NCBI GenBank assembly: GCA_009840385.1
Contig: VXNX01000001.1
Coordinates: 1 to 64,000, forward strand
Origin: Candidatus Dadabacteria bacterium
GTDB taxonomy: Bacteria; Desulfobacterota_D; UBA1144; Nemesobacterales; Nemesobacteraceae
Length of the DNA stretch: 64,000 bases
Direction of reading: 5' to 3'
A program made the position numbers and the translations under genes. Position 1 is the first letter of the stretch. Every line of letters begins with the position of its first letter. This document shows positions 1 to 64,000 of the stretch, piece by piece. A model generated the notes under the pieces. It made no database searches, was not told where the DNA came from, and was given only the letters and a program-made list of their open reading frames with translations.

Positions 1-741
<741 letters not shown>

Positions 742-878
742 GCGGATACCGTCCCGGCACGCCGTAGCGGACGGGCCCGGTAGTCTGTCTGATTTTAATG
801 CGGTCATTCCAGATAAAATAATACACTAATTCGGCATGCTCTTGAACTAGAAAATCTTACTGCTTCTCCATACATTCC

Positions 879-908
879 TTGACAAAAACGGCCTCCGTAT
901 AAGATACT
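879..908 (+). promoter_or_regulatory. Candidate sigma70 promoter for cofG
   Basis: A perfect -35 hexamer TTGACA lies at 879-884. It is followed 18 bases later by GATACT (903-908); TAAGAT at 900-905, with a 15-base spacer, is an alternative -10. It lies between the divergent spondin gene and cofG and points toward cofG. Only the -35 is a strong match. Confidence 0.5.
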
Positions 909-974
909 TACAGGCGGGGTTGGCGGGGTTGAAAATTGCTTCCGCGCAGGAAGCGTAACGGGTGGTTTCTCTAT

Positions 975-2234
975 ATGACTCTTTTAGCTAAAACTTGGGA
1001 AAAAACATTCGGCGCGAGCGAAAGCGCCATGCTACTCAATGCGTTCGGCGTAAGCGACTTCTCGGAGCTTCGCGCATCCCCGAAACTTGAGAGAATAATA
1101 TCAAAAGCCATCGATGGAGAAAGCGTCACGCGCGAAGACGCTCTCTACCTTGCGGAGCTTTTTCCCAGGGAAATTCCTTTTCTTCTTCTGGCCGCATCGG
1201 CTATCAGAAACCGCTCGAAGGGAAAAACCGTAACCTACTCCAAAAACGTTTTCGTGCCCCTGACCCAGCTCTGCAGGGACCGCTGCGGATACTGCACGTT
1301 CAAGATAGAACCGGGAGAGGGAGAGCTGTTCATGACCCCTGAAGAGGTCGTCGACATGGCCAAAAAAGGGGCTAAGGCGGGATGCACTGAACTTCTTTTC
1401 GTCACGGGAGACAAGCCGGAACTCGCCTATCAGGTATACAGGGACGCACTCGGGGAAATCGGTTACGAAACAACAGCGGACTATCTGATCGACATGGGAA
1501 AAACCGGTCTTGAGTACGGAATTTTTCCCCATACGAATCTCGGGCTTTCGACCCCCGAAGAACTCTCCGGGTTCAGAAAAAGCAACCCAAGCATGGGCCT
1601 CATGCTCGAGAACATAAGCGAGAGGCTGCTCAAGAAGGGAAACGCTCACCACGGCTGCGCGGACAAGGTCCCGAAACTCAGGATGGAGACGATGGAGCAC
1701 GCGGGCGAGCTCAGTATTCCCTGGACAAGCGGCATTCTGGTCGGAATCGGGGAAACGTTCGAGGAGAGAATCGACTCGCTTTACGCCCTTTTGGAACTCT
1801 CTCGCAGCTATGGTCACCTGCAGGAGATAATAATTCAGAACTTCAACCCCAAGGAAGGAATAAAAATGGAGGACTACCCTCCCGCCGATTTTCTCGAGAT
1901 GCTGAAGACCGTCGCCATCTCGAGGCTTATATTCGGAGGGGACATGAACATACAGATACCGCCTAACCTTAACAACAGGAATTTCACTTTCTACCTAACC
2001 GCTGGCATAAACGACCTGGGCGGCGTGTCGCCCCTCACGATAGACTACGTTAACCCCGAGGCCCCGTGGCCGCAGGTTGAAAGAATGGAAAGGGAGGTAA
2101 GCGCGCTGGGTTACGAACTTCGGGAAAGGCTTCCCGTGTATCCCGAGTATATAGACGAGCAGTGGATAGACCCTTATGTTCTGGGCAAGGTAAGGCAGCG
2201 AGTTGATGAGAGGGGATACGTTCCCGTAAACTGA
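975..2234 (+). CDS. cofG: FO synthase subunit CofG (radical SAM)
   Basis: CofG works with CofH to make 7,8-didemethyl-8-hydroxy-5-deazariboflavin (FO), the chromophore of coenzyme F420 and of some photolyases. It closes the deazaflavin ring from the CofH product. The radical-SAM cluster motif CX3CX2C is visible as CRDRCGYC at about residues 100-107, followed by the family-typical TFKIEPGE. The AGCTELLFVTGDKPE segment is also characteristic of CofG. At 419 residues it is longer than many stand-alone CofG proteins because of an N-terminal helical extension of about 60 residues. A TTG at 936 would add 13 residues; I prefer ATG 975, with GGTGG nine bases upstream, but the choice is open. cofH follows after 4 bases. 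No cofC, cofD or cofE is visible in the window. Confidence 0.9.
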   Translation: MTLLAKTWEKTFGASESAMLLNAFGVSDFSELRASPKLERIISKAIDGESVTREDALYLAELFPREIPFLLLAASAIRNRSKGKTVTYSKNVFVPLTQLCRDRCGYCTFKIEPGEGELFMTPEEVVDMAKKGAKAGCTELLFVTGDKPELAYQVYRDALGEIGYETTADYLIDMGKTGLEYGIFPHTNLGLSTPEELSGFRKSNPSMGLMLENISERLLKKGNAHHGCADKVPKLRMETMEHAGELSIPWTSGILVGIGETFEERIDSLYALLELSRSYGHLQEIIIQNFNPKEGIKMEDYPPADFLEMLKTVAISRLIFGGDMNIQIPPNLNNRNFTFYLTAGINDLGGVSPLTIDYVNPEAPWPQVERMEREVSALGYELRERLPVYPEYIDEQWIDPYVLGKVRQRVDERGYVPVN

Positions 2235-2238
2235 AAAA

Positions 2239-3438
2239 ATGGAAGATATAAACAAGATAATAGGCTCTATAGAGGAGAGAAGGCCCATCGGCGTAGACGG
2301 AGTTATGTCGCGCATAAACGGCACTACGGGCCGGATAATCGAGGATGCGCTTTCGGGCAAGGAGATCTCGGTTGAGGACGGAATTCATCTCTTCAACATA
2401 GATGATACGGACGAGATATCCGCTCTCGCGCTTGCGGCCGACCAGATAAGAAAGGAAGACGTGGGAGATGTGGTCACCTACGTCGTTAACAGGAACATAA
2501 ACTTCACTAACATATGCGACGTCTACTGCGGTTTCTGCAATTTCATGGCTGACGAGGGAGACGAGAGGGCCTATTTCCTCTCGATGGACGAAGTTGCGGA
2601 GAGAACCGTTGAAGCCTGGGAGATAGGCGCGACGGAAGTATGCATGCAGGGAGGCATGCATCCCGAGATAGACGGCAATTTCTACATCGAGCTTATAAAG
2701 ACGGTAAAAAAAGCCGTGCCCGATATGCACACGCACGCTTTCTCTCCCTACGAGATCTACTACGGAGCTAAGACTCTCGGTATAGAGGAAGAGGATTTCA
2801 TAAGAAGACTCAAGGATGTCGGTCACAATACCTTCCCAGGCACCGCGGCCGAGGTTCTGGTTGAAGAAGTAAGAAAGGTAATCGCCCCAAGGAAGATACC
2901 GACCGAGGTGTGGATAAGGGTAGTGAAAAAAGCTCACAAGGAAGGAATGAGAACCACTTCGACCATAATGTACGGGCACCTCGACAAGCGCCATCACTGG
3001 GCAATACACCTTGGAATTCTGAGAGACATACAGAAAGAGACTGGAGGGTTCACGGAATTCGTGCCGCTTCGGTTCATTCCCTGGAACACAAGGCTGTTCA
3101 TTCACTCCAAGGGAAAGGTGAGAAAAGGTCCGACCGATCTTGACCAGCTGAAGATGTACGCCGTTTCACGGATGATGCTCCGGGGATGGATAAACAACAT
3201 ACAGGTCTCCTGGGTCAAGCAGGGACCCGAGTTCGCACAGTTCTCGCTCACCGCCGGGGCAAACGATTTCGGGGGAACGCTCATGGAAGAGCAGATATCC
3301 CGTTTCGCCGGTGCAAGTTACGGACAGTACTTCCCGCCCGAAGAATTCAGAAAACTCACCAGAGAAATAGGCAGAATCCCGGCCGAACGGGACACGACCT
3401 ACGGGATACTCAAAACGTTTGAAAACGGCGAGGCCTGA
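2239..3438 (+). CDS. cofH: FO synthase subunit CofH (radical SAM)
   Basis: CofH is the radical-SAM 5-amino-6-(D-ribitylamino)uracil:L-tyrosine 4-hydroxyphenyl transferase, which supplies the substrate of CofG. The cluster motif CX3CX2C is CDVYCGFC at about residues 93-100, preceded by the family phrase NRNINFTNI. Further conserved blocks include GATEVCMQGGMHPEIDG, TFPGTAAEVL and FVPLRFIPWNT. Length (399 residues) is normal. It begins 4 bases after cofG and is surely cotranscribed with it. Having separate CofG and CofH, rather than a fused FbiC, is the arrangement known from archaea and cyanobacteria. MqnC and MqnE of menaquinone synthesis are relatives, but the CofG partner makes CofH the better call. 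Confidence 0.92.
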   Translation: MEDINKIIGSIEERRPIGVDGVMSRINGTTGRIIEDALSGKEISVEDGIHLFNIDDTDEISALALAADQIRKEDVGDVVTYVVNRNINFTNICDVYCGFCNFMADEGDERAYFLSMDEVAERTVEAWEIGATEVCMQGGMHPEIDGNFYIELIKTVKKAVPDMHTHAFSPYEIYYGAKTLGIEEEDFIRRLKDVGHNTFPGTAAEVLVEEVRKVIAPRKIPTEVWIRVVKKAHKEGMRTTSTIMYGHLDKRHHWAIHLGILRDIQKETGGFTEFVPLRFIPWNTRLFIHSKGKVRKGPTDLDQLKMYAVSRMMLRGWINNIQVSWVKQGPEFAQFSLTAGANDFGGTLMEEQISRFAGASYGQYFPPEEFRKLTREIGRIPAERDTTYGILKTFENGEA

Positions 3439-3498
3439 AGACTTTTTCTCGCACACGCCATCTTTTGTCTCGAAACACTCCGGCCGGAATCGGTTCCC

Positions 3499-6357
3499 AT
3501 GGAGAAATCAAGAATCGAAGAACTGAGCAGGAAGCTTCGCGGACAGATCCGGGGCGAGGTAAGAGAAAACCTCGTTGACCGGACCATCTACAGCACGGAC
3601 GCAAGCAACTACAGGATCCTCCCAGAAGCTGTCGTAATCCCAAAAAATCGCCAGGACATAGAAATTACAGTTTCCGAAGCCTCAGCCCGCGATATCCCGG
3701 TCACGGTGCGGGGGGCGGGAACAAGCCTTGCGGGGCAGGCCGTGGGAGAAGGTGTAATCCTCGACCTCTCAAAATACATGAACGGGATAATCGACGTAGA
3801 CGCCGGAGGAAAAAAAGCAAGAGTCGAGCCCGGAATCACGATTGACGGACTCAATAGAAACCTCGCGCCTTTAGGACTCATGTTCGGACCGGATCCCTCA
3901 AGCGCAAGCGTCGCCACCGTCGGAGGAGCCGTGGCGAATAATGCCACAGGGGCCCATTCAATACTGTATGGAATGGCGGGCGATCACGTCATCTCCTCAA
4001 ATGCCGTGCTCGCGGACGGGTCTCCGCTCGAGCTTTCCAAGGAAAACTACGAAAAACGTGGTGGAGGAAACGGTATTGCGGAAAATCTTTTCGAAAAACT
4101 CGCCGCGCTCATAAAGGAAAACGGGGAACTTGTAAGAAATGACTTTTCAAGACACTGGAGAAGGGCTTCGGGATACTCGCTTAACTATTTTCTGGACAGG
4201 GAATTCAATCCCGCGAAACTTCTTGCCTCCTCGGAAGGAACCCTCGCGGTCTCAACCGATTTCGAGCTTAACCTCGTTGAAAAACCTCGCTCAAGCGCGC
4301 TCTGCGTCATCTCGTTCCGCGAAATTCCCGAGGCAATGGACTCGGTTTCAAAAATCCTCTCCCGCAACCCCTCGGCAATTGAACTTATCGACGGAACGCT
4401 GATAGGTCTTGCTAGAAGGAAAAAAGGATTCTCCCGCGCCGTTTCCTTCATCGAGGGAACCCCGGGAGCCATCCTCGTAGTCGAATTTCAGGGAGACGAT
4501 GAAAGACAGACCGGCGAGAAGGCAAAAAGCCTCGCAGAGTCCGCGGTCCCGGGGGCGACCGCGTTTCCGGTGCTCGGGCGGGAGGAGCAGAAAAAGGTCT
4601 GGGATGTAAGAAAGGCGGGGCTCGGCATCCTGATGAGCGACAGGGGCAAGCAGAAACCGGTGCCTTGCATAGAAGACGTCTCGGTTCCCACGGAAAACCT
4701 TGCCCAATACACAAGGGACGTGATTTCGCTTCTTGACGAGTTCGGTCTTAAAGCCGCTTTTTACGGTCACGCAAGTGCCGGATGCCTGCACATAAGGCCT
4801 CTTCTTGACCTCCGGGAGCAAAAGGGAGTATCCGACATGGTAGCGCTTTCGGAACGCACCCTTGAGCTTGTTCTTCGCCACTCGGGGGTAATGAGCGGCG
4901 AGCACGGAGATGGCCTCCAGAGGAGTTATCTAAACGAAAAACTTTTCGGAAAGAAGCTTTATTCCATCATGGAAGAGCTAAAGGAGATATTCGACCCGCG
5001 GGGAATACTCAATCCCGGGAAAGTAGTCCGTGGGGCTGATTCTTCCTCAAATCTGAGGGCAAGGAAGTCTGAGGAGAGCCTCAACACCTTCCTTGACTGG
5101 TCCCGTGAAGGGGGGCTTGCCGCCGCGGCCGCAATGTGCAACGGCCAAGGGGTCTGCAGAAAAACCGCCGAGGGCATAATGTGCCCTTCCTACAGGGCGA
5201 CCCTCGATGAGGGCGACACCACAAGGGCGCGGGCAAACCTTCTCCGGGAACTTCTGCTGGGCGACATGGACAAGGAGATGGTCTACGAGAAAGGATTCTA
5301 CGATGTTTTTGATCTCTGCGTGGGATGCAAAGCATGCCGTACCGAATGTCCTTCCGGGGTTGACGTGGGCAAGATGAAAACCGAGTTCCTGGCGCTCTAC
5401 AAGAATAAAACCGGGTTTACTGCAAGAGATATGCTATTTGCCCGAGTGCACGAGATAAGTTCCGCGCGTAGCGCCCTTCCCCGCTTTCTAAACCGCGCGC
5501 TTGAAAGCCCTTTCTCCCGAGGGCTGCTTTCGCTTGCGGGAATTTCCCGAAGAAGATCTCTTCCCCCGATGGCCGAAGATACTTTCAGCGGGTGGTTCCG
5601 CAAAAAGAAGAAAAATCCCCAGAATGGAAAACAGGTGGTTTATTTCCACGACACGTGGTCTGAGTTTTTCTACCCCGAGATAGGAAAAGCCGTTATCGGG
5701 GTGCTTGAGAGCCTTGGTTTCGAGGTGCTTCTGGAGAGACAAAGAAAATGCTGCGGGCGGCCGATGCTGAGTACCGGCATGGTGGAGAAAGCCAGGGAGA
5801 ACGCAGCTCACAACGTAAACGTTCTCTCAGATTACGCCAGAAGGAATATCCCAGTGGTATTTTCAGAACCCAGCTGCCTCTCCGCGTTTCGGGATGAATA
5901 CGCAGATCTTCTTCCAGGTAACGAATCACTGGACACGCTCCTTCCGAACACACACTCGGTCTGCGAATTTGTCCGCGCGCAAGGTGATAATTCCCTCGAC
6001 CCCGGAAAGCAAAGACGCGGAGGAATACTAGTTCACGGACATTGCCACGAAAGATCTGTCGGCAATTTCGGAAAGACCCTGTCACTTCTTAACGAACTGG
6101 GATACGACGCGAGGACAAGCGATGCCGGGTGTTGCGGCATGGCAGGGAGCTTCGGCTACGAGAAAGAGCACTACGAGGTATCAAAAGCCATGGGAGAGTG
6201 CGGTCTTTTCCCGAAAATAAGAGACTTGGGAGAATCGGAAAGGGTCTGCGTAACGGGCATATCATGTCTCGAGCAGGTCTCCCATTTCACCGGGGTGGTT
6301 CCGGTTCACATAGCCCTGCTTCTCGAAGAATGCATATCGGCTAAAGATGCGAAATAA
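3499..6357 (+). CDS. FAD/Fe-S D-2-hydroxyacid dehydrogenase (YdiJ/GlcDF fusion type)
   Basis: A 952-residue fusion. The N-terminal PCMH-type FAD-binding domain (about residues 35-220) contains PVTVRGAGTSLAGQAVGEG and GGAVANNATG. An FAD-oxidase C-terminal domain (about 250-530) contains YGHASAGCLHIRP and SGEHGDG. An Fe-S domain carries CNGQGVCRKTAEGIMCPSY and, near residue 606, CVGCKACRTECPSG. The last part holds two CCG domains (GHCHERSVG and DAGCCGMAGSFG). This architecture is shared by YdiJ-type D-2-hydroxyglutarate or D-lactate dehydrogenases, which pass electrons through Fe-S clusters to a quinone or another carrier. The exact substrate cannot be read from sequence. The start ATG 3499 has only a weak ribosome-binding site. 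The gene lies between cofH and holB with about 60- and 50-base gaps and may be cotranscribed with them. Confidence 0.88.
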   Translation: MEKSRIEELSRKLRGQIRGEVRENLVDRTIYSTDASNYRILPEAVVIPKNRQDIEITVSEASARDIPVTVRGAGTSLAGQAVGEGVILDLSKYMNGIIDVDAGGKKARVEPGITIDGLNRNLAPLGLMFGPDPSSASVATVGGAVANNATGAHSILYGMAGDHVISSNAVLADGSPLELSKENYEKRGGGNGIAENLFEKLAALIKENGELVRNDFSRHWRRASGYSLNYFLDREFNPAKLLASSEGTLAVSTDFELNLVEKPRSSALCVISFREIPEAMDSVSKILSRNPSAIELIDGTLIGLARRKKGFSRAVSFIEGTPGAILVVEFQGDDERQTGEKAKSLAESAVPGATAFPVLGREEQKKVWDVRKAGLGILMSDRGKQKPVPCIEDVSVPTENLAQYTRDVISLLDEFGLKAAFYGHASAGCLHIRPLLDLREQKGVSDMVALSERTLELVLRHSGVMSGEHGDGLQRSYLNEKLFGKKLYSIMEELKEIFDPRGILNPGKVVRGADSSSNLRARKSEESLNTFLDWSREGGLAAAAAMCNGQGVCRKTAEGIMCPSYRATLDEGDTTRARANLLRELLLGDMDKEMVYEKGFYDVFDLCVGCKACRTECPSGVDVGKMKTEFLALYKNKTGFTARDMLFARVHEISSARSALPRFLNRALESPFSRGLLSLAGISRRRSLPPMAEDTFSGWFRKKKKNPQNGKQVVYFHDTWSEFFYPEIGKAVIGVLESLGFEVLLERQRKCCGRPMLSTGMVEKARENAAHNVNVLSDYARRNIPVVFSEPSCLSAFRDEYADLLPGNESLDTLLPNTHSVCEFVRAQGDNSLDPGKQRRGGILVHGHCHERSVGNFGKTLSLLNELGYDARTSDAGCCGMAGSFGYEKEHYEVSKAMGECGLFPKIRDLGESERVCVTGISCLEQVSHFTGVVPVHIALLLEECISAKDAK

Positions 6358-6407
6358 CCATCTCCCGTTCATAGAAGATGCCCGTGCTTGCCGGTAAGAT
6401 AAAGACC

Positions 6408-7403
6408 ATGGGATTTCCGCAGATCATAGGACACGAACCCCAGAAGGAATTTCTTCGCAACTCAGTCCGCAAAAACCGGATCTCGCACGCATACCTTTTC
6501 TCAGGACCCGAGGGCGTAGGGAAAAAACTGGTCGCGATCGGTTTCGCGAAACTCATAAACTGCTCCGAGGGAGGGACAGAGAACCTTGACTGCGAATGTA
6601 CCTCGTGCGCGAAAACCGAAAAAGGCCTGAACCCCGACGTCTTAGTGTTCGGATACCCAAACGAAAAGACGATAAAAGTGGACCACGTAAGACAGGACAT
6701 AGAGCGGCTGATTCACCTGGCGCCCTATGAGAATCCCTACAAGGTCTTCATAATCGACGGCGCACAGAGAATGAACTTCAATGCACAGAACGCGTTTCTG
6801 AAGACTCTAGAAGAACCACCGCCTAATTCCGTCATAATCCTCATAACGACGCTTGCAGACCTGCTCATGCCGACTATAAGATCAAGATGCCAGTCGGTTG
6901 TCTTTCAGCCCCTTGAGGCAGGACAGGTAAGAAAATTTCTGGAAGAGGAGAAACCCGGGCAGAATGACCCGGAGCTTGTCTCAAAAATATCGGGAGGCAG
7001 CATCTCAAGGGCACTCGGTACTGATGAAGAGTATCTGCGTAAAAGAATCGAATATATAGACTGCGTAATGGCCGTCGACGCCAAAAAGCCCCTTACCCTT
7101 TTTGATTCCGTGGAGAGGATACAGAAAGATATAAAGAGTGGAGGACCGGAAGAGCTGAAAACGGTCTTTGACATTCTCTCCACATGGCTTCGGGATTCGG
7201 TGATTCTCAAGACTTGCGGAAAGAAAGAGGAGATAGTGAATACCGACCTCATTGAGCAACTAAATGAATACTCTGAAAAAAGGAACGTACCCGAACTCCT
7301 AGTTAAGTTCACCGCTCTTGAGGAAACTATGGCGCGGATCTCGGAGAATAACGCAAACGTCGAGATTTCTCTCGAGAATCTTCTCCTGAGGCTTGCCCTA
7401 TAA
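6408..7403 (+). CDS. holB: DNA polymerase III delta' subunit (HolB)
   Basis: A clamp-loader AAA+ subunit. The family start pattern FPQIIGHEPQKEFLRNS is followed by the Walker A segment SGPEGVGKK and by a cysteine group (C-x9-C-x-C-x2-C) matching the zinc module of delta'/gamma subunits. NAQNAFLKTLEEPP and the sensor-type segment TIRSRCQSV are classic for HolB/DnaX. The first in-frame ATG is at 6378; the ATG at 6408 puts the protein start right before the conserved FPQIIGHE block and is preferred. Length is about 331 residues, normal for delta'. It probably belongs to the same transcription unit as the preceding dehydrogenase gene. Confidence 0.9.
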   Translation: MGFPQIIGHEPQKEFLRNSVRKNRISHAYLFSGPEGVGKKLVAIGFAKLINCSEGGTENLDCECTSCAKTEKGLNPDVLVFGYPNEKTIKVDHVRQDIERLIHLAPYENPYKVFIIDGAQRMNFNAQNAFLKTLEEPPPNSVIILITTLADLLMPTIRSRCQSVVFQPLEAGQVRKFLEEEKPGQNDPELVSKISGGSISRALGTDEEYLRKRIEYIDCVMAVDAKKPLTLFDSVERIQKDIKSGGPEELKTVFDILSTWLRDSVILKTCGKKEEIVNTDLIEQLNEYSEKRNVPELLVKFTALEETMARISENNANVEISLENLLLRLAL

Positions 7404-7618
7404 CGATATCAATTTGCCTGAGGTTTGTTAATCTGGTGCTTTTCGGAGCGAATTCACCTGTTGCAGTCGATACTTGAAACCATGCTTTATAACTCTAGAA
7501 CAATTATCAAAAACCCTCGTCGAATATATAAAGTTGCATTTATTAGCACCGCCTAGTACAATTTGAAATCGCAGTCTAAATAGTTTAATGAAATCTTAGC
7601 ATAGGGGAAGGATGATAC

Positions 7619-8956
7619 ATGTACAAACTTATCTTAAGCATTGTAATTCTGCTGTCCGCTTCCCCGCTGGCGTTTGCCGGCGAGGCCGCCGATGAAAACG
7701 AAGCGTTGAAACAACGTATCGAATATCTGGAGCTGGAGCTGGAAATAACCCGGAAAAAACTCGCGGAGTCGGAATCCCGGGCAGCACCAGCACCCCAAGA
7801 GCCGGAAGAACCTGAGAAAAGTCCGATCAGAATCGGCGGCGCGATGCGCGCCAACCATGCCTACGGCGATTACTCAGGGCGCAGGGGCGAAAACATCGGA
7901 GACTCAGATTTCGAACTGCTGCGCCTAAATGTCGATCTCGACTACAACGGCGTTATCGGAAGAGCCGAATACCGGTACTACGATGACTACAGCATGATGC
8001 ACACTGCATGGCTCGGATACAAGTCGGACGACTACGGAACCCTTAAGGTGGGCATTGTCCGCGTTCCTTTCGGACCGGGCCCATGGGGCGTTTCGAACAG
8101 CTGGTTCTTTGATCAGCACTACTACGTCGGGCTTGCGGACGACATGGACCTGGGAGCAAGATGGACGAAGGCCTTCGGCGACCTTACGGTCGACCTTGCC
8201 TACTATCTTCAGGACGAAGGACACTGGGACGGAACCAGCCGCGACAGTGCCCGATACAGTTACGACCCCGTAAAGTGGAACAGCGGAGCCGACTCGGACG
8301 GGAATGTCACCGACTTCGGAGAAAACGGTTTTGAGGAAGAACACCAAGTAAACCTGCGCATTATCTACGCGAGCGAGAGCATCGGGGATATCGGAATGTC
8401 GTTTCAGTACGGAAGGCTTGAAGGAACGAATGTGGATGACTCAGGCGCCGACCACCTCGCAGTCTCAGCTCACGCGGTGACCCCGCTTCGGGATTTCTCG
8501 CTTCATTCCCAACTGTCCTATTACAGATACGACATTACGGACAAGACTCCCTGGGGAACCGGTGACCTTATTCCCATGGGAGCTTTTAACTTCGCATGGC
8601 CCGTGGCGTCAGAGGCATGGCTGCCGGCTGTTTCCCTCAGGTACAACGGCATTGAGGGTTCAGATATAGCGTGGCTCGACGGCGTCACGCCCTATATCGA
8701 GTGGAGTTCCATCCTCAAGACAACAGAAGATTTCAACAACAGCTCCCTCTGGACTTTCGGCGCTCTCTGGTACTGGGGCTCTCTATATATCTACACTGAT
8801 TTCGCGCTCAGCGACGGTAATTTCTTCGTCGGTACGGAAGGAGACGAATACGGCAATATTTACGATGGAGCAAACGATTTCGGCGCCAGTGGAAACAACA
8901 GGTGGCACAAGCGCTTTAACATTAACGTGGGCTACTATTTCACTCTTTACGAATAA
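7619..8956 (+). CDS. Outer-membrane porin-like beta-barrel protein
   Basis: A 445-residue protein with a clear signal peptide (hydrophobic ILSIVILLSASPLAFAG, cleavage after AFA-G). A short coiled-coil (about residues 25-50, KQRIEYLELELEITRKKLAE) and a Pro/Glu linker follow. The rest alternates aromatic and polar residues in strand-like repeats (for example RLNVDLDYNGVIGRAEYRYY) and ends in YYFTLYE. This resembles phosphate-selective and other substrate-specific porins whose N-terminal coiled coil trimerises the barrel. The last residue is Glu rather than the usual Phe. The start ATG 7619 follows a GGGGAAGGA ribosome-binding site. It lies 18 bases before a BCCT transporter gene, suggesting that it provides outer-membrane passage for the same quaternary-amine substrates. 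That role is inference from context. Confidence 0.8.
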   Translation: MYKLILSIVILLSASPLAFAGEAADENEALKQRIEYLELELEITRKKLAESESRAAPAPQEPEEPEKSPIRIGGAMRANHAYGDYSGRRGENIGDSDFELLRLNVDLDYNGVIGRAEYRYYDDYSMMHTAWLGYKSDDYGTLKVGIVRVPFGPGPWGVSNSWFFDQHYYVGLADDMDLGARWTKAFGDLTVDLAYYLQDEGHWDGTSRDSARYSYDPVKWNSGADSDGNVTDFGENGFEEEHQVNLRIIYASESIGDIGMSFQYGRLEGTNVDDSGADHLAVSAHAVTPLRDFSLHSQLSYYRYDITDKTPWGTGDLIPMGAFNFAWPVASEAWLPAVSLRYNGIEGSDIAWLDGVTPYIEWSSILKTTEDFNNSSLWTFGALWYWGSLYIYTDFALSDGNFFVGTEGDEYGNIYDGANDFGASGNNRWHKRFNINVGYYFTLYE

Positions 8957-8974
8957 AGATCGAGGAGACATAAA

Positions 8975-10507
8975 GTGGAACACGGTCATCAGGCGGGACA
9001 AGACAATCTTCAGATATTCGGTCTTGATATAAACGTCCCGGTATTCGTGGCGTCCGGGATTTCCGTACTTCTTTTCACAATCGGGGCACTTGTGTTCCGG
9101 GAGGCGGCTACGGAAGTGCTGGGAACGCTTCGAGTCTGGATTACCACCCGATTTGATTGGCTTTTCATGAGCGCCGCCAACATATGCTTTCTGTTCTGTC
9201 TTCTCTTGATCGTATCTCCCTTGGGAAATGTGCGCCTCGGCGGTGCGAGCGCACTTCCCCAGTACTCAAGGTTTACCTGGCTTTCCATGATCTTCACGGC
9301 GGGAGTCGCAATCGGTCTGCTGTTCTACGGAGTGCTTGAGCCTGTCTACTATCTGCAGAACCCTCCTCTGGGAATTGATCCATCCGATACCAAGGCGGCT
9401 CAGGCCGTCGGCATATCCGCAGCAACCTTTCACTGGGGACTCTCCCCGTGGGCGTTTTACGGAACCGTGGGCCTCGGTCTCGCTTTTTTCTCCTACAACA
9501 GGGGACTGCCCCTCACGGTCCGCTCGGTGTTCTACCCTCTTCTCGGAAAGCGCGTGTGGGGCTGGAGCGGGCATCTTATAGATACGCTGGCAATATTCGC
9601 CACGCTGTTCGGTCTTGCCACATCTCTTGGCCTCGGGGCGAAGCAATCCGTGGCCGGTCTTAACTACCTGTTCGGAATCCCGGCAACGGATATGACTTAC
9701 ATCGTATTTATAGTGCTGACCACCTTTTTCGCCACCCTTTCGGTGCTCAGCGGGCTGAACGTGGGGATCAGGCGCCTGAGTCAGATCACTGTAGCAATTG
9801 CCCTGCTTCTGCTCCTGTTCGTTTTCATCGCCGGGCCGACGCAGTACATATTGAGCAGTATTTTCGCGGGATTAGCGGACTATATCGTGAAGATTGTACC
9901 CCTCAGCAACTGGGTAGGGAGAGAGGATACGGATTTTCTGCACGGATGGACGACTTTTTACTGGGCCTGGTGGATCTCGTGGACGCCGTTTGTCGGAATG
10001 TTCATCGCCCGCATCTCAAGGGGAAGAACCGTACGCGAATTCCTCGTCTGCGTTCTCGTTCTTCCGACTATCTTCTGCCTCCTGTGGATGAGCGTTTTCG
10101 GCGGCACGGCCATTCACCAATTTCTCTTCGACGGCTACACGGGCGTTACGACTATAATCACGCAGTGGAAACCGGAACTCGCGCTCTTCAAGATGCTTGA
10201 GCAGCTCCCCATGACGCAGATACTCTCCTTTGCAAGCGTCGTTCTTCTCGTAATCTTTTTTATCACTTCATCGGATTCGGCTTCGCTCGTCATCGACATC
10301 ACTTCGGCCGGCGGGAAGCTTGACGCTCCCCCATCCCAGCGCGTGTTCTGGTGCAGCCTGGAGGGCGCGGTAGCCATCGCTCTGCTTCTCGGAGGAGGGC
10401 TTAAATCACTGCAGGCGGCCTCGCTCATAGCCGGACTTCCGTTCTCGGTCCTGCTCATCCTGATGACGGTAAGCATATGGAAGGGAATCAGGAGCGAAGC
10501 CCGCTGA
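8975..10507 (+). CDS. BCCT-family betaine/choline/carnitine transporter 1
   Basis: A 510-residue inner-membrane protein with about 12 hydrophobic segments. The BCCT signature is plain: WTTFYWAWWISWTPFVGMF followed by IARISRGRTVREF. The segment FHWGLSPWAFYGTVG retains the Trp and Tyr positions that form the aromatic substrate box in BetP. These carriers import glycine betaine, choline, carnitine or related compounds with sodium or protons. It has no long C-terminal osmosensor-like tail. The start is GTG 8975 with CGAGGAGA eight bases upstream. It sits between the porin gene and a second BCCT paralogue, likely one operon. The precise substrate is not determinable by eye. Confidence 0.93.
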   Translation: MEHGHQAGQDNLQIFGLDINVPVFVASGISVLLFTIGALVFREAATEVLGTLRVWITTRFDWLFMSAANICFLFCLLLIVSPLGNVRLGGASALPQYSRFTWLSMIFTAGVAIGLLFYGVLEPVYYLQNPPLGIDPSDTKAAQAVGISAATFHWGLSPWAFYGTVGLGLAFFSYNRGLPLTVRSVFYPLLGKRVWGWSGHLIDTLAIFATLFGLATSLGLGAKQSVAGLNYLFGIPATDMTYIVFIVLTTFFATLSVLSGLNVGIRRLSQITVAIALLLLLFVFIAGPTQYILSSIFAGLADYIVKIVPLSNWVGREDTDFLHGWTTFYWAWWISWTPFVGMFIARISRGRTVREFLVCVLVLPTIFCLLWMSVFGGTAIHQFLFDGYTGVTTIITQWKPELALFKMLEQLPMTQILSFASVVLLVIFFITSSDSASLVIDITSAGGKLDAPPSQRVFWCSLEGAVAIALLLGGGLKSLQAASLIAGLPFSVLLILMTVSIWKGIRSEAR

Positions 10508-10566
10508 TCCGGAAACAGACGGACTTTTCAATACAAATGTGGTAGCTTAACGTCGGTTTGCGTTAA

Positions 10567-12183
10567 ATGAAAGAAGAGAAAAAACCGGCGCGGGGATCAA
10601 ATATTTACAAGGGGCGCGCCTACAGGCGCGGACGGGACAATCTCAGGATATTCGGGCTTGACCTCCATGTCCGGGCATTCCTTGTTTCCGCGCTTGTCAT
10701 CGTCATCTTCGTTGCCGCCGGGACGATCTTTCAGGAAGAAACGGCCGAGCTCTTCGCAAACGCCCGCCACTGGGTCGTCACCCGATTCCACTGGTTGTTC
10801 ATGAGCGCAGTCAACGTCATACTGGTTTTCTGCCTGCTGCTGATCGTCTCACCGTTCGCCAAGGTGCGTCTGGGCGGACGGGATGCGAAACCGGACTACT
10901 CGTATGCAAGCTGGTTCGCCATGATCTTTTCGACGTCGGTAAGCGCAGGATTCCTGTTTTTCGGAGTGGTTGAACCGATACATCATTTTCAGAATCCTCC
11001 GCTCGGCATCGACCCTTCCGACACCAAAACCGCTTTTGCCGCGGGCATGGCGGGGGCTATTTTTCACTGGGGACTCCACGGATGGGCGATATTCGCCGTC
11101 GTGGGCCTGTCAATGGCTCTTTTCTCCTACAACATGGGCATGCCGTTTTCCCTGCGTTCGGTGTTCTATCCCGTTTTGGGCAACCGAGTGTGGGGCTGGA
11201 GCGGGCACCTGATCGAAGCGCTGGCGGTATTCTCCACCCTGTTCGGCATCGCAGTCTCGATCGGTCTCGGAACCGAGCAGATAACCGGTGGAGTTGATTA
11301 CCTGCTCTCGATTCCCCCGACCGATCTCTCCAAGGTGATGGTGATCGCCTTGGTGATGCTGACGGCGATGACGGCCCTGCTGACCGGGATAAATACCGGA
11401 ATCGGCCGCCTGAGCCGAATCAACATAATCCTCGCGGTGTCGCTTATGCTGTTCATCATTGCGGCCGGACCGACGCTTGACATCCTACGCCACTGCTTGG
11501 ACTCAACCACCACTTACATCATGAGCATAACGTCCCTCAGCATCTGGATAGGGCGCGATGACACGAATTTTCTGCACGAATGGACCATCTTTTACTGGGC
11601 CTGGTGGTTCTGCTACGCGCCGTTTGTCGGAATGTTCATCGCCCGCATTTCCAAAGGCAGAACCGTGCGCGAGTTTTTGTTTTTCGTGCTCATACTGCCG
11701 ACCATTTTCTGCGTGCTCTGGATGAACGCCTTCGGAGGCACGGCAGTTCATCAGTTCTTGATCGACGGTTACACGGGGGTTACAGAAACGGTCGCGACGG
11801 GGCTTCACGGACTCGCTTTGTTCAAGCTGCTGGAGACGTTTCCGCTGACACATCTGTTCAGTCTTGTGAGCATCGTCATGTTGTTTTCTTTTCTCGTCGT
11901 CTCGCTTGATTCCGGGTCTCTGGCCGTTGATTCCATAACGGCCGGGGGCAAGCTGAATACGCCCGTGCGCCAACGCGAGTTTTGGTGTCTTATAGGGGGA
12001 CTTATCCCCGCCGTGCTGATGCTCGCAGGCGGATTGGGGTCATTTCAGGCCGCAGTTATCGTTGTAAGCCTCCCGCTCGCCGTTTTGTTCGTCGTGATGC
12101 TTTTCAGTATCTGGACGGGACTTCGCCGCGAGTTGCGCCACCCACATCATCCGAGACAGCCATCCCGCAAAGACGCCGGTTAA
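10567..12183 (+). CDS. BCCT-family betaine/choline/carnitine transporter 2
   Basis: A 538-residue paralogue of the preceding gene. The two share an N-terminal pattern (NLRIFGLDLHV here against NLQIFGLDINV) and the same helix order, so they look like an old tandem duplication. The BCCT signature is WTIFYWAWWFCYAPFVGMF and IARISKGRTVREF. Two positions near the predicted substrate site differ from copy 1: FHWGLHGWAIF has Phe where copy 1 has Tyr, and FCYAP has Tyr where copy 1 has Trp. This hints at a different substrate. The C-terminus ends in a short His/Pro/Arg-rich tail. The gene starts 59 bases after copy 1. Confidence 0.93.
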   Translation: MKEEKKPARGSNIYKGRAYRRGRDNLRIFGLDLHVRAFLVSALVIVIFVAAGTIFQEETAELFANARHWVVTRFHWLFMSAVNVILVFCLLLIVSPFAKVRLGGRDAKPDYSYASWFAMIFSTSVSAGFLFFGVVEPIHHFQNPPLGIDPSDTKTAFAAGMAGAIFHWGLHGWAIFAVVGLSMALFSYNMGMPFSLRSVFYPVLGNRVWGWSGHLIEALAVFSTLFGIAVSIGLGTEQITGGVDYLLSIPPTDLSKVMVIALVMLTAMTALLTGINTGIGRLSRINIILAVSLMLFIIAAGPTLDILRHCLDSTTTYIMSITSLSIWIGRDDTNFLHEWTIFYWAWWFCYAPFVGMFIARISKGRTVREFLFFVLILPTIFCVLWMNAFGGTAVHQFLIDGYTGVTETVATGLHGLALFKLLETFPLTHLFSLVSIVMLFSFLVVSLDSGSLAVDSITAGGKLNTPVRQREFWCLIGGLIPAVLMLAGGLGSFQAAVIVVSLPLAVLFVVMLFSIWTGLRRELRHPHHPRQPSRKDAG

Positions 12184-12272
12184 GGAGTTTCGTGCAAATA
12201 TAATTGAAATACTGTTTGGTTATGTTTTATTAATCGCAATACTGACTCTCCTTCTAAGGAATTAGAAAGCAC

Positions 12273-13811
12273 ATGGGAAAAAAACAGTTCTACGTAACGA
12301 CACCCATCTACTACGTAAACGACGTGCCACACATCGGCCACGCCTACACAACCATAGCGGCTGATACAATCGCGAGATACAAGGCTGCTTCGGGACATGA
12401 AGTCTACTTCCTCACGGGAACAGACGAACACGGAAGAAAAATAGAACAGACCGCCCAAACGAGCGGAGAAACTCCTATAGAACTTGCCGACAGGGTGGTA
12501 GTGAAGTTTCAGGATCTTTGGAAAGTCCTAGGCATCTCGAACACCGATTTCATAAGAACCACGGAACCGCGTCACCACGAGGCGGTTTCCGAGATCTGGA
12601 GACTGGTGCAGAAAAACGGTGACATATACCTTGACGAGTACGAGGGGTGGTACGACGTAAGAAACGAGGCTTTCATAACCGAAATCCAGCTTGAAGAAAT
12701 AATGAAGCTTCCCGAAGAAAGCCGCCCTCACCTAGAAAAAATAAAAGAGCAGAGCTACTTTTTCAGGCTCTCTAGTTACCAAGAGCCTCTTCTTCGGCAT
12801 TACAGAGAACACCCCGAGTTCATAAAACCTGATTACAGAAGAAACGAGGTCGTAAGTTTCGTCGAGGGAGGCCTCAGGGACTTAAGCGTAAGCAGAACGA
12901 ATTTCTCATGGGGAATTCCGGCCCCCGACTCAGAAGGACATGTAGTCTACGTCTGGTTCGATGCCCTCACGAACTACCTGACATCTCTGGGCTTCCCTGA
13001 AAAGACCGGGGATTTTCAGAAGTTCTGGCCTGCAGATATCCATCTTGTTGGAAAAGACATACTCAGGTTCCACGCAATCTACTGGCCCGCGTTTTTGATG
13101 TCGGCGGGACTCCCGCTTCCGAAAACAGTCTTCGCACACGGGTGGTGGACGGTAGAAGGGGAGAAGATGTCGAAATCTCTGGGAAATGTGGTTGATCCCT
13201 ATCAGGTTGTGGAGGAGTTCGATTCCGAGATATTCCGCTATTTTCTGCTTCGCGAAATACCTTTCGGACAGGACGGGGACTACTCCAGAAAATCGCTTGT
13301 AAACCGCGTGAACGGAGAACTAGTAAATGGCCTTGGAAACCTGGTGAGCCGTTCGCTCGGGATGATAGAGAGATACCTCGGGGGTGTCGTTCCGAAGCCC
13401 GCAGAGTTATCGGAAAGTGAGAAGGAGATAGAGAATTTCTACCGAGAGACGGCGCAACAAGTCCACTCTGATCTTGAGGAACTCGCTTTTAACAGGGCGC
13501 TTTCCCGCATATGGGAATTCATAGCGCTTGTAAACCGCTACGTTGATAACACAGCACCCTGGAAACTTGCTAAGCAGCAAGAACAAGGCGAACGACTCGA
13601 AACGGTGCTTTGGACGCTTGTTGAGAGTATCAGGGTGATTTCCCTCCTTGTCTACCCGTTCCTGCCGGAAACCGCCCGCGATATCCGAGAGAAAATCGGT
13701 CTTTCTCCCGAACTCGGTGCCGAGGATGCGCACTGGGGAGGTACAAAGCCCGGAACGGCGATAAAAAAGGGAGAAAATCTTTTCACGAGAATAACGGAGA
13801 AAAGCGAATAA
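12273..13811 (+). CDS. metG: Methionyl-tRNA synthetase
   Basis: A class I aminoacyl-tRNA synthetase that charges tRNA-Met. The HIGH motif is at residues 20-23 within NDVPHIGHAYTT, the KMSKS motif at residues 298-302, and the family block FLTGTDEHGRKIEQ lies in between. Length is 512 residues, so this is the short form without the C-terminal EMAP/Trbp111-like tRNA-binding extension. In the connective domain, where many MetRS proteins carry zinc cysteines, this one reads EGWYDVRNEAFI with no cysteine. It belongs with the zinc-free type. It stands alone, between the BCCT genes and the Aap operon. The start ATG 12273 is well supported by alignment to the family start. Confidence 0.95.
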   Translation: MGKKQFYVTTPIYYVNDVPHIGHAYTTIAADTIARYKAASGHEVYFLTGTDEHGRKIEQTAQTSGETPIELADRVVVKFQDLWKVLGISNTDFIRTTEPRHHEAVSEIWRLVQKNGDIYLDEYEGWYDVRNEAFITEIQLEEIMKLPEESRPHLEKIKEQSYFFRLSSYQEPLLRHYREHPEFIKPDYRRNEVVSFVEGGLRDLSVSRTNFSWGIPAPDSEGHVVYVWFDALTNYLTSLGFPEKTGDFQKFWPADIHLVGKDILRFHAIYWPAFLMSAGLPLPKTVFAHGWWTVEGEKMSKSLGNVVDPYQVVEEFDSEIFRYFLLREIPFGQDGDYSRKSLVNRVNGELVNGLGNLVSRSLGMIERYLGGVVPKPAELSESEKEIENFYRETAQQVHSDLEELAFNRALSRIWEFIALVNRYVDNTAPWKLAKQQEQGERLETVLWTLVESIRVISLLVYPFLPETARDIREKIGLSPELGAEDAHWGGTKPGTAIKKGENLFTRITEKSE

Positions 13812-13933
13812 ATTCTCTTCTTTATCCGCTTTTTAAAATTCATTTCTCGCTTGTTAAAAACCGTAGATGCTCTTGAAAGAGTTATCCACATTCTGATTTC
13901 TGAACTAGTAGAATTCCCCGCTTAGATTCCCGA

Positions 13934-13963
13934 TTGCAAAACTCCGGGAAATATGATTATATT
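13934..13963 (+). promoter_or_regulatory. Candidate promoter for the Aap operon
   Basis: TTGCAA at 13934-13939 and TATATT at 13958-13963, spaced by 18 bases, form a plausible sigma70 promoter. It lies in the AT-rich 230-base gap between metG and the first aapJ. No other good promoter was seen in the gap. Confidence 0.45.
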
Positions 13964-13974
13964 TATAATTGAGC

Positions 13975-13998
13975 AAGTAGATCTCCAGTGATCTGCTT
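13975..13998 (+). promoter_or_regulatory. Inverted repeat in the aapJ leader
   Basis: AAGTAGATC at 13975-13983 can pair with GATCTGCTT at 13990-13998 (one G-U pair), with the six-base loop TCCAGT. It lies just after the candidate promoter and about 45 bases before the aapJ start. It could be an operator for a dimeric regulator or an mRNA hairpin. Which one cannot be told from sequence. Confidence 0.35.
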
Positions 13999-14043
13999 AT
14001 GTTTTCAAAATTCAAAACACTTTATCCCTAAGGAGGTTGAGGT

Positions 14044-15063
14044 ATGAGAGTAATTAAATTCTTTGCAGTGATTACAGTACTGCTTTTATCCACGGTTATG
14101 GCCGAGGCGGGCACGCTCGAGGAAGTGAAAGCCCGGGGAAAGGTAAACTGCATCGTTTCATCAGGATTGGCGGGATTTGCCTCGCCGGATGAAAAAGGCA
14201 ACTGGACGGGTTTTGACGTCGATTTCTGCCGTGCCGTTGCAGCAGCCGTGTTTGGAAGCGGCGACAAAGTGAAATTTGTACCGACTACGAATAAAACGCG
14301 GTTTACCCAGCTAAATGCCGGCGAAGGCGACATACTGTTCCGCAACACCACCGAAACACTGAGTCGTGACGTTGACCTGAAGCTGACCTTCCTGCCCGTT
14401 AACTACTATGATGGTCAGGGCTTTTTAATTCGCAAAAGCCTTGGGGTAACGTCAGCAACACAACTGGCCGGGGCTTCAGTGTGCATCCAGACCGGCACCA
14501 CCACGGAACTTAACCTGGCGGATTACTTCAGAGCCAACAAAATGAAGTACGAGCCCGTAAACACAGAGACCAACGAAGAAAGCATCGTCGCATATGAAAG
14601 CAAAAGATGCGACGTGTACACAACCGACGCGTCGGCGCTGGCCTCTACGCGAGCGGCACTGAAAAATCCTTCGGAGCATGTGATTCTTCCCGAAATCATT
14701 TCAAAAGAGCCGCTGGGCGGCGCGGTGCGCCACGGCGATGATCGTTGGGCTGATATCGGAAAGTGGGTGGTTAACGCGCTGATTATCGCAGAAGAGATGG
14801 GAATCACCCAGAAAAACGTCAAGGAGCTCGCCAAAAAACCTGGGAACGATCCGGGCATGAACCGTTTTCTAGGCACCGAAGGCAGCATGGGCGAAATGCT
14901 CGGTCTTGACAAGAAGTGGGCCGTTAACGCAATTTCAGCCGTAGGCAACTACGGAGAGATATTCGAAAGGCATCTGGGGCCTAAGACTCCTCTAGCGCTT
15001 GAAAGGGGGCTTAACGCTTCCTGGAAAGCAGGGGGAATTTTGTACGCAGCGCCCATTCGCTGA
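14044..15063 (+). CDS. aapJ: Amino-acid ABC transporter substrate-binding protein AapJ, copy 1
   Basis: A periplasmic binding protein of the general L-amino-acid (Aap/Bzt) transporter. It has a 339-residue chain with a signal peptide ending at MAEA-G. The SBP family-3 body includes GLAGFASPDEKGNWTGFDVD and FCRAVAAAVFG, then AGEGDILFRNTTETLSRD and FLPVNYYDGQGFL. The start ATG 14044 follows a near-perfect TAAGGAGG ribosome-binding site. It heads the aapJ-Q-M-P cluster. Its 3' half is almost identical in DNA to the second copy at 18209-19324, while the 5' half has diverged. Confidence 0.95.
   Translation: MRVIKFFAVITVLLLSTVMAEAGTLEEVKARGKVNCIVSSGLAGFASPDEKGNWTGFDVDFCRAVAAAVFGSGDKVKFVPTTNKTRFTQLNAGEGDILFRNTTETLSRDVDLKLTFLPVNYYDGQGFLIRKSLGVTSATQLAGASVCIQTGTTTELNLADYFRANKMKYEPVNTETNEESIVAYESKRCDVYTTDASALASTRAALKNPSEHVILPEIISKEPLGGAVRHGDDRWADIGKWVVNALIIAEEMGITQKNVKELAKKPGNDPGMNRFLGTEGSMGEMLGLDKKWAVNAISAVGNYGEIFERHLGPKTPLALERGLNASWKAGGILYAAPIR
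14593..14945 (+). repeat. 353-bp identical tract, copy A (in aapJ1)
   Basis: Base-by-base comparison shows that 14593-14945 is identical to 18854-19206, an offset of 4261. Similarity continues with a few substitutions past both stop codons. Upstream of the tract the two genes differ at many codons. This abrupt change suggests gene conversion between paralogues. Confidence 0.95.
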
Positions 15064-15111
15064 TCGTGAGCAAACGTCAATAATGATTCAAGCCGAAGCC
15101 GCAGCACGAAT

Positions 15112-16287
15112 GTGATGGATTCAACAGCTTTTCTGTCTCGATTGTGGAGGGATGAGCATTCCCGATCCGTTATTATTCAGGTCCTCGCAGTCGTGCTGAT
15201 CTTCGGCTTGTTCGCCTACCTAGTAAGAAATGCCATTGTCAACCTTGAGGCAATAGGCAAAGGGTTTAGTTTCGGCTATCTGCAGGAACCCGCAAGCTAT
15301 GATATAAATCAGCATCTAATAGAATACACGTCCCGTTCCACTCACTTCCGCGCAATGCTGGTGGGAATTCTAAATACCCTTCTGGTGGCGGTAAGCGGCG
15401 TCGTTCTGGCAACGGTTCTTGGATTCACGCTGGGCGTTCTGCGGCTGTCGAAAAACCTGCTGGCAAGCAAGCTTGCCCACATCTATATTGATTATGTAAG
15501 GAATGTACCCGTACTGCTCCACATACTCCTTGTATACGGGATCATAGTTAATACGCTTCCCGTGCCCAGAGAGGCGCAAAGTCTCGGCGATATCGCATTT
15601 CTGACTAATCGCGGCTTTTTTCTTCCCAAACCGATTTTTGAACCTCTGTTTCTGGTGATTCTGGGTCTGTTCGCCGCGGGAATTGTTTTCACAATATGGT
15701 TCCGCAGATATGCGGCGGATATACAGAGAAAAACGGGAGAGCACTACCCGGTGTTCTGGATATCGTTGGGGGCCGTGCTGGGAATTCCGTTTATCTCCTA
15801 TTTTCTGATAGGTGGTCCGATCACGTTTGAGATACCCGCGCTGACAGGATTTAACTTTAGCGGAGGTATGGTGGTCAGGCCTGAATTCACCGCACTTTGG
15901 ATTGCACTTTCCCTGTATACAGCCGCGTTTATCGCCGAGATAGTAAGAGCCGGCATCATCTCCGTCAATTACGGGCAGACCGAAGCGTCCCTAGCCCTTG
16001 GGATAAACCACGGCAGAACGCTTAATCTGGTCGTGATTCCCCAGGCGCTGAGGGTGATAGTACCACCGCTTACCTCGCAATATCTTAACCTTGCCAAGAA
16101 TTCATCTCTGGCCATCGCGATCGGCTACATGGACATAGTCGCCACCATCGGCGGCATTACGCTTAACCAGACGGGCAGGGAAATGGAATGCATGATTATC
16201 GTGCTGTTGCTGTATCTCTCATTATCCCTGTTAATATCCTTCGCGATGAATATCTACAACAAACGAATCAGCCTGGTTGAACGTTAG
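15112..16287 (+). CDS. aapQ: Amino-acid ABC transporter permease AapQ
   Basis: The first of two membrane permeases of the Aap/Bzt system, 391 residues. It has an N-terminal helix, a long periplasmic insertion, and the HisM-like permease core. The EAA loop near the C-terminus reads YGQTEASLALGINHGRTLNLV followed by IPQALRVIVPP. The start is GTG 15112 immediately followed by ATG 15115, with no strong Shine-Dalgarno. It ends with TAG at 16285-16287. The next permease frame begins in the same reading frame directly after that stop, which is where the unusual aapM start lies. Confidence 0.93.
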   Translation: MMDSTAFLSRLWRDEHSRSVIIQVLAVVLIFGLFAYLVRNAIVNLEAIGKGFSFGYLQEPASYDINQHLIEYTSRSTHFRAMLVGILNTLLVAVSGVVLATVLGFTLGVLRLSKNLLASKLAHIYIDYVRNVPVLLHILLVYGIIVNTLPVPREAQSLGDIAFLTNRGFFLPKPIFEPLFLVILGLFAAGIVFTIWFRRYAADIQRKTGEHYPVFWISLGAVLGIPFISYFLIGGPITFEIPALTGFNFSGGMVVRPEFTALWIALSLYTAAFIAEIVRAGIISVNYGQTEASLALGINHGRTLNLVVIPQALRVIVPPLTSQYLNLAKNSSLAIAIGYMDIVATIGGITLNQTGREMECMIIVLLLYLSLSLLISFAMNIYNKRISLVER

Positions 16288-16299
16288 GAGGAAATAGTT

Positions 16300-17409
16300 A
16301 TAAACCAAAGAAACTACAGAGTTGGAGAACACCCTGATCTTCCGCCGCCTCGTAACGTAATAGGAATCTACGCCTGGACAAGAAAAAATTTTTTCTCGAG
16401 TGCCACAAACATAGTCTTAACGCTTCTGGCGTTCTGGTTCCTGATTGAAACCGTTCCCGCGCTTGTGGACTGGCTGTTTCTTGACGCGGCATTTACCGGG
16501 GGAAGCAGAGATGAATGCAGGGCCAAGGCTGGCGGTGCGTGCTGGGCGGTTATCGGCGAACGTCTTAACCTGTTTACCTATGGTTTTTACCCAGTCGCTG
16601 AGCGCTGGCGGGTGAATCTTTCACTTGTCCTGCTGATTTTCACTCTTTTTCCGATACTCTTTGAAAAAGCGCCTTATCGCAAATACGCTCTTCATATCGC
16701 GGTCGCCTTCCCATTCGTCACCGCATGGCTTCTGGTCGGAGGACTAGGTCTTACGCCTGTCGAAACCGACCAGTTCGGCGGTTTCATGCTTACCTTGGTC
16801 ATCGGAATAACCGGCATCGGGTTTTCATTACCGATTGGGATTCTGCTGGCTCTGGGTCGTCAGTCGAAGCTCCCCGCCATCCAGATATTTTCAATAGGCT
16901 TCATTGAGTTTATCCGCGGAGTACCGTTGATTACTCTTCTGTTCGTAGCTTCAACGATGCTTAATTATTTCCTCCCTCCAGGAGTGACTTTCGATCTTCT
17001 GCTGCGCGTACTGATCATGGTTACCCTTTTCGCGTCGGCATACATGGCGGAAGTTATCCGTGGAGGTCTGCAGGCAATACCGAAAGGACAGTTCGAAGCC
17101 GCGGATTCAATGGGGCTTCACTACTGGTCCGCCATGAGGCTGATCGTATTGCCCCAGGCGATGAAGATTTCCATACCCGGCATAGTGAATACTTTTATCG
17201 GACTATACAAGGATACGACACTGGTAATTATTATCGGACTTCTAGATCCTCTTGGGATAGGCAGAGCGTCTCTCGCAGATACAAGGTGGACGGGGCTCTC
17301 CACCGAGGTTTATCTGTTCGTGGCAATATTCTTTTTTATCTCTTGTTTTGGGATGGCAAGATATTCACAGTACCTTGAAAGTAAACTGGAAACCGATCAT
17401 AAAAGATAA
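16300..17409 (+). CDS. aapM: Amino-acid ABC transporter permease AapM, apparent ATA start
   Basis: The second permease, 369 residues from the proposed start. The conserved AapM N-terminus is present: the LPPPR segment, the first helix ([20 protein letters not shown]) and [11 protein letters not shown]. It begins upstream of the first conventional start codon, GTG 16465, which would delete that helix. Between the upstream stop TAG 16285 and GTG 16465 the frame has no ATG, GTG or TTG. A strong AGGAGG at 16286-16291 lies eight bases before ATA 16300, the likely start. The EAA loop reads [19 protein letters not shown]. Alternatives are a sequence error at the start codon or readthrough of the in-frame TAG to give an AapQ-AapM fusion. 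aapP follows after 5 bases. Confidence 0.88.
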
Positions 17410-17414
17410 GGAGC

Positions 17415-18209
17415 ATGGCACAAATGACCCAAAAACCTGAATCAGCGAATGAAAAAACAACATCGGGCGCAGAGAACTACGCGGTAATAATGCGGGATGT
17501 GCACAAATGGTACGGCAAGTTCCATGTGCTTAAAAACATCAATCTTAATGTCAGAGTCGGGGAAAAAATCGTTGTATGCGGCCCATCGGGTTCGGGAAAA
17601 TCAACATTAATCAGATGCATCAACCGGCTGGAGGAACACCAGCAGGGAGAAATCATCGTTGAGGGAATAGAACTTTCCCATGATATCAAGAACATCGAGA
17701 TCATTCGGCGCGAGGTGGGCATGGTCTTTCAGCATTTCAACCTGTTTCCGCACCTGACGGTGCTTGAGAACTGTACCCTTGCCCCCATATGGGTCCGCAA
17801 AATGCCTCTTGCGGAGGCAAACGCAACTGCCATGAAATATCTGGAAAGAGTCAAGATCCCCGAGCAGGCGGACAAGTACCCGGGTCAGCTCTCAGGAGGC
17901 CAGCAGCAACGCGTGGCGATAGCCCGAAGTCTCTGCATGAAACCCCGGATACTGCTGTTTGACGAACCAACATCGGCACTTGACCCCGAAATGATCAAGG
18001 AAGTGCTAGACGTGATGATTCAGCTGGCAAGCGAAGGGATCACCATGATATGCGTGACCCATGAAATGGGATTCGCAAGAACTGTCGGCGACCGCGTCAT
18101 CTTCATGGACAACGGAGAAATAATTGAGGAGAACAACCCCGATGACTTCTTCCTGAACCCGCAGCATGAAAGAACGAAGCTGTTTTTAAGCCAGATACTG
18201 GATCACTGA
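17415..18209 (+). CDS. aapP: Amino-acid ABC transporter ATPase AapP
   Basis: The 264-residue ATPase of the Aap system. Walker A is GPSGSGKST, the Q-loop segment is [16 protein letters not shown], the ABC signature is [15 protein letters not shown], and Walker B is [15 protein letters not shown] with the switch His in VTHEMGF. This is the usual polar amino-acid importer (GlnQ/HisP) pattern. It starts 5 bases after aapM. Its TGA stop overlaps the ATG at 18209 of the second aapJ, indicating translational coupling. Confidence 0.96.
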
Positions 18210-19324
18210 TGGAAAATATGATTATTTTACATAAGGGAGGGGGCAGAAATCTGATTTCATCCTTAAATTCAAGAGGTTTCATCCTGCTTAAGAAAATAGT
18301 AGATATAAGGGCAACGAAGTTTCTGGCAATTATTGCCGTACTGTTTTCATTCACAGTCATAGCTGATGCTGGCACCCTTGAAGATGTGAAAGCACGAGGC
18401 AAGCTCAACTGTATTGTTTCTTCAGGATTGGCCGGATTCGCCTCTCCGGACGGAAAAGGCGGCTGGACGGGTTTTGATGTCGATTTCTGCCGTGCCGTAG
18501 CCGCTGCCGTGCTGGGAAGCGGGGACAAGGTAAATTTCGTGCCATCTACGAATAGAACGCGTTTTGCCCAGCTAAATGCCGGCGAAGGCGACATACTGTT
18601 CCGCAACACCACCGAAACGCTGAGTCGCGACGTTGACCTGAAACTGACCTTCCTGCCCGTTAACTACTATGATGGTCAGGGCTTTTTAGTTCGCAGAAAT
18701 CTTGGGGTAACGTCAGCAACACAGCTGGCCGGGGCTTCGGTGTGCGTCCAGGTCGGCACCACCACGGAACTTAACCTGGCGGATTACTTCAGATTCAACA
18801 AAATGGAGTACGAACATCTCAATACCGGAACCAACGCAGAGAGCATAATCATGTATGAAAGCAAAAGATGCGACGTGTACACAACCGACGCGTCGGCGCT
18901 GGCCTCTACGCGAGCGGCACTGAAAAATCCTTCGGAGCATGTGATTCTTCCCGAAATCATTTCAAAAGAGCCGCTGGGCGGCGCGGTGCGCCACGGCGAT
19001 GATCGTTGGGCTGATATCGGAAAGTGGGTGGTTAACGCGCTGATTATCGCAGAAGAGATGGGAATCACCCAGAAAAACGTCAAGGAGCTCGCCAAAAAAC
19101 CTGGGAACGATCCGGGCATGAACCGTTTTCTAGGCACCGAAGGCAGCATGGGCGAAATGCTCGGTCTTGACAAGAAGTGGGCCGTTAACGCAATTTCAGC
19201 CGTAGGTAACTACGGAGAGATATTCGAAAGGCATCTGGGGCTTAACACTCCTCTGGCGCTTGAAAGGGGGCTTAACGCTTCCTGGAAAGCAGGGGGGCTT
19301 TTGTACGCAGCGCCCATTCGCTGA
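18209..19324 (+). CDS. Amino-acid ABC transporter substrate-binding protein AapJ, copy 2
   Basis: A second AapJ paralogue at the end of the operon, giving the order J-Q-M-P-J. From ATG 18209, overlapping the aapP stop, it is 371 residues with an unusually long 32-residue leader before the hydrophobic core (FLAIIAVLFSFTVIADAG). The real start may be internal: a strong GGGAGGGG at 18235-18242 sits eight bases before CTG 18251. The codon aligned with the ATG of copy 1 is ATA 18305. The mature part matches copy 1 closely (GLAGFASPDGKGGWTGFDVD). It differs mainly around residues equivalent to 180-200, where NKMEYEHLNTGTNAES replaces NKMKYEPVNTETNEES. Two binding proteins sharing one permease could widen substrate range. 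Confidence 0.9.
   Translation: MENMIILHKGGGRNLISSLNSRGFILLKKIVDIRATKFLAIIAVLFSFTVIADAGTLEDVKARGKLNCIVSSGLAGFASPDGKGGWTGFDVDFCRAVAAAVLGSGDKVNFVPSTNRTRFAQLNAGEGDILFRNTTETLSRDVDLKLTFLPVNYYDGQGFLVRRNLGVTSATQLAGASVCVQVGTTTELNLADYFRFNKMEYEHLNTGTNAESIIMYESKRCDVYTTDASALASTRAALKNPSEHVILPEIISKEPLGGAVRHGDDRWADIGKWVVNALIIAEEMGITQKNVKELAKKPGNDPGMNRFLGTEGSMGEMLGLDKKWAVNAISAVGNYGEIFERHLGLNTPLALERGLNASWKAGGLLYAAPIR
18854..19206 (+). repeat. 353-bp identical tract, copy B (in aapJ2)
   Basis: Identical to 14593-14945 in the first aapJ, in direct orientation 4261 bases away. Recombination between the copies would delete aapQ, aapM and aapP and leave a single chimeric aapJ. Confidence 0.95.
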
Positions 19325-19333
19325 TCGTGAGTA

Positions 19334-19348
19334 AAGTCGTTCCGACTT
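19334..19348 (+). terminator. Small hairpin after the Aap operon
   Basis: AAGTCG, TTC, CGACTT forms a six-pair stem ten bases after the second aapJ stop codon. There is no U-run behind it, so it is only a weak candidate terminator. Confidence 0.25.
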
Positions 19349-19564
19349 CGACGGTTTGAAATTGTAACATACCGGTATCACTAATTCTTATTTTCCTGCT
19401 CGGTTTCGGCCGGAATATCTCAAACGATTTGATCGCAAGTGCCGGATAAGTCCGGGAAAGGCCCCAGTCTTCTGTTATCGCGCGAAAGTGCATTTTAAGT
19501 TAAAATTTACCACGAGAAATAATCAACCGAGAACGGCACGGTCAACACAAGGAGGAATACTTTA

Positions 19565-21268
19565 TTGGCAACGAAAACCGCTAAGAAAAAAGAAACCCCC
19601 AGGAAATACTCTTCAATCTACGTGGAAGGGGCGCACAGGGCGCCGAGCCGCTCCATGCTTAGGGCCGTGGGCTTCACTGACAGGGACTTTAAGAAACCCG
19701 TAGTAGGAATAGCTTCGACCTGGAGCATGGTAACGCCGTGCAACATGCACATAGACCAGCTTGCAAGACACGGAGCCGCCGGAGCGAACAAAGCCGGAGG
19801 CAAATCCATAATCTTCAACACCATTACCGTGTCCGACGGAATATCCATGGGAACTCCGGGAATGAGATACTCTCTCGTATCCAGAGAAGTCATCGCCGAC
19901 TCGATCGAAACAGTGACGGCCGGAGAGGGATTTGACGGAATCGTGGCCATAGGAGGATGCGACAAGAACATGCCCGGATGCCTGATGGCGATGGCAAGGC
20001 TCAACAGGCCTTCGGTGTTCGTCTACGGCGGGACGATACTTCCGGGCAACTACAGGGGAAATGACGTGGACATCGTCTCGGTGTTTGAAGCAGTGGGAGC
20101 GCACTCAAACAATGATATTACCGATTCAGAGCTAAAGGAGATCGAGTCCTGCGCCATCCCGGGAGCCGGTTCCTGCGGGGGAATGTACACAGCAAACACC
20201 ATGGCTTCGGCAATAGAGGCCCTCGGTATGAGTCTTCCGAACAGCTCGGCCCAAGCAGCCGTTTCAAAAGACAAGGTGGCGGACTGCAAAAACGCTGGGG
20301 CGGCGGTCGTGAATCTCATACGGGAGAACATAACGCCGCGGGACATAATGACGAAAAAGGCTTTTCTAAACGCCATAACGGTGGTCATAGCGCTCGGAGG
20401 CTCGACAAACTCGGTCCTTCACCTGCTCGCCATGGCAAACGCCGCCGGGGTGAAACTGACCATAGATGACTTCACGAGAATAGGCAAGAAAGCTCCCGTT
20501 CTCGCCGACCTAAAGCCCAGCGGGCAGTACATGATGTCGGACTTCTGCAAGATAGGAGGGCTGACCCCGCTGCTCAAAATCCTGCTTGACGAGGGATTTC
20601 TCCACGGCGACTGCATGACGGTGACCGGAAAGACCCTAAAGCAGAACTTGCGAGGAGTAAAAAGATATCCCAGGGGACAGAAGATAGTGCGTCCGGTGAA
20701 AGACCCGATAAAGGAATCTGCCCACATAGTGATTCTCAAGGGAAATATCGCGCCCGAAGGGGCGGTGGCTAAGATAACGGGCAAGGAAGGCAACTCCTTT
20801 ACCGGGAAGGCAATAGTGTTTAACTCCGAGGAGCAGAGTCTCAAGGCGATCCTAGACGGCAGGGTTAAAAAAGGGCACGTGATAGTCGTCCGGTACGAGG
20901 GTCCGAAGGGCGGACCTGGAATGAGGGAGATGCTCGCGCCCACGGCGGCTGTAATGGGCAAGGGCCTGGGAGGAGACGTAGCGCTTATAACAGACGGGCG
21001 TTTCTCCGGGGGAACCCACGGATTTGTTGTGGGGCACATAACTCCGGAGGCGATTGACGGCGGCACGCTGGCGCTTATAAAGAACGGGGATGAAATCACA
21101 ATCGACGCAGAGAGCAGGGAAATAACCCTGAACGTACCGCAGAGGGAGCTCGCAAGAAGAAAGAAAGCTTGGAAGAAACCGGCCGCAAAGGAAAAAACCG
21201 GCGTGCTGGCAAAATACTCAAGGCTTGTTTCCTCAGCTTCCCAAGGCGCGGTGACCGACAGGGTCTAG
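19565..21268 (+). CDS. ilvD: Dihydroxy-acid dehydratase
   Basis: IlvD dehydrates 2,3-dihydroxy acids to 2-oxo acids in the valine, isoleucine and leucine (and pantothenate) pathways, using an Fe-S cluster. The 567-residue protein shows the cluster and active-site blocks: [44 protein letters not shown] and the C-terminal [18 protein letters not shown]. The start is TTG 19565, with AAGGAGG about nine bases upstream. An Ala/Lys-rich N-terminal dozen residues precedes the conserved part. A 240-base gap separates it from the Aap operon. coaBC follows after 64 bases. Confidence 0.96.
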
Positions 21269-21332
21269 GGCCTAGGTCAGCCGCTTCGCCCCGCGTATTG
21301 CCTATTTTCGCAGCGGGAATATACTTTATTGC

Positions 21333-22529
21333 ATGGAGTTGCTTCGCGGAAAAAACGTCATAGTGGGAATAACGGGCGGCATCTCGGCCTACAAGTCCTG
21401 CGAACTCGTGAGATCCCTAGTTAGAGACGGGGCGGAAGTGCGGTGCGCAATGACAAGAAACGCCGAGCGTTTCATAACTCCCCTAACCCTCCAGACACTT
21501 TCGGGAAACAAGGTCGCCTCGAACCTCTTTGACCTGACTTCAGAATCCGAGATAGGTCACATAAAAATCGCTGACGATGCCGATGTCGTAGTGGTCGCGC
21601 CCGCAAGTGCATCCTTCATAGGCAAAATCGCTTCGGGCATAGCCGACAGCCTGCTCGCAACCGTCATACTGGCGACAAAAGCTCCCGTAATCATCTGCCC
21701 GGCCATGAACTCAAACATGTACTCAAACTCAATAGTCCAGGAAAACATGGAAAAACTCAGGCGCCACGGATTCACCATAGTGGAGCCCGGCGAGGGAGAC
21801 CTTGCCTGCGGATGGACAGGCAGGGGAAGGCTTGCGGAAACGGACGTTATAGCTCTTGAGATCCAGAAGGCGGTCACGCCGCAGGACTACGCGGGAGAGA
21901 ACATACTGGTAAGCGCCGGGGCGACCAGGGAGCATATAGACCCCGTAAGATTCATATCAAACCCCTCGACCGGCAAAATGGGCTATTCGATAGCCCGGGC
22001 GGGGTGGCTTCGCGGAGCCCGGGCGACTCTGGTCTCGGGACACTCCTCCCTTCCGGACCCCCATGGAGTGGAAGTGGTGCGGGCAACAAATTGCGATGAT
22101 ATGTACGAGAAGATCCACGAGCGTTTTGAACGGGCTCATATAGTGATAAAATCGGCGGCCGTAAGCGATTACTCGCCTTGCGAAAGATCGGAGCAGAAGA
22201 TAAAGAAATCGGAAAAACAGCTCTCTATTTCCCTTAAGAAAACCCGAGACATACTGAAATCGCTCGGGGAGGAGAAGAAAGACAGGATTTTGGTGGGATT
22301 CGCCGCCGAGACGGAAAACCTTGTCAATAACTCGAGAAAGAAGCTTGACGAAAAAAATCTCGACCTCATAGTGGCAAACGACGTTACGGCCCCCCAAGCA
22401 GGCTTCGGGGAAGATACCAACATCGCTTGGCTCGTTGACAGGGAAAGAGTCGAAGAACTTCCTCTTATGAGCAAGTTCGAACTCGCAAACAGGATCCTCG
22501 ACAGGATAAAGGAAATAGACAGGGGATAA
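21333..22529 (+). CDS. coaBC: Phosphopantothenoylcysteine synthetase/decarboxylase
   Basis: A bifunctional coenzyme A biosynthesis enzyme of 398 residues. The N-terminal FMN-dependent decarboxylase half shows VGITGGISAYKSCELVR, the active-site His in SEIGHIKIADDADVVVVAPA, and PAMNSNMY. The C-terminal synthetase half shows SAGATREHIDPVRFISNPS followed by TGKMGYSIARA, and a later VANDVT block. Length and order are normal. It follows ilvD closely; together they connect the 2-oxoisovalerate/pantothenate branch to CoA. Confidence 0.95.
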   Translation: MELLRGKNVIVGITGGISAYKSCELVRSLVRDGAEVRCAMTRNAERFITPLTLQTLSGNKVASNLFDLTSESEIGHIKIADDADVVVVAPASASFIGKIASGIADSLLATVILATKAPVIICPAMNSNMYSNSIVQENMEKLRRHGFTIVEPGEGDLACGWTGRGRLAETDVIALEIQKAVTPQDYAGENILVSAGATREHIDPVRFISNPSTGKMGYSIARAGWLRGARATLVSGHSSLPDPHGVEVVRATNCDDMYEKIHERFERAHIVIKSAAVSDYSPCERSEQKIKKSEKQLSISLKKTRDILKSLGEEKKDRILVGFAAETENLVNNSRKKLDEKNLDLIVANDVTAPQAGFGEDTNIAWLVDRERVEELPLMSKFELANRILDRIKEIDRG

Positions 22530-22615
22530 GAATCTCCGTTCCGGATTTTTTAAAACCGTTTACCAAGAAACAGCTCAGACCCTTCACAGCAACAAGCGCT
22601 GAATTCTCGCCATTG

Positions 22616-23635
22616 TCATGGACTTATCATGATCTTAAGGCTTTCCTCGGGATTCTCAGCAAGGGTGAAGCCTTTCTGGATGTCCTCCAAGGAAAACCTG
22701 TGGGTAATCATCTTCTCCACATCAACAGCCCCTTTTCCTATTAGAGAGAGGGCCTCTTGCAGGTCCCTGGGAGCCGCCGCGTAGGAACTTACGATCCGCA
22801 CTCCCGACCACCAGTATTCGTTAAAAGGAAAATCAAGGGCGAATTCCGGATCGGAAGGAGCGAAGAAGAGGATTTTCCCCGACGGAGAAACAAGCTCAAA
22901 AGCGCTTTTTATCGCGGCCTGCGCACCAGTACAGACTATTACCACGTCAGAGAGATATCCCGAGTTGTTTTCTCTTACAAGCGAAGCGATATCGTCGCTG
23001 GAACTGAAAGCGCAAGTAGCACCGAACTCCATGGCCTTACGAAGCTTGAATTCGTTTGAATCGGTCGCGAAAACCGGCCCGGCGCCGAGATGAAGAATAT
23101 ACTGAAGGCACAAAAGTCCCGCCGTGCCGCTTCCGAGAATCGTCACGCTCTCCCCCTGTCTTAGCCCCGCCGCCCGAACCGCTCTAGTAACGCAGCCAAG
23201 AGGCTCCGTGAACGATCCCTCCTCAAAGGAAACACTCTCCGGAAGATGAAAAACGCCCCGCTCCACGTTCGGCGGCGCCACGCATACGTACTCCGAGAAA
23301 CCGCCTGGGTTAAACCCCGATTCCCTTATCATGGGACAATTAGTGTGCCTGTCGCTAAGGCAGTAACGACATTCGTTGCAGGGAACGTGGTGGGTGGCTA
23401 CGACCCTGTCGCCCGCGTGGAACCCGCTCACTCCCGGACCCGTTTCAGCTATCTCCCCTGCGACCTCGTGACCCAGCACCAATGGGGCTTTCGGTACCCT
23501 GTACCACTCCATAAGATCGCTTCCGCAGATTCCGCTCGCCCTGATCCTGATCAGCACCTCTCCCTCGCCCGGCTCAGGGCGGGGAAACTCCTCAACCCTT
23601 AAGTCACTGTTTGTGTGGTAGACTGCGGCAAGCAT
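22616..23635 (-). CDS. Zinc-dependent medium-chain alcohol dehydrogenase
   Basis: A 339-residue MDR-family dehydrogenase. The catalytic zinc site is visible in ASGICGSDLMEW and LVLGHEVAGE. The structural zinc cysteines form CNECRYCLSDRHTNC. The Rossmann glycine motif is ILGSGTAGLLCLQY. Related enzymes act on sorbitol, threonine, galactitol or other polyols, and the substrate here is not recognisable. The ATG at 23635 sits one base after the stop codon of the LsrF-like aldolase gene, so the two are translationally coupled and probably act on successive metabolites. Confidence 0.9.
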   Translation of the reverse strand: MLAAVYHTNSDLRVEEFPRPEPGEGEVLIRIRASGICGSDLMEWYRVPKAPLVLGHEVAGEIAETGPGVSGFHAGDRVVATHHVPCNECRYCLSDRHTNCPMIRESGFNPGGFSEYVCVAPPNVERGVFHLPESVSFEEGSFTEPLGCVTRAVRAAGLRQGESVTILGSGTAGLLCLQYILHLGAGPVFATDSNEFKLRKAMEFGATCAFSSSDDIASLVRENNSGYLSDVVIVCTGAQAAIKSAFELVSPSGKILFFAPSDPEFALDFPFNEYWWSGVRIVSSYAAAPRDLQEALSLIGKGAVDVEKMITHRFSLEDIQKGFTLAENPEESLKIMISP

Positions 23636-23636
23636 A

Positions 23637-24434
23637 TTAGGAACTTTCTTCTTTTAGTTCCATGAAAAGCTCGTGGGCCTGTTTCGGGGTCATGTTCTCA
23701 TGAACGATACCGCGGATCGCCCTTATAATCGCGACCGGGTTGTCACGCTGCCATATGTTTCTTCCCATGTCCACTCCCGCGGCGCCTCTGGATATCGCCT
23801 CGTGGGTCATGTTGAAAACATCCATTTCGGTATCGAGCTTCGGACCGCCCGCGATTACTATGGGGACGGGACAACTGCTGGTCACCTTCTCGAAATCCTC
23901 GCAGTAATAGGTCTTAACAATACGCGCTCCGAGTTCCGCGCATATCCTGCAGCAAAGCCCAAGATACCTTGAGTCCCTTTTTTCAAGCTCCTTCCCGACA
24001 GCCGTTATTCCGAGAACCGGAATGCCGTATTTCTCCCCTTGGTTCACAAGCTCTGAGAGACCCAGGAGGGTCTGTCTCTCAAATTCGGTTCCGACAAAGA
24101 CAGAAAGCCCTACTCCCACCACGTTAAGCCTTATGGCCTCCTCAAAATCCACGGTAATCCCCTCGTCCTCAAGATGCGGGCCCGCGATGCTGGTTCCCCC
24201 GGAGACCCTTAGCACTACGTTGGCTCCCGAGTCGGGGTCGACCGAGGTTCTTAGCACTCCCCTCGTGAGCATTATGGTGTCGGCGTAAGGGAGAAGAGGA
24301 GTTATGGTTTCTCTGGGAACCTCAAGGCGGTGAGTGGGACCGAGGAAATAACCGTGGTCAAGGGCGAGCATAACCGCCCTTCCGGTATCTGGCCTTATAA
24401 TGCGGGCCATCCTGTTTTTCATGCCCCAATCCAT
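23637..24434 (-). CDS. LsrF/DhnA-type class I aldolase-thiolase
   Basis: A TIM-barrel protein of the DeoC/LacD/LsrF group. Hallmarks are MDWGMKNRMARI, TGRAVMLALDHGYFLGP, the Schiff-base lysine in RIVKTYYCEDFEKV, PVPIVIAGGPK and the phosphate-binding GAAGVDMGRNIWQ. LsrF of E. coli cleaves the phosphorylated autoinducer-2 product with CoA, while relatives are fructose-bisphosphate or ADH-synthase aldolases. No lsr transport genes are nearby, so an AI-2 role is not supported. I prefer ATG 24434 over ATG 24446, because GGAGG directly abuts 24446 but lies 12 bases before 24434. The zinc dehydrogenase gene follows after one base. Confidence 0.85.
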   Translation of the reverse strand: MDWGMKNRMARIIRPDTGRAVMLALDHGYFLGPTHRLEVPRETITPLLPYADTIMLTRGVLRTSVDPDSGANVVLRVSGGTSIAGPHLEDEGITVDFEEAIRLNVVGVGLSVFVGTEFERQTLLGLSELVNQGEKYGIPVLGITAVGKELEKRDSRYLGLCCRICAELGARIVKTYYCEDFEKVTSSCPVPIVIAGGPKLDTEMDVFNMTHEAISRGAAGVDMGRNIWQRDNPVAIIRAIRGIVHENMTPKQAHELFMELKEESS

Positions 24435-24677
24435 CAGAACACGCATCCTCCAATTGCCGTTTCGCTAAACTCTAGAGCAATACCCGCTCCATGTCAAACT
24501 CCCGGCGAGGCAGAAGACATGCGGGTGCAGGACAAAGCTTTTGTCCGACGGCAATCGGCCTTCAAACATTCGGCTGCAACACTCTCCAGTAGAATTCTCC
24601 CCGCCCTGATATATACTCATCCGGGTTCTTCATCTATATTTCTTTTTTTGCACAGATCAATCCGACCGGAGGAAAAA

Positions 24678-25757
24678 ATGACTGGCAAAGTTCTGAACCG
24701 AACCTTAAGCGCAAACGCGTTCCTGTTGATTCTGCCCTTCGTGGTGGTTCTGTTTTTCGCAGTTCTGTCATGTGGCGACGATGACGAAAGTGGTCCCCTT
24801 GTGGGAATAGTCTATGACGAGGCTGGCAAAGGTGACAAATCGTTTAACGATTCCGCCTACGAAGGAATTAAAAGAGCCCAAGAAGAACTTGGAACCGTGG
24901 TGAGCGAAGAAATAACCGACGGAACGGAGTCGCACCGCGAGGAATTGATCCGGTCTCTCGCCGCGAACAACGATCTTGTAATAGCGGTCGGATTCTTGTT
25001 TGAGAATTCAATAAAAAAGGTCGCCGCGGAGTACCCAGACACCAATTTCGCCGGCATAGACATTCAGCAGGGAAATGACCCTCCTGAGAATTTCGCAAGC
25101 CTGCTCTTTAACGAGGCCGAAGGCTCCTTCCTCGTCGGTGTTGCGGCCGCGCTTACGACCAAAACAGATAAAGTCGGTTTTATAGGAGGATTGTGCGCTA
25201 CTCCGGACAAGCTCATTGAAAAATTCGAGGCGGGGTTCATCGCGGGCGTAAAAACGGTAAATCCGGATATCACGGTCAAAACGGAATATCTGACGGGCTT
25301 CCGTGACATTGCTGGGGGCAAGAGAGTAGCGTTGCGCATGTTCGGAGAAGACGCTGATGTCGTCTTTCATGCGGCCGGCACCTCGGGATTGGGACTTTTC
25401 GATGCGGCAAAAGAGTTTAGCAATGCAGAAGGAACAGAAGTATGGGCGATAGGAGTCGACTCGGACCAGTACCAGACCGTCGAAGAATCCGTACGGGAAC
25501 ATATACTGACTTCAATGCTGAAAAGAGTGGACGTAGCCGTATACAATATTATCGAAGCACAGAAAAACGGTGAATTCTCAGGCGGAGCAGTAAATCACGA
25601 TCTCGCAAACAATGGAGTGGACTACGCAACATCTGGGGGCTTTGTAGACGATATAAAAGATGTGCTTGAAGCCTACAAGACCCTCATAATAAATGACGTG
25701 ATTGAGGTTCCAAACGATCCAGATAACGAAGGTTGCCTGACACCGCAGACTTATTAG
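24678..25757 (+). CDS. BMP-family substrate-binding lipoprotein
   Basis: A 359-residue lipoprotein. The leader ends with a lipobox-like VLSC at about residues 30-33, followed by an acidic GDDDESG. The body is BMP/PnrA type: VGIVYDEAGKGDKSFNDSAYEG, IAVGFLFENSIKKVA, FAGIDIQ, and the FIGG and FEAGFIAGVK segments. Members bind nucleosides or related ligands for ABC importers. No permease or ATPase gene is adjacent, so the partner must be elsewhere. GGAGGA at 24668-24673 selects ATG 24678; longer upstream in-frame sequence is not part of the gene. Confidence 0.88.
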   Translation: MTGKVLNRTLSANAFLLILPFVVVLFFAVLSCGDDDESGPLVGIVYDEAGKGDKSFNDSAYEGIKRAQEELGTVVSEEITDGTESHREELIRSLAANNDLVIAVGFLFENSIKKVAAEYPDTNFAGIDIQQGNDPPENFASLLFNEAEGSFLVGVAAALTTKTDKVGFIGGLCATPDKLIEKFEAGFIAGVKTVNPDITVKTEYLTGFRDIAGGKRVALRMFGEDADVVFHAAGTSGLGLFDAAKEFSNAEGTEVWAIGVDSDQYQTVEESVREHILTSMLKRVDVAVYNIIEAQKNGEFSGGAVNHDLANNGVDYATSGGFVDDIKDVLEAYKTLIINDVIEVPNDPDNEGCLTPQTY

Positions 25758-25818
25758 CTTATTAGTAAAATCGCCGTGCCTGCCGCCTCGTAGAATGCCG
25801 GCGTCCAGTTAAACCTGA

Positions 25819-27003
25819 TCACGAACTTTTCACAAGCGAACCTGCCATCCTGAACCCCGAAAGCGCCCGCGATATGTGCTCTTCCGTGTGGGTCGCCATA
25901 AGCGACGCTCTTATCCTGCATTTTCCGGCGGGGACCGAGGGAGGCCTTACGGCCGGAGTGTAGATTCCCAGCTCGCGAAGCACCGAAGCCAGCTCAAGGG
26001 TAGCTTCCGGTTCTCCTGTCAATACGGGCACTATCGCGCTTTGGGACGGAAGCACGTTAAATCCCATGTCGCAAAGTCCCGCCTTGAACGTGTCTACAAG
26101 ATCCATTAGATGCTTTCTTCTCTGCGGTTCGCCCTCTATGATGCCGATCGCCTCGATTGAAGCGGCAAGAGAGGCCGCGGGGAGGGACGTATCGAAAATG
26201 TAGCTTCTTACCCTGTTTCGGATAAAGTCGACGAGACTTCGGCTGCCGGCCACGTATCCGCCCAGGGATCCGACGGCTTTCGAAAGAGTGCCCATAACCA
26301 CGGGAACCCTGTCCTCAACCCCGAAATGCTCGGTGGCTCCGCTACCTTTTTTTCCCAGAACTCCCATGGCGTGGGCCTCGTCCACCATGAGCATGCAGCC
26401 GTGGCGCTCAGAGATCGAGCAGATCTCCCCGAGGTCCGTCAGGTCACCGTCCATGCTGAATACCGTGTCCGTAACTATGAGTTTCTTTCCGCCCCCGCGG
26501 TTTCGGGAAACCATGCGCCGAAGGCTGTCCGTATCCAGGTGAGGATAGATCTTGACCGTCGCCCGGGAGAGCCTGCAGCCGTCTATTATCGAGGCGTGGT
26601 TAAGCTCGTCGCTGAAAACCGTGTCCCCCTCCCCGACAAGCGCGGCGATCGTTCCCACGTTCGCGAGATAGCCGCTTGAGAAAAGAATCGCGGCCTCGGT
26701 CGATTTGAATTCCGCTATTTTTCTCTCAAGCTCGGCGTGAAGATCGGAACTTCCGCTGACGAGCCTCGACCCCCCAGAACCCGTGCCGTACTCAGCAAGG
26801 GCCTGGGCGGCCGCTTCCATCACCCTCGGGTCGGTCGAAAGACCCAGGTAGTTGTTAGAAGCGAGGAGTATATGCTTCTTCCCGCCGATTATTATTTCGG
26901 GGGACTGGCCCGAGGCAATCTCCGTAAGCGTCCTGAAGAGATTCTCCCCCCGGATGACTTTTAATTCATCCTCAATCCACTCAAGAGAATCGGGGGTTTC
27001 CAT
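25819..27003 (-). CDS. bioF: 8-amino-7-oxononanoate synthase
   Basis: A PLP enzyme condensing pimeloyl-ACP or -CoA with alanine in biotin synthesis, 394 residues. Family blocks are LLASNNYLGLSTDPRV, GSGGSRLVSG, DELNHASIIDGCRLS, MVDEAHAMGVLG and the lysine-bearing MGTLSKAVGSLGGYVAG. The frame is open further upstream, but that part reads as low-complexity Arg/Gly/Ala. ATG 27003 lies 5 bases after the bioA stop with GAGGG upstream and precedes the conserved N-terminus. It is the last gene of bioB-bioA-bioF. Confidence 0.93.
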   Translation of the reverse strand: METPDSLEWIEDELKVIRGENLFRTLTEIASGQSPEIIIGGKKHILLASNNYLGLSTDPRVMEAAAQALAEYGTGSGGSRLVSGSSDLHAELERKIAEFKSTEAAILFSSGYLANVGTIAALVGEGDTVFSDELNHASIIDGCRLSRATVKIYPHLDTDSLRRMVSRNRGGGKKLIVTDTVFSMDGDLTDLGEICSISERHGCMLMVDEAHAMGVLGKKGSGATEHFGVEDRVPVVMGTLSKAVGSLGGYVAGSRSLVDFIRNRVRSYIFDTSLPAASLAASIEAIGIIEGEPQRRKHLMDLVDTFKAGLCDMGFNVLPSQSAIVPVLTGEPEATLELASVLRELGIYTPAVRPPSVPAGKCRIRASLMATHTEEHISRALSGFRMAGSLVKSS

Positions 27004-27008
27004 CCGTA

Positions 27009-28367
27009 CTAACCCTCTTCGGTTACCTTTTTTATGGAAAGATAGGTCGCCCGCAGAAGCTTCGCTAGATCGTCCATCTCGATTCCCACCGGCGGCATGA
27101 GCACTACCACGTCCCCGAGCGGCCTTATCAGAACCTCGTGCGAGAGCGCTTCCTCGGCGACTTGCCATCCCACTCTCTCCGCCGCCTCGTAGGGTTTTTT
27201 CGTCTTCTTGTCGCTTACAAGCTCTATTCCGACCATAAGTCCCTTGTTTCTCACGTTCCCGACGTGGGAAAGACCCTCGAATTCGCGAAGCTCATTCTCC
27301 AGAAACTCCGTTTTTTCTGAAAGGGCCGAGAGGGTGTCGTTATTTCGAAAGGCCTCGAGATTCCCCATAGCGGCCGCGCACGAAAGAGGATTGCCCGAGT
27401 AGCTGTGGCCGTGAAAGAAAGTTTTAAATTCCTCGTAGTCTCCCAAAAACTCCTCGTAGATCTCGTCGGTCGTTATGGTGGCCGAGAGCGGAAGGTATCC
27501 CCCGGTCATCCCCTTTCCGAGAACCATCATGTCAGGCGTCACCCCGTCGTGTTCGCACGCAAACATCTTCCCCGTTCTGCCGAAACCCGTAGCCACCTCA
27601 TCAACTATCATGAGCACATCGTAGCGGGTGCAGTACTCCCTTACTTTCGCCAGATAACCGTCGGGAGCCACCACCATCCCTCCTGCAGCTTGAACGCACG
27701 GCTCAAGTATGACGGCTGCTATCTCCTCGTGGTTTTCCCTGAGTATTTTTCCCATCTCATCCGCGCACGCAATCCCGCACCCAGGCCAGGTCTCGCCGAG
27801 CGGACACCTGTAGCAGTAGTAGGAAGGAGCCCTGTAGGTCTTAAAGAGAAGCGGCGAGAAAGCCTTGTGAAAAATATCGATTCCCCCGACCGAGACGGCC
27901 CCCAGAGTGTCGCCGTGATAACCGTTATCAAGGCAGAGAAACGCTCTTTTCTCCGGCCTGCCCTTGTGAGACCAGTACTGAAACGCCATCTTGAGCGCAA
28001 CCTCGACGGCACTTGCCCCGTCGCCCGAATAAAAAACTTTCTTGAGTCCCGGGGGACAGATTTCCACAAGTTCCTTGGCGAGTTCCGCGGCTGGTGGGTT
28101 GGTTATGCCCAAAAGCGTGCTGTGGCTTACAAGCTCAAGCTGTTTTTTTATGGCTCCGTCGATCTCGGGAACCCCGTGGCCATGGATGTTGACCCAGAGA
28201 GAGGAAACGCCGTCTATGTATTTTTTTCCCTCGGAATCTATTAAGTAGGAGCCCTCCGCGCGCTCAATCACTATGGGGTCCTTGCGCGCATAATCTTTCA
28301 TCTGGGTAAAGGGGTGCCAGACGAATTCCCTGTCGTAGGATCCTATCTGCTTTGATCTGTCGCTCAT
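27009..28367 (-). CDS. bioA: Adenosylmethionine-8-amino-7-oxononanoate transaminase
   Basis: BioA makes 7,8-diaminononanoate, normally using SAM as amino donor. The 452-residue protein shows FVWHPFTQMKDY, SSLWVNIHGHG, FYSGDGASAVEVALKMA, YHGDTLGAVSVGG, DEVATGFGRTGKMFACEH and the PLP lysine in MVLGKGMTGGYLPLSAT. It is the middle gene of the biotin operon, about 60 bases after bioB. No bioD is seen in the window, so dethiobiotin synthetase must lie elsewhere. Confidence 0.95.
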   Translation of the reverse strand: MSDRSKQIGSYDREFVWHPFTQMKDYARKDPIVIERAEGSYLIDSEGKKYIDGVSSLWVNIHGHGVPEIDGAIKKQLELVSHSTLLGITNPPAAELAKELVEICPPGLKKVFYSGDGASAVEVALKMAFQYWSHKGRPEKRAFLCLDNGYHGDTLGAVSVGGIDIFHKAFSPLLFKTYRAPSYYCYRCPLGETWPGCGIACADEMGKILRENHEEIAAVILEPCVQAAGGMVVAPDGYLAKVREYCTRYDVLMIVDEVATGFGRTGKMFACEHDGVTPDMMVLGKGMTGGYLPLSATITTDEIYEEFLGDYEEFKTFFHGHSYSGNPLSCAAAMGNLEAFRNNDTLSALSEKTEFLENELREFEGLSHVGNVRNKGLMVGIELVSDKKTKKPYEAAERVGWQVAEEALSHEVLIRPLGDVVVLMPPVGIEMDDLAKLLRATYLSIKKVTEEG

Positions 28368-28438
28368 CTCGGTTTGCCAAGAACTGTTTAGAAAGAGGCC
28401 CTGAATGGGAAGAATATAACGAAATCGCGGGGGCGAGG

Positions 28439-29428
28439 CTAGTTTAGAATTTCTTTCCTGACCGGCATCTGCAGGTCGTCAAGCATCCTGAGATCATCGC
28501 GCGGCGAGCGTCCGGGAGTGGTAAGGTAGTTGCCGAGGATCATGGCGTTTGCCCCAGCCACAAGACCCATTGCCTGGAGATCGCGAAGCGTCACTTCCCT
28601 TCCCCCTGCAGTCATTATTATCTTGTCCGGAAGCACGAGCCTGTAAATCGAGATTGTTCTTACGGCTTCAAGCGGCTGTATGGTCTCGAGGTTCTCAAAC
28701 GGGGTCCCGGGTCTCGGGTCAAGGAAGTTTATCGGAACCCAGGTGGGGTTAAGATCCCTTATCTCGAAAGCGAACTCCATTCTCTGACGTATGCTCTCTC
28801 CCATGCCTAGTATGCCGCCCGAGCAGAGATTCATGCCGGTTTCCTTTACCAGAAGAGCGGTCTTGAGCCTGTCATCGTAGCTGTGGGTAGTGCATATGCT
28901 GGGGAAATGGCTTCTGCAGGTCTCTATATTGTGGTTGTATCTCCACACCCCGTGGTCCCTTAGTTCATAGGCCTGTTCTCTTGTCAGATCCCCCAGAGAG
29001 CAACCGACCTTTAGGTTCGTTTCCGCGCAGAGAAGGTCAACGGCCTCGAGAACCTTTTTGAATATCCTGGGCGTCGGGCCCTTGGCGCTTATCACTATGC
29101 AGAAATCCATGGCGCCCATTTTCTCCGCCTGCCTCGCAGCTCCGAGTATTCTCTCCGCCGCCATAAGCGGGTGAGCCTCAATCTCGGTATCGAAATGGGC
29201 CGACTGGGAACAGAAAGAGCAGTCCTCGGGACAGTTTCCCGTCTGGGCGCTTATTATCGAGCGCAGAAACACCCCGTCGCCCTTATATTTGAGAGTCACC
29301 TTTCTCGCAAGCGATATAAGTTCCGAGAGGCGCTCGGCGGGAAGTTCCGAGAGCGCCAGGGCGTCTTCAAAAGTTATGTCTTCCTCTTTTTCGAGAAGTT
29401 TTTCGGAAACGACGTCAAGAATGTCTAT
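28439..29428 (-). CDS. bioB: Biotin synthase, apparent ATA start
   Basis: A radical-SAM enzyme inserting sulfur into dethiobiotin. The CX3CX2C motif is CPEDCSFC within QTGNCPEDCSFCSQSAH; other family blocks are YNHNIETC, NLCSGGILGMGE, VPINFLDPRPGTP and TAGGREVTLRDLQ. The first conventional start is GTG 29299, which would remove about 43 residues conserved in the family (the DITFEDALAL ... LARK helices). The frame upstream, back to TAG, has no ATG, GTG or TTG. AGAGG at 29436-29440 lies seven bases before ATA 29428, giving a 329-residue protein of normal BioB length. A base-call error at the start codon is the main alternative. Confidence 0.9.
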   Translation of the reverse strand: MDILDVVSEKLLEKEEDITFEDALALSELPAERLSELISLARKVTLKYKGDGVFLRSIISAQTGNCPEDCSFCSQSAHFDTEIEAHPLMAAERILGAARQAEKMGAMDFCIVISAKGPTPRIFKKVLEAVDLLCAETNLKVGCSLGDLTREQAYELRDHGVWRYNHNIETCRSHFPSICTTHSYDDRLKTALLVKETGMNLCSGGILGMGESIRQRMEFAFEIRDLNPTWVPINFLDPRPGTPFENLETIQPLEAVRTISIYRLVLPDKIIMTAGGREVTLRDLQAMGLVAGANAMILGNYLTTPGRSPRDDLRMLDDLQMPVRKEILN

Positions 29429-29520
29429 TTGGTTGCCTCTGAGTATTAAGTCTAGGGGAATCTAGGTTACAGAAACGGGCGGGGTTGTCAAACGAAGCCG
29501 GTTTGCGGTCCGAGCACTTC

Positions 29521-29982
29521 TCATCCGGAAAAAACATCCCCAACAGCGTCCGCAAGTTCCTCTATGGAGCGCACTATCGTACCGCCGCTTTTTCGTATGA
29601 AGTACTCGACCTGAAGGTTCACGGTGCTCCCCAGGTTATCTCCCGTGAGACGAAAATCCCCCCTGTAGCCGAGAATCTTCTTCCCGAGAGCGAAAGCGTA
29701 GCCTATCTCCGAAGCGGTGCCGCTGTCAACGTCCGTGCCGTCCAAAACGGCGAGCACCCCGTCTGAGGACTCTATCGCCTTTGTGTTTTTCTCTCCGACA
29801 AGCGCGTTGAAACGCCTCCATGCCTCTTTTTCCGCTTCGGGGGCAGGGATTTTAAAGCCTATATCCCACGGATCAAGGACCTCGAAACCTGATTCTCTCA
29901 CGAGAGGCAGAAGCCGCTCGTAGTAAAAACCCCGGCTGGCTTCCGAGAATCCCAGCGGACTCGCTATATAGATTTTCTTCAT
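29521..29982 (-). CDS. Nucleoside 2-deoxyribosyltransferase family protein
   Basis: A 153-residue protein starting KKIYIASPLGFSEASR. The middle carries SSDGVLAVLDGTDVDSGTASE, typical of the nucleoside 2-deoxyribosyltransferase fold: an acidic nucleophile region plus DSGTA(S/W)E. Such enzymes exchange bases between deoxynucleosides or hydrolyse the N-glycosidic bond, usually in nucleotide salvage. It lies upstream of the biotin operon on the same strand, separated by about 90 bases. There is no obvious functional link. Confidence 0.85.
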   Translation of the reverse strand: MKKIYIASPLGFSEASRGFYYERLLPLVRESGFEVLDPWDIGFKIPAPEAEKEAWRRFNALVGEKNTKAIESSDGVLAVLDGTDVDSGTASEIGYAFALGKKILGYRGDFRLTGDNLGSTVNLQVEYFIRKSGGTIVRSIEELADAVGDVFSG

Positions 29983-30127
29983 TTATTAGGACTTACCGGT
30001 CCGTATAACCCTGAAATTGCTTTACAAACTCCCTTGCAATTTTAATTTCAGTTATGATTTAATATAAAAAGTATCAATTTTACCCCATGAGGTTAGTACG
30101 GTAAAAGATTTTGGGAGGAATATCAGG

Positions 30128-31606
30128 ATGAAACTTAAAGTACACGGAATGTTTTTAAGTTTGTTTTTTGCGCTGGCGTTTTGTCTTTCGTTCAGTATTG
30201 AAGCGTCGGCTCATGAATATACAAGGTCTGACGGGCAACATACCTATACTCATAGCGAAGATATCAACGTAAGCGCGTCGGGTGTCGGCATTGCAAATGA
30301 AGCTCAAATGAAGCTGTTCGTTCGTCATCTGGCCACGCACCTTGATCTGATTCAAAAAGATACGAGCCTTGACGAAATGACAAAACAGGAGCAGTCAAGG
30401 GAGATCGTAATATTTGCAACCAGGGCAAGACAAGTGGGCCCTTTCAACGACGGGAGCGATATTTACGTCATAGGAGTAACTCCGAGAGGAGCCATAACGA
30501 ATCACGGACTGCATCCAAATCTCTACGGCTACAGATATGATTCTTCCCAGGAGCCACTGAGAACTTTGCTCGGTGATACCGTTCCCGAACTCTCGGATGA
30601 TGTTGATCCAGAGTGCGCAACGTATGACAGCGGGAACAGAGTGGCCTGTGCGGTCAGACAACAGACCCCCATAGGTACGATAACAACCATAACGGGTCTT
30701 CATCACGGGGAAGACGACTACGCTCAAGCTCCCAACTGTGATGAGTTCAATTTTGCGGTTACGGCCAAGGATGTCGAGGACGAGACAGATCCTGTCAGGA
30801 AAAAAGAACTCCTTAAAGAGTACGTAAAAGAGGTTATCGCGACATCTACAAGTCTGCTAGCCCGTATAGGGCAGGAGGTAGCCATAGAACTACGCTCCTT
30901 TGATCCTGCAAACCCAGACCCAAGAGTTGCAGCAGAAACAAATGCAAGGTTCTACGAAAAAGCGCCTTGCTTCCATAAGGAACCTGATTTACGTTACCGC
31001 TCCACATACCCTTTCATTATGGACCCGATACGTGGAGTCGTGTTCCTGAGCGGGACCGACTTTGCCCGAAACGGTATAAGCGCTTCGTTAAATGACCCGA
31101 ACCCGGTTCCGTATGATGGAACAAATATCGAACCAAATGTCCTGACCGCTATTCAGAGAACACTGACAGGTATTACACCTGAAGATAAAGCTGAAATAGA
31201 TGAAATGGATATAGCGACGATAGAACATGGAGATTCCGGTTTCTTCAGATATCACTGGTCCCATCCAATAAATACGGAGTTGAACATCCCTGGTGGCCAG
31301 ATTGCTCTTGAGAGGGAAGTGGTTCCCGGCAAAGCGCTCAAGGAAAGCTACATCGAGGCAGTGGACCTGCTCGCTGGTTTGCCCATTGCGCCTCCTCCCG
31401 GGACTAAAGCCTTATTCGTGTTTGGTTCCGGAATCTACCTAGAGGAGGGGGATGGCATGATGCCGGAGCCAGAGATGCCGGCGGAAGACAGCGATGACGG
31501 GTGTGCTATCGCCGCAACCGGCAACACGCCACAAAGCATGTTGTTTAACCTGTTTTTGATAGCATCTGTTTTATTCTCGGCCGTTTTCCTGAGAAAGCGC
31601 GTTTAA
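30128..31606 (+). CDS. Uncharacterised exported protein with C-terminal membrane anchor
   Basis: A 492-residue protein I do not recognise. It has a signal peptide (hydrophobic GMFLSLFFALAFCLSFSIEA, cleavage near ASA-H). Two stretches resemble extracellular Cache sensor domains: around residues 115-140 (DIYVIGVTPRGAITNHGLHP) and around 295-320 (STYPFIMDPIRGVVFLSGTDF). The end has an acidic Pro/Met/Glu linker, then DDGCAIAATGNT, a hydrophobic helix and RKRV. This tripartite tail resembles a C-terminal sorting signal of the kind seen in CTERM families. The Cache and sorting assignments are by-eye resemblance only. It starts after a GGGAGGAA site, has its own AT-rich upstream region, and is followed by a strong terminator, so it is monocistronic. 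Confidence 0.8.
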   Translation: MKLKVHGMFLSLFFALAFCLSFSIEASAHEYTRSDGQHTYTHSEDINVSASGVGIANEAQMKLFVRHLATHLDLIQKDTSLDEMTKQEQSREIVIFATRARQVGPFNDGSDIYVIGVTPRGAITNHGLHPNLYGYRYDSSQEPLRTLLGDTVPELSDDVDPECATYDSGNRVACAVRQQTPIGTITTITGLHHGEDDYAQAPNCDEFNFAVTAKDVEDETDPVRKKELLKEYVKEVIATSTSLLARIGQEVAIELRSFDPANPDPRVAAETNARFYEKAPCFHKEPDLRYRSTYPFIMDPIRGVVFLSGTDFARNGISASLNDPNPVPYDGTNIEPNVLTAIQRTLTGITPEDKAEIDEMDIATIEHGDSGFFRYHWSHPINTELNIPGGQIALEREVVPGKALKESYIEAVDLLAGLPIAPPPGTKALFVFGSGIYLEEGDGMMPEPEMPAEDSDDGCAIAATGNTPQSMLFNLFLIASVLFSAVFLRKRV

Positions 31607-31666
31607 CGAAAGCAGACATTTTTCCGCGAGCGGTTTCCACCGCCCAGAGAAAAAAACCGGTTCAGA

Positions 31667-31696
31667 GAGGGCAGCTTTTCATAAGAAGCTGCCCTC
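31667..31696 (+). terminator. Rho-independent terminator after the exported protein gene
   Basis: GAGGGCAGCTT at 31667-31677 pairs perfectly with AAGCTGCCCTC at 31686-31696 around an eight-base loop. A T-rich stretch (GTCTCTTTCTCC) follows. It is 60 bases after the stop codon at 31606. Confidence 0.8.
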
Positions 31697-32048
31697 GTCT
31701 CTTTCTCCGTGGTTTAACTCTCCGCCTCATCAACTGCTAAGCGAGACGTTCAAAGCATCGACCAAAACACCAAACAAGCATTGAGATTGAGCAGGTGCGA
31801 TTTCTTACCGGTGGGAGAGACACCAGAAACCTTCTATAATCGTCACGGATTCGCCGCACCGAATCACTTGCTTTCATCCATTCTTCCGCAAGACCTAAAA
31901 GACAGCATTCTCTCCCTCCCGCTTTTCAGAGGAGGCCCCTGAAAAAAACACAAGATAAAAAAGGAGCTGTCTATACCCAAAAGAACATTCTTGCTAAACA
32001 AGTCCAGGTTTGATTGCAAGAACTTTGTACGGTATAAATTCTCAGGCT
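31697..32048. other. Intergenic region with an open but startless frame
   Basis: About 350 bases between the terminator and the aldehyde dehydrogenase gene. A plus-strand frame is open for 74 codons (31718-31942) but has no ATG or GTG, only two TTG codons without a ribosome-binding site. A hairpin of TTTTCAGAGG with CCCCTGAAAA (31923-31945) overlaps its end and has no U-run after it. I recognise no homology and do not call a gene. Confidence 0.4.
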
Positions 32049-33524
32049 ATGCCGGACGCAGAAATAAAGTGCAATCTTTTCATTGACGGCGAGGAAAAAA
32101 CGCCTGCAAGCGGTTCCTATTCAATAAGGGAGAACCCGGCAACGGAAGAACCCCTGGCGCAGGTCGCCCAGGGAGGACCGGAGGACGTTGACGCGGCGGT
32201 GCAGGCCGCCGAGCGAGCCTTTCCGGCGTGGTCGAGACTCCCTGCATCGGAACGGGCCAAATATCTCCTTCGGATCGCCCAGATGCTCTCCGACAACAGG
32301 GACAAGATCTCCCTTATAAATACCCGTGAGACCGGAAAACCCATCCGTGAAAGCAGCGCAGTAGAGATAGGCGGTTCGGTGAGAACCCTTGAGTACTACT
32401 CCGGCGCGCACACTCGCCTAAACGGAGAAACCTTGCAGGTAAACGAAAACCAGATATCTCTCACGATAAGGGAACCCGTGGGGGTTGCGGCGCATATAAT
32501 CCCCTGGAACTTTCCCCTTCTTCTTTCCTTCTGGAAAATAGCCCCCGCGCTTGTGGCAGGATGCACCGTGGTCATAAAACCCGCGGAACTCACTTCGTGC
32601 GGAATCTTCGAGGTAGCGAAGCTCTGCTCCGAGGCAGGGCTTCCCGACGGCGTGCTTAACGTGGTGCCCGGAGAGGGATCCGTAGCCGGCCAGGCGCTTA
32701 CCGAGCACCCCGGTATAGGAAAGATAGCTTTTACGGGCTCGACCGAGGTCGGAAAAAACGTCATGAAAACAGCGGCGGGACAAATAAAAAGGGTTTCTCT
32801 TGAACTTGGCGGCAAGGCTCCCTGCATAGTTTTTCAGGACGCAAACGTCGAGGGAGCAGTGGAGGCGTGTCTTCGCGGAGGATTTTTCAACCAGGGAGAG
32901 AACTGTACAGCCGTTACCAGGCTAATGCTTCACGAAAAGATATACGATGAGTTTCTCTCCTCTTATCTTGACAGAATCTCGAAGATAAGAATCGGAGACC
33001 CCGAGGACCCGGAAACTGAGTTCGGGACGGTGATTTCAAAGGAACACTTTGAGAACGTAATGAACTACATCGAAAAAGGCGTCTCAGAGGGAGCCCGGGT
33101 GGTCGCCGGAGGGAACCGCCCCGAGGGGTTCGAGAAGGGTTACTACATAGCACCAACCGTTATAGAGGACATCCCTCCCGGCTCGGTTCTTCTGCGCGAG
33201 GAGATCTTCGGGCCGGTGGTCTGTGTCATCCCCTTTAAAACCGAGGAAGAGGCCGTCGCGGCGGCAAATGACGTCGAGTACGGACTCGCCGGAGGAATCT
33301 GGACCCAGGACATAAACCGCGCGCTTCGGGTCGCGAAGGCCGTAAAGGCCGGATACCTCTGGGTAAACACCTACGGGGGCATAATCCCCGAAACTCCCTA
33401 CGGGGGATTTAAGCAGAGCGGAATCGGAAAAGAACTCGGGGCCGAGGGGATAGACAACTACCTTGAGACCAAGTGCGTTAACATCTTTACCGGGGAAAGC
33501 ACCGGGAAGTGGTACAAAGGGTAG
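32049..33524 (+). CDS. NAD(P)-dependent aldehyde dehydrogenase, betaine-aldehyde type
   Basis: A 491-residue ALDH-superfamily enzyme. The cofactor-binding segment is IIPWNFPLLLSFWKIAPAL; FTGSTEVGKNVMK, the catalytic Glu in SLELGGKAPCIVF and the catalytic Cys in FFNQGENCTAVTRL are present, as is the C-terminal PYGGFKQSGIGKELG. The overall pattern is closest in my memory to betaine-aldehyde and related dehydrogenases (EEIFGPVV; YLETKCV ending). Glycine betaine metabolism would fit the BCCT transporters 20 kb away, but this is inference. ATG 32049 is preferred over an in-frame TTG at 32010. A 34-codon frame follows 3 bases after its stop. Confidence 0.9.
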   Translation: MPDAEIKCNLFIDGEEKTPASGSYSIRENPATEEPLAQVAQGGPEDVDAAVQAAERAFPAWSRLPASERAKYLLRIAQMLSDNRDKISLINTRETGKPIRESSAVEIGGSVRTLEYYSGAHTRLNGETLQVNENQISLTIREPVGVAAHIIPWNFPLLLSFWKIAPALVAGCTVVIKPAELTSCGIFEVAKLCSEAGLPDGVLNVVPGEGSVAGQALTEHPGIGKIAFTGSTEVGKNVMKTAAGQIKRVSLELGGKAPCIVFQDANVEGAVEACLRGGFFNQGENCTAVTRLMLHEKIYDEFLSSYLDRISKIRIGDPEDPETEFGTVISKEHFENVMNYIEKGVSEGARVVAGGNRPEGFEKGYYIAPTVIEDIPPGSVLLREEIFGPVVCVIPFKTEEEAVAAANDVEYGLAGGIWTQDINRALRVAKAVKAGYLWVNTYGGIIPETPYGGFKQSGIGKELGAEGIDNYLETKCVNIFTGESTGKWYKG

Positions 33525-33527
33525 TTG

Positions 33528-33632
33528 ATGCTCTTCAAATACATAATCTACGAAAAAACGGGTGAAGCTGCCGGGGGAACGAAGACGTTTATGGAGAAAA
33601 GACCGCCTGATTTCTCGCCCTACAGAAAGTAG
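33528..33632 (+). CDS. Small 34-residue frame after the aldehyde dehydrogenase
   Basis: ATG 33528 begins three bases after the dehydrogenase stop and runs 34 codons to TAG 33632. The product is basic, with the tail FMEKRPPDFSPYRK resembling the C-terminal end of enoyl-CoA hydratases (FLEKRPPxF). It could be a small coupled protein or the relic of a deleted hydratase gene. Evidence for translation is limited to its position, since it lacks a clear ribosome-binding site. Confidence 0.35.
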   Translation: MLFKYIIYEKTGEAAGGTKTFMEKRPPDFSPYRK

Positions 33633-33638
33633 CCCATT

Positions 33639-33662
33639 CCGGGAACTCCGTTATGTTCCCGG
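33639..33662 (+). terminator. Strong hairpin between the dehydrogenase unit and prs
   Basis: CCGGGAAC (33639-33646) and GTTCCCGG (33655-33662) form a perfect eight-pair stem with an eight-base loop. No long U-run follows, but the position just upstream of the prs promoter suggests termination. Confidence 0.5.
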
Positions 33663-33665
33663 CGC

Positions 33666-33693
33666 TTGAATTATAAAAACTTTACTCTATAAT
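33666..33693 (+). promoter_or_regulatory. Candidate promoter for prs
   Basis: TTGAAT at 33666-33671 and a perfect TATAAT at 33688-33693 with a 16-base spacer point into the prs gene, whose start is 28 bases after the -10. Confidence 0.6.
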
Positions 33694-33720
33694 ACAGGGT
33701 TTCATATTTTGAGGCCCGCC

Positions 33721-34668
33721 ATGGAAATGCAGGACGCAAAAATATTCAGCGGCACGTCAAATCACCCTCTGTTCGAGGATGTGTGCAACTATCTTGAGGT
33801 TTCCCCCGGAGAGATGGAGATAAACCGTTTCAGCGACGGGGAAATTTTCGTTGACATAAGAGAAAGCGTGAGAGGTTCGAACGCTTTCATCATACAGTCG
33901 ACATGCCCTCCGGTAAACGAGAACATAATGGAGCTTCTCGTCATAATAGACGCACTCAAGCGAGCCTCCGCAAGGGTAATAACCGCCGTAATACCGTATT
34001 ACGGGTACGCAAGGCAGGACCGAAAAGTTCAGCCCCGCGCCCCGATAAGCGCCAAGCTGGTCGCGGACCTTATAGTCGTCGCGGGCGCGAGCAAAATAGT
34101 GACCATGGATCTTCACGCCGGCCAGATACAGGGGTTCTTCGACGTTCCGGTAACTCACCTCTACGCCGCACCCGTGATAACCAACTACCTGCGGGAGAAA
34201 TACCGCGACGGCGAAACCGTAGTGGTTTCTCCAGATGCCGGGGGGGTTGAGAGGGCAACCGAGTTCGCGAACAGAACCCACTCGGATATCGCCATTTGCT
34301 ACAAAAGAAGGCCTGCTCCCAACGTCGCCCGGATAAGCAACATAATCGGCGACGTGGAAGACAAGCACGCGATAATAGTTGACGATCTGGTGGACACGGC
34401 GGGAACCGCCACCGAAGCCGCCAAGGTGCTCCTTGAGAAAGGAGCCAGAAGCGTATCACTATGCTGTACCCACGGCGTGCTATCAGGACCTGCCCTAGAC
34501 AGGATAAACAACTCGGACATTGATGAAGTAATAATCACAAACACCATTCCTCAGCAGGAAAACCAGAAACAGAGCACAAAAATCACCGTGCTCAGTATCG
34601 CTGACCTCATCGGCGAGGCCATAAGGAGAACGGCGCTTGGGGAATCAATAAGCGCACTTTTCACTTAA
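33721..34668 (+). CDS. prs: Ribose-phosphate pyrophosphokinase
   Basis: Prs makes PRPP from ribose 5-phosphate and ATP for nucleotide, His and Trp synthesis. The 315-residue protein shows the family start KIFSGTSNHPLFEDVC, RFSDGEIFVDIRESVRG, YYGYARQDRKVQPRAPISAK, MDLHAGQIQGFFDVPVTHL and the PRPP-loop VDDLVDTAGTATEAA. ATG 33721 is selected by GAGG seven bases upstream; an in-frame TTG at 33709 is less likely. It heads the unit prs-rplY-pth-hppA. Confidence 0.97.
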   Translation: MEMQDAKIFSGTSNHPLFEDVCNYLEVSPGEMEINRFSDGEIFVDIRESVRGSNAFIIQSTCPPVNENIMELLVIIDALKRASARVITAVIPYYGYARQDRKVQPRAPISAKLVADLIVVAGASKIVTMDLHAGQIQGFFDVPVTHLYAAPVITNYLREKYRDGETVVVSPDAGGVERATEFANRTHSDIAICYKRRPAPNVARISNIIGDVEDKHAIIVDDLVDTAGTATEAAKVLLEKGARSVSLCCTHGVLSGPALDRINNSDIDEVIITNTIPQQENQKQSTKITVLSIADLIGEAIRRTALGESISALFT

Positions 34669-34688
34669 ACGACTCCAGGAGAAAGACA

Positions 34689-35321
34689 ATGGTACAGAGT
34701 TCACTTCGGGTAAAACCCAGAAAAAGAATAGGAAAAAGCGGGGCAAGAGAGGTAAGAAAGGAAGGAAACATACCGGCAATACTCTACGGGCAGGGAGAGG
34801 ACCCGGTGCCGCTTGTGGTGTCGCCCGATGAACTTAGGCGGGCGCTTTCCAACAGCGCCGGAATAAACACCATCTTGGAACTCGAGATAGACGGTTCCGG
34901 ACAGCCCGAGAAAAAGTTCTCGATGGTACAGGAAATCCAGAGAGACCCCCTTAAAAACAGGGTTATCCATCTTGATTTTCTGGCTATCGACATGCAAAAG
35001 AACGTCAGGGTCAAGGTTCCGGTAAACACACAGGGAAGATCCGAAGGGGAGAGAAGAGGCGGCAAGCTTGAGAAACTGATGAGGACCATCGATCTTGAAT
35101 GCCTGCCGGGGAACATTCCCGACTCAATAGAAATAGACGTGAGCGATCTCGAGATAGGAGATTTCGTGGACATAGACGGCATCTCGCTCGGCGAGGGAGT
35201 GGCGTCACTTAGAAGCGGGAGCGAAAAAGTCGTCCAGGTGGTCGCACAGAGGGCACAAGAAGAGGTAGTGGACGAACCGGAAGTCGAAGAAGAGGAACAG
35301 GAACCCGAGGCCCAGGAATAA
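34689..35321 (+). CDS. rplY: 50S ribosomal protein L25 (Ctc/TL5 form)
   Basis: A 210-residue bL25 of the long, two-domain TL5/Ctc type that binds 5S rRNA. The N-terminal 5S-binding domain includes GKSGAREVRKEGNIPAILYG, and the C-terminal beta domain includes LEKLMRTIDLECLPGNIPD followed by SIEIDVSDLEIGD. The end is very acidic (EVEEEEQEPEAQE), as is common. AGGAGA precedes ATG 34689. The prs-rplY-pth order is widely conserved in bacteria. Confidence 0.95.
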   Translation: MVQSSLRVKPRKRIGKSGAREVRKEGNIPAILYGQGEDPVPLVVSPDELRRALSNSAGINTILELEIDGSGQPEKKFSMVQEIQRDPLKNRVIHLDFLAIDMQKNVRVKVPVNTQGRSEGERRGGKLEKLMRTIDLECLPGNIPDSIEIDVSDLEIGDFVDIDGISLGEGVASLRSGSEKVVQVVAQRAQEEVVDEPEVEEEEQEPEAQE

Positions 35322-35333
35322 GTCACTGAATCC

Positions 35334-35906
35334 ATGCGATATTTGATTGCCGGCCTGGGGAATCCCGGTTCCGCTTACGACAATACAAGACATAATATAG
35401 GGTTTCGCACAGCGGAGCGCACGGCGCAGCGTCTCGGCGCAAAAATCGGGAAGAAAAAATTCAGAAGTCTCTGCGCGGAGGCGGTTTATTCGGATGAAAA
35501 GCTGCTGATAATAAAGCCCCAGACCTTCATGAACGCAAGCGGAGAGGCGCTTCGCGAGGCGAAGGAATTCTACAGGATAGCGGTTGAACGGATAATCGTG
35601 GTCTACGATGAACTTGATCTCCCCTTAGGAAACATAAGGGTGAACAGGGGAGGAGGCTCTGCCGGGCATAACGGAATAAGATCCGTGATAGCTTCTTTGG
35701 GTTCCGGAGAATTCTGCAGGGTGAGAATCGGCATAGGGAAACCCTCGGGAAAAAAAGAGGCTCGGGATCACGTTCTCTCCACATTCGCTGCAAATGAGAG
35801 AGACACAGCGGCGGAGATGGTCGAGACCGCGGTCGAGGCGACACTTGAGATAATAAGCGCCGGGGTGGATTCGGCGATGAACAAATTTAACAGTCGACTG
35901 AACTGA
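35334..35906 (+). CDS. pth: Peptidyl-tRNA hydrolase
   Basis: Pth releases peptides from peptidyl-tRNA shed by stalled ribosomes. The 190-residue chain carries the diagnostic [19 protein letters not shown] (with the catalytic His), [26 protein letters not shown] and [13 protein letters not shown]. Length is normal. It begins 12 bases after rplY, in the expected conserved order. Confidence 0.97.
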
Positions 35907-35940
35907 AAAAAAACAATTCTCTACTAGGAGGAATTTACCA

Positions 35941-38013
35941 ATGGGTATGGGTGAAGTACTAGCGGGCAATATAGGGCTTGTGGGAATCGTGGTAGGTCTT
36001 ATCGTGCTCCTATACGCGTTATTTGTATACAGGGGGATAAACAAGCTTCCTGAAGGAAACGACAAAATGAAGCAGATCGCTTCTGCGATTCAGGAGGGAG
36101 CGATGGTGTTTTTGAAAAGGGAATACAGGATAATCGGCCTTTTCGCCGCGATTGTTTTCGTTCTGCTCTCGGTGTTTCTTGGAATTGAAACCGGGGCCGC
36201 TTATCTGGGCGGGGCGATCTGTTCGCTTATAGCCGGGTTTTTCGGCATGAAGTCAGCCACGAAAGCTAACGTGAGAACAGCACAGGCGGCAGCGACCGAG
36301 GGACAGGGAAAAGCCCTTGAGGTGGCTTTTCGGGGCGGAAACGTGATGGGGCTTTCGGTCGCAGGTCTGGGTCTTCTGGGACTCTCTGTCGTTTTTCTTC
36401 TGGGAATCGACCTTCAGACAAAGCCTGAAGACAGCACTCTTTTCACGGCGTTCTTAAAGGAATTCGGAGGAATGATAGGCGGGTTCGCAATGGGAGCCAG
36501 CACCGTAGCTCTTTTCGCAAGGATAGGCGGAGGTATATTCACCAAGGCCGCTGACGTCGGAGCCGACCTCGTCGGAAAAGTGGAAGCCGGAATACCTGAG
36601 GACGATCCGAGAAATCCGGCCACGATCGCCGACAACGTAGGAGATAACGTTGGAGACGTGGCGGGAATGGGCGCCGACCTTTTCGAATCCTACGTGGGAG
36701 CCGTAATCGCTACCGTAGTAATCGCGGCCAGCATGGCGACAAACCAGCTCGCCATGATGTCGGTCCCGCTGATACTCATCGTAGTAGGGAGCCTTTCTTC
36801 GCTTGTGGGATCCAAGGCGGTAGGATGGCTGAGGGAAGGAGAACCAAGCGCTGTGCTTGAAAGATCCACCATATTTGCAGCGGTCGTATACTGTGCGATC
36901 TCCCTGCTGGCACTTTACGGGCTGGCGCAGGTGGAGAGTCTGTCCACCATGGGTAAACAGGGATACATAAGCATATGGCTTACTTCCATAGCGGGTCTGC
37001 TCGCCGGAATACTGATCGGCAAGGTTACGGAGCATTTCACCTCGGGACCTCCAATCAGGAAAATAGCAAACGCCTCCGAGACGGGCGTTGCCACCAACAT
37101 AATCGAGGGAATCGCCGTGGGAATGTACAGCACGGCTTACCCGGTGATCATAATCGCGGCGGCAATAGTGGTGTCTTACTGGTTCACGGGGCTTTACGGA
37201 ATAGGGATAGCCGCGGTCAGCATGCTAGCGACCATAGGAATAACGATGTCGGTTGATGCCTACGGTCCGGTAGCAGATAACGCGGGCGGCATCGCGGAGA
37301 TGTCGGAACTCGGCGCGGACGTGAGAAAGATCACGGACAAGCTCGACTCTCTCGGCAACACAACCGCAGCCATAGGAAAAGGATTCGCCATCGGCTCTGC
37401 GGCCCTTTCCGCCCTCGCGCTTTTCGCCGCCTACACAAACGCCGTCGGACTCACTTCGATCGACATCACCCAGCCCAAGGTAGTGGCGGGAATGCTTGTG
37501 GGAGGAACGATCCCGTTTCTCATAGGCGCCCTGACCATGGGTTCCGTGGGAAGGTCGGCGCAGCAAATGGTGGAGGAAGTAAGAAGGCAGTTTCGGGAAA
37601 TAACCGGACTTCTTGAAGGAAAAGCCACGCCGGATTACGCAAGGTGCGTGCAGATAAGCACAGACGCTTCCCTGAAAGAGATGATACTGCCGGGCATTAC
37701 CGCAGTGGTAGTACCACTTATCATAGGTTTTGCCCTCGGAGAGGAAGCCCTCGGAGGTTTTCTCGCAGGTGCCGTTGTGGCGGGAGTCATGCTCGCGCTT
37801 ATGATGGCGAACTCGGGCGGAGCCTGGGATAACGCGAAGAAATTCATAGAGGAAGGAAACCTTGGAGGAAAAGGATCGGAGGCGCACAAAGCCGCCGTTG
37901 TAGGAGACACGATAGGAGACCCGTTTAAGGATACATCCGGACCGGCGATGAACATTTTGATCAAGCTCATGTCCATAGTATCACTCGTCGTGGCTCCCCT
38001 TCTAATACTGTAA
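35941..38013 (+). CDS. hppA: Membrane-bound ion-pumping pyrophosphatase
   Basis: A 690-residue integral membrane protein that couples pyrophosphate hydrolysis to ion pumping. The PPi/Mg site is seen as [20 protein letters not shown] (the DX7KXE motif) and [21 protein letters not shown] later [17 protein letters not shown] block and C-terminal [15 protein letters not shown] are also diagnostic. At about residue 471 the protein has GNTTAA; an Ala here, rather than Lys, marks the potassium-dependent subfamily. Whether it pumps protons or sodium cannot be decided by eye. GGAGGAA precedes the ATG. A strong terminator follows. Confidence 0.95.
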
Positions 38014-38030
38014 AACGGATGTCTGAACTG

Positions 38031-38054
38031 CGGGCGGGGCCACAGCCCCGCCCG
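38031..38054 (+). terminator. Rho-independent terminator after hppA
   Basis: CGGGCGGGGC and GCCCCGCCCG form a perfect ten-pair stem with loop CACA, followed by TTATTT. It lies 17 bases after the hppA stop. Confidence 0.85.
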
Positions 38055-38158
38055 TTATTTACACAATTTTTGAAATCAGTATAATAGTTTTTTCTGTTGC
38101 TCCTGACTTCTAAGCGATGACGCTCAGGGGCCTAAGACCAAAACAGGAGGCAGTAATC

Positions 38159-38668
38159 ATGGCTATTGAGCCGACGAAGTACGAAACGCTTTACCTAGTA
38201 AGACCAGACATATCCCCCGAAGATCTCCTTACGATCCAGGACAGGGTCGAGCAGAGCGTGGCCGCAAACGGCGGAGAAATAATAAAATCCGAGAAATGGG
38301 CCGAGAGGGATCTTGCATACAGGATAGACAACTATACCAGGGGCACCTACTACATAACCGTTTACGCGTCTGAACCCGGGGCCGTAACGGACATAGAAAG
38401 ATATTTCAACCTTTCCAAGAACAACGTTCTGCGGTTCATGACCGTAAAATACATCGAGGAGCAAAAACCGGCGGGGGCCGTGATGAGTGCTCCTCCGCAG
38501 GCATCCGGGCAGGAAGATCAAAGCGCTTTTCAGACTCCTCCTTTAACGGCTGAGGAGCAGGCCGAGGAAAGTGCAGAGCCTTCTCAGGAAACTCAAGAGC
38601 AGGCCGAAGAAAGCCAGGAACAGCCTCAGGAAGACGCAGAACAGACTAAGGGAGGCAGCGAATCATGA
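38159..38668 (+). CDS. rpsF: 30S ribosomal protein S6 with long acidic tail
   Basis: bS6, 169 residues. The core (about residues 5-105) includes [36 protein letters not shown] and [14 protein letters not shown]. The last 65 or so residues are a Gln/Glu-rich low-complexity tail (for example [13 protein letters not shown]), longer than in most bacteria. It partners with bS18 on the small subunit. AGGAGG at about 38146-38151 selects ATG 38159. Its stop overlaps the rpsR start (ATGA). Confidence 0.95.
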
Positions 38669-38919
38669 GCAGAAGAGCAATGGGCGGGGGAGGCAGAAAA
38701 TTTTACTCGCGCAGAAAGAAACCCAGAGACCTTGCCAAAGAAGGCAAGCAGATAGACTACAAGGACATAGAACTCCTCTCTCAGTTCATAACGGAGAGAA
38801 AGAAGATACTGCCCAGGAGAAACACCGGGCTTTCCAGGCAGGAGCAGAGGAAGGTGGCGATCGCGATAAAGAGAGCCCGTTTCATGGCGCTTTTGCCGTA
38901 CACGGTAACTCACAAGTGA
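38665..38919 (+). CDS. rpsR: 30S ribosomal protein S18
   Basis: bS18, 84 residues, beginning with the glycine-rich [19 protein letters not shown]. The core is [20 protein letters not shown] followed by [20 protein letters not shown] and [10 protein letters not shown]. Its ATG overlaps the rpsF stop by four bases, indicating coupled translation. It is the middle gene of rpsF-rpsR-rplI. Confidence 0.97.
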
Positions 38920-38957
38920 TTCCCGGATACCGCTTAACCCATACGCGGAGGTAAACA

Positions 38958-39410
38958 ATGAAAGTAATTCTGATTTCCGATGTGGAGAACATAGGAAGCG
39001 TCGGAGACGTAAAAGACGTGAAAAACGGAATGGCCAGGAACTATCTTTTTCCCCGCAAGCTCGCAATAAAGGCAACCGAGGCGAACCTTAAGGCCTGGGA
39101 AAGCAGGATAGAGGCGATAAGACTGCGCAAAACCGAGATTATCGAGAACGCAAAGGCGCTAGCGGAGAAACTCAAGGGTCTTGAGATTTCCATATCCGCC
39201 AAATCCGGGGAAGAAAACCGGCTGTTCGGATCAGTTACTTCGCAGAACATTTCCGACGCGCTGGCGGAGAAAGGATTTGAGATCTCAAGGAGGGATATAG
39301 CGCTTGACGGCACTATAAAAGCCCTTGGAACATACACGGTCGCTCTTAAGCTTCATACGGACGTGACCCAGCAGATAACCCTAAACGTCGTGAAGGAAGA
39401 AGAGCAGTAG
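38958..39410 (+). CDS. rplI: 50S ribosomal protein L9
   Basis: bL9, 150 residues. The N-terminal 23S-binding domain reads MKVILISDVENIGSVGDVKD and GMARNYLFPRKLAI. A long connecting helix follows, then the C-terminal domain (LFGSVTSQNISDALAEKG). GCGGAGG lies about nine bases before the start. It is the third gene of the standard rpsF-rpsR-rplI cluster. Confidence 0.97.
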   Translation: MKVILISDVENIGSVGDVKDVKNGMARNYLFPRKLAIKATEANLKAWESRIEAIRLRKTEIIENAKALAEKLKGLEISISAKSGEENRLFGSVTSQNISDALAEKGFEISRRDIALDGTIKALGTYTVALKLHTDVTQQITLNVVKEEEQ

Positions 39411-39460
39411 AATAGGAAAAAGCAGAAAGACTTATTGACGTTTTTTCGGAGGGAAACCAC

Positions 39461-40270
39461 ATGTCAGACAGTTTAAAGACCCCACAGTTCGCACCGGTAG
39501 GAGAGAAGGAAGTAACACGGGCCATAGTCGAGGGATTCTCGGAGGAATTCAGCGAATACATTACAAGTGACGTTATAATCGTCGGCGCGGGACCAAGCGG
39601 GCTTGTAGCGGCAAAGGACATAGCGAAGAAAAAGTACAAGGTGCTGCTCGTTGAAAGAATGAACTACCTTGGAGGAGGATTCTGGATCGGCGGATACCTC
39701 ATGAACAAGGTTACGGTACGCGCACCGGGACAGACGGTGCTGGACGAGATCGAAGTACCGTACGAAGAGGTCTCCGAAGGGCTTTTCGTAGCCGACGGCC
39801 CTTACGCCTGCTCGAAGCTTATAGCAACGGCGTGCGAAGCGGGAGCGAAAGTAAGAAACATGACGCTGTTCGACGATCTGGTTTACAGGGAGAACGGAAG
39901 GGTCGCAGGAATAGTAATCAACTGGACGCCCATAGCGAACATGCCCAAGGAAATAACCTGCCTTGACCCAATTGCGATAGAATCAAAGCTGGTAATAGAC
40001 GCCACGGGACATGACGCCTACTGCGTTTCTAGGTTATCTCAGCAGGGTCTTTACAGAAAACTTCCGGGTCACGGATCTATGTGGGTTGAGAAGTCGGAAG
40101 AAGCCCTTGTCGAATACACCGGAGAAATACACCCAGGACTGCTGGCATGCGGAATGTCCGTTAACACCACCTTCGGGCTTCCGAGAATGGGCCCTACTTT
40201 CGGGGGAATGCTGCTTTCCGGAAAGAAAGTAGCCCAGGTCGCAGTAAACATACTTGACGAGATGGACTAG
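39461..40270 (+). CDS. thi4: Thi4-type thiazole synthase
   Basis: Thi4 enzymes make the ADP-thiazole precursor of thiamine from NAD and glycine. This 269-residue protein has the NAD/FAD-type Rossmann start [18 protein letters not shown], the [17 protein letters not shown] block, and the C-terminal [16 protein letters not shown]. Aligned by eye, NW-x10-TCLDP matches the plant and yeast segment ending in (S/C)CMDP. That places a cysteine at the position of the sacrificial sulfur donor; archaeal sulfide-using Thi4 proteins have His there. Ribulose-1,5-bisphosphate synthases of archaea are close relatives and an alternative. It follows rplI by about 50 bases with CGGAGGG as ribosome-binding site. 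Confidence 0.85.
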
Positions 40271-40320
40271 GAACCACACAGGTTTTCTATCATCCTTCTT
40301 CGCAGTGCAAGGAGCCGCTT

Positions 40321-41070
40321 TTACCTTCCTGCTATCCTCTTTATTTCATTCTCGCACTCGGCGCACAAAACACCTGAGTACTGGATATCGAGAACTTCCC
40401 TCTGCCAGTGGGAATTGAAAAGGGCGCACCCGCCGTTTTGGCAGAACTCCTTCCCCGAAAAATTATGTAGAAGGGGTTGAAGCACGTACGCGCTTGCTAT
40501 CTTCGTTATCTTATCGTCTTCGTAATCGACAAACTTCCCCCGGAAAATCTCGTCAAGCTCCGCAAGGTCTTTTCCCGACCGGACAAACTCCGCCTTGAGG
40601 AAATAGTATTCCCTAGATCTAGCCGGGCCTTCCACAACTCCAGAGGTTGAAATAAAGGATGGAACCCCCGAGATGATAACTCTCGCGTGGTATCTTCGGG
40701 ATCCGTAAGTTCCAAGCAGTCTCCCCGTAACAACCGCGTGAAAGCCGGTTTTCTCAAGTTCTCCGGGATGCTTTTTCAGGAAAAATTTTGAGAATATTCT
40801 CTGCACCCAGAAACCGTCGTATAGTTCTTTTTCGAACACATCGGACGGCCGCGGACTACCTGAGAAATCAACGGGCTTTTCAATGTCAAAGACTCTGGCC
40901 TTCTGTACAAGAGAGTCAAGTTCCACCGTCTCTTCAGCCTCAAGCGAGAGAAAACTGAGAAAATCTCCGCGAAACTCAACCGAAAAACCCAGACCAGAGA
41001 GAAAACCCACTACGTCTTCCATGACAAGCGACTGCGAGGGACTGTCCGAATAAAGGTATACGGGAAACAT
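40321..41070 (-). CDS. Uncharacterised protein with C-terminal zinc-ribbon-like cysteines
   Basis: A 249-residue protein I cannot assign firmly. The C-terminal part has cysteines in CX4C (CQNGGC) and CX2C (CAEC) about 30 residues apart, with the intervening ALFNSHWQREVLDIQYSG. This suggests a zinc ribbon. It vaguely recalls the DUF6775 group of putative metallopeptidases, though no HEXXH motif is present. It has no signal peptide or membrane helix, so it is presumably cytosolic. Its ATG overlaps the ridA stop by one base (TGATG), and ridA overlaps degQ in the same way, so the three form one tightly coupled operon. Confidence 0.75.
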   Translation of the reverse strand: MFPVYLYSDSPSQSLVMEDVVGFLSGLGFSVEFRGDFLSFLSLEAEETVELDSLVQKARVFDIEKPVDFSGSPRPSDVFEKELYDGFWVQRIFSKFFLKKHPGELEKTGFHAVVTGRLLGTYGSRRYHARVIISGVPSFISTSGVVEGPARSREYYFLKAEFVRSGKDLAELDEIFRGKFVDYEDDKITKIASAYVLQPLLHNFSGKEFCQNGGCALFNSHWQREVLDIQYSGVLCAECENEIKRIAGR

Positions 41071-41558
41071 CAGGGGGAAATATCCGAACTTCTCAGGGCA
41101 GCGGGAGAGAACTCGGCTACAATTTCAATTTCAACCGGGGAGTCCATGGGAAGATTTGGAACCCCCACGGCTACCCTCGCGTGGCGACCGCGCTCCGAGA
41201 GTACATCAGTGAAAAGCTCAGAGGCGCCGTTAACCACCTTGTGCTGTTCCGTAAAACCGGGAGCGCTTGCCACGTAACCCGTTACTTTTATGATTCTGCT
41301 TAGCCGCCGCAGGCCTTCCAGAGTATGACTGATCACGGAGAGGCCGTTTATCGCCGCAAGCCTCGCGGCCTCGTAGCCCTGCTCAACCGTAAGATCGGAT
41401 CCCACCTTGCCCGTGAAGACAAGCTCTCCATCTTTAACGGGAAGCTGGCCCGATATGAAAACCAGATTGCCCGACACGGCCGCGGGAACGTAACTTCCCA
41501 AGGCGGGAACTTCTTTTGCAAGTTCTATTCCGAGTTCCGAAAGTCTTTCCTCTATCAT
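41070..41558 (-). CDS. RidA-family protein
   Basis: A 162-residue member of the RidA/YjgF/YER057c family. Hallmarks are GNLVFISGQLPVKDGEL, AAINGLSVISHTLEGLRRL, VTGYVASAPGFTEQHKVVNG and the Arg-bearing RGRHARVAVGVPNLPMDSPV near the C-terminus, then VEIEIVAEF. RidA proteins hydrolyse reactive enamines and imines. The subtype, with an N-terminal ELGIELAKEVPALGSYVP, matches family members often named only RidA. It overlaps degQ upstream and the unknown gene downstream by one base each. Confidence 0.92.
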   Translation of the reverse strand: MIEERLSELGIELAKEVPALGSYVPAAVSGNLVFISGQLPVKDGELVFTGKVGSDLTVEQGYEAARLAAINGLSVISHTLEGLRRLSRIIKVTGYVASAPGFTEQHKVVNGASELFTDVLSERGRHARVAVGVPNLPMDSPVEIEIVAEFSPAALRSSDISP

Positions 41559-42955
41559 CAGCCGCGGCCCGTCTTTACTCCCAGATATATAGTCCTGCCC
41601 CCACGCTCGATCAGGAAAAGCAAGATTCTTCCCGACCCATGCTCATCAAGTGCTTTTTGGTATTCCCCAAGCCCGTCGACGGAATCTCCGTTTACCTCAA
41701 GTATCACGTCGCCCACGCGAAGCCCCGATTCAAAAGCAAGGCTCCCGGGGGCGACATTCACGATGATCACTCCGCTCGACGCATTAATCTTGAACCGGTT
41801 TCTGAGCTGCTGCGTTATCTCGCTCACCTCGATGCCAAGCTTCTCCTCGGTTTCAAGCTTGTCTGTGGATTCCTTGATTTTTTCGTTCTCGGGATGTTCG
41901 ATAAGTTTTATTGTAAGGGTTTTCTCCTTCCCGTCGCTAAGCACCACGAACTTCGTATCGATCCCGGGCTGGGTGAGCGCCAGCTTTCTTGCAAGCGTCG
42001 CGGCGTCCCGAATTTCCTCTCCCTCAACGGAAACTATCACGTCGCCCCTCCTGAGACCCGCCTTGTCCGCCGGACTCCCTTCCTTGACCTCGGATACTAG
42101 ACCTCCCTTGTCGCGCTTAATCCCGAGTGCCTCTGAAATTTCCGGGGTTATATCCTGAATCATTATTCCGAGCCACCCTCTGATAACCCTTCCGTGAACC
42201 TTGAGATGCTCAATGACGATCTTCGCCATGTTTACCGGTATGGCGAAACCCAGGCCCTGGCCACGGGCCATAACCGCAGTGTTCACTCCCACAACCCTGC
42301 CTTCATAGTCAAAAAGCGGTCCCCCGCTGTTTCCAGGGTTAATGGCCGCGTCGGTCTGAATGAAGTTGTCGTAGCGCCCGATCCCAAGGGCCCTGCCCTT
42401 CGCGCTCACTATTCCGGCGGTAACCGTGTGACCCAGACCGAAAGGATTTCCGATCGCGAACACCCAGTCCCCTATTGCAAGGGTCGAGGAATCGCCCATC
42501 TCCACTGCGGGAAGAGGTACTTCGGGATCGATTTTCAGGAGAGCCAGATCGGTCACGGGGTCGGTACCGACTATTTTCGCAGTATATTTTTTGCCGCCTT
42601 CGAGTATGACCTCTATCTCCTCCGCCTTCCTCACGACATGGTTATTAGTGATTATGTAGCCGTCCGAACTCATTATGAAGCCGGAGCCCAGTCCCTTGTT
42701 CCGAAACTCCCTCTCAGGCATTTCTTCGGAGAAAAACTTTTCGAAAAACTTCTTGAAGTACTCGTCCTGGTAAGGTGAGCCAAACGGCGATGCTTTTATG
42801 ACGTTGGTAGTGCTTATGTTCACGACCGAAGGGGTAAGACGCTTTACAGTAGGAGATATGGACTCGGATGAGCCATGGGAGAGAGCTTCAGAGAAAGGAA
42901 GCGAGAAAACCGCCGCTGAAACGAGAAAAAAAAGCAGATGTTTAAGTGATTTCAT
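41558..42955 (-). CDS. degQ: DegQ/HtrA-type periplasmic serine protease
   Basis: A 465-residue periplasmic protease-chaperone. A signal peptide (HLLFFLVSAAVFSLPFSEALS) is followed by a trypsin-like domain. Its catalytic triad is visible: His in IITNNHVV, Asp in TDPVTDLALLKI and Ser in AAINPGNSGGPLF. Two PDZ domains follow (about 265-355, beginning RGWLGIMIQDIT, and 375-460). It degrades or refolds misfolded envelope proteins. Its TGA overlaps the ridA ATG. The LA-loop region is short, closer to DegQ/DegS than to DegP, so the symbol is approximate. Confidence 0.92.
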   Translation of the reverse strand: MKSLKHLLFFLVSAAVFSLPFSEALSHGSSESISPTVKRLTPSVVNISTTNVIKASPFGSPYQDEYFKKFFEKFFSEEMPEREFRNKGLGSGFIMSSDGYIITNNHVVRKAEEIEVILEGGKKYTAKIVGTDPVTDLALLKIDPEVPLPAVEMGDSSTLAIGDWVFAIGNPFGLGHTVTAGIVSAKGRALGIGRYDNFIQTDAAINPGNSGGPLFDYEGRVVGVNTAVMARGQGLGFAIPVNMAKIVIEHLKVHGRVIRGWLGIMIQDITPEISEALGIKRDKGGLVSEVKEGSPADKAGLRRGDVIVSVEGEEIRDAATLARKLALTQPGIDTKFVVLSDGKEKTLTIKLIEHPENEKIKESTDKLETEEKLGIEVSEITQQLRNRFKINASSGVIIVNVAPGSLAFESGLRVGDVILEVNGDSVDGLGEYQKALDEHGSGRILLFLIERGGRTIYLGVKTGRG

Positions 42956-43004
42956 TTAATTTACTCTCCGGAATCGAAAATTTTTTAAACTGCGGGACAT
43001 GACC

Positions 43005-44201
43005 TCAGAGGGGATCTTTCAGCATGTTGTCCCAGTATCTGAAAAGCTGCCTGCTCGAATACGCCCTGACGACATAATCGCGGATCGACGAGAGGATGCC
43101 GCTTTCTGTGTATATGAATTTCCCCATGATTCTCGACTGGTTTTGAACCTTGTTCACCCTGGCTTTTCTTCTTGACTCATACTGCCGGAAGGCATGGGAA
43201 AAGTTTACGGAATCGGTTCTGCAAAGCTCCTCGGCCAAAACGGCGGCCGATTCCATCGCCATCGACACTCCGGCGCCGGCGTTTGGCAGTATGGCGTGAA
43301 CCGCGTCTCCGACAAGCACCACCCTTCCGCGCGACCAGCCATCCATCCTGAGGTCATTGTATTCATCATAGTAAACTTCGCGTGGGTCATCGAGACCGCG
43401 CAGAATTTCCGGCACCACCCCTCCGAACTCGGCGAAACTCTGCCGGATGCTTTCTATTCTCGTATCAACGCTGTCGCGTACGCCGGACTTTCTTCTCACG
43501 CTGGTGAAAACAGCAAGGCGTCCGCGCGTCGGCCACATTCCAAGGAACTTTCCCCTTCCCCAGTACTCAATGATCCCTTCGTGTGAGCAGAGGTCGGGGT
43601 TGACCCAGAATCCCCACCCGGACATGCCGCTGTAGCGAAGCGGCACTTCGCCGAAAACGTCCCTGCGGACTTTGGACCTTATCCCGTCACATCCTATAAC
43701 GAGATCGTAGGTCCCTGCACTTCCGTCGCTGAACACCGTCTCGACCCCGTCCTCCGTATCCTCAAGGGAGACAACCATGGTGTTCATCCTGATTGAATCT
43801 TCGCTTACCGCCGCCCTCAGTATGTCTATGAGATCGGGGCGGTAAATGCTTATTATGGGGCCGTATTTTTCCACCACGGAGTCTATCGTGTAGCTGTTTA
43901 TGACCTTGCCCCTGTAGTTGGAAATGTTGTAACTGGTAAAAGCGCAGCCCTGCTCCTGCAGCCGCTCGTAGAGACCAAGCCCCTTGAGTATCCTGCTACC
44001 GGAAGGCCAGACCACTATCACGTACCCCACGTCTCCGAACTCGGGGGCTCTCTCAACCAAGGTGGGCTGAAACCCCCGCTGCTGGAGAAGCCCGCAAAGC
44101 GTGAGTCCGGCAATGCCGCCGCCGACTATGAGAACTTTCATGTCAGGACCGTAACGGATACGGCCGTTTGAGTGCGTGGGGGCGCTCCCAGCCTGGTTCA
44201 T
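43005..44201 (-). CDS. FAD-dependent aromatic-type monooxygenase
   Basis: A class A flavoprotein monooxygenase of about 398 residues. The FAD GxGxxG motif is MKVLIVGGGIAGLTLCGLLQ, the DG motif is DLVIGCDGIRSKVR, and the GD motif is VVLVGDAVHAILPNAGAG. Relatives hydroxylate aromatic or polyketide-like substrates (salicylate, p-hydroxybenzoate, ubiquinone precursors). The real substrate is unknown. GGAGAG four bases before ATG 44201 supports that start, which gives an unusual 21-residue leader before the FAD motif; ATG 44141 is an alternative. It lies about 60 bases after the MatB-like synthetase gene on the same strand. Confidence 0.88.
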   Translation of the reverse strand: MNQAGSAPTHSNGRIRYGPDMKVLIVGGGIAGLTLCGLLQQRGFQPTLVERAPEFGDVGYVIVVWPSGSRILKGLGLYERLQEQGCAFTSYNISNYRGKVINSYTIDSVVEKYGPIISIYRPDLIDILRAAVSEDSIRMNTMVVSLEDTEDGVETVFSDGSAGTYDLVIGCDGIRSKVRRDVFGEVPLRYSGMSGWGFWVNPDLCSHEGIIEYWGRGKFLGMWPTRGRLAVFTSVRRKSGVRDSVDTRIESIRQSFAEFGGVVPEILRGLDDPREVYYDEYNDLRMDGWSRGRVVLVGDAVHAILPNAGAGVSMAMESAAVLAEELCRTDSVNFSHAFRQYESRRKARVNKVQNQSRIMGKFIYTESGILSSIRDYVVRAYSSRQLFRYWDNMLKDPL

Positions 44202-44264
44202 CTTTCTCTCCACATCTTGATCCTTAAAAACCTAAGAAGACCGACCCTAGATTACAAAAAGAAA

Positions 44265-45764
44265 TTATAAACTATTTTCAAAAGACTGCTTAATTGCGTT
44301 TTTGGTAACCTTGCCCATGGAGTTTCTCGGAAGTGAGGAAAGAAGCAGAAGACGGGTCGGAAGCTTGTACCGGGCAAGCCCGCAGGAAGCCCAGTCGCGA
44401 AGCTCTTCAAGCTCTATCGAGAAGCCCTCCCTTAAAACAAGCGCGGCCCCCACCCTCTCTCCCCAGCTAGGGTCGGAAATCCCGACCACGGCGCATTCCT
44501 CAACAAGCGGATGCTCCCGGAGCACTTCTTCTATCTCGAGAGCAGATATCTTGTATCCGCCTGACTTTATTATGTCCACCGACTCCCGCCCGAGTATCCG
44601 GTAGGAACCTCCTTGCTCCAAAAACGCAATATCTCCCGTTTTGAACCATCCATCACAAAAGGCATTTTCGGTCTCCCGCGGCTTTCCCCAGTACTCAAGA
44701 AACACGTTTTCTCCCCTCACCCTGATTTCCCCTTGACCTCCTTCCCGCAGCTGGCCGTCCCGCGCGTCGAAAATACCCACCTCGACTCCCGGCATCGCAA
44801 ACCCCACGCGCCCCGGAAGCCTCTCGCCCCTGTAGGGATTCGAAAGAGCCATACCTATTTCGGTCATCCCGTACCTCTCAAGGAGCACATGACCGCTTAT
44901 TTCCTTCCATTTCTCAAGAACGGACACGGGAAGAGCTGCGGAACCGCAGACCATGAGGCGCAATTTCCGCGTGCAGTCGCTCATCTGTTTTTTCTTCTGG
45001 GCAGTTGAATTCTCCCAGAAATCTATCAGCTTGGAATAGATCGTCGGAACTCCCATAAAAAGGGTCAGGTCTTTTTTCTCGAACCCCTCCCATACATCCC
45101 GCGGGGAAAATCCGTCCATCATTACGCACCTGGCACCCGACCACAGGGAGCAGAGAACAACATTCAGTATGCCGTGGAGGTGATGGAGGGGTAGGACGTT
45201 GAGTATGGAATCCTCAGGGCTCCACTCCCACGCCCCCGCCATGCTGTTTATCTGGGCCTTTATGTTAAGATGCGTTGAGACGACCCCTTTCGGCCTAGAG
45301 GTTGTGCCACTCGTGTATATGATCATCGCCCTTCTTTCCTCGCGGATGAGCGGGGGTTCTCCGTCTGCCGGCCGCAGGACATCCTCGAGTTCTCGTAACC
45401 CCACTCCGGCGCCAAAAGAAATCCCCTCGAGCTTGTACCCAAGATCCGGGTGAAAGATCACCGTATCGGCTCCGGAGTCCCCTATGACGTATTCTATCTC
45501 TCTTGGCGAATGTGCCATCCCCAAGGGAACGGAGACACCTCCCGCCATCCACACGCCGAGCTTGAGGGCGACATACCCGAATCCAGGGGGAACGATAAAG
45601 GCCACCCTCTTCTCCTCAAGATCTCTTTGGCCGCCGAGAAGGTTAAGCGCCCCGAAACGGGAGACGCGCAGCAAATCTGTGTAAGTGAAATTTCCCGTCC
45701 AGTCCTCAACCGCGGTTCTCTCCGCGAAACTGCCTGCCCTCTGTATAAGCTCGATCCCGGCCAC
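44265..45764 (-). CDS. Acyl-CoA synthetase, malonyl-CoA synthetase (MatB/ACSF3) type
   Basis: A 499-residue ANL adenylating enzyme. Motifs are the P-loop IIYTSGTTSRPKGVVSTH, ERYGMTEIGMALSNPYRGER followed by LPGRVGFAMPGVEV, WFKTGDIAF and the hinge region GRESVDIIKSGGYKISALEIE. The RYGMTE and RESVDIIKSGGYK combinations are those of MatB/ACSF3, which activate malonate or methylmalonate. The start is GTG 45764 with a strong AAGGAGG five bases upstream. It precedes the monooxygenase gene and is divergent from def. Confidence 0.88.
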   Translation of the reverse strand: MAGIELIQRAGSFAERTAVEDWTGNFTYTDLLRVSRFGALNLLGGQRDLEEKRVAFIVPPGFGYVALKLGVWMAGGVSVPLGMAHSPREIEYVIGDSGADTVIFHPDLGYKLEGISFGAGVGLRELEDVLRPADGEPPLIREERRAMIIYTSGTTSRPKGVVSTHLNIKAQINSMAGAWEWSPEDSILNVLPLHHLHGILNVVLCSLWSGARCVMMDGFSPRDVWEGFEKKDLTLFMGVPTIYSKLIDFWENSTAQKKKQMSDCTRKLRLMVCGSAALPVSVLEKWKEISGHVLLERYGMTEIGMALSNPYRGERLPGRVGFAMPGVEVGIFDARDGQLREGGQGEIRVRGENVFLEYWGKPRETENAFCDGWFKTGDIAFLEQGGSYRILGRESVDIIKSGGYKISALEIEEVLREHPLVEECAVVGISDPSWGERVGAALVLREGFSIELEELRDWASCGLARYKLPTRLLLLSSLPRNSMGKVTKNAIKQSFENSL

Positions 45765-45773
45765 GATACCTCC

Positions 45774-45802
45774 TTTAACCTCCCGGCTTTTTGTTTTATA
45801 AT
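45774..45802 (+). promoter_or_regulatory. Candidate promoter upstream of def
   Basis: A perfect TATAAT at 45797-45802 with a weak -35 (TTTAAC, 45774-45779) at a 17-base spacer. It reads toward def, in the gap divergent from the acyl-CoA synthetase gene. Confidence 0.5.
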
Positions 45803-45821
45803 AATAAGACCTTAAACAGAT

Positions 45822-45850
45822 GCCCGCAATCCGCTTCAGCGGGCTGTTTT
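45822..45850 (+). promoter_or_regulatory. Terminator-like hairpin in the def leader
   Basis: GCCCGC (45822-45827) can pair with GCGGGC (45839-45844), followed by TGTTTT. An alternative stem is CCGC-TTCA-GCGG inside it. It falls between the candidate promoter and the def start, so it could act as an attenuator or simply a leader structure. Confidence 0.4.
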
Positions 45851-45865
45851 CAATCAGTTACGATC

Positions 45866-46414
45866 ATGGCGCAGCAACGTGAAATCACTGAACTTGGAAA
45901 CCCCGTGCTCAGGCAGAAAGCCGAAAGCGTCGAAAACATAAGCGACACGGATATTCAGGAACTGATTGACGACCTGATTATCACAGCCGCCGAAGCAAGC
46001 GGCGTCGGAATCGCCGCTCCCCAAGTATCCGAGTCCCTGCGAATTTTCATAATCGCCGGAACTGCGAGCCCACGCTACCCCGATGTCCCCGAAACAGAGA
46101 CCAGGGTGATAATTAACCCGGAAATAGTTTCGGTGTCCGACGAGTTGGAAAAAGGCTGGGAAGGATGCCTCAGCATTCCGGGACTCCGGGCGCTTGTGCC
46201 GAGACACAAGTACATCCAAGCGACATACAGGGACAGGAACAACAATCTCGTCGAAGAGAGCTTTTCGGACTTTGCGGCGAGAGTGTTCCAGCACGAATAC
46301 GACCACATAAACGGAGTGGTATTTCTCGACAGGGTCGAAAGTTCGCTGGAGATAATCACAGAAAACGAATACATGAAACTTGTTGCCGAGTCTGATTCCG
46401 AAGAGGAAGAATGA
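45866..46414 (+). CDS. def: Peptide deformylase
   Basis: Def removes the formyl group from nascent proteins. All three metal and active-site motifs are seen: motif I GVGIAAPQ, motif II EGCLSIPG and motif III QHEYDHINGVVF. The protein is 182 residues from ATG 45866, where the family-typical REITELGNPVLR begins; in-frame upstream sequence to 45791 is not part of the family. No strong ribosome-binding site is seen before 45866. An acidic tail (SDSEEEE) ends the protein. Confidence 0.95.
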   Translation: MAQQREITELGNPVLRQKAESVENISDTDIQELIDDLIITAAEASGVGIAAPQVSESLRIFIIAGTASPRYPDVPETETRVIINPEIVSVSDELEKGWEGCLSIPGLRALVPRHKYIQATYRDRNNNLVEESFSDFAARVFQHEYDHINGVVFLDRVESSLEIITENEYMKLVAESDSEEEE

Positions 46415-46456
46415 AACTGTCCGCGGGAGCGGAGAAACTAAATTAAGGAGAAATTC

Positions 46457-47767
46457 ATGAGCGAATACCCAGAAGGTCTTGATCACGCCATAGATCACGG
46501 TTTTTACGACGCCGTTTTCCAGAGAAGATCTAGGCGCTTCGGTCTTGGAATGGAGATCGAAAAAGGACCCCTGCAATACAAGTCCAAGCACGACCCCGTA
46601 CCGCTGTCTGAACTTGAGGAAGCCATACTGGTGTGGACGGGCCTCGGCATAAAGAACATAAACCTCTCCGATTTCCCCCCGCACGTGGGTCTTGACCTCG
46701 AGATGCAGTTCACAAGCAAGACGATTCCGGCCCTCGGGGACGTGCACAGAACCGAGCTTTTCTACACGAACGACGAGGGGCTCTATATGATAAAGATGCA
46801 CGACCGACGCGCCGAGGATTTCGAAGGTCTTGAAAAAATGACCCGCCACCAGAGAGTGGACCGGATACTTGAGCTGTTCCGCGAATCCAAGATCAAGCTT
46901 TCAGACGGAAGGGCGGACCTGCCGTCAAAACCTCCGGGAATCGCCGCCCATAATCTTTGGAACGTGAACAAGCCCGGAACTACGGTATTCATGCCTGTAA
47001 CCGATCTTTCGGCGTGCATAATCAATCTCTACTTTTTCTACATGAGACCAGATCACAGGTTCAATTTCGTCGACGAGCTTCACAGGCTGAGACCACCCGG
47101 AACCGCGCACTGGCTTGAGCAAGGGTTTCTGGACAAGTCCAAAAGGATGCCGCTTGTCGAGGCAGAGCTTCGCTTCGCAAACGGTTACATCGCGGAGCAG
47201 GCATTCATGGGACAGAACATGGTCCTGACGCTTCAGACCCTAGGTCTTGGAGGGTGGCTTTTCAGCGGATTCGCCAGCATGTTCATGCTCGGCGGAACCC
47301 CTTTCAACAGGGGACTGGGCTTTCGGTTCGCCACTCCGAAAATACAGGGCGACACGGGAAATCCCAACCCGGTGGCAGTAGGTCGTGACGACCTGTTCCA
47401 AGCGTTCTGCCCGCCGTACTACAAGGACATGGGGGAAGCCGTGGAGGCGTTTAACGACATGAAGTGGACGAACTGGGAATCTCACAAGCTTCCCTACAAG
47501 GATCCGACGGGAGTGCTCGCAGAGGTTGAAAGGCCCAGCAAGGACGAAATTCAGGTCGTAAAGGACATCTGCAACTACGTTTACGACACGTACGGGAGGT
47601 TCCCGGCTTTCTCAGACCCAATGTTCCTTCGGTTCATGGTGCAGGCCCATCATCTGGATCTGGATTTCTACGACAAGTACTACCCGCCCGGAGCCTATAC
47701 GGAGGCACACAAAAACCATTTCGCGCGCTGGCATCCTGATATTCCTGACCCGTTTTCGGGCAGTTAG
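46457..47767 (+). CDS. Uncharacterised protein, possibly nitroreductase-like
   Basis: A 436-residue soluble protein that I do not recognise with certainty. It has features recalling the FMN nitroreductase fold: an N-terminal helix with paired arginines (YDAVFQRRSRRFG), LSELEEAILVWTGLG, and a later long helix then Gly-rich segment (NMVLTLQTLGLGGWLFSG). It is much longer than typical nitroreductases (about 200 residues), with many conserved-looking aromatic, Pro and His residues (AHHLDLDFYDKYYPPG). There is no signal peptide or membrane helix. The start has a textbook AAGGAGAAATTC site, so expression is likely. It lies 42 bases after def and 61 before a LivJ-like lipoprotein gene. Confidence 0.8.
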   Translation: MSEYPEGLDHAIDHGFYDAVFQRRSRRFGLGMEIEKGPLQYKSKHDPVPLSELEEAILVWTGLGIKNINLSDFPPHVGLDLEMQFTSKTIPALGDVHRTELFYTNDEGLYMIKMHDRRAEDFEGLEKMTRHQRVDRILELFRESKIKLSDGRADLPSKPPGIAAHNLWNVNKPGTTVFMPVTDLSACIINLYFFYMRPDHRFNFVDELHRLRPPGTAHWLEQGFLDKSKRMPLVEAELRFANGYIAEQAFMGQNMVLTLQTLGLGGWLFSGFASMFMLGGTPFNRGLGFRFATPKIQGDTGNPNPVAVGRDDLFQAFCPPYYKDMGEAVEAFNDMKWTNWESHKLPYKDPTGVLAEVERPSKDEIQVVKDICNYVYDTYGRFPAFSDPMFLRFMVQAHHLDLDFYDKYYPPGAYTEAHKNHFARWHPDIPDPFSGS

Positions 47768-47828
47768 GCAGCCCCGCGCGTTCCCTCTCATAACGCTTCA
47801 AACGATATAATTCTGGAGACCTTCTAAG

Positions 47829-49094
47829 ATGGAAAAAAACAAGCTACAAAGAACTTTCGGGTTGCTCATGACATTGGTTGTCGTAAGCATGGTCGCCACT
47901 GCTTTGACAAGTTGCGACACGAATGACGAAGACTTCAACCTCAACACCTTCCCTGTTTTTAAAATGGGAATGCTGCTTTCTAAAACAGGAGAGCCTGAGA
48001 TAGGACACAACTACGAACCGGGGGTCAGGCTGGCGGTTAAGGAGATACAGGAAGCGGGAGTGAACGTAATTCTTGCGGAGAGAGACAGCGCATGCAGTCT
48101 GGACACTGCGGAAAAATCCTTCAGTCAGCTTATGGATGAAGGCGTACATGGCATTATCGGAGCCGGGTGTTCGGCCGTTTCCTTCGGACTCCTTGACGAG
48201 ATAAACAAATATGAAATGGTAATGATCTCTCCGGTGAGCTCTTCTCCCGTTCTGACTACAGAACCGACCTCAGGTAACGGGTTTTTCTTCAGATCAAAGC
48301 CCTCCGATGCGTTTAGGGCCGTAGTTATCGCCAAAGTTATAGACGAAGACGGAGGGGGCGATAACATCGCCGTAATCCATATAGACGATGCCTACGGCAA
48401 CGCTCTTAAAGATGCTTTAATAGAAACGGTAGGAGACAGTTCCAAGATCACGCAGATTTCCTATTCCCCGGAGGCTACCGCTTCTGAGTACGCAGAAGTT
48501 GCCCGGCAAGCCAGTTCCTCAAACCCCGACGCCATAGTAATTGTTCCCTTAGGAGCGGAGCGCACGGACGTTATAGCGGCGTTGATTTCCGCAGACACGG
48601 AACCATCTCAGACAAGAATATATCTTGCCGGTGCCGCGCCGGCTAACCTTGATACAAACGTAAGAAATCTTCTGGGAATACCCGGCGATGAAGTTCAGGT
48701 GGAGGGAGTAAAAGGTATTACTACTTTTTTTCCGGAAAATGCGGATTTTGCCCGCCGTATAATGGAATTTGCCCCGGAGATAGGATGTCCTTCCTGCCCG
48801 CGACATGCTTATGATGCCACCGTTATCATGGTTCTTGCCGCTTTGAGTACACGGACTGTGGAGCCATCAGAATACGTAAATGAGACAAGCGATGTGACGA
48901 GGGGCGGTGAGAAGTGCCAGAGCTTCTCAGAGTGTCTCGACCTGGTTGTTGAAGGTAAGGATATAGACTATGACGGAGTATCCGGCACCATCGAACTTGA
49001 TGATGCTGGCGATCCTACGGAAGGAATTTACGAGATCAGCAGGTACGATGCAGAGGGCATCCCGGTAAAAGTGGGAAGCATCTCTGTTCCTTAA
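47829..49094 (+). CDS. LivJ-like periplasmic-binding lipoprotein
   Basis: A 421-residue type I periplasmic-binding protein with a lipoprotein leader (VATALTSC lipobox at about residues 22-29). The body resembles branched-chain amino-acid receptors: KMGMLLSKTGEPEIGHNYEP, AVKEIQEAGVNVILAERDSA, HGIIGAGCSAVSFGLLDEIN, NIAVIHIDDAYGNALKDAL and DAIVIVPLGAERTDVIAAL. Several Cys pairs occur (CPSCP and two late Cys), possibly disulfides. No ABC permease genes are next to it, so the partner is elsewhere, or it serves as a sensor or receptor. Confidence 0.88.
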   Translation: MEKNKLQRTFGLLMTLVVVSMVATALTSCDTNDEDFNLNTFPVFKMGMLLSKTGEPEIGHNYEPGVRLAVKEIQEAGVNVILAERDSACSLDTAEKSFSQLMDEGVHGIIGAGCSAVSFGLLDEINKYEMVMISPVSSSPVLTTEPTSGNGFFFRSKPSDAFRAVVIAKVIDEDGGGDNIAVIHIDDAYGNALKDALIETVGDSSKITQISYSPEATASEYAEVARQASSSNPDAIVIVPLGAERTDVIAALISADTEPSQTRIYLAGAAPANLDTNVRNLLGIPGDEVQVEGVKGITTFFPENADFARRIMEFAPEIGCPSCPRHAYDATVIMVLAALSTRTVEPSEYVNETSDVTRGGEKCQSFSECLDLVVEGKDIDYDGVSGTIELDDAGDPTEGIYEISRYDAEGIPVKVGSISVP

Positions 49095-49211
49095 TTACGA
49101 GTAAAGAAAACAAGAGGAAGAAGAGTTCAATCAGCAATGCACCTGAAGAATCCACGGGTTTCCTTGTAAGCACTATCGCCAGGAAACTTCTTCTCCTAAA
49201 GAAACCTTATG

Positions 49212-49436
49212 CTAATCTCGCTTTCCGCCGAAAATCCATCTGAACGGTTGTTTCGCAAGCAATAAAACAACCTGAAGGTTAAGCAGCACCCCCGCAAAAC
49301 TCAGAAGATCGGAGGGCTTCATGTAGATTTGCGAATCCCACACCCCCATCTGCCCGCTTATGACTATGAAGTCACCCTCAACGGACGATTCCTTCACCGT
49401 TATCTCAAAATCCCCGGCTGGGCTGGTTACTTTCAT
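49212..49436 (-). CDS. Small hypothetical protein with one membrane helix
   Basis: A 74-residue protein. The first half is soluble-looking (SPAGDFEITVKESSVEGDF, VISGQMGVWDSQIYMKP); the second half has a hydrophobic helix (LLSFAGVLLNLQVVLLLA) and a basic end (FGGKRD). GGGAGA six bases before the ATG supports translation. No family is recognised. It lies upstream of nothing on its strand, about 220 bases from the LivJ-like gene stop, which is convergent. Confidence 0.65.
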   Translation of the reverse strand: MKVTSPAGDFEITVKESSVEGDFIVISGQMGVWDSQIYMKPSDLLSFAGVLLNLQVVLLLAKQPFRWIFGGKRD

Positions 49437-49497
49437 TAAAATTCTCCCGTGACCGATTAAAAAGCTCTGGATTCATTATACCAAAAAACCGGAACCG

Positions 49498-50355
49498 TCA
49501 CCCGGAAACTGAAAGGGCATCTCTCATCACTTCCACCGGGGCGTCTTCGCCAGTCCAGATCTCAAAAGCGTCAACCCCCTGGTAAAGTAGCATGCCGAGT
49601 CCGGATTCCGCCCTTAACCCGAGGGCTCTTGAGTCCCTTACAAGCCCAGTAACGGGAGGCTTATAGACAAGGTCGTAGACCACGCAGTTTTGGCTAAGCA
49701 GATCAAGCGGAAGGGAAAGCGGTTCGATATCGCCCATTCCGGCAGACGAGCAGTTAATCACTATATCCGCCTGCTCCATCAGTTCCGAAACCCGACCCGA
49801 GTCGTCAAGCGGTGCTGCGGAGAATCCGATGTCGCTAAAGTGGGGAGAAAATTCCTCCAAGAGTTCCTGAGCTTTCAAATAGGTTCTGTTCACAACCACG
49901 ACGCCTCGGGCGCGGCCTGTACACATCGCCACTATGACGGCCCTTGAAGCTCCGCCCGCTCCCACGATAAAAACATTCTTGCCCCTCGGGGAGAATTCAA
50001 GCTCGGATTCAAGCGCCCTCAACACCCCGGAGATGTCCGTATTATAGCCCTTGAGCCTTCCGTTTTCGTTAACTATGGTGTTTACAGCTCCGACCATGGA
50101 TGCTTCGGGAGCGATCTCATCCAGGCCCTCCATGACGGACTGCTTGTGCGGGATAGTGACGTTAATTCCGCAAAGACCAAGGGCTCTTATTGATTTTACG
50201 GCCTGAGCTACGTTTCGGGGATCCACATCGAAGGCCAGATAGACGCAGTCAAGTCCCAGATGCCTGAACGCCGCGTTATGCATGGCGGGAGACAGGCTCT
50301 GGGATACCGGATGGCCGAAAATGCCGTATATCCGTGTCGTGGCTCTTATTTCCAA
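49498..50355 (-). CDS. aroE: Shikimate dehydrogenase
   Basis: AroE reduces 3-dehydroshikimate with NADPH in aromatic amino-acid synthesis. The 285-residue protein has the substrate-site start IYGIFGHPVSQSLSPAMHN, the catalytic Lys in GINVTIPHKQSVMEGLDEI, KGYNTDISGVLRAL, the cofactor loop VGAGGASRAV and the C-terminal GMLLYQGVDAFEIWTG. Its ATG overlaps the end of ribF by ten bases. AroQ of the same pathway is at 60600-61055. Confidence 0.95.
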   Translation of the reverse strand: MEIRATTRIYGIFGHPVSQSLSPAMHNAAFRHLGLDCVYLAFDVDPRNVAQAVKSIRALGLCGINVTIPHKQSVMEGLDEIAPEASMVGAVNTIVNENGRLKGYNTDISGVLRALESELEFSPRGKNVFIVGAGGASRAVIVAMCTGRARGVVVVNRTYLKAQELLEEFSPHFSDIGFSAAPLDDSGRVSELMEQADIVINCSSAGMGDIEPLSLPLDLLSQNCVVYDLVYKPPVTGLVRDSRALGLRAESGLGMLLYQGVDAFEIWTGEDAPVEVMRDALSVSG

Positions 50356-51287
50356 ATCCGCTCGTCCTTTGGGTGGCCGCGGAGAATTCGGTGAACCGCC
50401 GCGATATCGTGATTTATCTGCTCTACAAGCTTATCCACATTTTCAAAACGCTTCTCGTCTCTTAGCCTCTCGACAAAATTAACTCTGAATTTCTTTCCGT
50501 AAAGATCCTCATTGAAATCAAAGATATGGGTCTCAACCGTAAGCTTGCTCTCTTCGAATGTCGGGCGGACCCCTATATTGGTAATACTTTCGTGGGAGCC
50601 GTCGGAAAGTTTGACGTAGGTAGCGTAGACTCCCGGTTTGGGAAGAATCTCCCATTCGGTATCAAGGTTAACTGTGGGAAAACCCAGTTTCCTGCCTCTT
50701 CTTTCTCCTTCCACAACGACACCCTCTATGTAGTAATCGTAACCGAAAAACCGGTTTGCCTCGCTGATTTCCCCGTCTCTTACAAGGCTTCTTATAGCGC
50801 TACTACTCACCACCCAATCATTTACCCGCGCCGCTTCGGCAACCACAGTGTTGAATCCATGCGTTTCTCCCATTGACCGCAGAAGATCGACGTTTCCTTG
50901 TCTTTTGTGTCCGAAAGAGAATCCGGGACCCACAACTATGTTCTTTATCCTCAGGCGGTCAAGAAGAATGTCTTTTACGAAATTCTCCGCGCTTACCTCT
51001 GAAAGTTCATGGGTGAAGTTAAGACAGACAACCGCATCAATTCCCGTGGACTCAAGCATCTCGAATCTCCGGCTTAAAGGGAAGATAAGGGAAACCTCCT
51101 TTCTGCCGAGAACTTTCTGCGGATGGGGATCGAAGGTGATTACGCAGGAACGCATGGAATTTTCCCGCGAGCGCTGTTTCACGGCGTCTATTATTTTTTT
51201 GTGTCCGAGATGAATCCCGTCAAAATTTCCAATGCCCGCTGAGGTCTGGAAATCCAGAGGCTGTTTGGGATCAATGATAATTTCCAT
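50346..51287 (-). CDS. ribF: Bifunctional riboflavin kinase/FAD synthetase
   Basis: RibF converts riboflavin to FMN and FAD. The 313-residue chain has an N-terminal FAD synthetase domain with GNFDGIHLGHKKIIDAVK, FDPHPQKVLG, NIVVGPGFSFGHKRQGN and VVSSSAIRSLVRDGEI. The C-terminal riboflavin kinase domain has GRKLGFPTVNLD, GVYATYVKL, NIGVRPTF and VETHIFDFNEDLYG. It overlaps aroE by ten bases. It supplies flavin for the many FAD/FMN enzymes of the window. Confidence 0.96.
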   Translation of the reverse strand: MEIIIDPKQPLDFQTSAGIGNFDGIHLGHKKIIDAVKQRSRENSMRSCVITFDPHPQKVLGRKEVSLIFPLSRRFEMLESTGIDAVVCLNFTHELSEVSAENFVKDILLDRLRIKNIVVGPGFSFGHKRQGNVDLLRSMGETHGFNTVVAEAARVNDWVVSSSAIRSLVRDGEISEANRFFGYDYYIEGVVVEGERRGRKLGFPTVNLDTEWEILPKPGVYATYVKLSDGSHESITNIGVRPTFEESKLTVETHIFDFNEDLYGKKFRVNFVERLRDEKRFENVDKLVEQINHDIAAVHRILRGHPKDERIWK

Positions 51288-51308
51288 GTTTTCCGAAAAC
51301 CAAAATCG

Positions 51309-51338
51309 TAAAAAAAATAAACACCCGCTGGAAGCGGG
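51309..51338 (-). terminator. Minus-strand terminator upstream of ribF
   Basis: On the minus strand CCCGC, TTCCA, GCGGG forms a five-pair stem (51324-51338), followed by TGTTTATTTTTTTT. It would stop transcription arriving from the transposase relic before ribF. Confidence 0.55.
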
Positions 51339-51378
51339 GAAGGAAAGAATGAAATACTACCATATAATTCCCCCCTTT

Positions 51379-51552
51379 TTATCCAAAAACCTCGCGCACA
51401 CCCCGAAAACCGCTCCAAGCACCCTCCTGACACACGAAAAAGGCCCTGTATATCTCGCTGGTCGCATCGTCCATGGTGACCACCAGATCCCACTTCTCCT
51501 CTTCAGCCCACCCGTGCGTGCTGGCGTCCTGATGTATCATCATCCCCACCTG
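51379..51552 (-). pseudogene. Transposase relic (ISNCY/IS1202-like)
   Basis: A minus-strand frame of about 57 codons, bounded by TAG (51553-51555) and TAA (51379-51381), reads MMIHQDASTHGWAEEEKWD followed by LVVTMDDATSEIYRAFFV and EGAWSGFRGVREVFG. This matches the catalytic-core region of ISNCY-type transposases (IHQD-S-H-W ... TMDDATSEIY-AFFV). Only this internal piece remains and no full-length transposase or terminal repeats were seen, so it is a decayed insertion-sequence remnant. Confidence 0.75.
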
Positions 51553-52185
51553 CTACAGAGGAAATAAATCTAGACAGCTTCCCCGCCGCAAAAGCGGACA
51601 ACTGATTTGCTACAAATCCGGACATATGACTTATTATTAACACATCTACTTGAAAACAGTTAACCAAGAAGTTAGATTTACCGTTAGGTCCTAAGACTTT
51701 CACAGCCTGCGATGTTCAGTTGACATCGGCAATCCGTCAACTTAAAAGAATAATTTCTTAATAATACGATGGAGCAAGCGGCTGGTTATAGGGGTAATTA
51801 CCTAAAAAAGGGGGCGCTGAGGCAATAGAAAAAGAGGAAACAGAAAAAGCCGGTTAAGAGGGGCGGTTTCATCTTCCGTTCCTCCCGTAAGGGGGGTCGG
51901 GTTACCGGTCTAGCTATTAAGATGCCCTTCTTTCTTTATAGATGACTGTTCCGCCAGCCCGACCTCCTGTTTTCTAGGTTTGTCAAGTTTAATACATAAT
52001 TCCCTTTTTAAGAATTGTGACCTTTAGATATAACTCCCATACTTTTGCTACGTTACATTCAGTTTTGCCAATTTTCAAAAGGAACTTATGTGCGTTTAAA
52101 TACACTAAGAGTTGAACAAGAAAGAAAATTTTTCCTAGTTAGCAAAGACATTATCCTCAATTGCCAAGCCAGCCAGAAATCTCTC
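51553..52185. other. Gene-poor stretch downstream of trkH
   Basis: About 630 bases with no convincing gene. It is AT-rich except for a GC-rich block at about 51848-51912, containing CCGGT and ACCGG that could pair over about 60 bases, with CTCCCGTAAGGGGGG inside. On the minus strand the block is followed by CTTTTTCTGTTT, resembling a structured transcript end for the trkA-trkH operon. I could not match it to any riboswitch or known RNA. Confidence 0.4.
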
Positions 52186-53643
52186 CTATCTCTTCCAGAA
52201 AGACGGCATGAAAAGCACCAGAACCGTGTAGAGTTCAAGCCTCCCTATGATCATGGCCAATGAAAGCATGATTTTCGTTGGCGAACTCAGATGGGAATAG
52301 TGGCTTGTCGGACCGACCTCGTCGAAAGCAGGTCCGACGTTGGTTATGGAAGCAGCCGCGGCCGAGACGGCGGATTCCAGAGATATATCCTCAAGCATGA
52401 GAACCACAAGAGCAATGAAGCCGAAAAGGAAAATGTAAAGGATGAAAAAGCTCGTTATGCTCGAGACAGCTTTCTCGTTTATTGTCTTTCCCTCTATGGT
52501 TATGGGAGAAACCACGTTCGGATAAACGAGTCTTCGTATCTCTCTGTGAGCTTTTTTGAAAAGCACCATGATCCTCAGCCCCTTTACCGACCCGGAAGTC
52601 GATCCCGCGCACGCGCCGAAAAACATCAGCATGAAAATCACCCATTTCACGAAAGCCGGCCACGCGTCAAAATCCGTGGTGGTAAATCCGGTCGTGGTGA
52701 TAATCGAAACCACCTGAAAAGAAGCGTAACGCAGGGACTCGGAGAAGGTTCCGTAAACACCGGTCTGGATGAGCTCTAAAGCAATGAACATCGTCGCAGC
52801 AATGACGAAAAAGAGATAGAACCGAAACTCAGAGTTTCTTAAAAGCCTCCCGGGCTTCCCGGTAAAAAAGTAGAAATGAAGCACAAAGCTAGTTCCCCCG
52901 AGGAACATGAAAAATGTAATCAGCCCCTGTATGTAGACGCTGTCATAAGCCCCTATGCTTGCATCCCTGCAGGAGAAACCCCCTGTCGAGAGGGTGCTGA
53001 AAGAATGTGTCAGGGCGTCAAAAAAGCTCATTCCACCGAAAATGAGAAGTACCGTCAACACGGCAGTAAGGGCAATATATACAATCCAGAGCTTCTTGGC
53101 CGTCTCGGCTATTTTAGGAGCGAACTTCTCCGCCGTCGGTCCAGTGGTCTCAAGCCCCATTAGCTGCGCCCCGCCGACAAAAAGCTTGGGGAAAATCGCA
53201 ATTCCCAGAACTATTATTCCCATGCCGCCGAGCCACTGAGTAAAGTTCCTCCAGAAAAGAATTCCCTTGGGAAGCCACTCAATGGACGCAAGCGCGGTGG
53301 CTCCGGTGGTGGTAAAACCCGCGGTCGATTCGAAAAGCGCATCGACCGGGCTGGCGAACACCCCGTAAACATAATAAGGGATGGCGCCGAAAACGCTTGC
53401 AAGCACCCAGCAAAGCACCGCAACCAGAAAACCTTCTCTTCTTCGTATCTCGGTCGGAGTTTCGGGAATGCGGCAAATGACCATAAGAGAAAGACCCGCA
53501 ATTGATGTTATGAGCGCTGAGATCAGGAAGGCAAAGAGATCGTCCTCCGGGTAAAACAGCGTGCAGACAGCCGGCACGAGCATCAGCAGCCCGAGATACA
53601 TCACGAACTTTCCCGTGATCTGAAAACAGAATCTAACGTTCAC
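52186..53643 (-). CDS. trkH: Trk potassium uptake channel subunit TrkH
   Basis: A 485-residue membrane protein with four M1-P-M2 repeats of the Trk/Ktr/HKT type. Selectivity-filter segments are visible as FTTTGATAL, STLSTGGFSCRDAS, IITTTGFTTTDFDAWP and SITNVGPAFDEVGP. It forms the potassium-conducting unit. Its start overlaps the trkA stop by four bases, so the TrkA regulator is produced with it. The end is near a gene-poor stretch, where the transcript probably stops. Confidence 0.94.
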   Translation of the reverse strand: MNVRFCFQITGKFVMYLGLLMLVPAVCTLFYPEDDLFAFLISALITSIAGLSLMVICRIPETPTEIRRREGFLVAVLCWVLASVFGAIPYYVYGVFASPVDALFESTAGFTTTGATALASIEWLPKGILFWRNFTQWLGGMGIIVLGIAIFPKLFVGGAQLMGLETTGPTAEKFAPKIAETAKKLWIVYIALTAVLTVLLIFGGMSFFDALTHSFSTLSTGGFSCRDASIGAYDSVYIQGLITFFMFLGGTSFVLHFYFFTGKPGRLLRNSEFRFYLFFVIAATMFIALELIQTGVYGTFSESLRYASFQVVSIITTTGFTTTDFDAWPAFVKWVIFMLMFFGACAGSTSGSVKGLRIMVLFKKAHREIRRLVYPNVVSPITIEGKTINEKAVSSITSFFILYIFLFGFIALVVLMLEDISLESAVSAAAASITNVGPAFDEVGPTSHYSHLSSPTKIMLSLAMIIGRLELYTVLVLFMPSFWKR

Positions 53644-54971
53644 GAAACTAGTATTTCTTCAACCTTTTGCACGGCAGTCGGCAGGGAGAACACCACTAGA
53701 CGGTCCCCGACCTGCGCAACGAAATCCCCGCCGGGGAATATCGGCTTCCCGTCTCTTATGCAGACGCCTATAACGGAATCGTGGGGCATTTTGCACTCAG
53801 AAAGTGGTATCCCGAGGATCTTAGTATGTTCGGTTACGTCAAACTCGAGAATTTCTCCCGCTCCCTCGTAAAGAAGCGATACGTTAGCCTCTCCGCCGAG
53901 ATGAAGAGAGTTCAGAATGCCGTTTGCCACGGCCATGTTTACGCTTATTGCCCTGTCGATACCTATAGCTTCGAGCACTTCCACGTAATCGGGATTAGAG
54001 TAAAGCACCGTGCAGCGGTCAATGCCGAGATTTTTCGCGAGAAGGGCGCTTAGCACATTGTTTTCATCGTCGCCGGTAAGTGCAAGCAGGTAATCGCTCT
54101 TTTCAACCCCGGCTTCCTTCAGTATCTCGAGGTTGGTTCCGTCACCTTCAAACACCATTGCCCCGACAAGTTCCTCGGCTGCTGCCCTAGCCTTTTCACT
54201 ATCGTTTTCAATGAGTCTTACGGAAAGCCCATTAGCGTGGAGCGTGGAAGCGACTTTGCACCCCACCCTGCCCCCGCCGACTATGATAACGGAATGGACC
54301 TTCTGGATTTTGAGGTTAAACAGCTTTTTAAGCTTCTCAAGAGCAGAAGGGACTCCGAGAGCGAATACGAAGTCGCCCGGGCGAAGCTCCGTATCTCCCC
54401 GCGGAATAGTTATCCTGTGCTCCCTTTGCAGTCCGACGAATGTCCAGTTCCTGGGACTGCTGACGAAATTTCTCAGCTTCTCGTTTATTATGGGCACCCC
54501 TTCATCCACCCGAAGTTTGAGAAGCTCTATCTGTCCGCTTGCAAAAAACTCCACCCTCCCCGCAAAAGGAGCACTTATGAGCGCACTTATCTTTTCCGAG
54601 ATTATGCTGCTTGAGCTTATTACCGAGATGTTCGAGTTTTGTATGACTCCCTCGTATTCTGCATACTTCGCATTTTTTACCGCGGCAACGATTTTTTTGA
54701 CTCCCGAGGCATGGGCGATAAACGAGGCGAGTATATTCGTTCTGTCATCTCCGGTAACCGCAAGAACTATGTCGGCCTTTTCTATCTCCGCTTGTCTCAG
54801 GACGGCGGGATCGTCCCCGCTTCCCTCAATTGCCAAGACATCCTGGGTTTCCTTGGCCTTGGCTATGAGCTCGGCGTCATTTTCAATAACCACAACTTCC
54901 TGACTCTTGGAGAGTTCCTTTGAGAGGAAATTTCCAACCTGCCCCAGACCTATTATCAGAATTCTCCGCAT
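53640..54971 (-). CDS. trkA: Trk potassium transporter regulator TrkA
   Basis: A 443-residue cytosolic NAD(H)-binding regulator with two RCK modules. Each begins with a Rossmann glycine motif: RRILIIGLGQVGNFLSKEL at residue 2 and SVIIVGGGRVGCKVASTLH near 225. Each ends in a TrkA-C domain (for example FVGLQREHRITIPRGDTELR). It gates TrkH, encoded immediately downstream with a four-base overlap. Length is normal for the duplicated type. Confidence 0.95.
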   Translation of the reverse strand: MRRILIIGLGQVGNFLSKELSKSQEVVVIENDAELIAKAKETQDVLAIEGSGDDPAVLRQAEIEKADIVLAVTGDDRTNILASFIAHASGVKKIVAAVKNAKYAEYEGVIQNSNISVISSSSIISEKISALISAPFAGRVEFFASGQIELLKLRVDEGVPIINEKLRNFVSSPRNWTFVGLQREHRITIPRGDTELRPGDFVFALGVPSALEKLKKLFNLKIQKVHSVIIVGGGRVGCKVASTLHANGLSVRLIENDSEKARAAAEELVGAMVFEGDGTNLEILKEAGVEKSDYLLALTGDDENNVLSALLAKNLGIDRCTVLYSNPDYVEVLEAIGIDRAISVNMAVANGILNSLHLGGEANVSLLYEGAGEILEFDVTEHTKILGIPLSECKMPHDSVIGVCIRDGKPIFPGGDFVAQVGDRLVVFSLPTAVQKVEEILVS

Positions 54972-54980
54972 AGCAGCAAA

Positions 54981-55736
54981 CTATACCTGCGCTTGCTTTC
55001 CGAGGACACCGCCGGAAAGCTGAAAAAGCCTTATCCCGAAGACAACCACGAGCAGCAGAGCCGCTAGCTGGGCTTGGGAAAGACCTTCTATGAAGCTAGG
55101 GGTAGTCTCCCTTATAAATTCAATAAAAAATCTCTGAGTACCGAGAATCACGAATCCTACCGCCGAGACAAAGCCCGTGGGACGATTCTCGGTTCTGATT
55201 TTCCAGAGAAAAACGAAAAGCAGCGCCATAAACAGCGTGTCGTAAAGCTGCGTGGGGTGAACGTCAACTACTCTTGCGGAAAAAGAAACCGCCCAAGGCA
55301 GGGAACACACGGTTCCGTAATCGCAGCCGTTAAGAAAGCAGCCTATCCTTCCTACCCCGTAACCAAGAATCAGGGCCGGACACACGACATCGAGAAGAAC
55401 CTGAAAATGCGTTTTTCTTAGCCTGGATACGATCCACAGGGCCAAGAAAATTCCCACAAGCCCGCCCACCGATGAAAATCCCGATATGAAGTAACGCACG
55501 GGGTTGGCGAGAAACTCGGCTAAAGTGGCGTTCTGATACAGAAAAAGTATCTTGGCTCCCACGAGTCCGGCTATAAAGCACGCAAGCAGGAGGGTTGCGG
55601 GAAGGGACGGATCCATTTTCCTGCGGCTCACATCCGCGGACACCACCCAGTAAGCGACCAGATATCCCAGTGCGAGGAATACCGAATAGGAATATATAAC
55701 CAGACCTCCGCCTAGATCGAAAAGTACCGGGTACAT
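54981..55736 (-). CDS. lgt: Prolipoprotein diacylglyceryl transferase family protein
   Basis: A 251-residue, multi-helix inner-membrane protein. It has the family blocks VGRIGCFLNGCDYG, VDVHPTQLYDTLFM and TGFVSAVGFVILGTQRFFIEF. Lgt attaches the diacylglyceryl group to lipoprotein precursors, several of which are encoded here. Two canonical E. coli features differ: the SFHGGL segment is replaced by SSVGGL, and NxxNGE is replaced by CFLNGCDYG. Such variants are common in other phyla and still called Lgt, so activity is probable but not certain. trkA is next to it on the same strand. Confidence 0.82.
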   Translation of the reverse strand: MYPVLFDLGGGLVIYSYSVFLALGYLVAYWVVSADVSRRKMDPSLPATLLLACFIAGLVGAKILFLYQNATLAEFLANPVRYFISGFSSVGGLVGIFLALWIVSRLRKTHFQVLLDVVCPALILGYGVGRIGCFLNGCDYGTVCSLPWAVSFSARVVDVHPTQLYDTLFMALLFVFLWKIRTENRPTGFVSAVGFVILGTQRFFIEFIRETTPSFIEGLSQAQLAALLLVVVFGIRLFQLSGGVLGKQAQV

Positions 55737-55751
55737 ATGCGTCTCCCTGGG

Positions 55752-56639
55752 TTATTCCTCTTTCAGAAGAGAATCCACGTTTATCAAGGGCACCGTTTCG
55801 CTGCCCGTGAACTTGGGGAGAGTGCCGTCCCACTTCTCCGCGACTCGCAGTTGAATGATCTGCGGATTGTTCTTAAGTGCTTTCGCTTCCCTCTCAATCG
55901 CATCGGCTCTCGCCTTAGACGCCACTTCTATCTCGAAAGCATGGGCGCTTGCGGCGAGTTTCTTCTCCTCCGCGGCGGCTTCAGCCTGAGTCACCCTCCT
56001 TATTTTTTCGTTTTTGGCCTGAAGCGCCTCCTGCTCAGCCTTTACCTTGAGTTCAATCGCCCTGTTGAACTCATCCGAGAAATCAAAGTCCGTTATGGCG
56101 ATGTTGGCTATTTTAAGAGCGCTTGTGGAAATCTCCTTCTCGGCAAGAGTAATTGATATGAAATTATTTATGGCCTCTTGTATCTCGACCTTCACTTCGG
56201 CCCTCTTGGTAACCAGCTGCTCGGCCGTGTACTTGGCCGTAATGGCCTTTACCGATTCCTGTATCGCAGGCTCTATAAGCGTCAGCGACACGGTGTTTCT
56301 CTTTCCTATCTTCTGAAATATAACGGGAGCTAGGTCTCCCGTAATGGAATACTGGAGAGTAACTTGAGTCTGTACCGTCTGGAGGTCCTTGGAGGCGGAA
56401 ACGGCCTTGGCACTCGCCGCGGTAAGACGGATATCGATCTGTTCAACCTTATCCATGAAAGGTTTTTTCATGTGGAATCCCTCGGGAAGCGCCCTAGGCT
56501 GCACGGCGCCAAGGGTTCGCACGACCCCAACATGCCCGCTTTCCACTATTACGAAAACCCCTGTCACCAGAAAAAACAGCAGGATAAAAATTATCGGATA
56601 AAAAATATTAAGTTTGGGCAACTGCCTCCTCACTTTCAT
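55752..56639 (-). CDS. Prohibitin-type SPFH-domain membrane protein
   Basis: A 295-residue protein with one N-terminal membrane helix (IFYPIIFILLFFLVTGVFVIV). The SPFH/Band 7 domain follows: GHVGVVRTLGAVQPRALPEG, FHMKKPFMDKVEQIDIRL, and QTVQTQVTLQYSI. A long charged coiled-coil (AIELKVKAEQEALQAKNEKI) follows, then WDGTLPKFTG near the end, which is typical of prohibitins. Such proteins form large rings that organise membranes and modulate FtsH protease. It lies downstream of nothing on its strand and divergent from the restriction-modification genes. Confidence 0.9.
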   Translation of the reverse strand: MKVRRQLPKLNIFYPIIFILLFFLVTGVFVIVESGHVGVVRTLGAVQPRALPEGFHMKKPFMDKVEQIDIRLTAASAKAVSASKDLQTVQTQVTLQYSITGDLAPVIFQKIGKRNTVSLTLIEPAIQESVKAITAKYTAEQLVTKRAEVKVEIQEAINNFISITLAEKEISTSALKIANIAITDFDFSDEFNRAIELKVKAEQEALQAKNEKIRRVTQAEAAAEEKKLAASAHAFEIEVASKARADAIEREAKALKNNPQIIQLRVAEKWDGTLPKFTGSETVPLINVDSLLKEE

Positions 56640-56652
56640 CTAATACCTCCGT

Positions 56653-56681
56653 TAGATACTTATGTGTCCATACATTATAAT
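56653..56681 (+). promoter_or_regulatory. Promoter of the restriction-modification genes
   Basis: A perfect TATAAT at 56676-56681 with TTAGAT at 56653-56658 (17-base spacer). The first in-frame start, GTG 56688, lies six bases after the -10, which implies a leaderless or nearly leaderless transcript. Confidence 0.55.
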
Positions 56682-56687
56682 ACTTGT

Positions 56688-57361
56688 GTGAAAAAACCGA
56701 AACTTACAAGAAAAAGACTTACAAGAAAAAGACTTCTGCAAGGAGCAAAAGCCTTCTCCCCAATTTACTCAAAGACAACTTTTCCTGAAATTTATGGAAT
56801 AACCGACGGTAAAGCAGTTGGTACCTTCATTGAGCATAAGTTTAGGGAATATCTTGCCGAAACTTACGAATTCAAATCTGGAAGTTCCGCAAAAGGGATT
56901 GATTTTCCAAGCTTGGAAATTGACATAAAGGTCACAAGCATAAAACAGCCTCAATCATCTTGTCCCTACAAATCAGCAAACAAAAAATTTATGGGTTAGG
57001 ATACTCACTTCTGGTTTTCGTTTATGAAAAGACTGACGATCATAATAACAAAACCGGTCGCCTGAACTTTCTACACACTATTTTTGTAGAGAAAGAGATT
57101 ACGGGTGATTATCAAACCACCAGTGGATTACGCCATATACTAGAAAACAATGGTAACAACGACGATCTTATCGCATTTATGTATGAGAGAAACCTGCCCG
57201 TTGATGATATTCAAGCCAACAGAATCGCGGAGGAACTTCTTAAAAAGAAACCCGAACAAGGTTATCTGACCATTTCAAACGCCCTGCAGTGGAGATTGCA
57301 GTACGGTCGCATAATTGACGTAGCTGGGGATGTCAAAGGGGTACGCAACTTGCTGAAATAA
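56688..57361 (+). pseudogene. Type II restriction endonuclease, frameshifted
   Basis: Two overlapping frames join into one protein of about 224 residues. The first part starts at GTG 56688 and contains a PD-(D/E)XK-like core (GIDFPSLEIDIKVTS, about residues 69-83). It runs off-frame at an A6 tract (56982-56987) and stops at 56999. The second frame continues as KIYGLGYSLLVFVYEKTDD and on to the stop at 57361. One additional A would restore the frame. The protein is therefore broken, unless this is a sequencing error or programmed slippage. A 15-base tandem duplication (ACTTACAAGAAAAAG twice) lies near the start. The region is AT-richer than its neighbours and sits beside a methyltransferase gene, so a mobile restriction-modification unit is the natural reading. 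The recognition sequence is unknown. Confidence 0.75.
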
Positions 57362-57368
57362 CAAGGAA

Positions 57369-58855
57369 ATGACAAAAAACGAAAAAAAAGCAGAATACGG
57401 CGATTTTCAAACGCCTCAAGAACTGGCCCAGCAAGTCTGCAGATTGTTAAAAAAGAACAATCTTGCACCAAGAAGCATCGTGAACCAACTTGCGGCGTAG
57501 GCACTTTTTTCATGGAAGCACTGAACGCGTTTGATGAAGCAAAAATGGGATATGCCTGTGATATTGACGGTAGTTACATTGAGGTGTTAAAGAACTGGCT
57601 CTCAGATTACGACGGGGGCATTCTTGCCAGAGTTGAAACAGCCGATTTTTTCTCTAAAGACTGGGAATCCGCCTTGGATAATCTGCCGGAACCTATTCTA
57701 GTAATAGGAAATCCTCCATGGGTCACGAACTCACAACTTGGTCAGTTAAAAAGCGATAACCTGCCTGCAAAACAAAACCATAAAAAAATGAAGGGACTAG
57801 ATGCTTTGACAGGAAAAAGCAATTTTGACATATCGGAGTGGATGATAAACCGGATGATTGAATGGCTCCAAGAAAAGCAGGGAACCGTAGCAATGTTATG
57901 TAAAACTTCGGTTGCAAGAAAAGTTCTGCTGAACTCATGGAAGCGCGACAAGAAGATGGAAGTCGCCACCATGCACCTAATTGATTCAAAATCTTATTTT
58001 CAGATTTCTGCCGAGGCCTGCCTGCTGACCATAACATCCTCTTATGAAAAACATAAAGAATGCAAAGTGTACAATAGTATCCAAGCGGACAATCCAGCTC
58101 AGACAATAGGATTACGGGATTGTTTTCTCGTTGCCGATATTCACGGCTATGAAAAAACAAAGCACCTAATCGAAAACGGTCAACATTACAAATGGAGAAC
58201 AGGGATTAAACATGATTGCTCAAAAGTTATGGAATTGGAAAAAATAGGAAAAGACAGATACATAAACGGATTTGGTGAGACAAGCGAACTCGAAGACTTG
58301 TGTCTTTACCCCTTACTAAAAGGTTCCGGTCTTGCTAATGGAAAAACTCCCGAAAAATTCATGCTGGTTCCCCAGACAAAAATCGGTCAAGAAACAAGAT
58401 ATTTGGCGGAGACTGCACCTAAAACATTAGAATATCTGATAAAATATGGCGACCTGCTAGACCGTAGAGTAAGTTCAATATATAAAGGCAAACCAAGATT
58501 CTCCGTCTTCGGAGTCGGAGATTATACATTCAGCAGTTGGAAAGTGGCTATTCCTGCCCTTTACAAACAACTTGAGTTCTTTGTTGTAGGCCCTCACGAG
58601 GGTAAGGCGGTCGTGTTTGACGACACCGTGAATTTTATCGCCATGGATAATGCTGAAGAGTCCTACCGGTTAGCGGAACAACTGAACTCAAACACAGCAA
58701 ATATCTTTTACAGATCTTTTATCTTCTGGGACAGTAAAAGGCCAATCACTGTTCAGTTACTTAGATCCTTGGATATTGACAGGCTATTGGCGGAATCAGG
58801 AAGCGAATTTAAATACAGTATCAGTAAAACCTCTAGACAATTGCAATTAATATAG
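57369..58855 (+). pseudogene. N6-adenine DNA methyltransferase, frameshifted
   Basis: ATG 57369 starts the class-typical N-terminus (KAEYGDFQTPQELAQQV). The frame breaks near 57482, where a missing G turns the SAM motif (SIVEPTCGVGTFF after repair) into SIVNQLAA and a stop. The remainder is open from there to 58855 and contains the catalytic NPPW motif in ILVIGNPPWVTNSQLG, then a target-recognition region. After repair it is about 495 residues, a gamma-type m6A methyltransferase with the TaqI-like arrangement. It follows the nuclease gene by 7 bases. Both genes need one extra base to be intact, which suggests decay of the pair, or two base-calling errors. Confidence 0.82.
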
Positions 58856-58871
58856 AGTTTGGATAGCGGAT

Positions 58872-60578
58872 TCACCCACTGGTCCCCCTCGCGTCCTTTA
58901 TGAAAAGACGAGTTTCCCTTTCCCCGTTTCGCACGTTGAAGCGCAGAGCGAAAACCAGGTCTATTTCTTCGGGAAGGCGCTTTCGGGAAGCGTAAAACCA
59001 GATGCAGTTCAGCACAGAACCGTTTTTCCTCACCCTAAACCGGACATGCTGATTCCTAAGCAGGTTCTGGTCCATTACCCTAACGGCCCTCGAGAGAAAG
59101 AGAGGTTCGGGATTTCCCTCTCCGAAAGGCGAGAGAGTTTCAATCTCGGAGACAAGAGTATCGCTTATGGAAGCGAGAGTTATCTCGGAGTCTATATTAA
59201 GCCTGCTTTCGGGCTTCTGACCGCTTTTTTCAAGTTCTTCTGAGAACCTCTCCCTGAAAAGATCGATTTTTTCCTCCAAGACGGTTACCCCGGCCGCGTA
59301 GGCATGCCCACCGAATTCCATGAGAAGATCTTCGCACTTTGAAAGCACGGAGAAAATGTTGATTCCTCCGAAGGATCTTCCGCTTCCCCTCCCTACGCCG
59401 TTTTCATCAACCGAGATGAGAAAAGCGGGTTTCCCGTAAGACCCGGCTATGGAGGAAGCCACGATACCTACGACGCCTCTGTGCCATTTGCGGGAGGAGA
59501 GAACAAGCGAATTATACTTTGTGTCCCCGTGGACAGACTCAACCATCCGGGTCGCGTCACGCAGTATCCCCTCTTCGATCTCGCGACGCTTGGAGTTGCG
59601 CTCGTCAAGGAACTTCGCGAGGGAAAAAGCCTCCTCCCGGCTGTCGGAGAGGAGAAGCTCGACCGCCTTGTCCGCAGAATCAAGCCTGCCGGCCGCGTTT
59701 ATCCTGGGACCAAGGCGAAAACCAAGATCGAATATCTCGATCCCGTCGCCTATGCCGCTTACATCCTTAAGGGCCCGCAGACCCGGCCTTTTGGGACTTC
59801 GCATTCTCTTAAGACCTTCCTTTAGCATGATCCTGTTTACGTTTTCCACAGGCACGCGATCAGAAACCGTTCCGAGCGAAACGAGGTCAAGAAAATCTCC
59901 CATGTTGGGTTCCGCCGCGGTCTCAAAAAATCCCTCTTCCCTGAGCGTTCTCCTGAGCGCAAGGGCGAGGTTAAACGCAACGCCGACGCCCGCGACTTCC
60001 TTTCCCGGGTACCCGCAGTCAGTCTGACGTGGATTAAGAACGGCAACAGCCTCGGGCAGCTGGCCCAAGAAACTGTGATGATCCGTAACTATGAAGTCCA
60101 TCCCGAGAGCTCTGGCCTGCGCCACCTCGTCCACGGCAGTAATTCCGCAGTCAACCGAGATTACAAGGGTCACCTGTTTCTGTTTAAGAGCGCGAAGCGC
60201 CTGGGAGTTTACGCCGTAGCCCTCTTTAAACCTGTCGGGAATGTAGTATATGACGTCGCAGCCAAGAGCCCTTAGAAACCCCGTCAGAAGAGAAGTCGCC
60301 GTAACGCCGTCAACATCGTAGTCACCGTAGACGGCGATTTTTTCTTTTTTGTGAACGCACCTGCGAAGGCGCTCGACCGCCTCTTCCATCCCTTTCATCA
60401 GAAAAGGAGAAGGCAGATCAGAAAGTGATGCACAGAGAAAAGCCTCGGCATCCTGAGTTGAATTTATCCCCCTGTTTACCAGAAGTTCCGCCGTTATCGG
60501 CAGAATGCCGAGCTTTGCCGAAATTTTCTCAACCGGCCCCTTGGCGGGTTTTGCGACTACCCATTTCTTTTCCTTCAT
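58872..60578 (-). CDS. recJ: Single-stranded-DNA exonuclease RecJ
   Basis: A 568-residue DHH-family 5'-3' exonuclease used in recombination and repair. The phosphoesterase motifs are AVYGDYDVDGVTATSLLTG, VISVDCGITAVDE, FIVTDHHSF and VLNPRQTDCGYP. The DHHA1 region shows SSRKWHRGVVGIVASSI, GRGSGRSFGGINIF and FGGHAYAAGVT. The C-terminal OB-like part follows. Length is normal. It is the downstream neighbour of aroQ on the minus strand, 21 bases apart. Confidence 0.95.
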   Translation of the reverse strand: MKEKKWVVAKPAKGPVEKISAKLGILPITAELLVNRGINSTQDAEAFLCASLSDLPSPFLMKGMEEAVERLRRCVHKKEKIAVYGDYDVDGVTATSLLTGFLRALGCDVIYYIPDRFKEGYGVNSQALRALKQKQVTLVISVDCGITAVDEVAQARALGMDFIVTDHHSFLGQLPEAVAVLNPRQTDCGYPGKEVAGVGVAFNLALALRRTLREEGFFETAAEPNMGDFLDLVSLGTVSDRVPVENVNRIMLKEGLKRMRSPKRPGLRALKDVSGIGDGIEIFDLGFRLGPRINAAGRLDSADKAVELLLSDSREEAFSLAKFLDERNSKRREIEEGILRDATRMVESVHGDTKYNSLVLSSRKWHRGVVGIVASSIAGSYGKPAFLISVDENGVGRGSGRSFGGINIFSVLSKCEDLLMEFGGHAYAAGVTVLEEKIDLFRERFSEELEKSGQKPESRLNIDSEITLASISDTLVSEIETLSPFGEGNPEPLFLSRAVRVMDQNLLRNQHVRFRVRKNGSVLNCIWFYASRKRLPEEIDLVFALRFNVRNGERETRLFIKDARGTSG

Positions 60579-60599
60579 AAAAATTCCGCGGGGAGAGAT

Positions 60600-61055
60600 T
60601 CAGGAAGAGGCGCCTTCTTTCCTCAGGTGCTCAACCAGACCCACAAGTCCGAGGTAATAACTGCGTGCCCCGAAGCCCGACACCACGCCGAGCGATACTC
60701 CTGAGACAAACGATTTCTGCCTGAAGTCCTCCCTTTTGTATATATTGGAAATATGAACTTCCACAACAGGCATTCCGGTTGAGAGTATGGCATCCCTTAT
60801 TGCAACGCTGGTATGAGTATAGGCGCCGGGGTTTATCACTATTCCGTCAAACTTTCCATAGGCATCCTGTATAGCGGTGACTATCTCCCCTTCGGAATTT
60901 GACTGAAAGAAGGAAAGCTGGACATCCTCGCCCAGAGACTCGGTGTGGGAAGAAAGAAAAGACTCGATGTCTGAAAGGGTTAGGCTTCCGTAAATCTCAG
61001 GTTCCCTTTTGCCCAGCATGTTGAGATTCGGACCGTTTATGACGATTATTTCCAT
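60600..61055 (-). CDS. aroQ: Type II 3-dehydroquinate dehydratase
   Basis: A 151-residue dodecameric-type dehydroquinase of the shikimate pathway. The start is [21 protein letters not shown] with the catalytic Tyr; [37 protein letters not shown] and [19 protein letters not shown] follow, with the catalytic His. It lies upstream of recJ. aroE is 10 kb away on the same strand. Confidence 0.96.
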
Positions 61056-61114
61056 GGGACAAAATACCGCAAGTAATGATAATTAAAAGGTCGGGAAAAA
61101 ACCAGACGAAGGCA

Positions 61115-61726
61115 CTATTTTCCAAGAAGAGTCATTATCTCTTCGCGCTTGCCGCGGTAAACCGGGTTGTCGGGTTCAAGTTCGCAGAGAACCTCGACTA
61201 CCTCCAAGGCATCCTCATAAAGCCCTTGGGAGAAGTAAAGATTAAGCATCGTGTCCGTTTCGAAAACCCCGACCTGTGGCTTGCTTTCCTTTCCCGGTTC
61301 GGGGGAAGGTTCTTCGGATTCCGGGAGGTCCTCCTCCAGTCGTTCCAAATATGAACCAGGTGATAGAGCCACCCTGAAGGCTTCGCCTGTTTTCCCCGCA
61401 CTTTCGTATATATGTATCAATAGTTCTGAAGCCTGAGTGTTTCGATGATCAAGAGAAATGGCCTTTTTGAGTTCCTCCTCCGCGGCGGCGGCATCCCAGC
61501 ACATAAGATAAGCTTTGGCGAGAATAACCCTCGCACGGCTGCTGTCTCCGTTCTTTCCGGTAAAATCAGAAACCAACAGTCTCGCCTTAGTTACTTCACC
61601 AAGCGCGAGAGAGACTTCCGCCATTGCAAGAAGCGAATCAGATTCGGGAAAAATCTTCGAGGTGTACTCGTACTTCTCCCTGAGCGTTTCAAGAGCATCC
61701 CGACTTAGGGTTTTAAGTTCATCCAT
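61115..61726 (-). CDS. Tetratricopeptide-repeat protein
   Basis: A roughly 203-residue protein made of helical TPR-like repeats: LLAMAEVSLALGEVTKARLL, ARVILAKAYLMCWDAAAAEE, ASELLIHIYESAGKTGEAFR and NLYFSQGLYEDALEVVEVL near the end. A Pro/Glu-rich linker (ESEEPSPEPGKES) separates the first four helices pairs from the last repeat. It probably mediates protein interaction. ATG 61726 with AAAGG upstream is preferred; a GTG at 61792 would add 22 basic residues. No signal peptide. Confidence 0.8.
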   Translation of the reverse strand: MDELKTLSRDALETLREKYEYTSKIFPESDSLLAMAEVSLALGEVTKARLLVSDFTGKNGDSSRARVILAKAYLMCWDAAAAEEELKKAISLDHRNTQASELLIHIYESAGKTGEAFRVALSPGSYLERLEEDLPESEEPSPEPGKESKPQVGVFETDTMLNLYFSQGLYEDALEVVEVLCELEPDNPVYRGKREEIMTLLGK

Positions 61727-61895
61727 AAGCCTTTGTCGCTTTTTCCAGCTGCTTAACCTTCCACACCTTTTCCCAATCCGCGCTGAGTACACTATTTACA
61801 TGGAAATCGAATCGGCATTTCTGACCCGTTTCACCAAAGATACCGCAATGCTGGGAAGCGGACAACCCCAACCGGGACGATGTTCCGGCCCCATT

Positions 61896-63449
61896 TTACC
61901 TTTTTCTCATAAAAGAGAGCATCTCAACTTCCTTTATCCCAACTAACCTGGCGAGCAGGAAGTAAAGGGCAACGCCAATACCCACCGAGGTAGCCATGAC
62001 TACTGTCTTGTCAAGAGAAAAACCGGTCTCGCTCCACGAGGAAAATCCGGCAATACCCCACACGGCAAAACCCATGACAACCGCAATCGCAAGAACCCTG
62101 AGCGAAAAGAAGATAATTTCCCGGGAAAGAAAACGTCCCAGCCTTCCGTTCAGCAGAACCACCAGCAGAACGAAGTTCGCCACCGAAGAAATGGAACTTG
62201 CAAGCGCCAGACCGAAGTGGTCAAGCGAAAAGACAAATCCCAGGACGAACCCGCAGACGGCGTTTAGCAGAAAGCAGAAAAACGCCACCTTTACCGGCGT
62301 CTTCGTATCCTGGAGAGCAAAAAAGGCGGGCACGGTGATGCGAATTCCTCCCACGGCAAAAAGTCCGAGTCCGTAGCCCAAAATGGCCTGGGAAGTGTTT
62401 ATAACCGCCACGTAATCAAATTCGCCATGCTGGTAAAGGAAGTTGCAGAGCGGAACCCGCAAAGCAACTATCCCGACCATGGCGGGCACCATTATAAACA
62501 GCATGCGCCTTAGCGAACGCAGATATTCGGCGCCGAATCCATCGTAATCCTCTCTTGCAGCGTGGGATGAAAGAGCCGGAAGCATAACGGTCGCCAGGGA
62601 AACGGCCACCACTCCCAGGGGAAACTCTATTATTCTCTCCGCGAAGTAAAGATAGGAAACCGTTCCCTCGGACATGAAAGACGCGTACTGGGTGTTCACG
62701 AGTATATTGAGGTTATAGACCGCTATTCCGAAAAGCTGGGGGAACATGAGCAACGCGAGTCTTTTGACTGCCGGGTGGTTGAGGGTTCCGGTGAACCCGA
62801 ACATGAACTTCTTTTCGCGGAGATAAAACAGGTGGAGCACCAGTTGCAACACCCCTCCGCCAAGAACCCCGAAACAGAGAGAAACGATAGGTACCTCAAG
62901 CTCCTGGTAAAGAAACAGGGCGCTTGCTATTATGCACAGGTTAAAAAGAACCGGAGAAAAAGCCGGAGCGAAGAAATGCCTTACGGAATTAAGAACCCCC
63001 ATCGCAAGGGCGGTAAGAGATATGAAAAGCACGTAGGGAAAAACAAGTCTGTTGAGGTAGACCGCAAGATCGAAAGTCTTCTGATCGAACCCGTAGGCGA
63101 AAAGCTTCACGAGCCAGGGGGAAAAAATCACTCCCAGCGCTACCACCAAAACGAGAACAATTAAAAGCACGGTAAACGCGGAGCGCAGGGCGTTTTTCGC
63201 CTCCCGCCTGTCGCCCGATTCAAGATACTCGGAGAATATGGGTACGAAGACCGCCGCCAGAGATCCCTCGGCGAAAAGGCGGCGCAGCAGGTTGGGGATA
63301 CGGAACGCGACGTAGAAGGCATCGGTTTGATAGCCCGCTCCGAAAAGCGCCGCCACCACAACATCCCTCAGGTATCCGATGATCCTGCTTAGAAGTGTGA
63401 GCAAGCTTACCAGCCCCCACTTGTGGCTATGATCTTCTCTTGTTTCCAT
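61896..63449 (-). CDS. murJ: Lipid II flippase MurJ
   Basis: A 517-residue MviN/MurJ-family membrane protein with about 14 helices. It moves the peptidoglycan precursor across the inner membrane. Early conserved parts are LVSLLTLLSRIIGYLRDVVV, FYVAFRIPNLLRRLFAEGSL, and AVFVPIFSEYLE, and later YFAERIIEFPLGVVAVSLAT and LPALSSHAA. ATG 63449, after CAGGA, is preferred to the longer in-frame start at 63503. The gene start overlaps the end of the DUF4911 gene by 23 bases. Confidence 0.94.
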   Translation of the reverse strand: METREDHSHKWGLVSLLTLLSRIIGYLRDVVVAALFGAGYQTDAFYVAFRIPNLLRRLFAEGSLAAVFVPIFSEYLESGDRREAKNALRSAFTVLLIVLVLVVALGVIFSPWLVKLFAYGFDQKTFDLAVYLNRLVFPYVLFISLTALAMGVLNSVRHFFAPAFSPVLFNLCIIASALFLYQELEVPIVSLCFGVLGGGVLQLVLHLFYLREKKFMFGFTGTLNHPAVKRLALLMFPQLFGIAVYNLNILVNTQYASFMSEGTVSYLYFAERIIEFPLGVVAVSLATVMLPALSSHAAREDYDGFGAEYLRSLRRMLFIMVPAMVGIVALRVPLCNFLYQHGEFDYVAVINTSQAILGYGLGLFAVGGIRITVPAFFALQDTKTPVKVAFFCFLLNAVCGFVLGFVFSLDHFGLALASSISSVANFVLLVVLLNGRLGRFLSREIIFFSLRVLAIAVVMGFAVWGIAGFSSWSETGFSLDKTVVMATSVGIGVALYFLLARLVGIKEVEMLSFMRKR

Positions 63450-63696
63450 GAAAATCCTGCTCCCCCGGCAGATCACCGCCTTCTGGAGAGCCGACAAATT
63501 CAAACTCTATCTCCCCCCTAAGCGCCTCGAGCACCTCGCGCGTTTCCGAAGCGAGTTCAGGGGTGGTGATCACCTTAACTATCATTTCCTGCGGCACCTC
63601 GGTCCTCACCCACATCAGGTGCCCGTAGGTGCCGAGTATCGCCTGCAAAAGAACGTTGGAGCTCTTATCCGCAAGTTTTATGAAAAAAACAGACAT
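63427..63696 (-). CDS. DUF4911-like small protein upstream of murJ
   Basis: An 89-residue protein (FFIKLADKSSNVLLQAILGT, EVPQEMIVKVITTPELASE, TREVLEALRGEIEFEFVG). It resembles DUF4911, a small alpha/beta family of unknown function that is commonly linked to murJ or translation genes. The assignment is from memory of the family pattern. AGGG four bases before ATG 63696 supports the start. The gene overlaps murJ by 23 bases, implying translational coupling. Confidence 0.7.
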   Translation of the reverse strand: MSVFFIKLADKSSNVLLQAILGTYGHLMWVRTEVPQEMIVKVITTPELASETREVLEALRGEIEFEFVGSPEGGDLPGEQDFHGNKRRS

Positions 63697-64000
63697 TTTT
63701 CCCTAAGCGAACTCAGATGGATTTTACCCGCAAAACCGCCGTGCCTTCGGATGAGAGTATATACAAAATAAGCGAACAAGTAGAATCCCGTACCCAACGG
63801 ATAGTATTTTTTTCTTAAATCCCGTCCCGTCGTCCCACATTGTTAAAGTAACATCTAGTTTTATGTTTCCTCTGTCTGAACCCTGAAAAGATTAACTATT
63901 TCAAAATGTTACTTGACTTTTTGCATGTTTTTTTATAATTTATGAATTGGCATGAGAAGAATATATTATGGCATATAATGGCAGAAGATAGCATAAAATG
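63697..64000. other. AT-rich intergenic end of window
   Basis: About 300 bases without a recognisable gene. The last 100 bases are very AT-rich and contain repeated ATGGCATATAATGGCAGAAG-like wording (roughly 63957-64000), which may be promoter DNA for a gene beyond the window. No RNA gene was recognised. Confidence 0.4.

Follow-up and report, generated by a model that had tools for sequence, protein, structure and literature searches.

It is well established by comparison that the biotin synthase gene (bioB) in the window, the whole stretch of 64,000 nucleotides of Candidatus Dadabacteria DNA analysed here, starts at an AUH codon (H = A, C or U) and not at one of the canonical start codons ATG, GTG and TTG. 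We consider it likely that bioB is translated from this codon, positioned by a Shine-Dalgarno (SD) sequence, and that weak initiation restrained by IF3 holds the BioB output low. Within this explanation the start itself comes from the comparison of genes, and the parts played by IF3 and by regulation are what we infer.

The frame of bioB, read on the minus strand, runs TAG (29464-29462) ATT CCC CTA GAC TTA ATA CTC AGA GGC AAC CAA ATA (29428-29426) GAC ATT CTT and onwards to the TAG stop at 28441-28439. No ATG, GTG or TTG was found in this frame between the upstream in-frame stop and GTG 29299, in agreement with the initial annotation, which had proposed ATA 29428 as the start of the gene. That annotation had also placed AGAGG correctly, in both position and spacing, seven bases before the ATA, and had given the right length, 329 residues, for a full-length biotin synthase. 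The translation scored 372 bits against TIGR00433, for which the equivalog cut-off is 225, matched the radical SAM (PF04055) and BATS (PF06968) domains, both above cut-off, and contains the CxxxCxxC motif in the form CPEDCSFC. The gene is placed first in a bioB-bioA-bioF order. The coordinates of bioB and of the other features are collected in Table 1.

Table 1. Location of bioB, of its start and leader features, and of the other genes with AUH starts; positions without a genome and contig label are those of the window.
Feature	Position	Strand	Remarks
bioB, biotin synthase	28439..29428	minus	329 codons and stop, read from ATA 29428
ATA start codon of bioB	29426..29428	minus	AUH in 35/35 orthologues of the order
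AGAGG Shine-Dalgarno sequence of bioB	29436..29440	minus	7 nt before the ATA
In-frame TAG stop upstream of the bioB start	29462..29464	minus	11 codons before the ATA
GTG, first canonical in-frame codon of bioB (codon 44)	29297..29299	minus	not the start
Promoter-like element TTGACA-N16-TAACCT	29464..29491	minus	from leader sequences; putative function
ATA start of aapM	16300..16302	plus	after AGGAGG 16286-16291; second AUH gene of the window
infC	G000:C3, about 76922	plus	L073-L102; genus sequence GGAGGTAACGGT ATA GCT
rsfS (ribosome silencing factor)	G000:C1:80457-80825	minus	L173-L240
purC	G000:C3:73884-74765	minus	L311-L322; AUU start, tentative

The search for relatives covered 44 genomes of the order, and the 5' end of the orthologue was present in 35 bioB genes, which include two tandem copies from one genome; the AUH start is kept across 33 genomes. 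The genomes compared are probably all metagenome-assembled, and one of them is a single-contig chromosome. The first codon was ATA in 12, ATT in 18 and ATC in five of the 35 genes and canonical in none, which bears out a start at ATA 29428. The comparison with sister genomes that had been suggested, with ATG as the contrary outcome, gave ATA in 11 of the 12 genus members that have the gene, ATC in one and ATG in none, and the 23 genes from other genera of the order had ATT, ATC or ATA and no ATG. ATA as the conserved state stood only in part: AUH is conserved at codon 1, but ATA itself is not, as the third base varies. Over the stretch present, the window protein aligned without gaps with the 34 orthologues, codon 1 included. 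In 33 of the 35 genes at least 4 nt match the SD consensus, and the aligned spacing is 4-9 nt in 34 of the 35. Several leaders of the order leave almost no space for an alternative start, as in the bioB of L026, which reads TAG AGG AGG GTT AAA ATT. Other AUH codons close to the start (ATT 29461, ATA 29446 and the ATT at codon 3) were tried and rejected, AUH not being kept there in the orthologues. An upstream canonical start was rejected as well, since 32 of the 35 genes have no canonical codon from the in-frame stop to the AUH codon and the remaining three have only TTG.

The bioB genes of ten marine small-genome relatives from the same class (L031-L040) have ATG at or near the same place. 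Nine second bioB genes, paralogues with 49-57% identity that occur in genomes of the order (L041-L046, L049, L242, L243), also start with ATG, as do outgroup BioB genes of Actinomycetota and Fibrobacter (L067, L070, L071), and a survey in the phylum of G060 found no true BioB. The ATG of the marine relatives and of the paralogues indicates that the AUH start originated close to the base of the order and then persisted, and one change from AUG to AUH, retained since, would be the simplest history. A tandem pair of orthologous bioB genes was observed at L047 (G015:C74), whose proteins share 69 and 73% identity with the window protein and whose starts are ATT and ATC.

AUH starts in other genes were sought in about 400 kb of sampled sequence. 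In the first sample, 208 kb of this genome were compared with a syntenic genus member over 153 conserved genes, and a gene was taken up when conserved coding sequence surrounded its first canonical codon and a good candidate for an AUH start was present; this gave bioB, aapM, infC and rsfS, and possibly purC as well. For a second sample of 200 kb with 154 predicted genes the screen used only codon usage and SD, because the 200 kb chosen from G006 was not syntenic with it, and this screen, which would miss weak-SD cases such as purC, gave no convincing AUH case. Altogether about five of roughly 336 surveyed genes were affected, so that the AUH start is gene-specific and not a change of the code; the search for further ATA starts that the initial annotation had proposed thus yielded a few more genes and not a genome-wide feature. 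The start of infC is AUA across the Dadabacteria examined, the marine relative included. For rsfS, AUA was found in nearly all genomes of the order with the N-terminus present, AUC in two and AUU in one, often immediately 3' of a stop codon; elsewhere the gene starts with ATG in the marine relative and with ATG, TTG or GTG in another phylum. The start of aapM is ATA in all nine genus homologues with the N-terminus present, and the stretch from this ATA to the first canonical codon shows 0, 2 and 6 substitutions at codon positions 1, 2 and 3 in comparison to G006. In purC, all 12 genus members are without a canonical start in the expected place, and the start may be an ATT with a weak SD that is conserved in 12 of 12 and lies four codons ahead of the homology; in other families of the order purC mostly has ATG or GTG near the same place.

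A base or assembly error that hides a true ATG codon in bioB has next to no probability. The ATA was read from a single genome assembly, but more than 30 genomes, each assembled separately and the single-contig chromosome among them, have ATA, ATT or ATC at this codon, and with AUH at codon 1 in all of the 34 orthologues such an error is ruled out. Hardly more credible is a start at GTG 29299 or at another internal codon, the first 43 codons then being untranslated or a leader. GTG 29299 is, in this genome, the first canonical codon that the frame offers. However, GTG occupies this site in only 11 of the 35 orthologues, the others having the valine codons GTT, GTC or GTA, and no SD is found at it. 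The match to TIGR00433 begins at profile position 2, which lies 17 residues after the ATA, so that a start at the GTG would drop about 27 family positions; the initial annotation had counted about 43 family-conserved residues ahead of the GTG, and the profile does begin upstream of it. Two biotin synthases of the PDB (8vdw and 8vcw) align with BioB from residues 16 and 19, and the E. coli enzyme (1r30) from residue 34; the first two alignments begin ahead of codon 44. Codons 2-43 also evolve as coding sequence, with 0.043, 0.022 and 0.357 differences per site at positions 1, 2 and 3 between the genus and the window gene, whereas the 33 nt before the ATA, compared ungapped in the genus, show the non-coding pattern of 0.64, 0.74 and 0.64, and the two patterns together place the boundary at the AUH codon.

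With the start placed there, a special initiator tRNA or altered decoding could make AUH an ordinary start in this lineage, which would fit the occurrence of several AUH genes (infC, rsfS, bioB, aapM and probably purC). This is only slightly less remote, as AUH is confined to so few of the surveyed genes and the tRNA set is ordinary, with a standard CAU initiator: among 44 tRNA genes found, three are CAU (one standard initiator, one Ile2-like and one further), in an assembly (G000) that is 97.75% complete and whose tRNA set could miss a gene. The main rival is a real AUH start that is non-regulatory, i.e. a weak start that fixes a low level and senses nothing; it would have been fixed once, a low level of BioB would suffice and the third base would drift among A, C and U. 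Little BioB is needed, and drift of the third base between A, T and C is indeed seen; we regard this reading as somewhat unlikely. What speaks against it is the lack of any change to G, although nearly every fourfold site of the gene shows this base. On a protein tree made without the start codon, by a quick method that left several forks open, the third base underwent at least seven changes between A, T and C, none of them to G, and only two of 66 fourfold-degenerate columns with a conserved amino acid in the 33 full-length bioB genes are without G. In the genus-only version of this test 64 of 142 columns are without G, which makes it weak, and the force of the argument therefore comes from the whole order. 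A change to G would be a single step raising expression, and that it was never seen suggests that AUG is selected against; selection for a low BioB level alone would also exclude AUG.

The leader of bioB contains a conserved promoter-like element. In essentially all 35 leaders of the order TTGACA(A) is followed by a sequence of the form GTAATCTAA or CAGTTAAA, with 14-17 nt between TTGACAA and the GTAATCTAA- or CAGTTAAA-like sequence (leaders L001-L048, L226 and L227). From its sequence this element may be a promoter overlapped by an operator, and its presence in the leaders indicates that bioB probably has its own short leader, uncoupled from the upstream gene. A scan with the promoter consensus did not list the element at 29464-29491, because TAACCT matches too few bases of the -10 box. 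The BirA protein of this genome (L225, G000:C13:348628-349344) begins directly at the ligase domain, without the N-terminal DNA-binding domain. As it consists of the ligase part only, the classical biotin repressor is missing in this genome, and a weak start may be one remaining way to limit the biotin pathway without it.

In the explanation by restrained initiation, the ordinary CAU initiator tRNA would read the AUH codon of bioB with a third-position mismatch, and IF3 would reject this near-cognate pairing, making initiation on bioB inefficient. BioB synthesis would be capped low and would fall further when IF3 is abundant, by the same logic as for infC, the gene of IF3, which is present here and itself AUA-started in these genomes. 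For infC it was shown previously that IF3 rejects near-cognate pairing and that its AUU start underlies autoregulation (PMC9410913 and references therein). In S. aureus, reporters with conserved AUU or AUA starts gave about 10% of the AUG level (PMC13009471). Our argument for why bioB in particular is restrained is that a low cap would suit an enzyme that is needed in small amounts and whose turnover consumes iron-sulfur clusters and SAM, and that limiting BioB would suit a genome whose BirA is without the DNA-binding repressor domain. Excess BioB would be costly, since the enzyme uses two SAM per biotin and releases toxic 5'-deoxyadenosine, and its [2Fe-2S] cluster must be rebuilt (PMC11089781). 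The SD in the window genome is only AGAGG, which was counted against this explanation. It is possible, though rather doubtful, that infC, rsfS and bioB across the order, with aapM and purC in the genus, form a small set of IF3-governed AUH genes, through which the state of the initiation machinery would bear on ribosome silencing as well as on biotin synthesis.

Selection is already known to have preserved near-cognate starts in infC, pcnB, ccpN and cvfC1, and bioB adds to these cases. Like infC, with AUU or AUA as start and here AUA in the same genomes, bioB has a conserved near-cognate AUH start with an SD; unlike infC, it encodes a metabolic enzyme, so that control by IF3 would give no feedback on its own product. 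In E. coli the inefficient AUU start of pcnB limits this chromosomal gene, as summarised in PMC9410913 from Binns and Masters 2002. Similarly, bioB is a chromosomal gene with an AUH start, for which the effect is predicted, but it is unrelated to pcnB, and its AUH is kept over a whole order with a varying third base. The conserved starts of ccpN (AUA) and cvfC1 (AUU) in S. aureus and relatives were found by profiling (PMC13009471) and show extended SD motifs, whereas the SD of bioB is moderate, from GAGG to AGGAGG, and its start was identified by sequence comparison. Ordinary BirA-repressed bioB operons share the bioB-bioA-bioF order behind a conserved promoter-like element and differ from the operon described here in the start codon and in the BirA, which here has the ligase part only. 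Unusual for bioB is that a metabolic gene has an order-wide AUH start with a varying third base and, in several of the same genomes, a paralogue with AUG. Our literature search, which left most subscription papers outside, found no earlier description of an AUH start for either bioB or rsfS.

For gene annotation in this lineage, callers restricted to ATG, GTG and TTG would cut 43 residues from BioB and would truncate or misplace the starts of rsfS and infC. Known cases of a long-kept AUA, AUU or AUC start in bacteria number only a handful of genes, most of which act in translation or gene regulation. The order-wide AUH start of bioB beside a paralogue with AUG provides a natural test of whether weak starts are selected as control devices.
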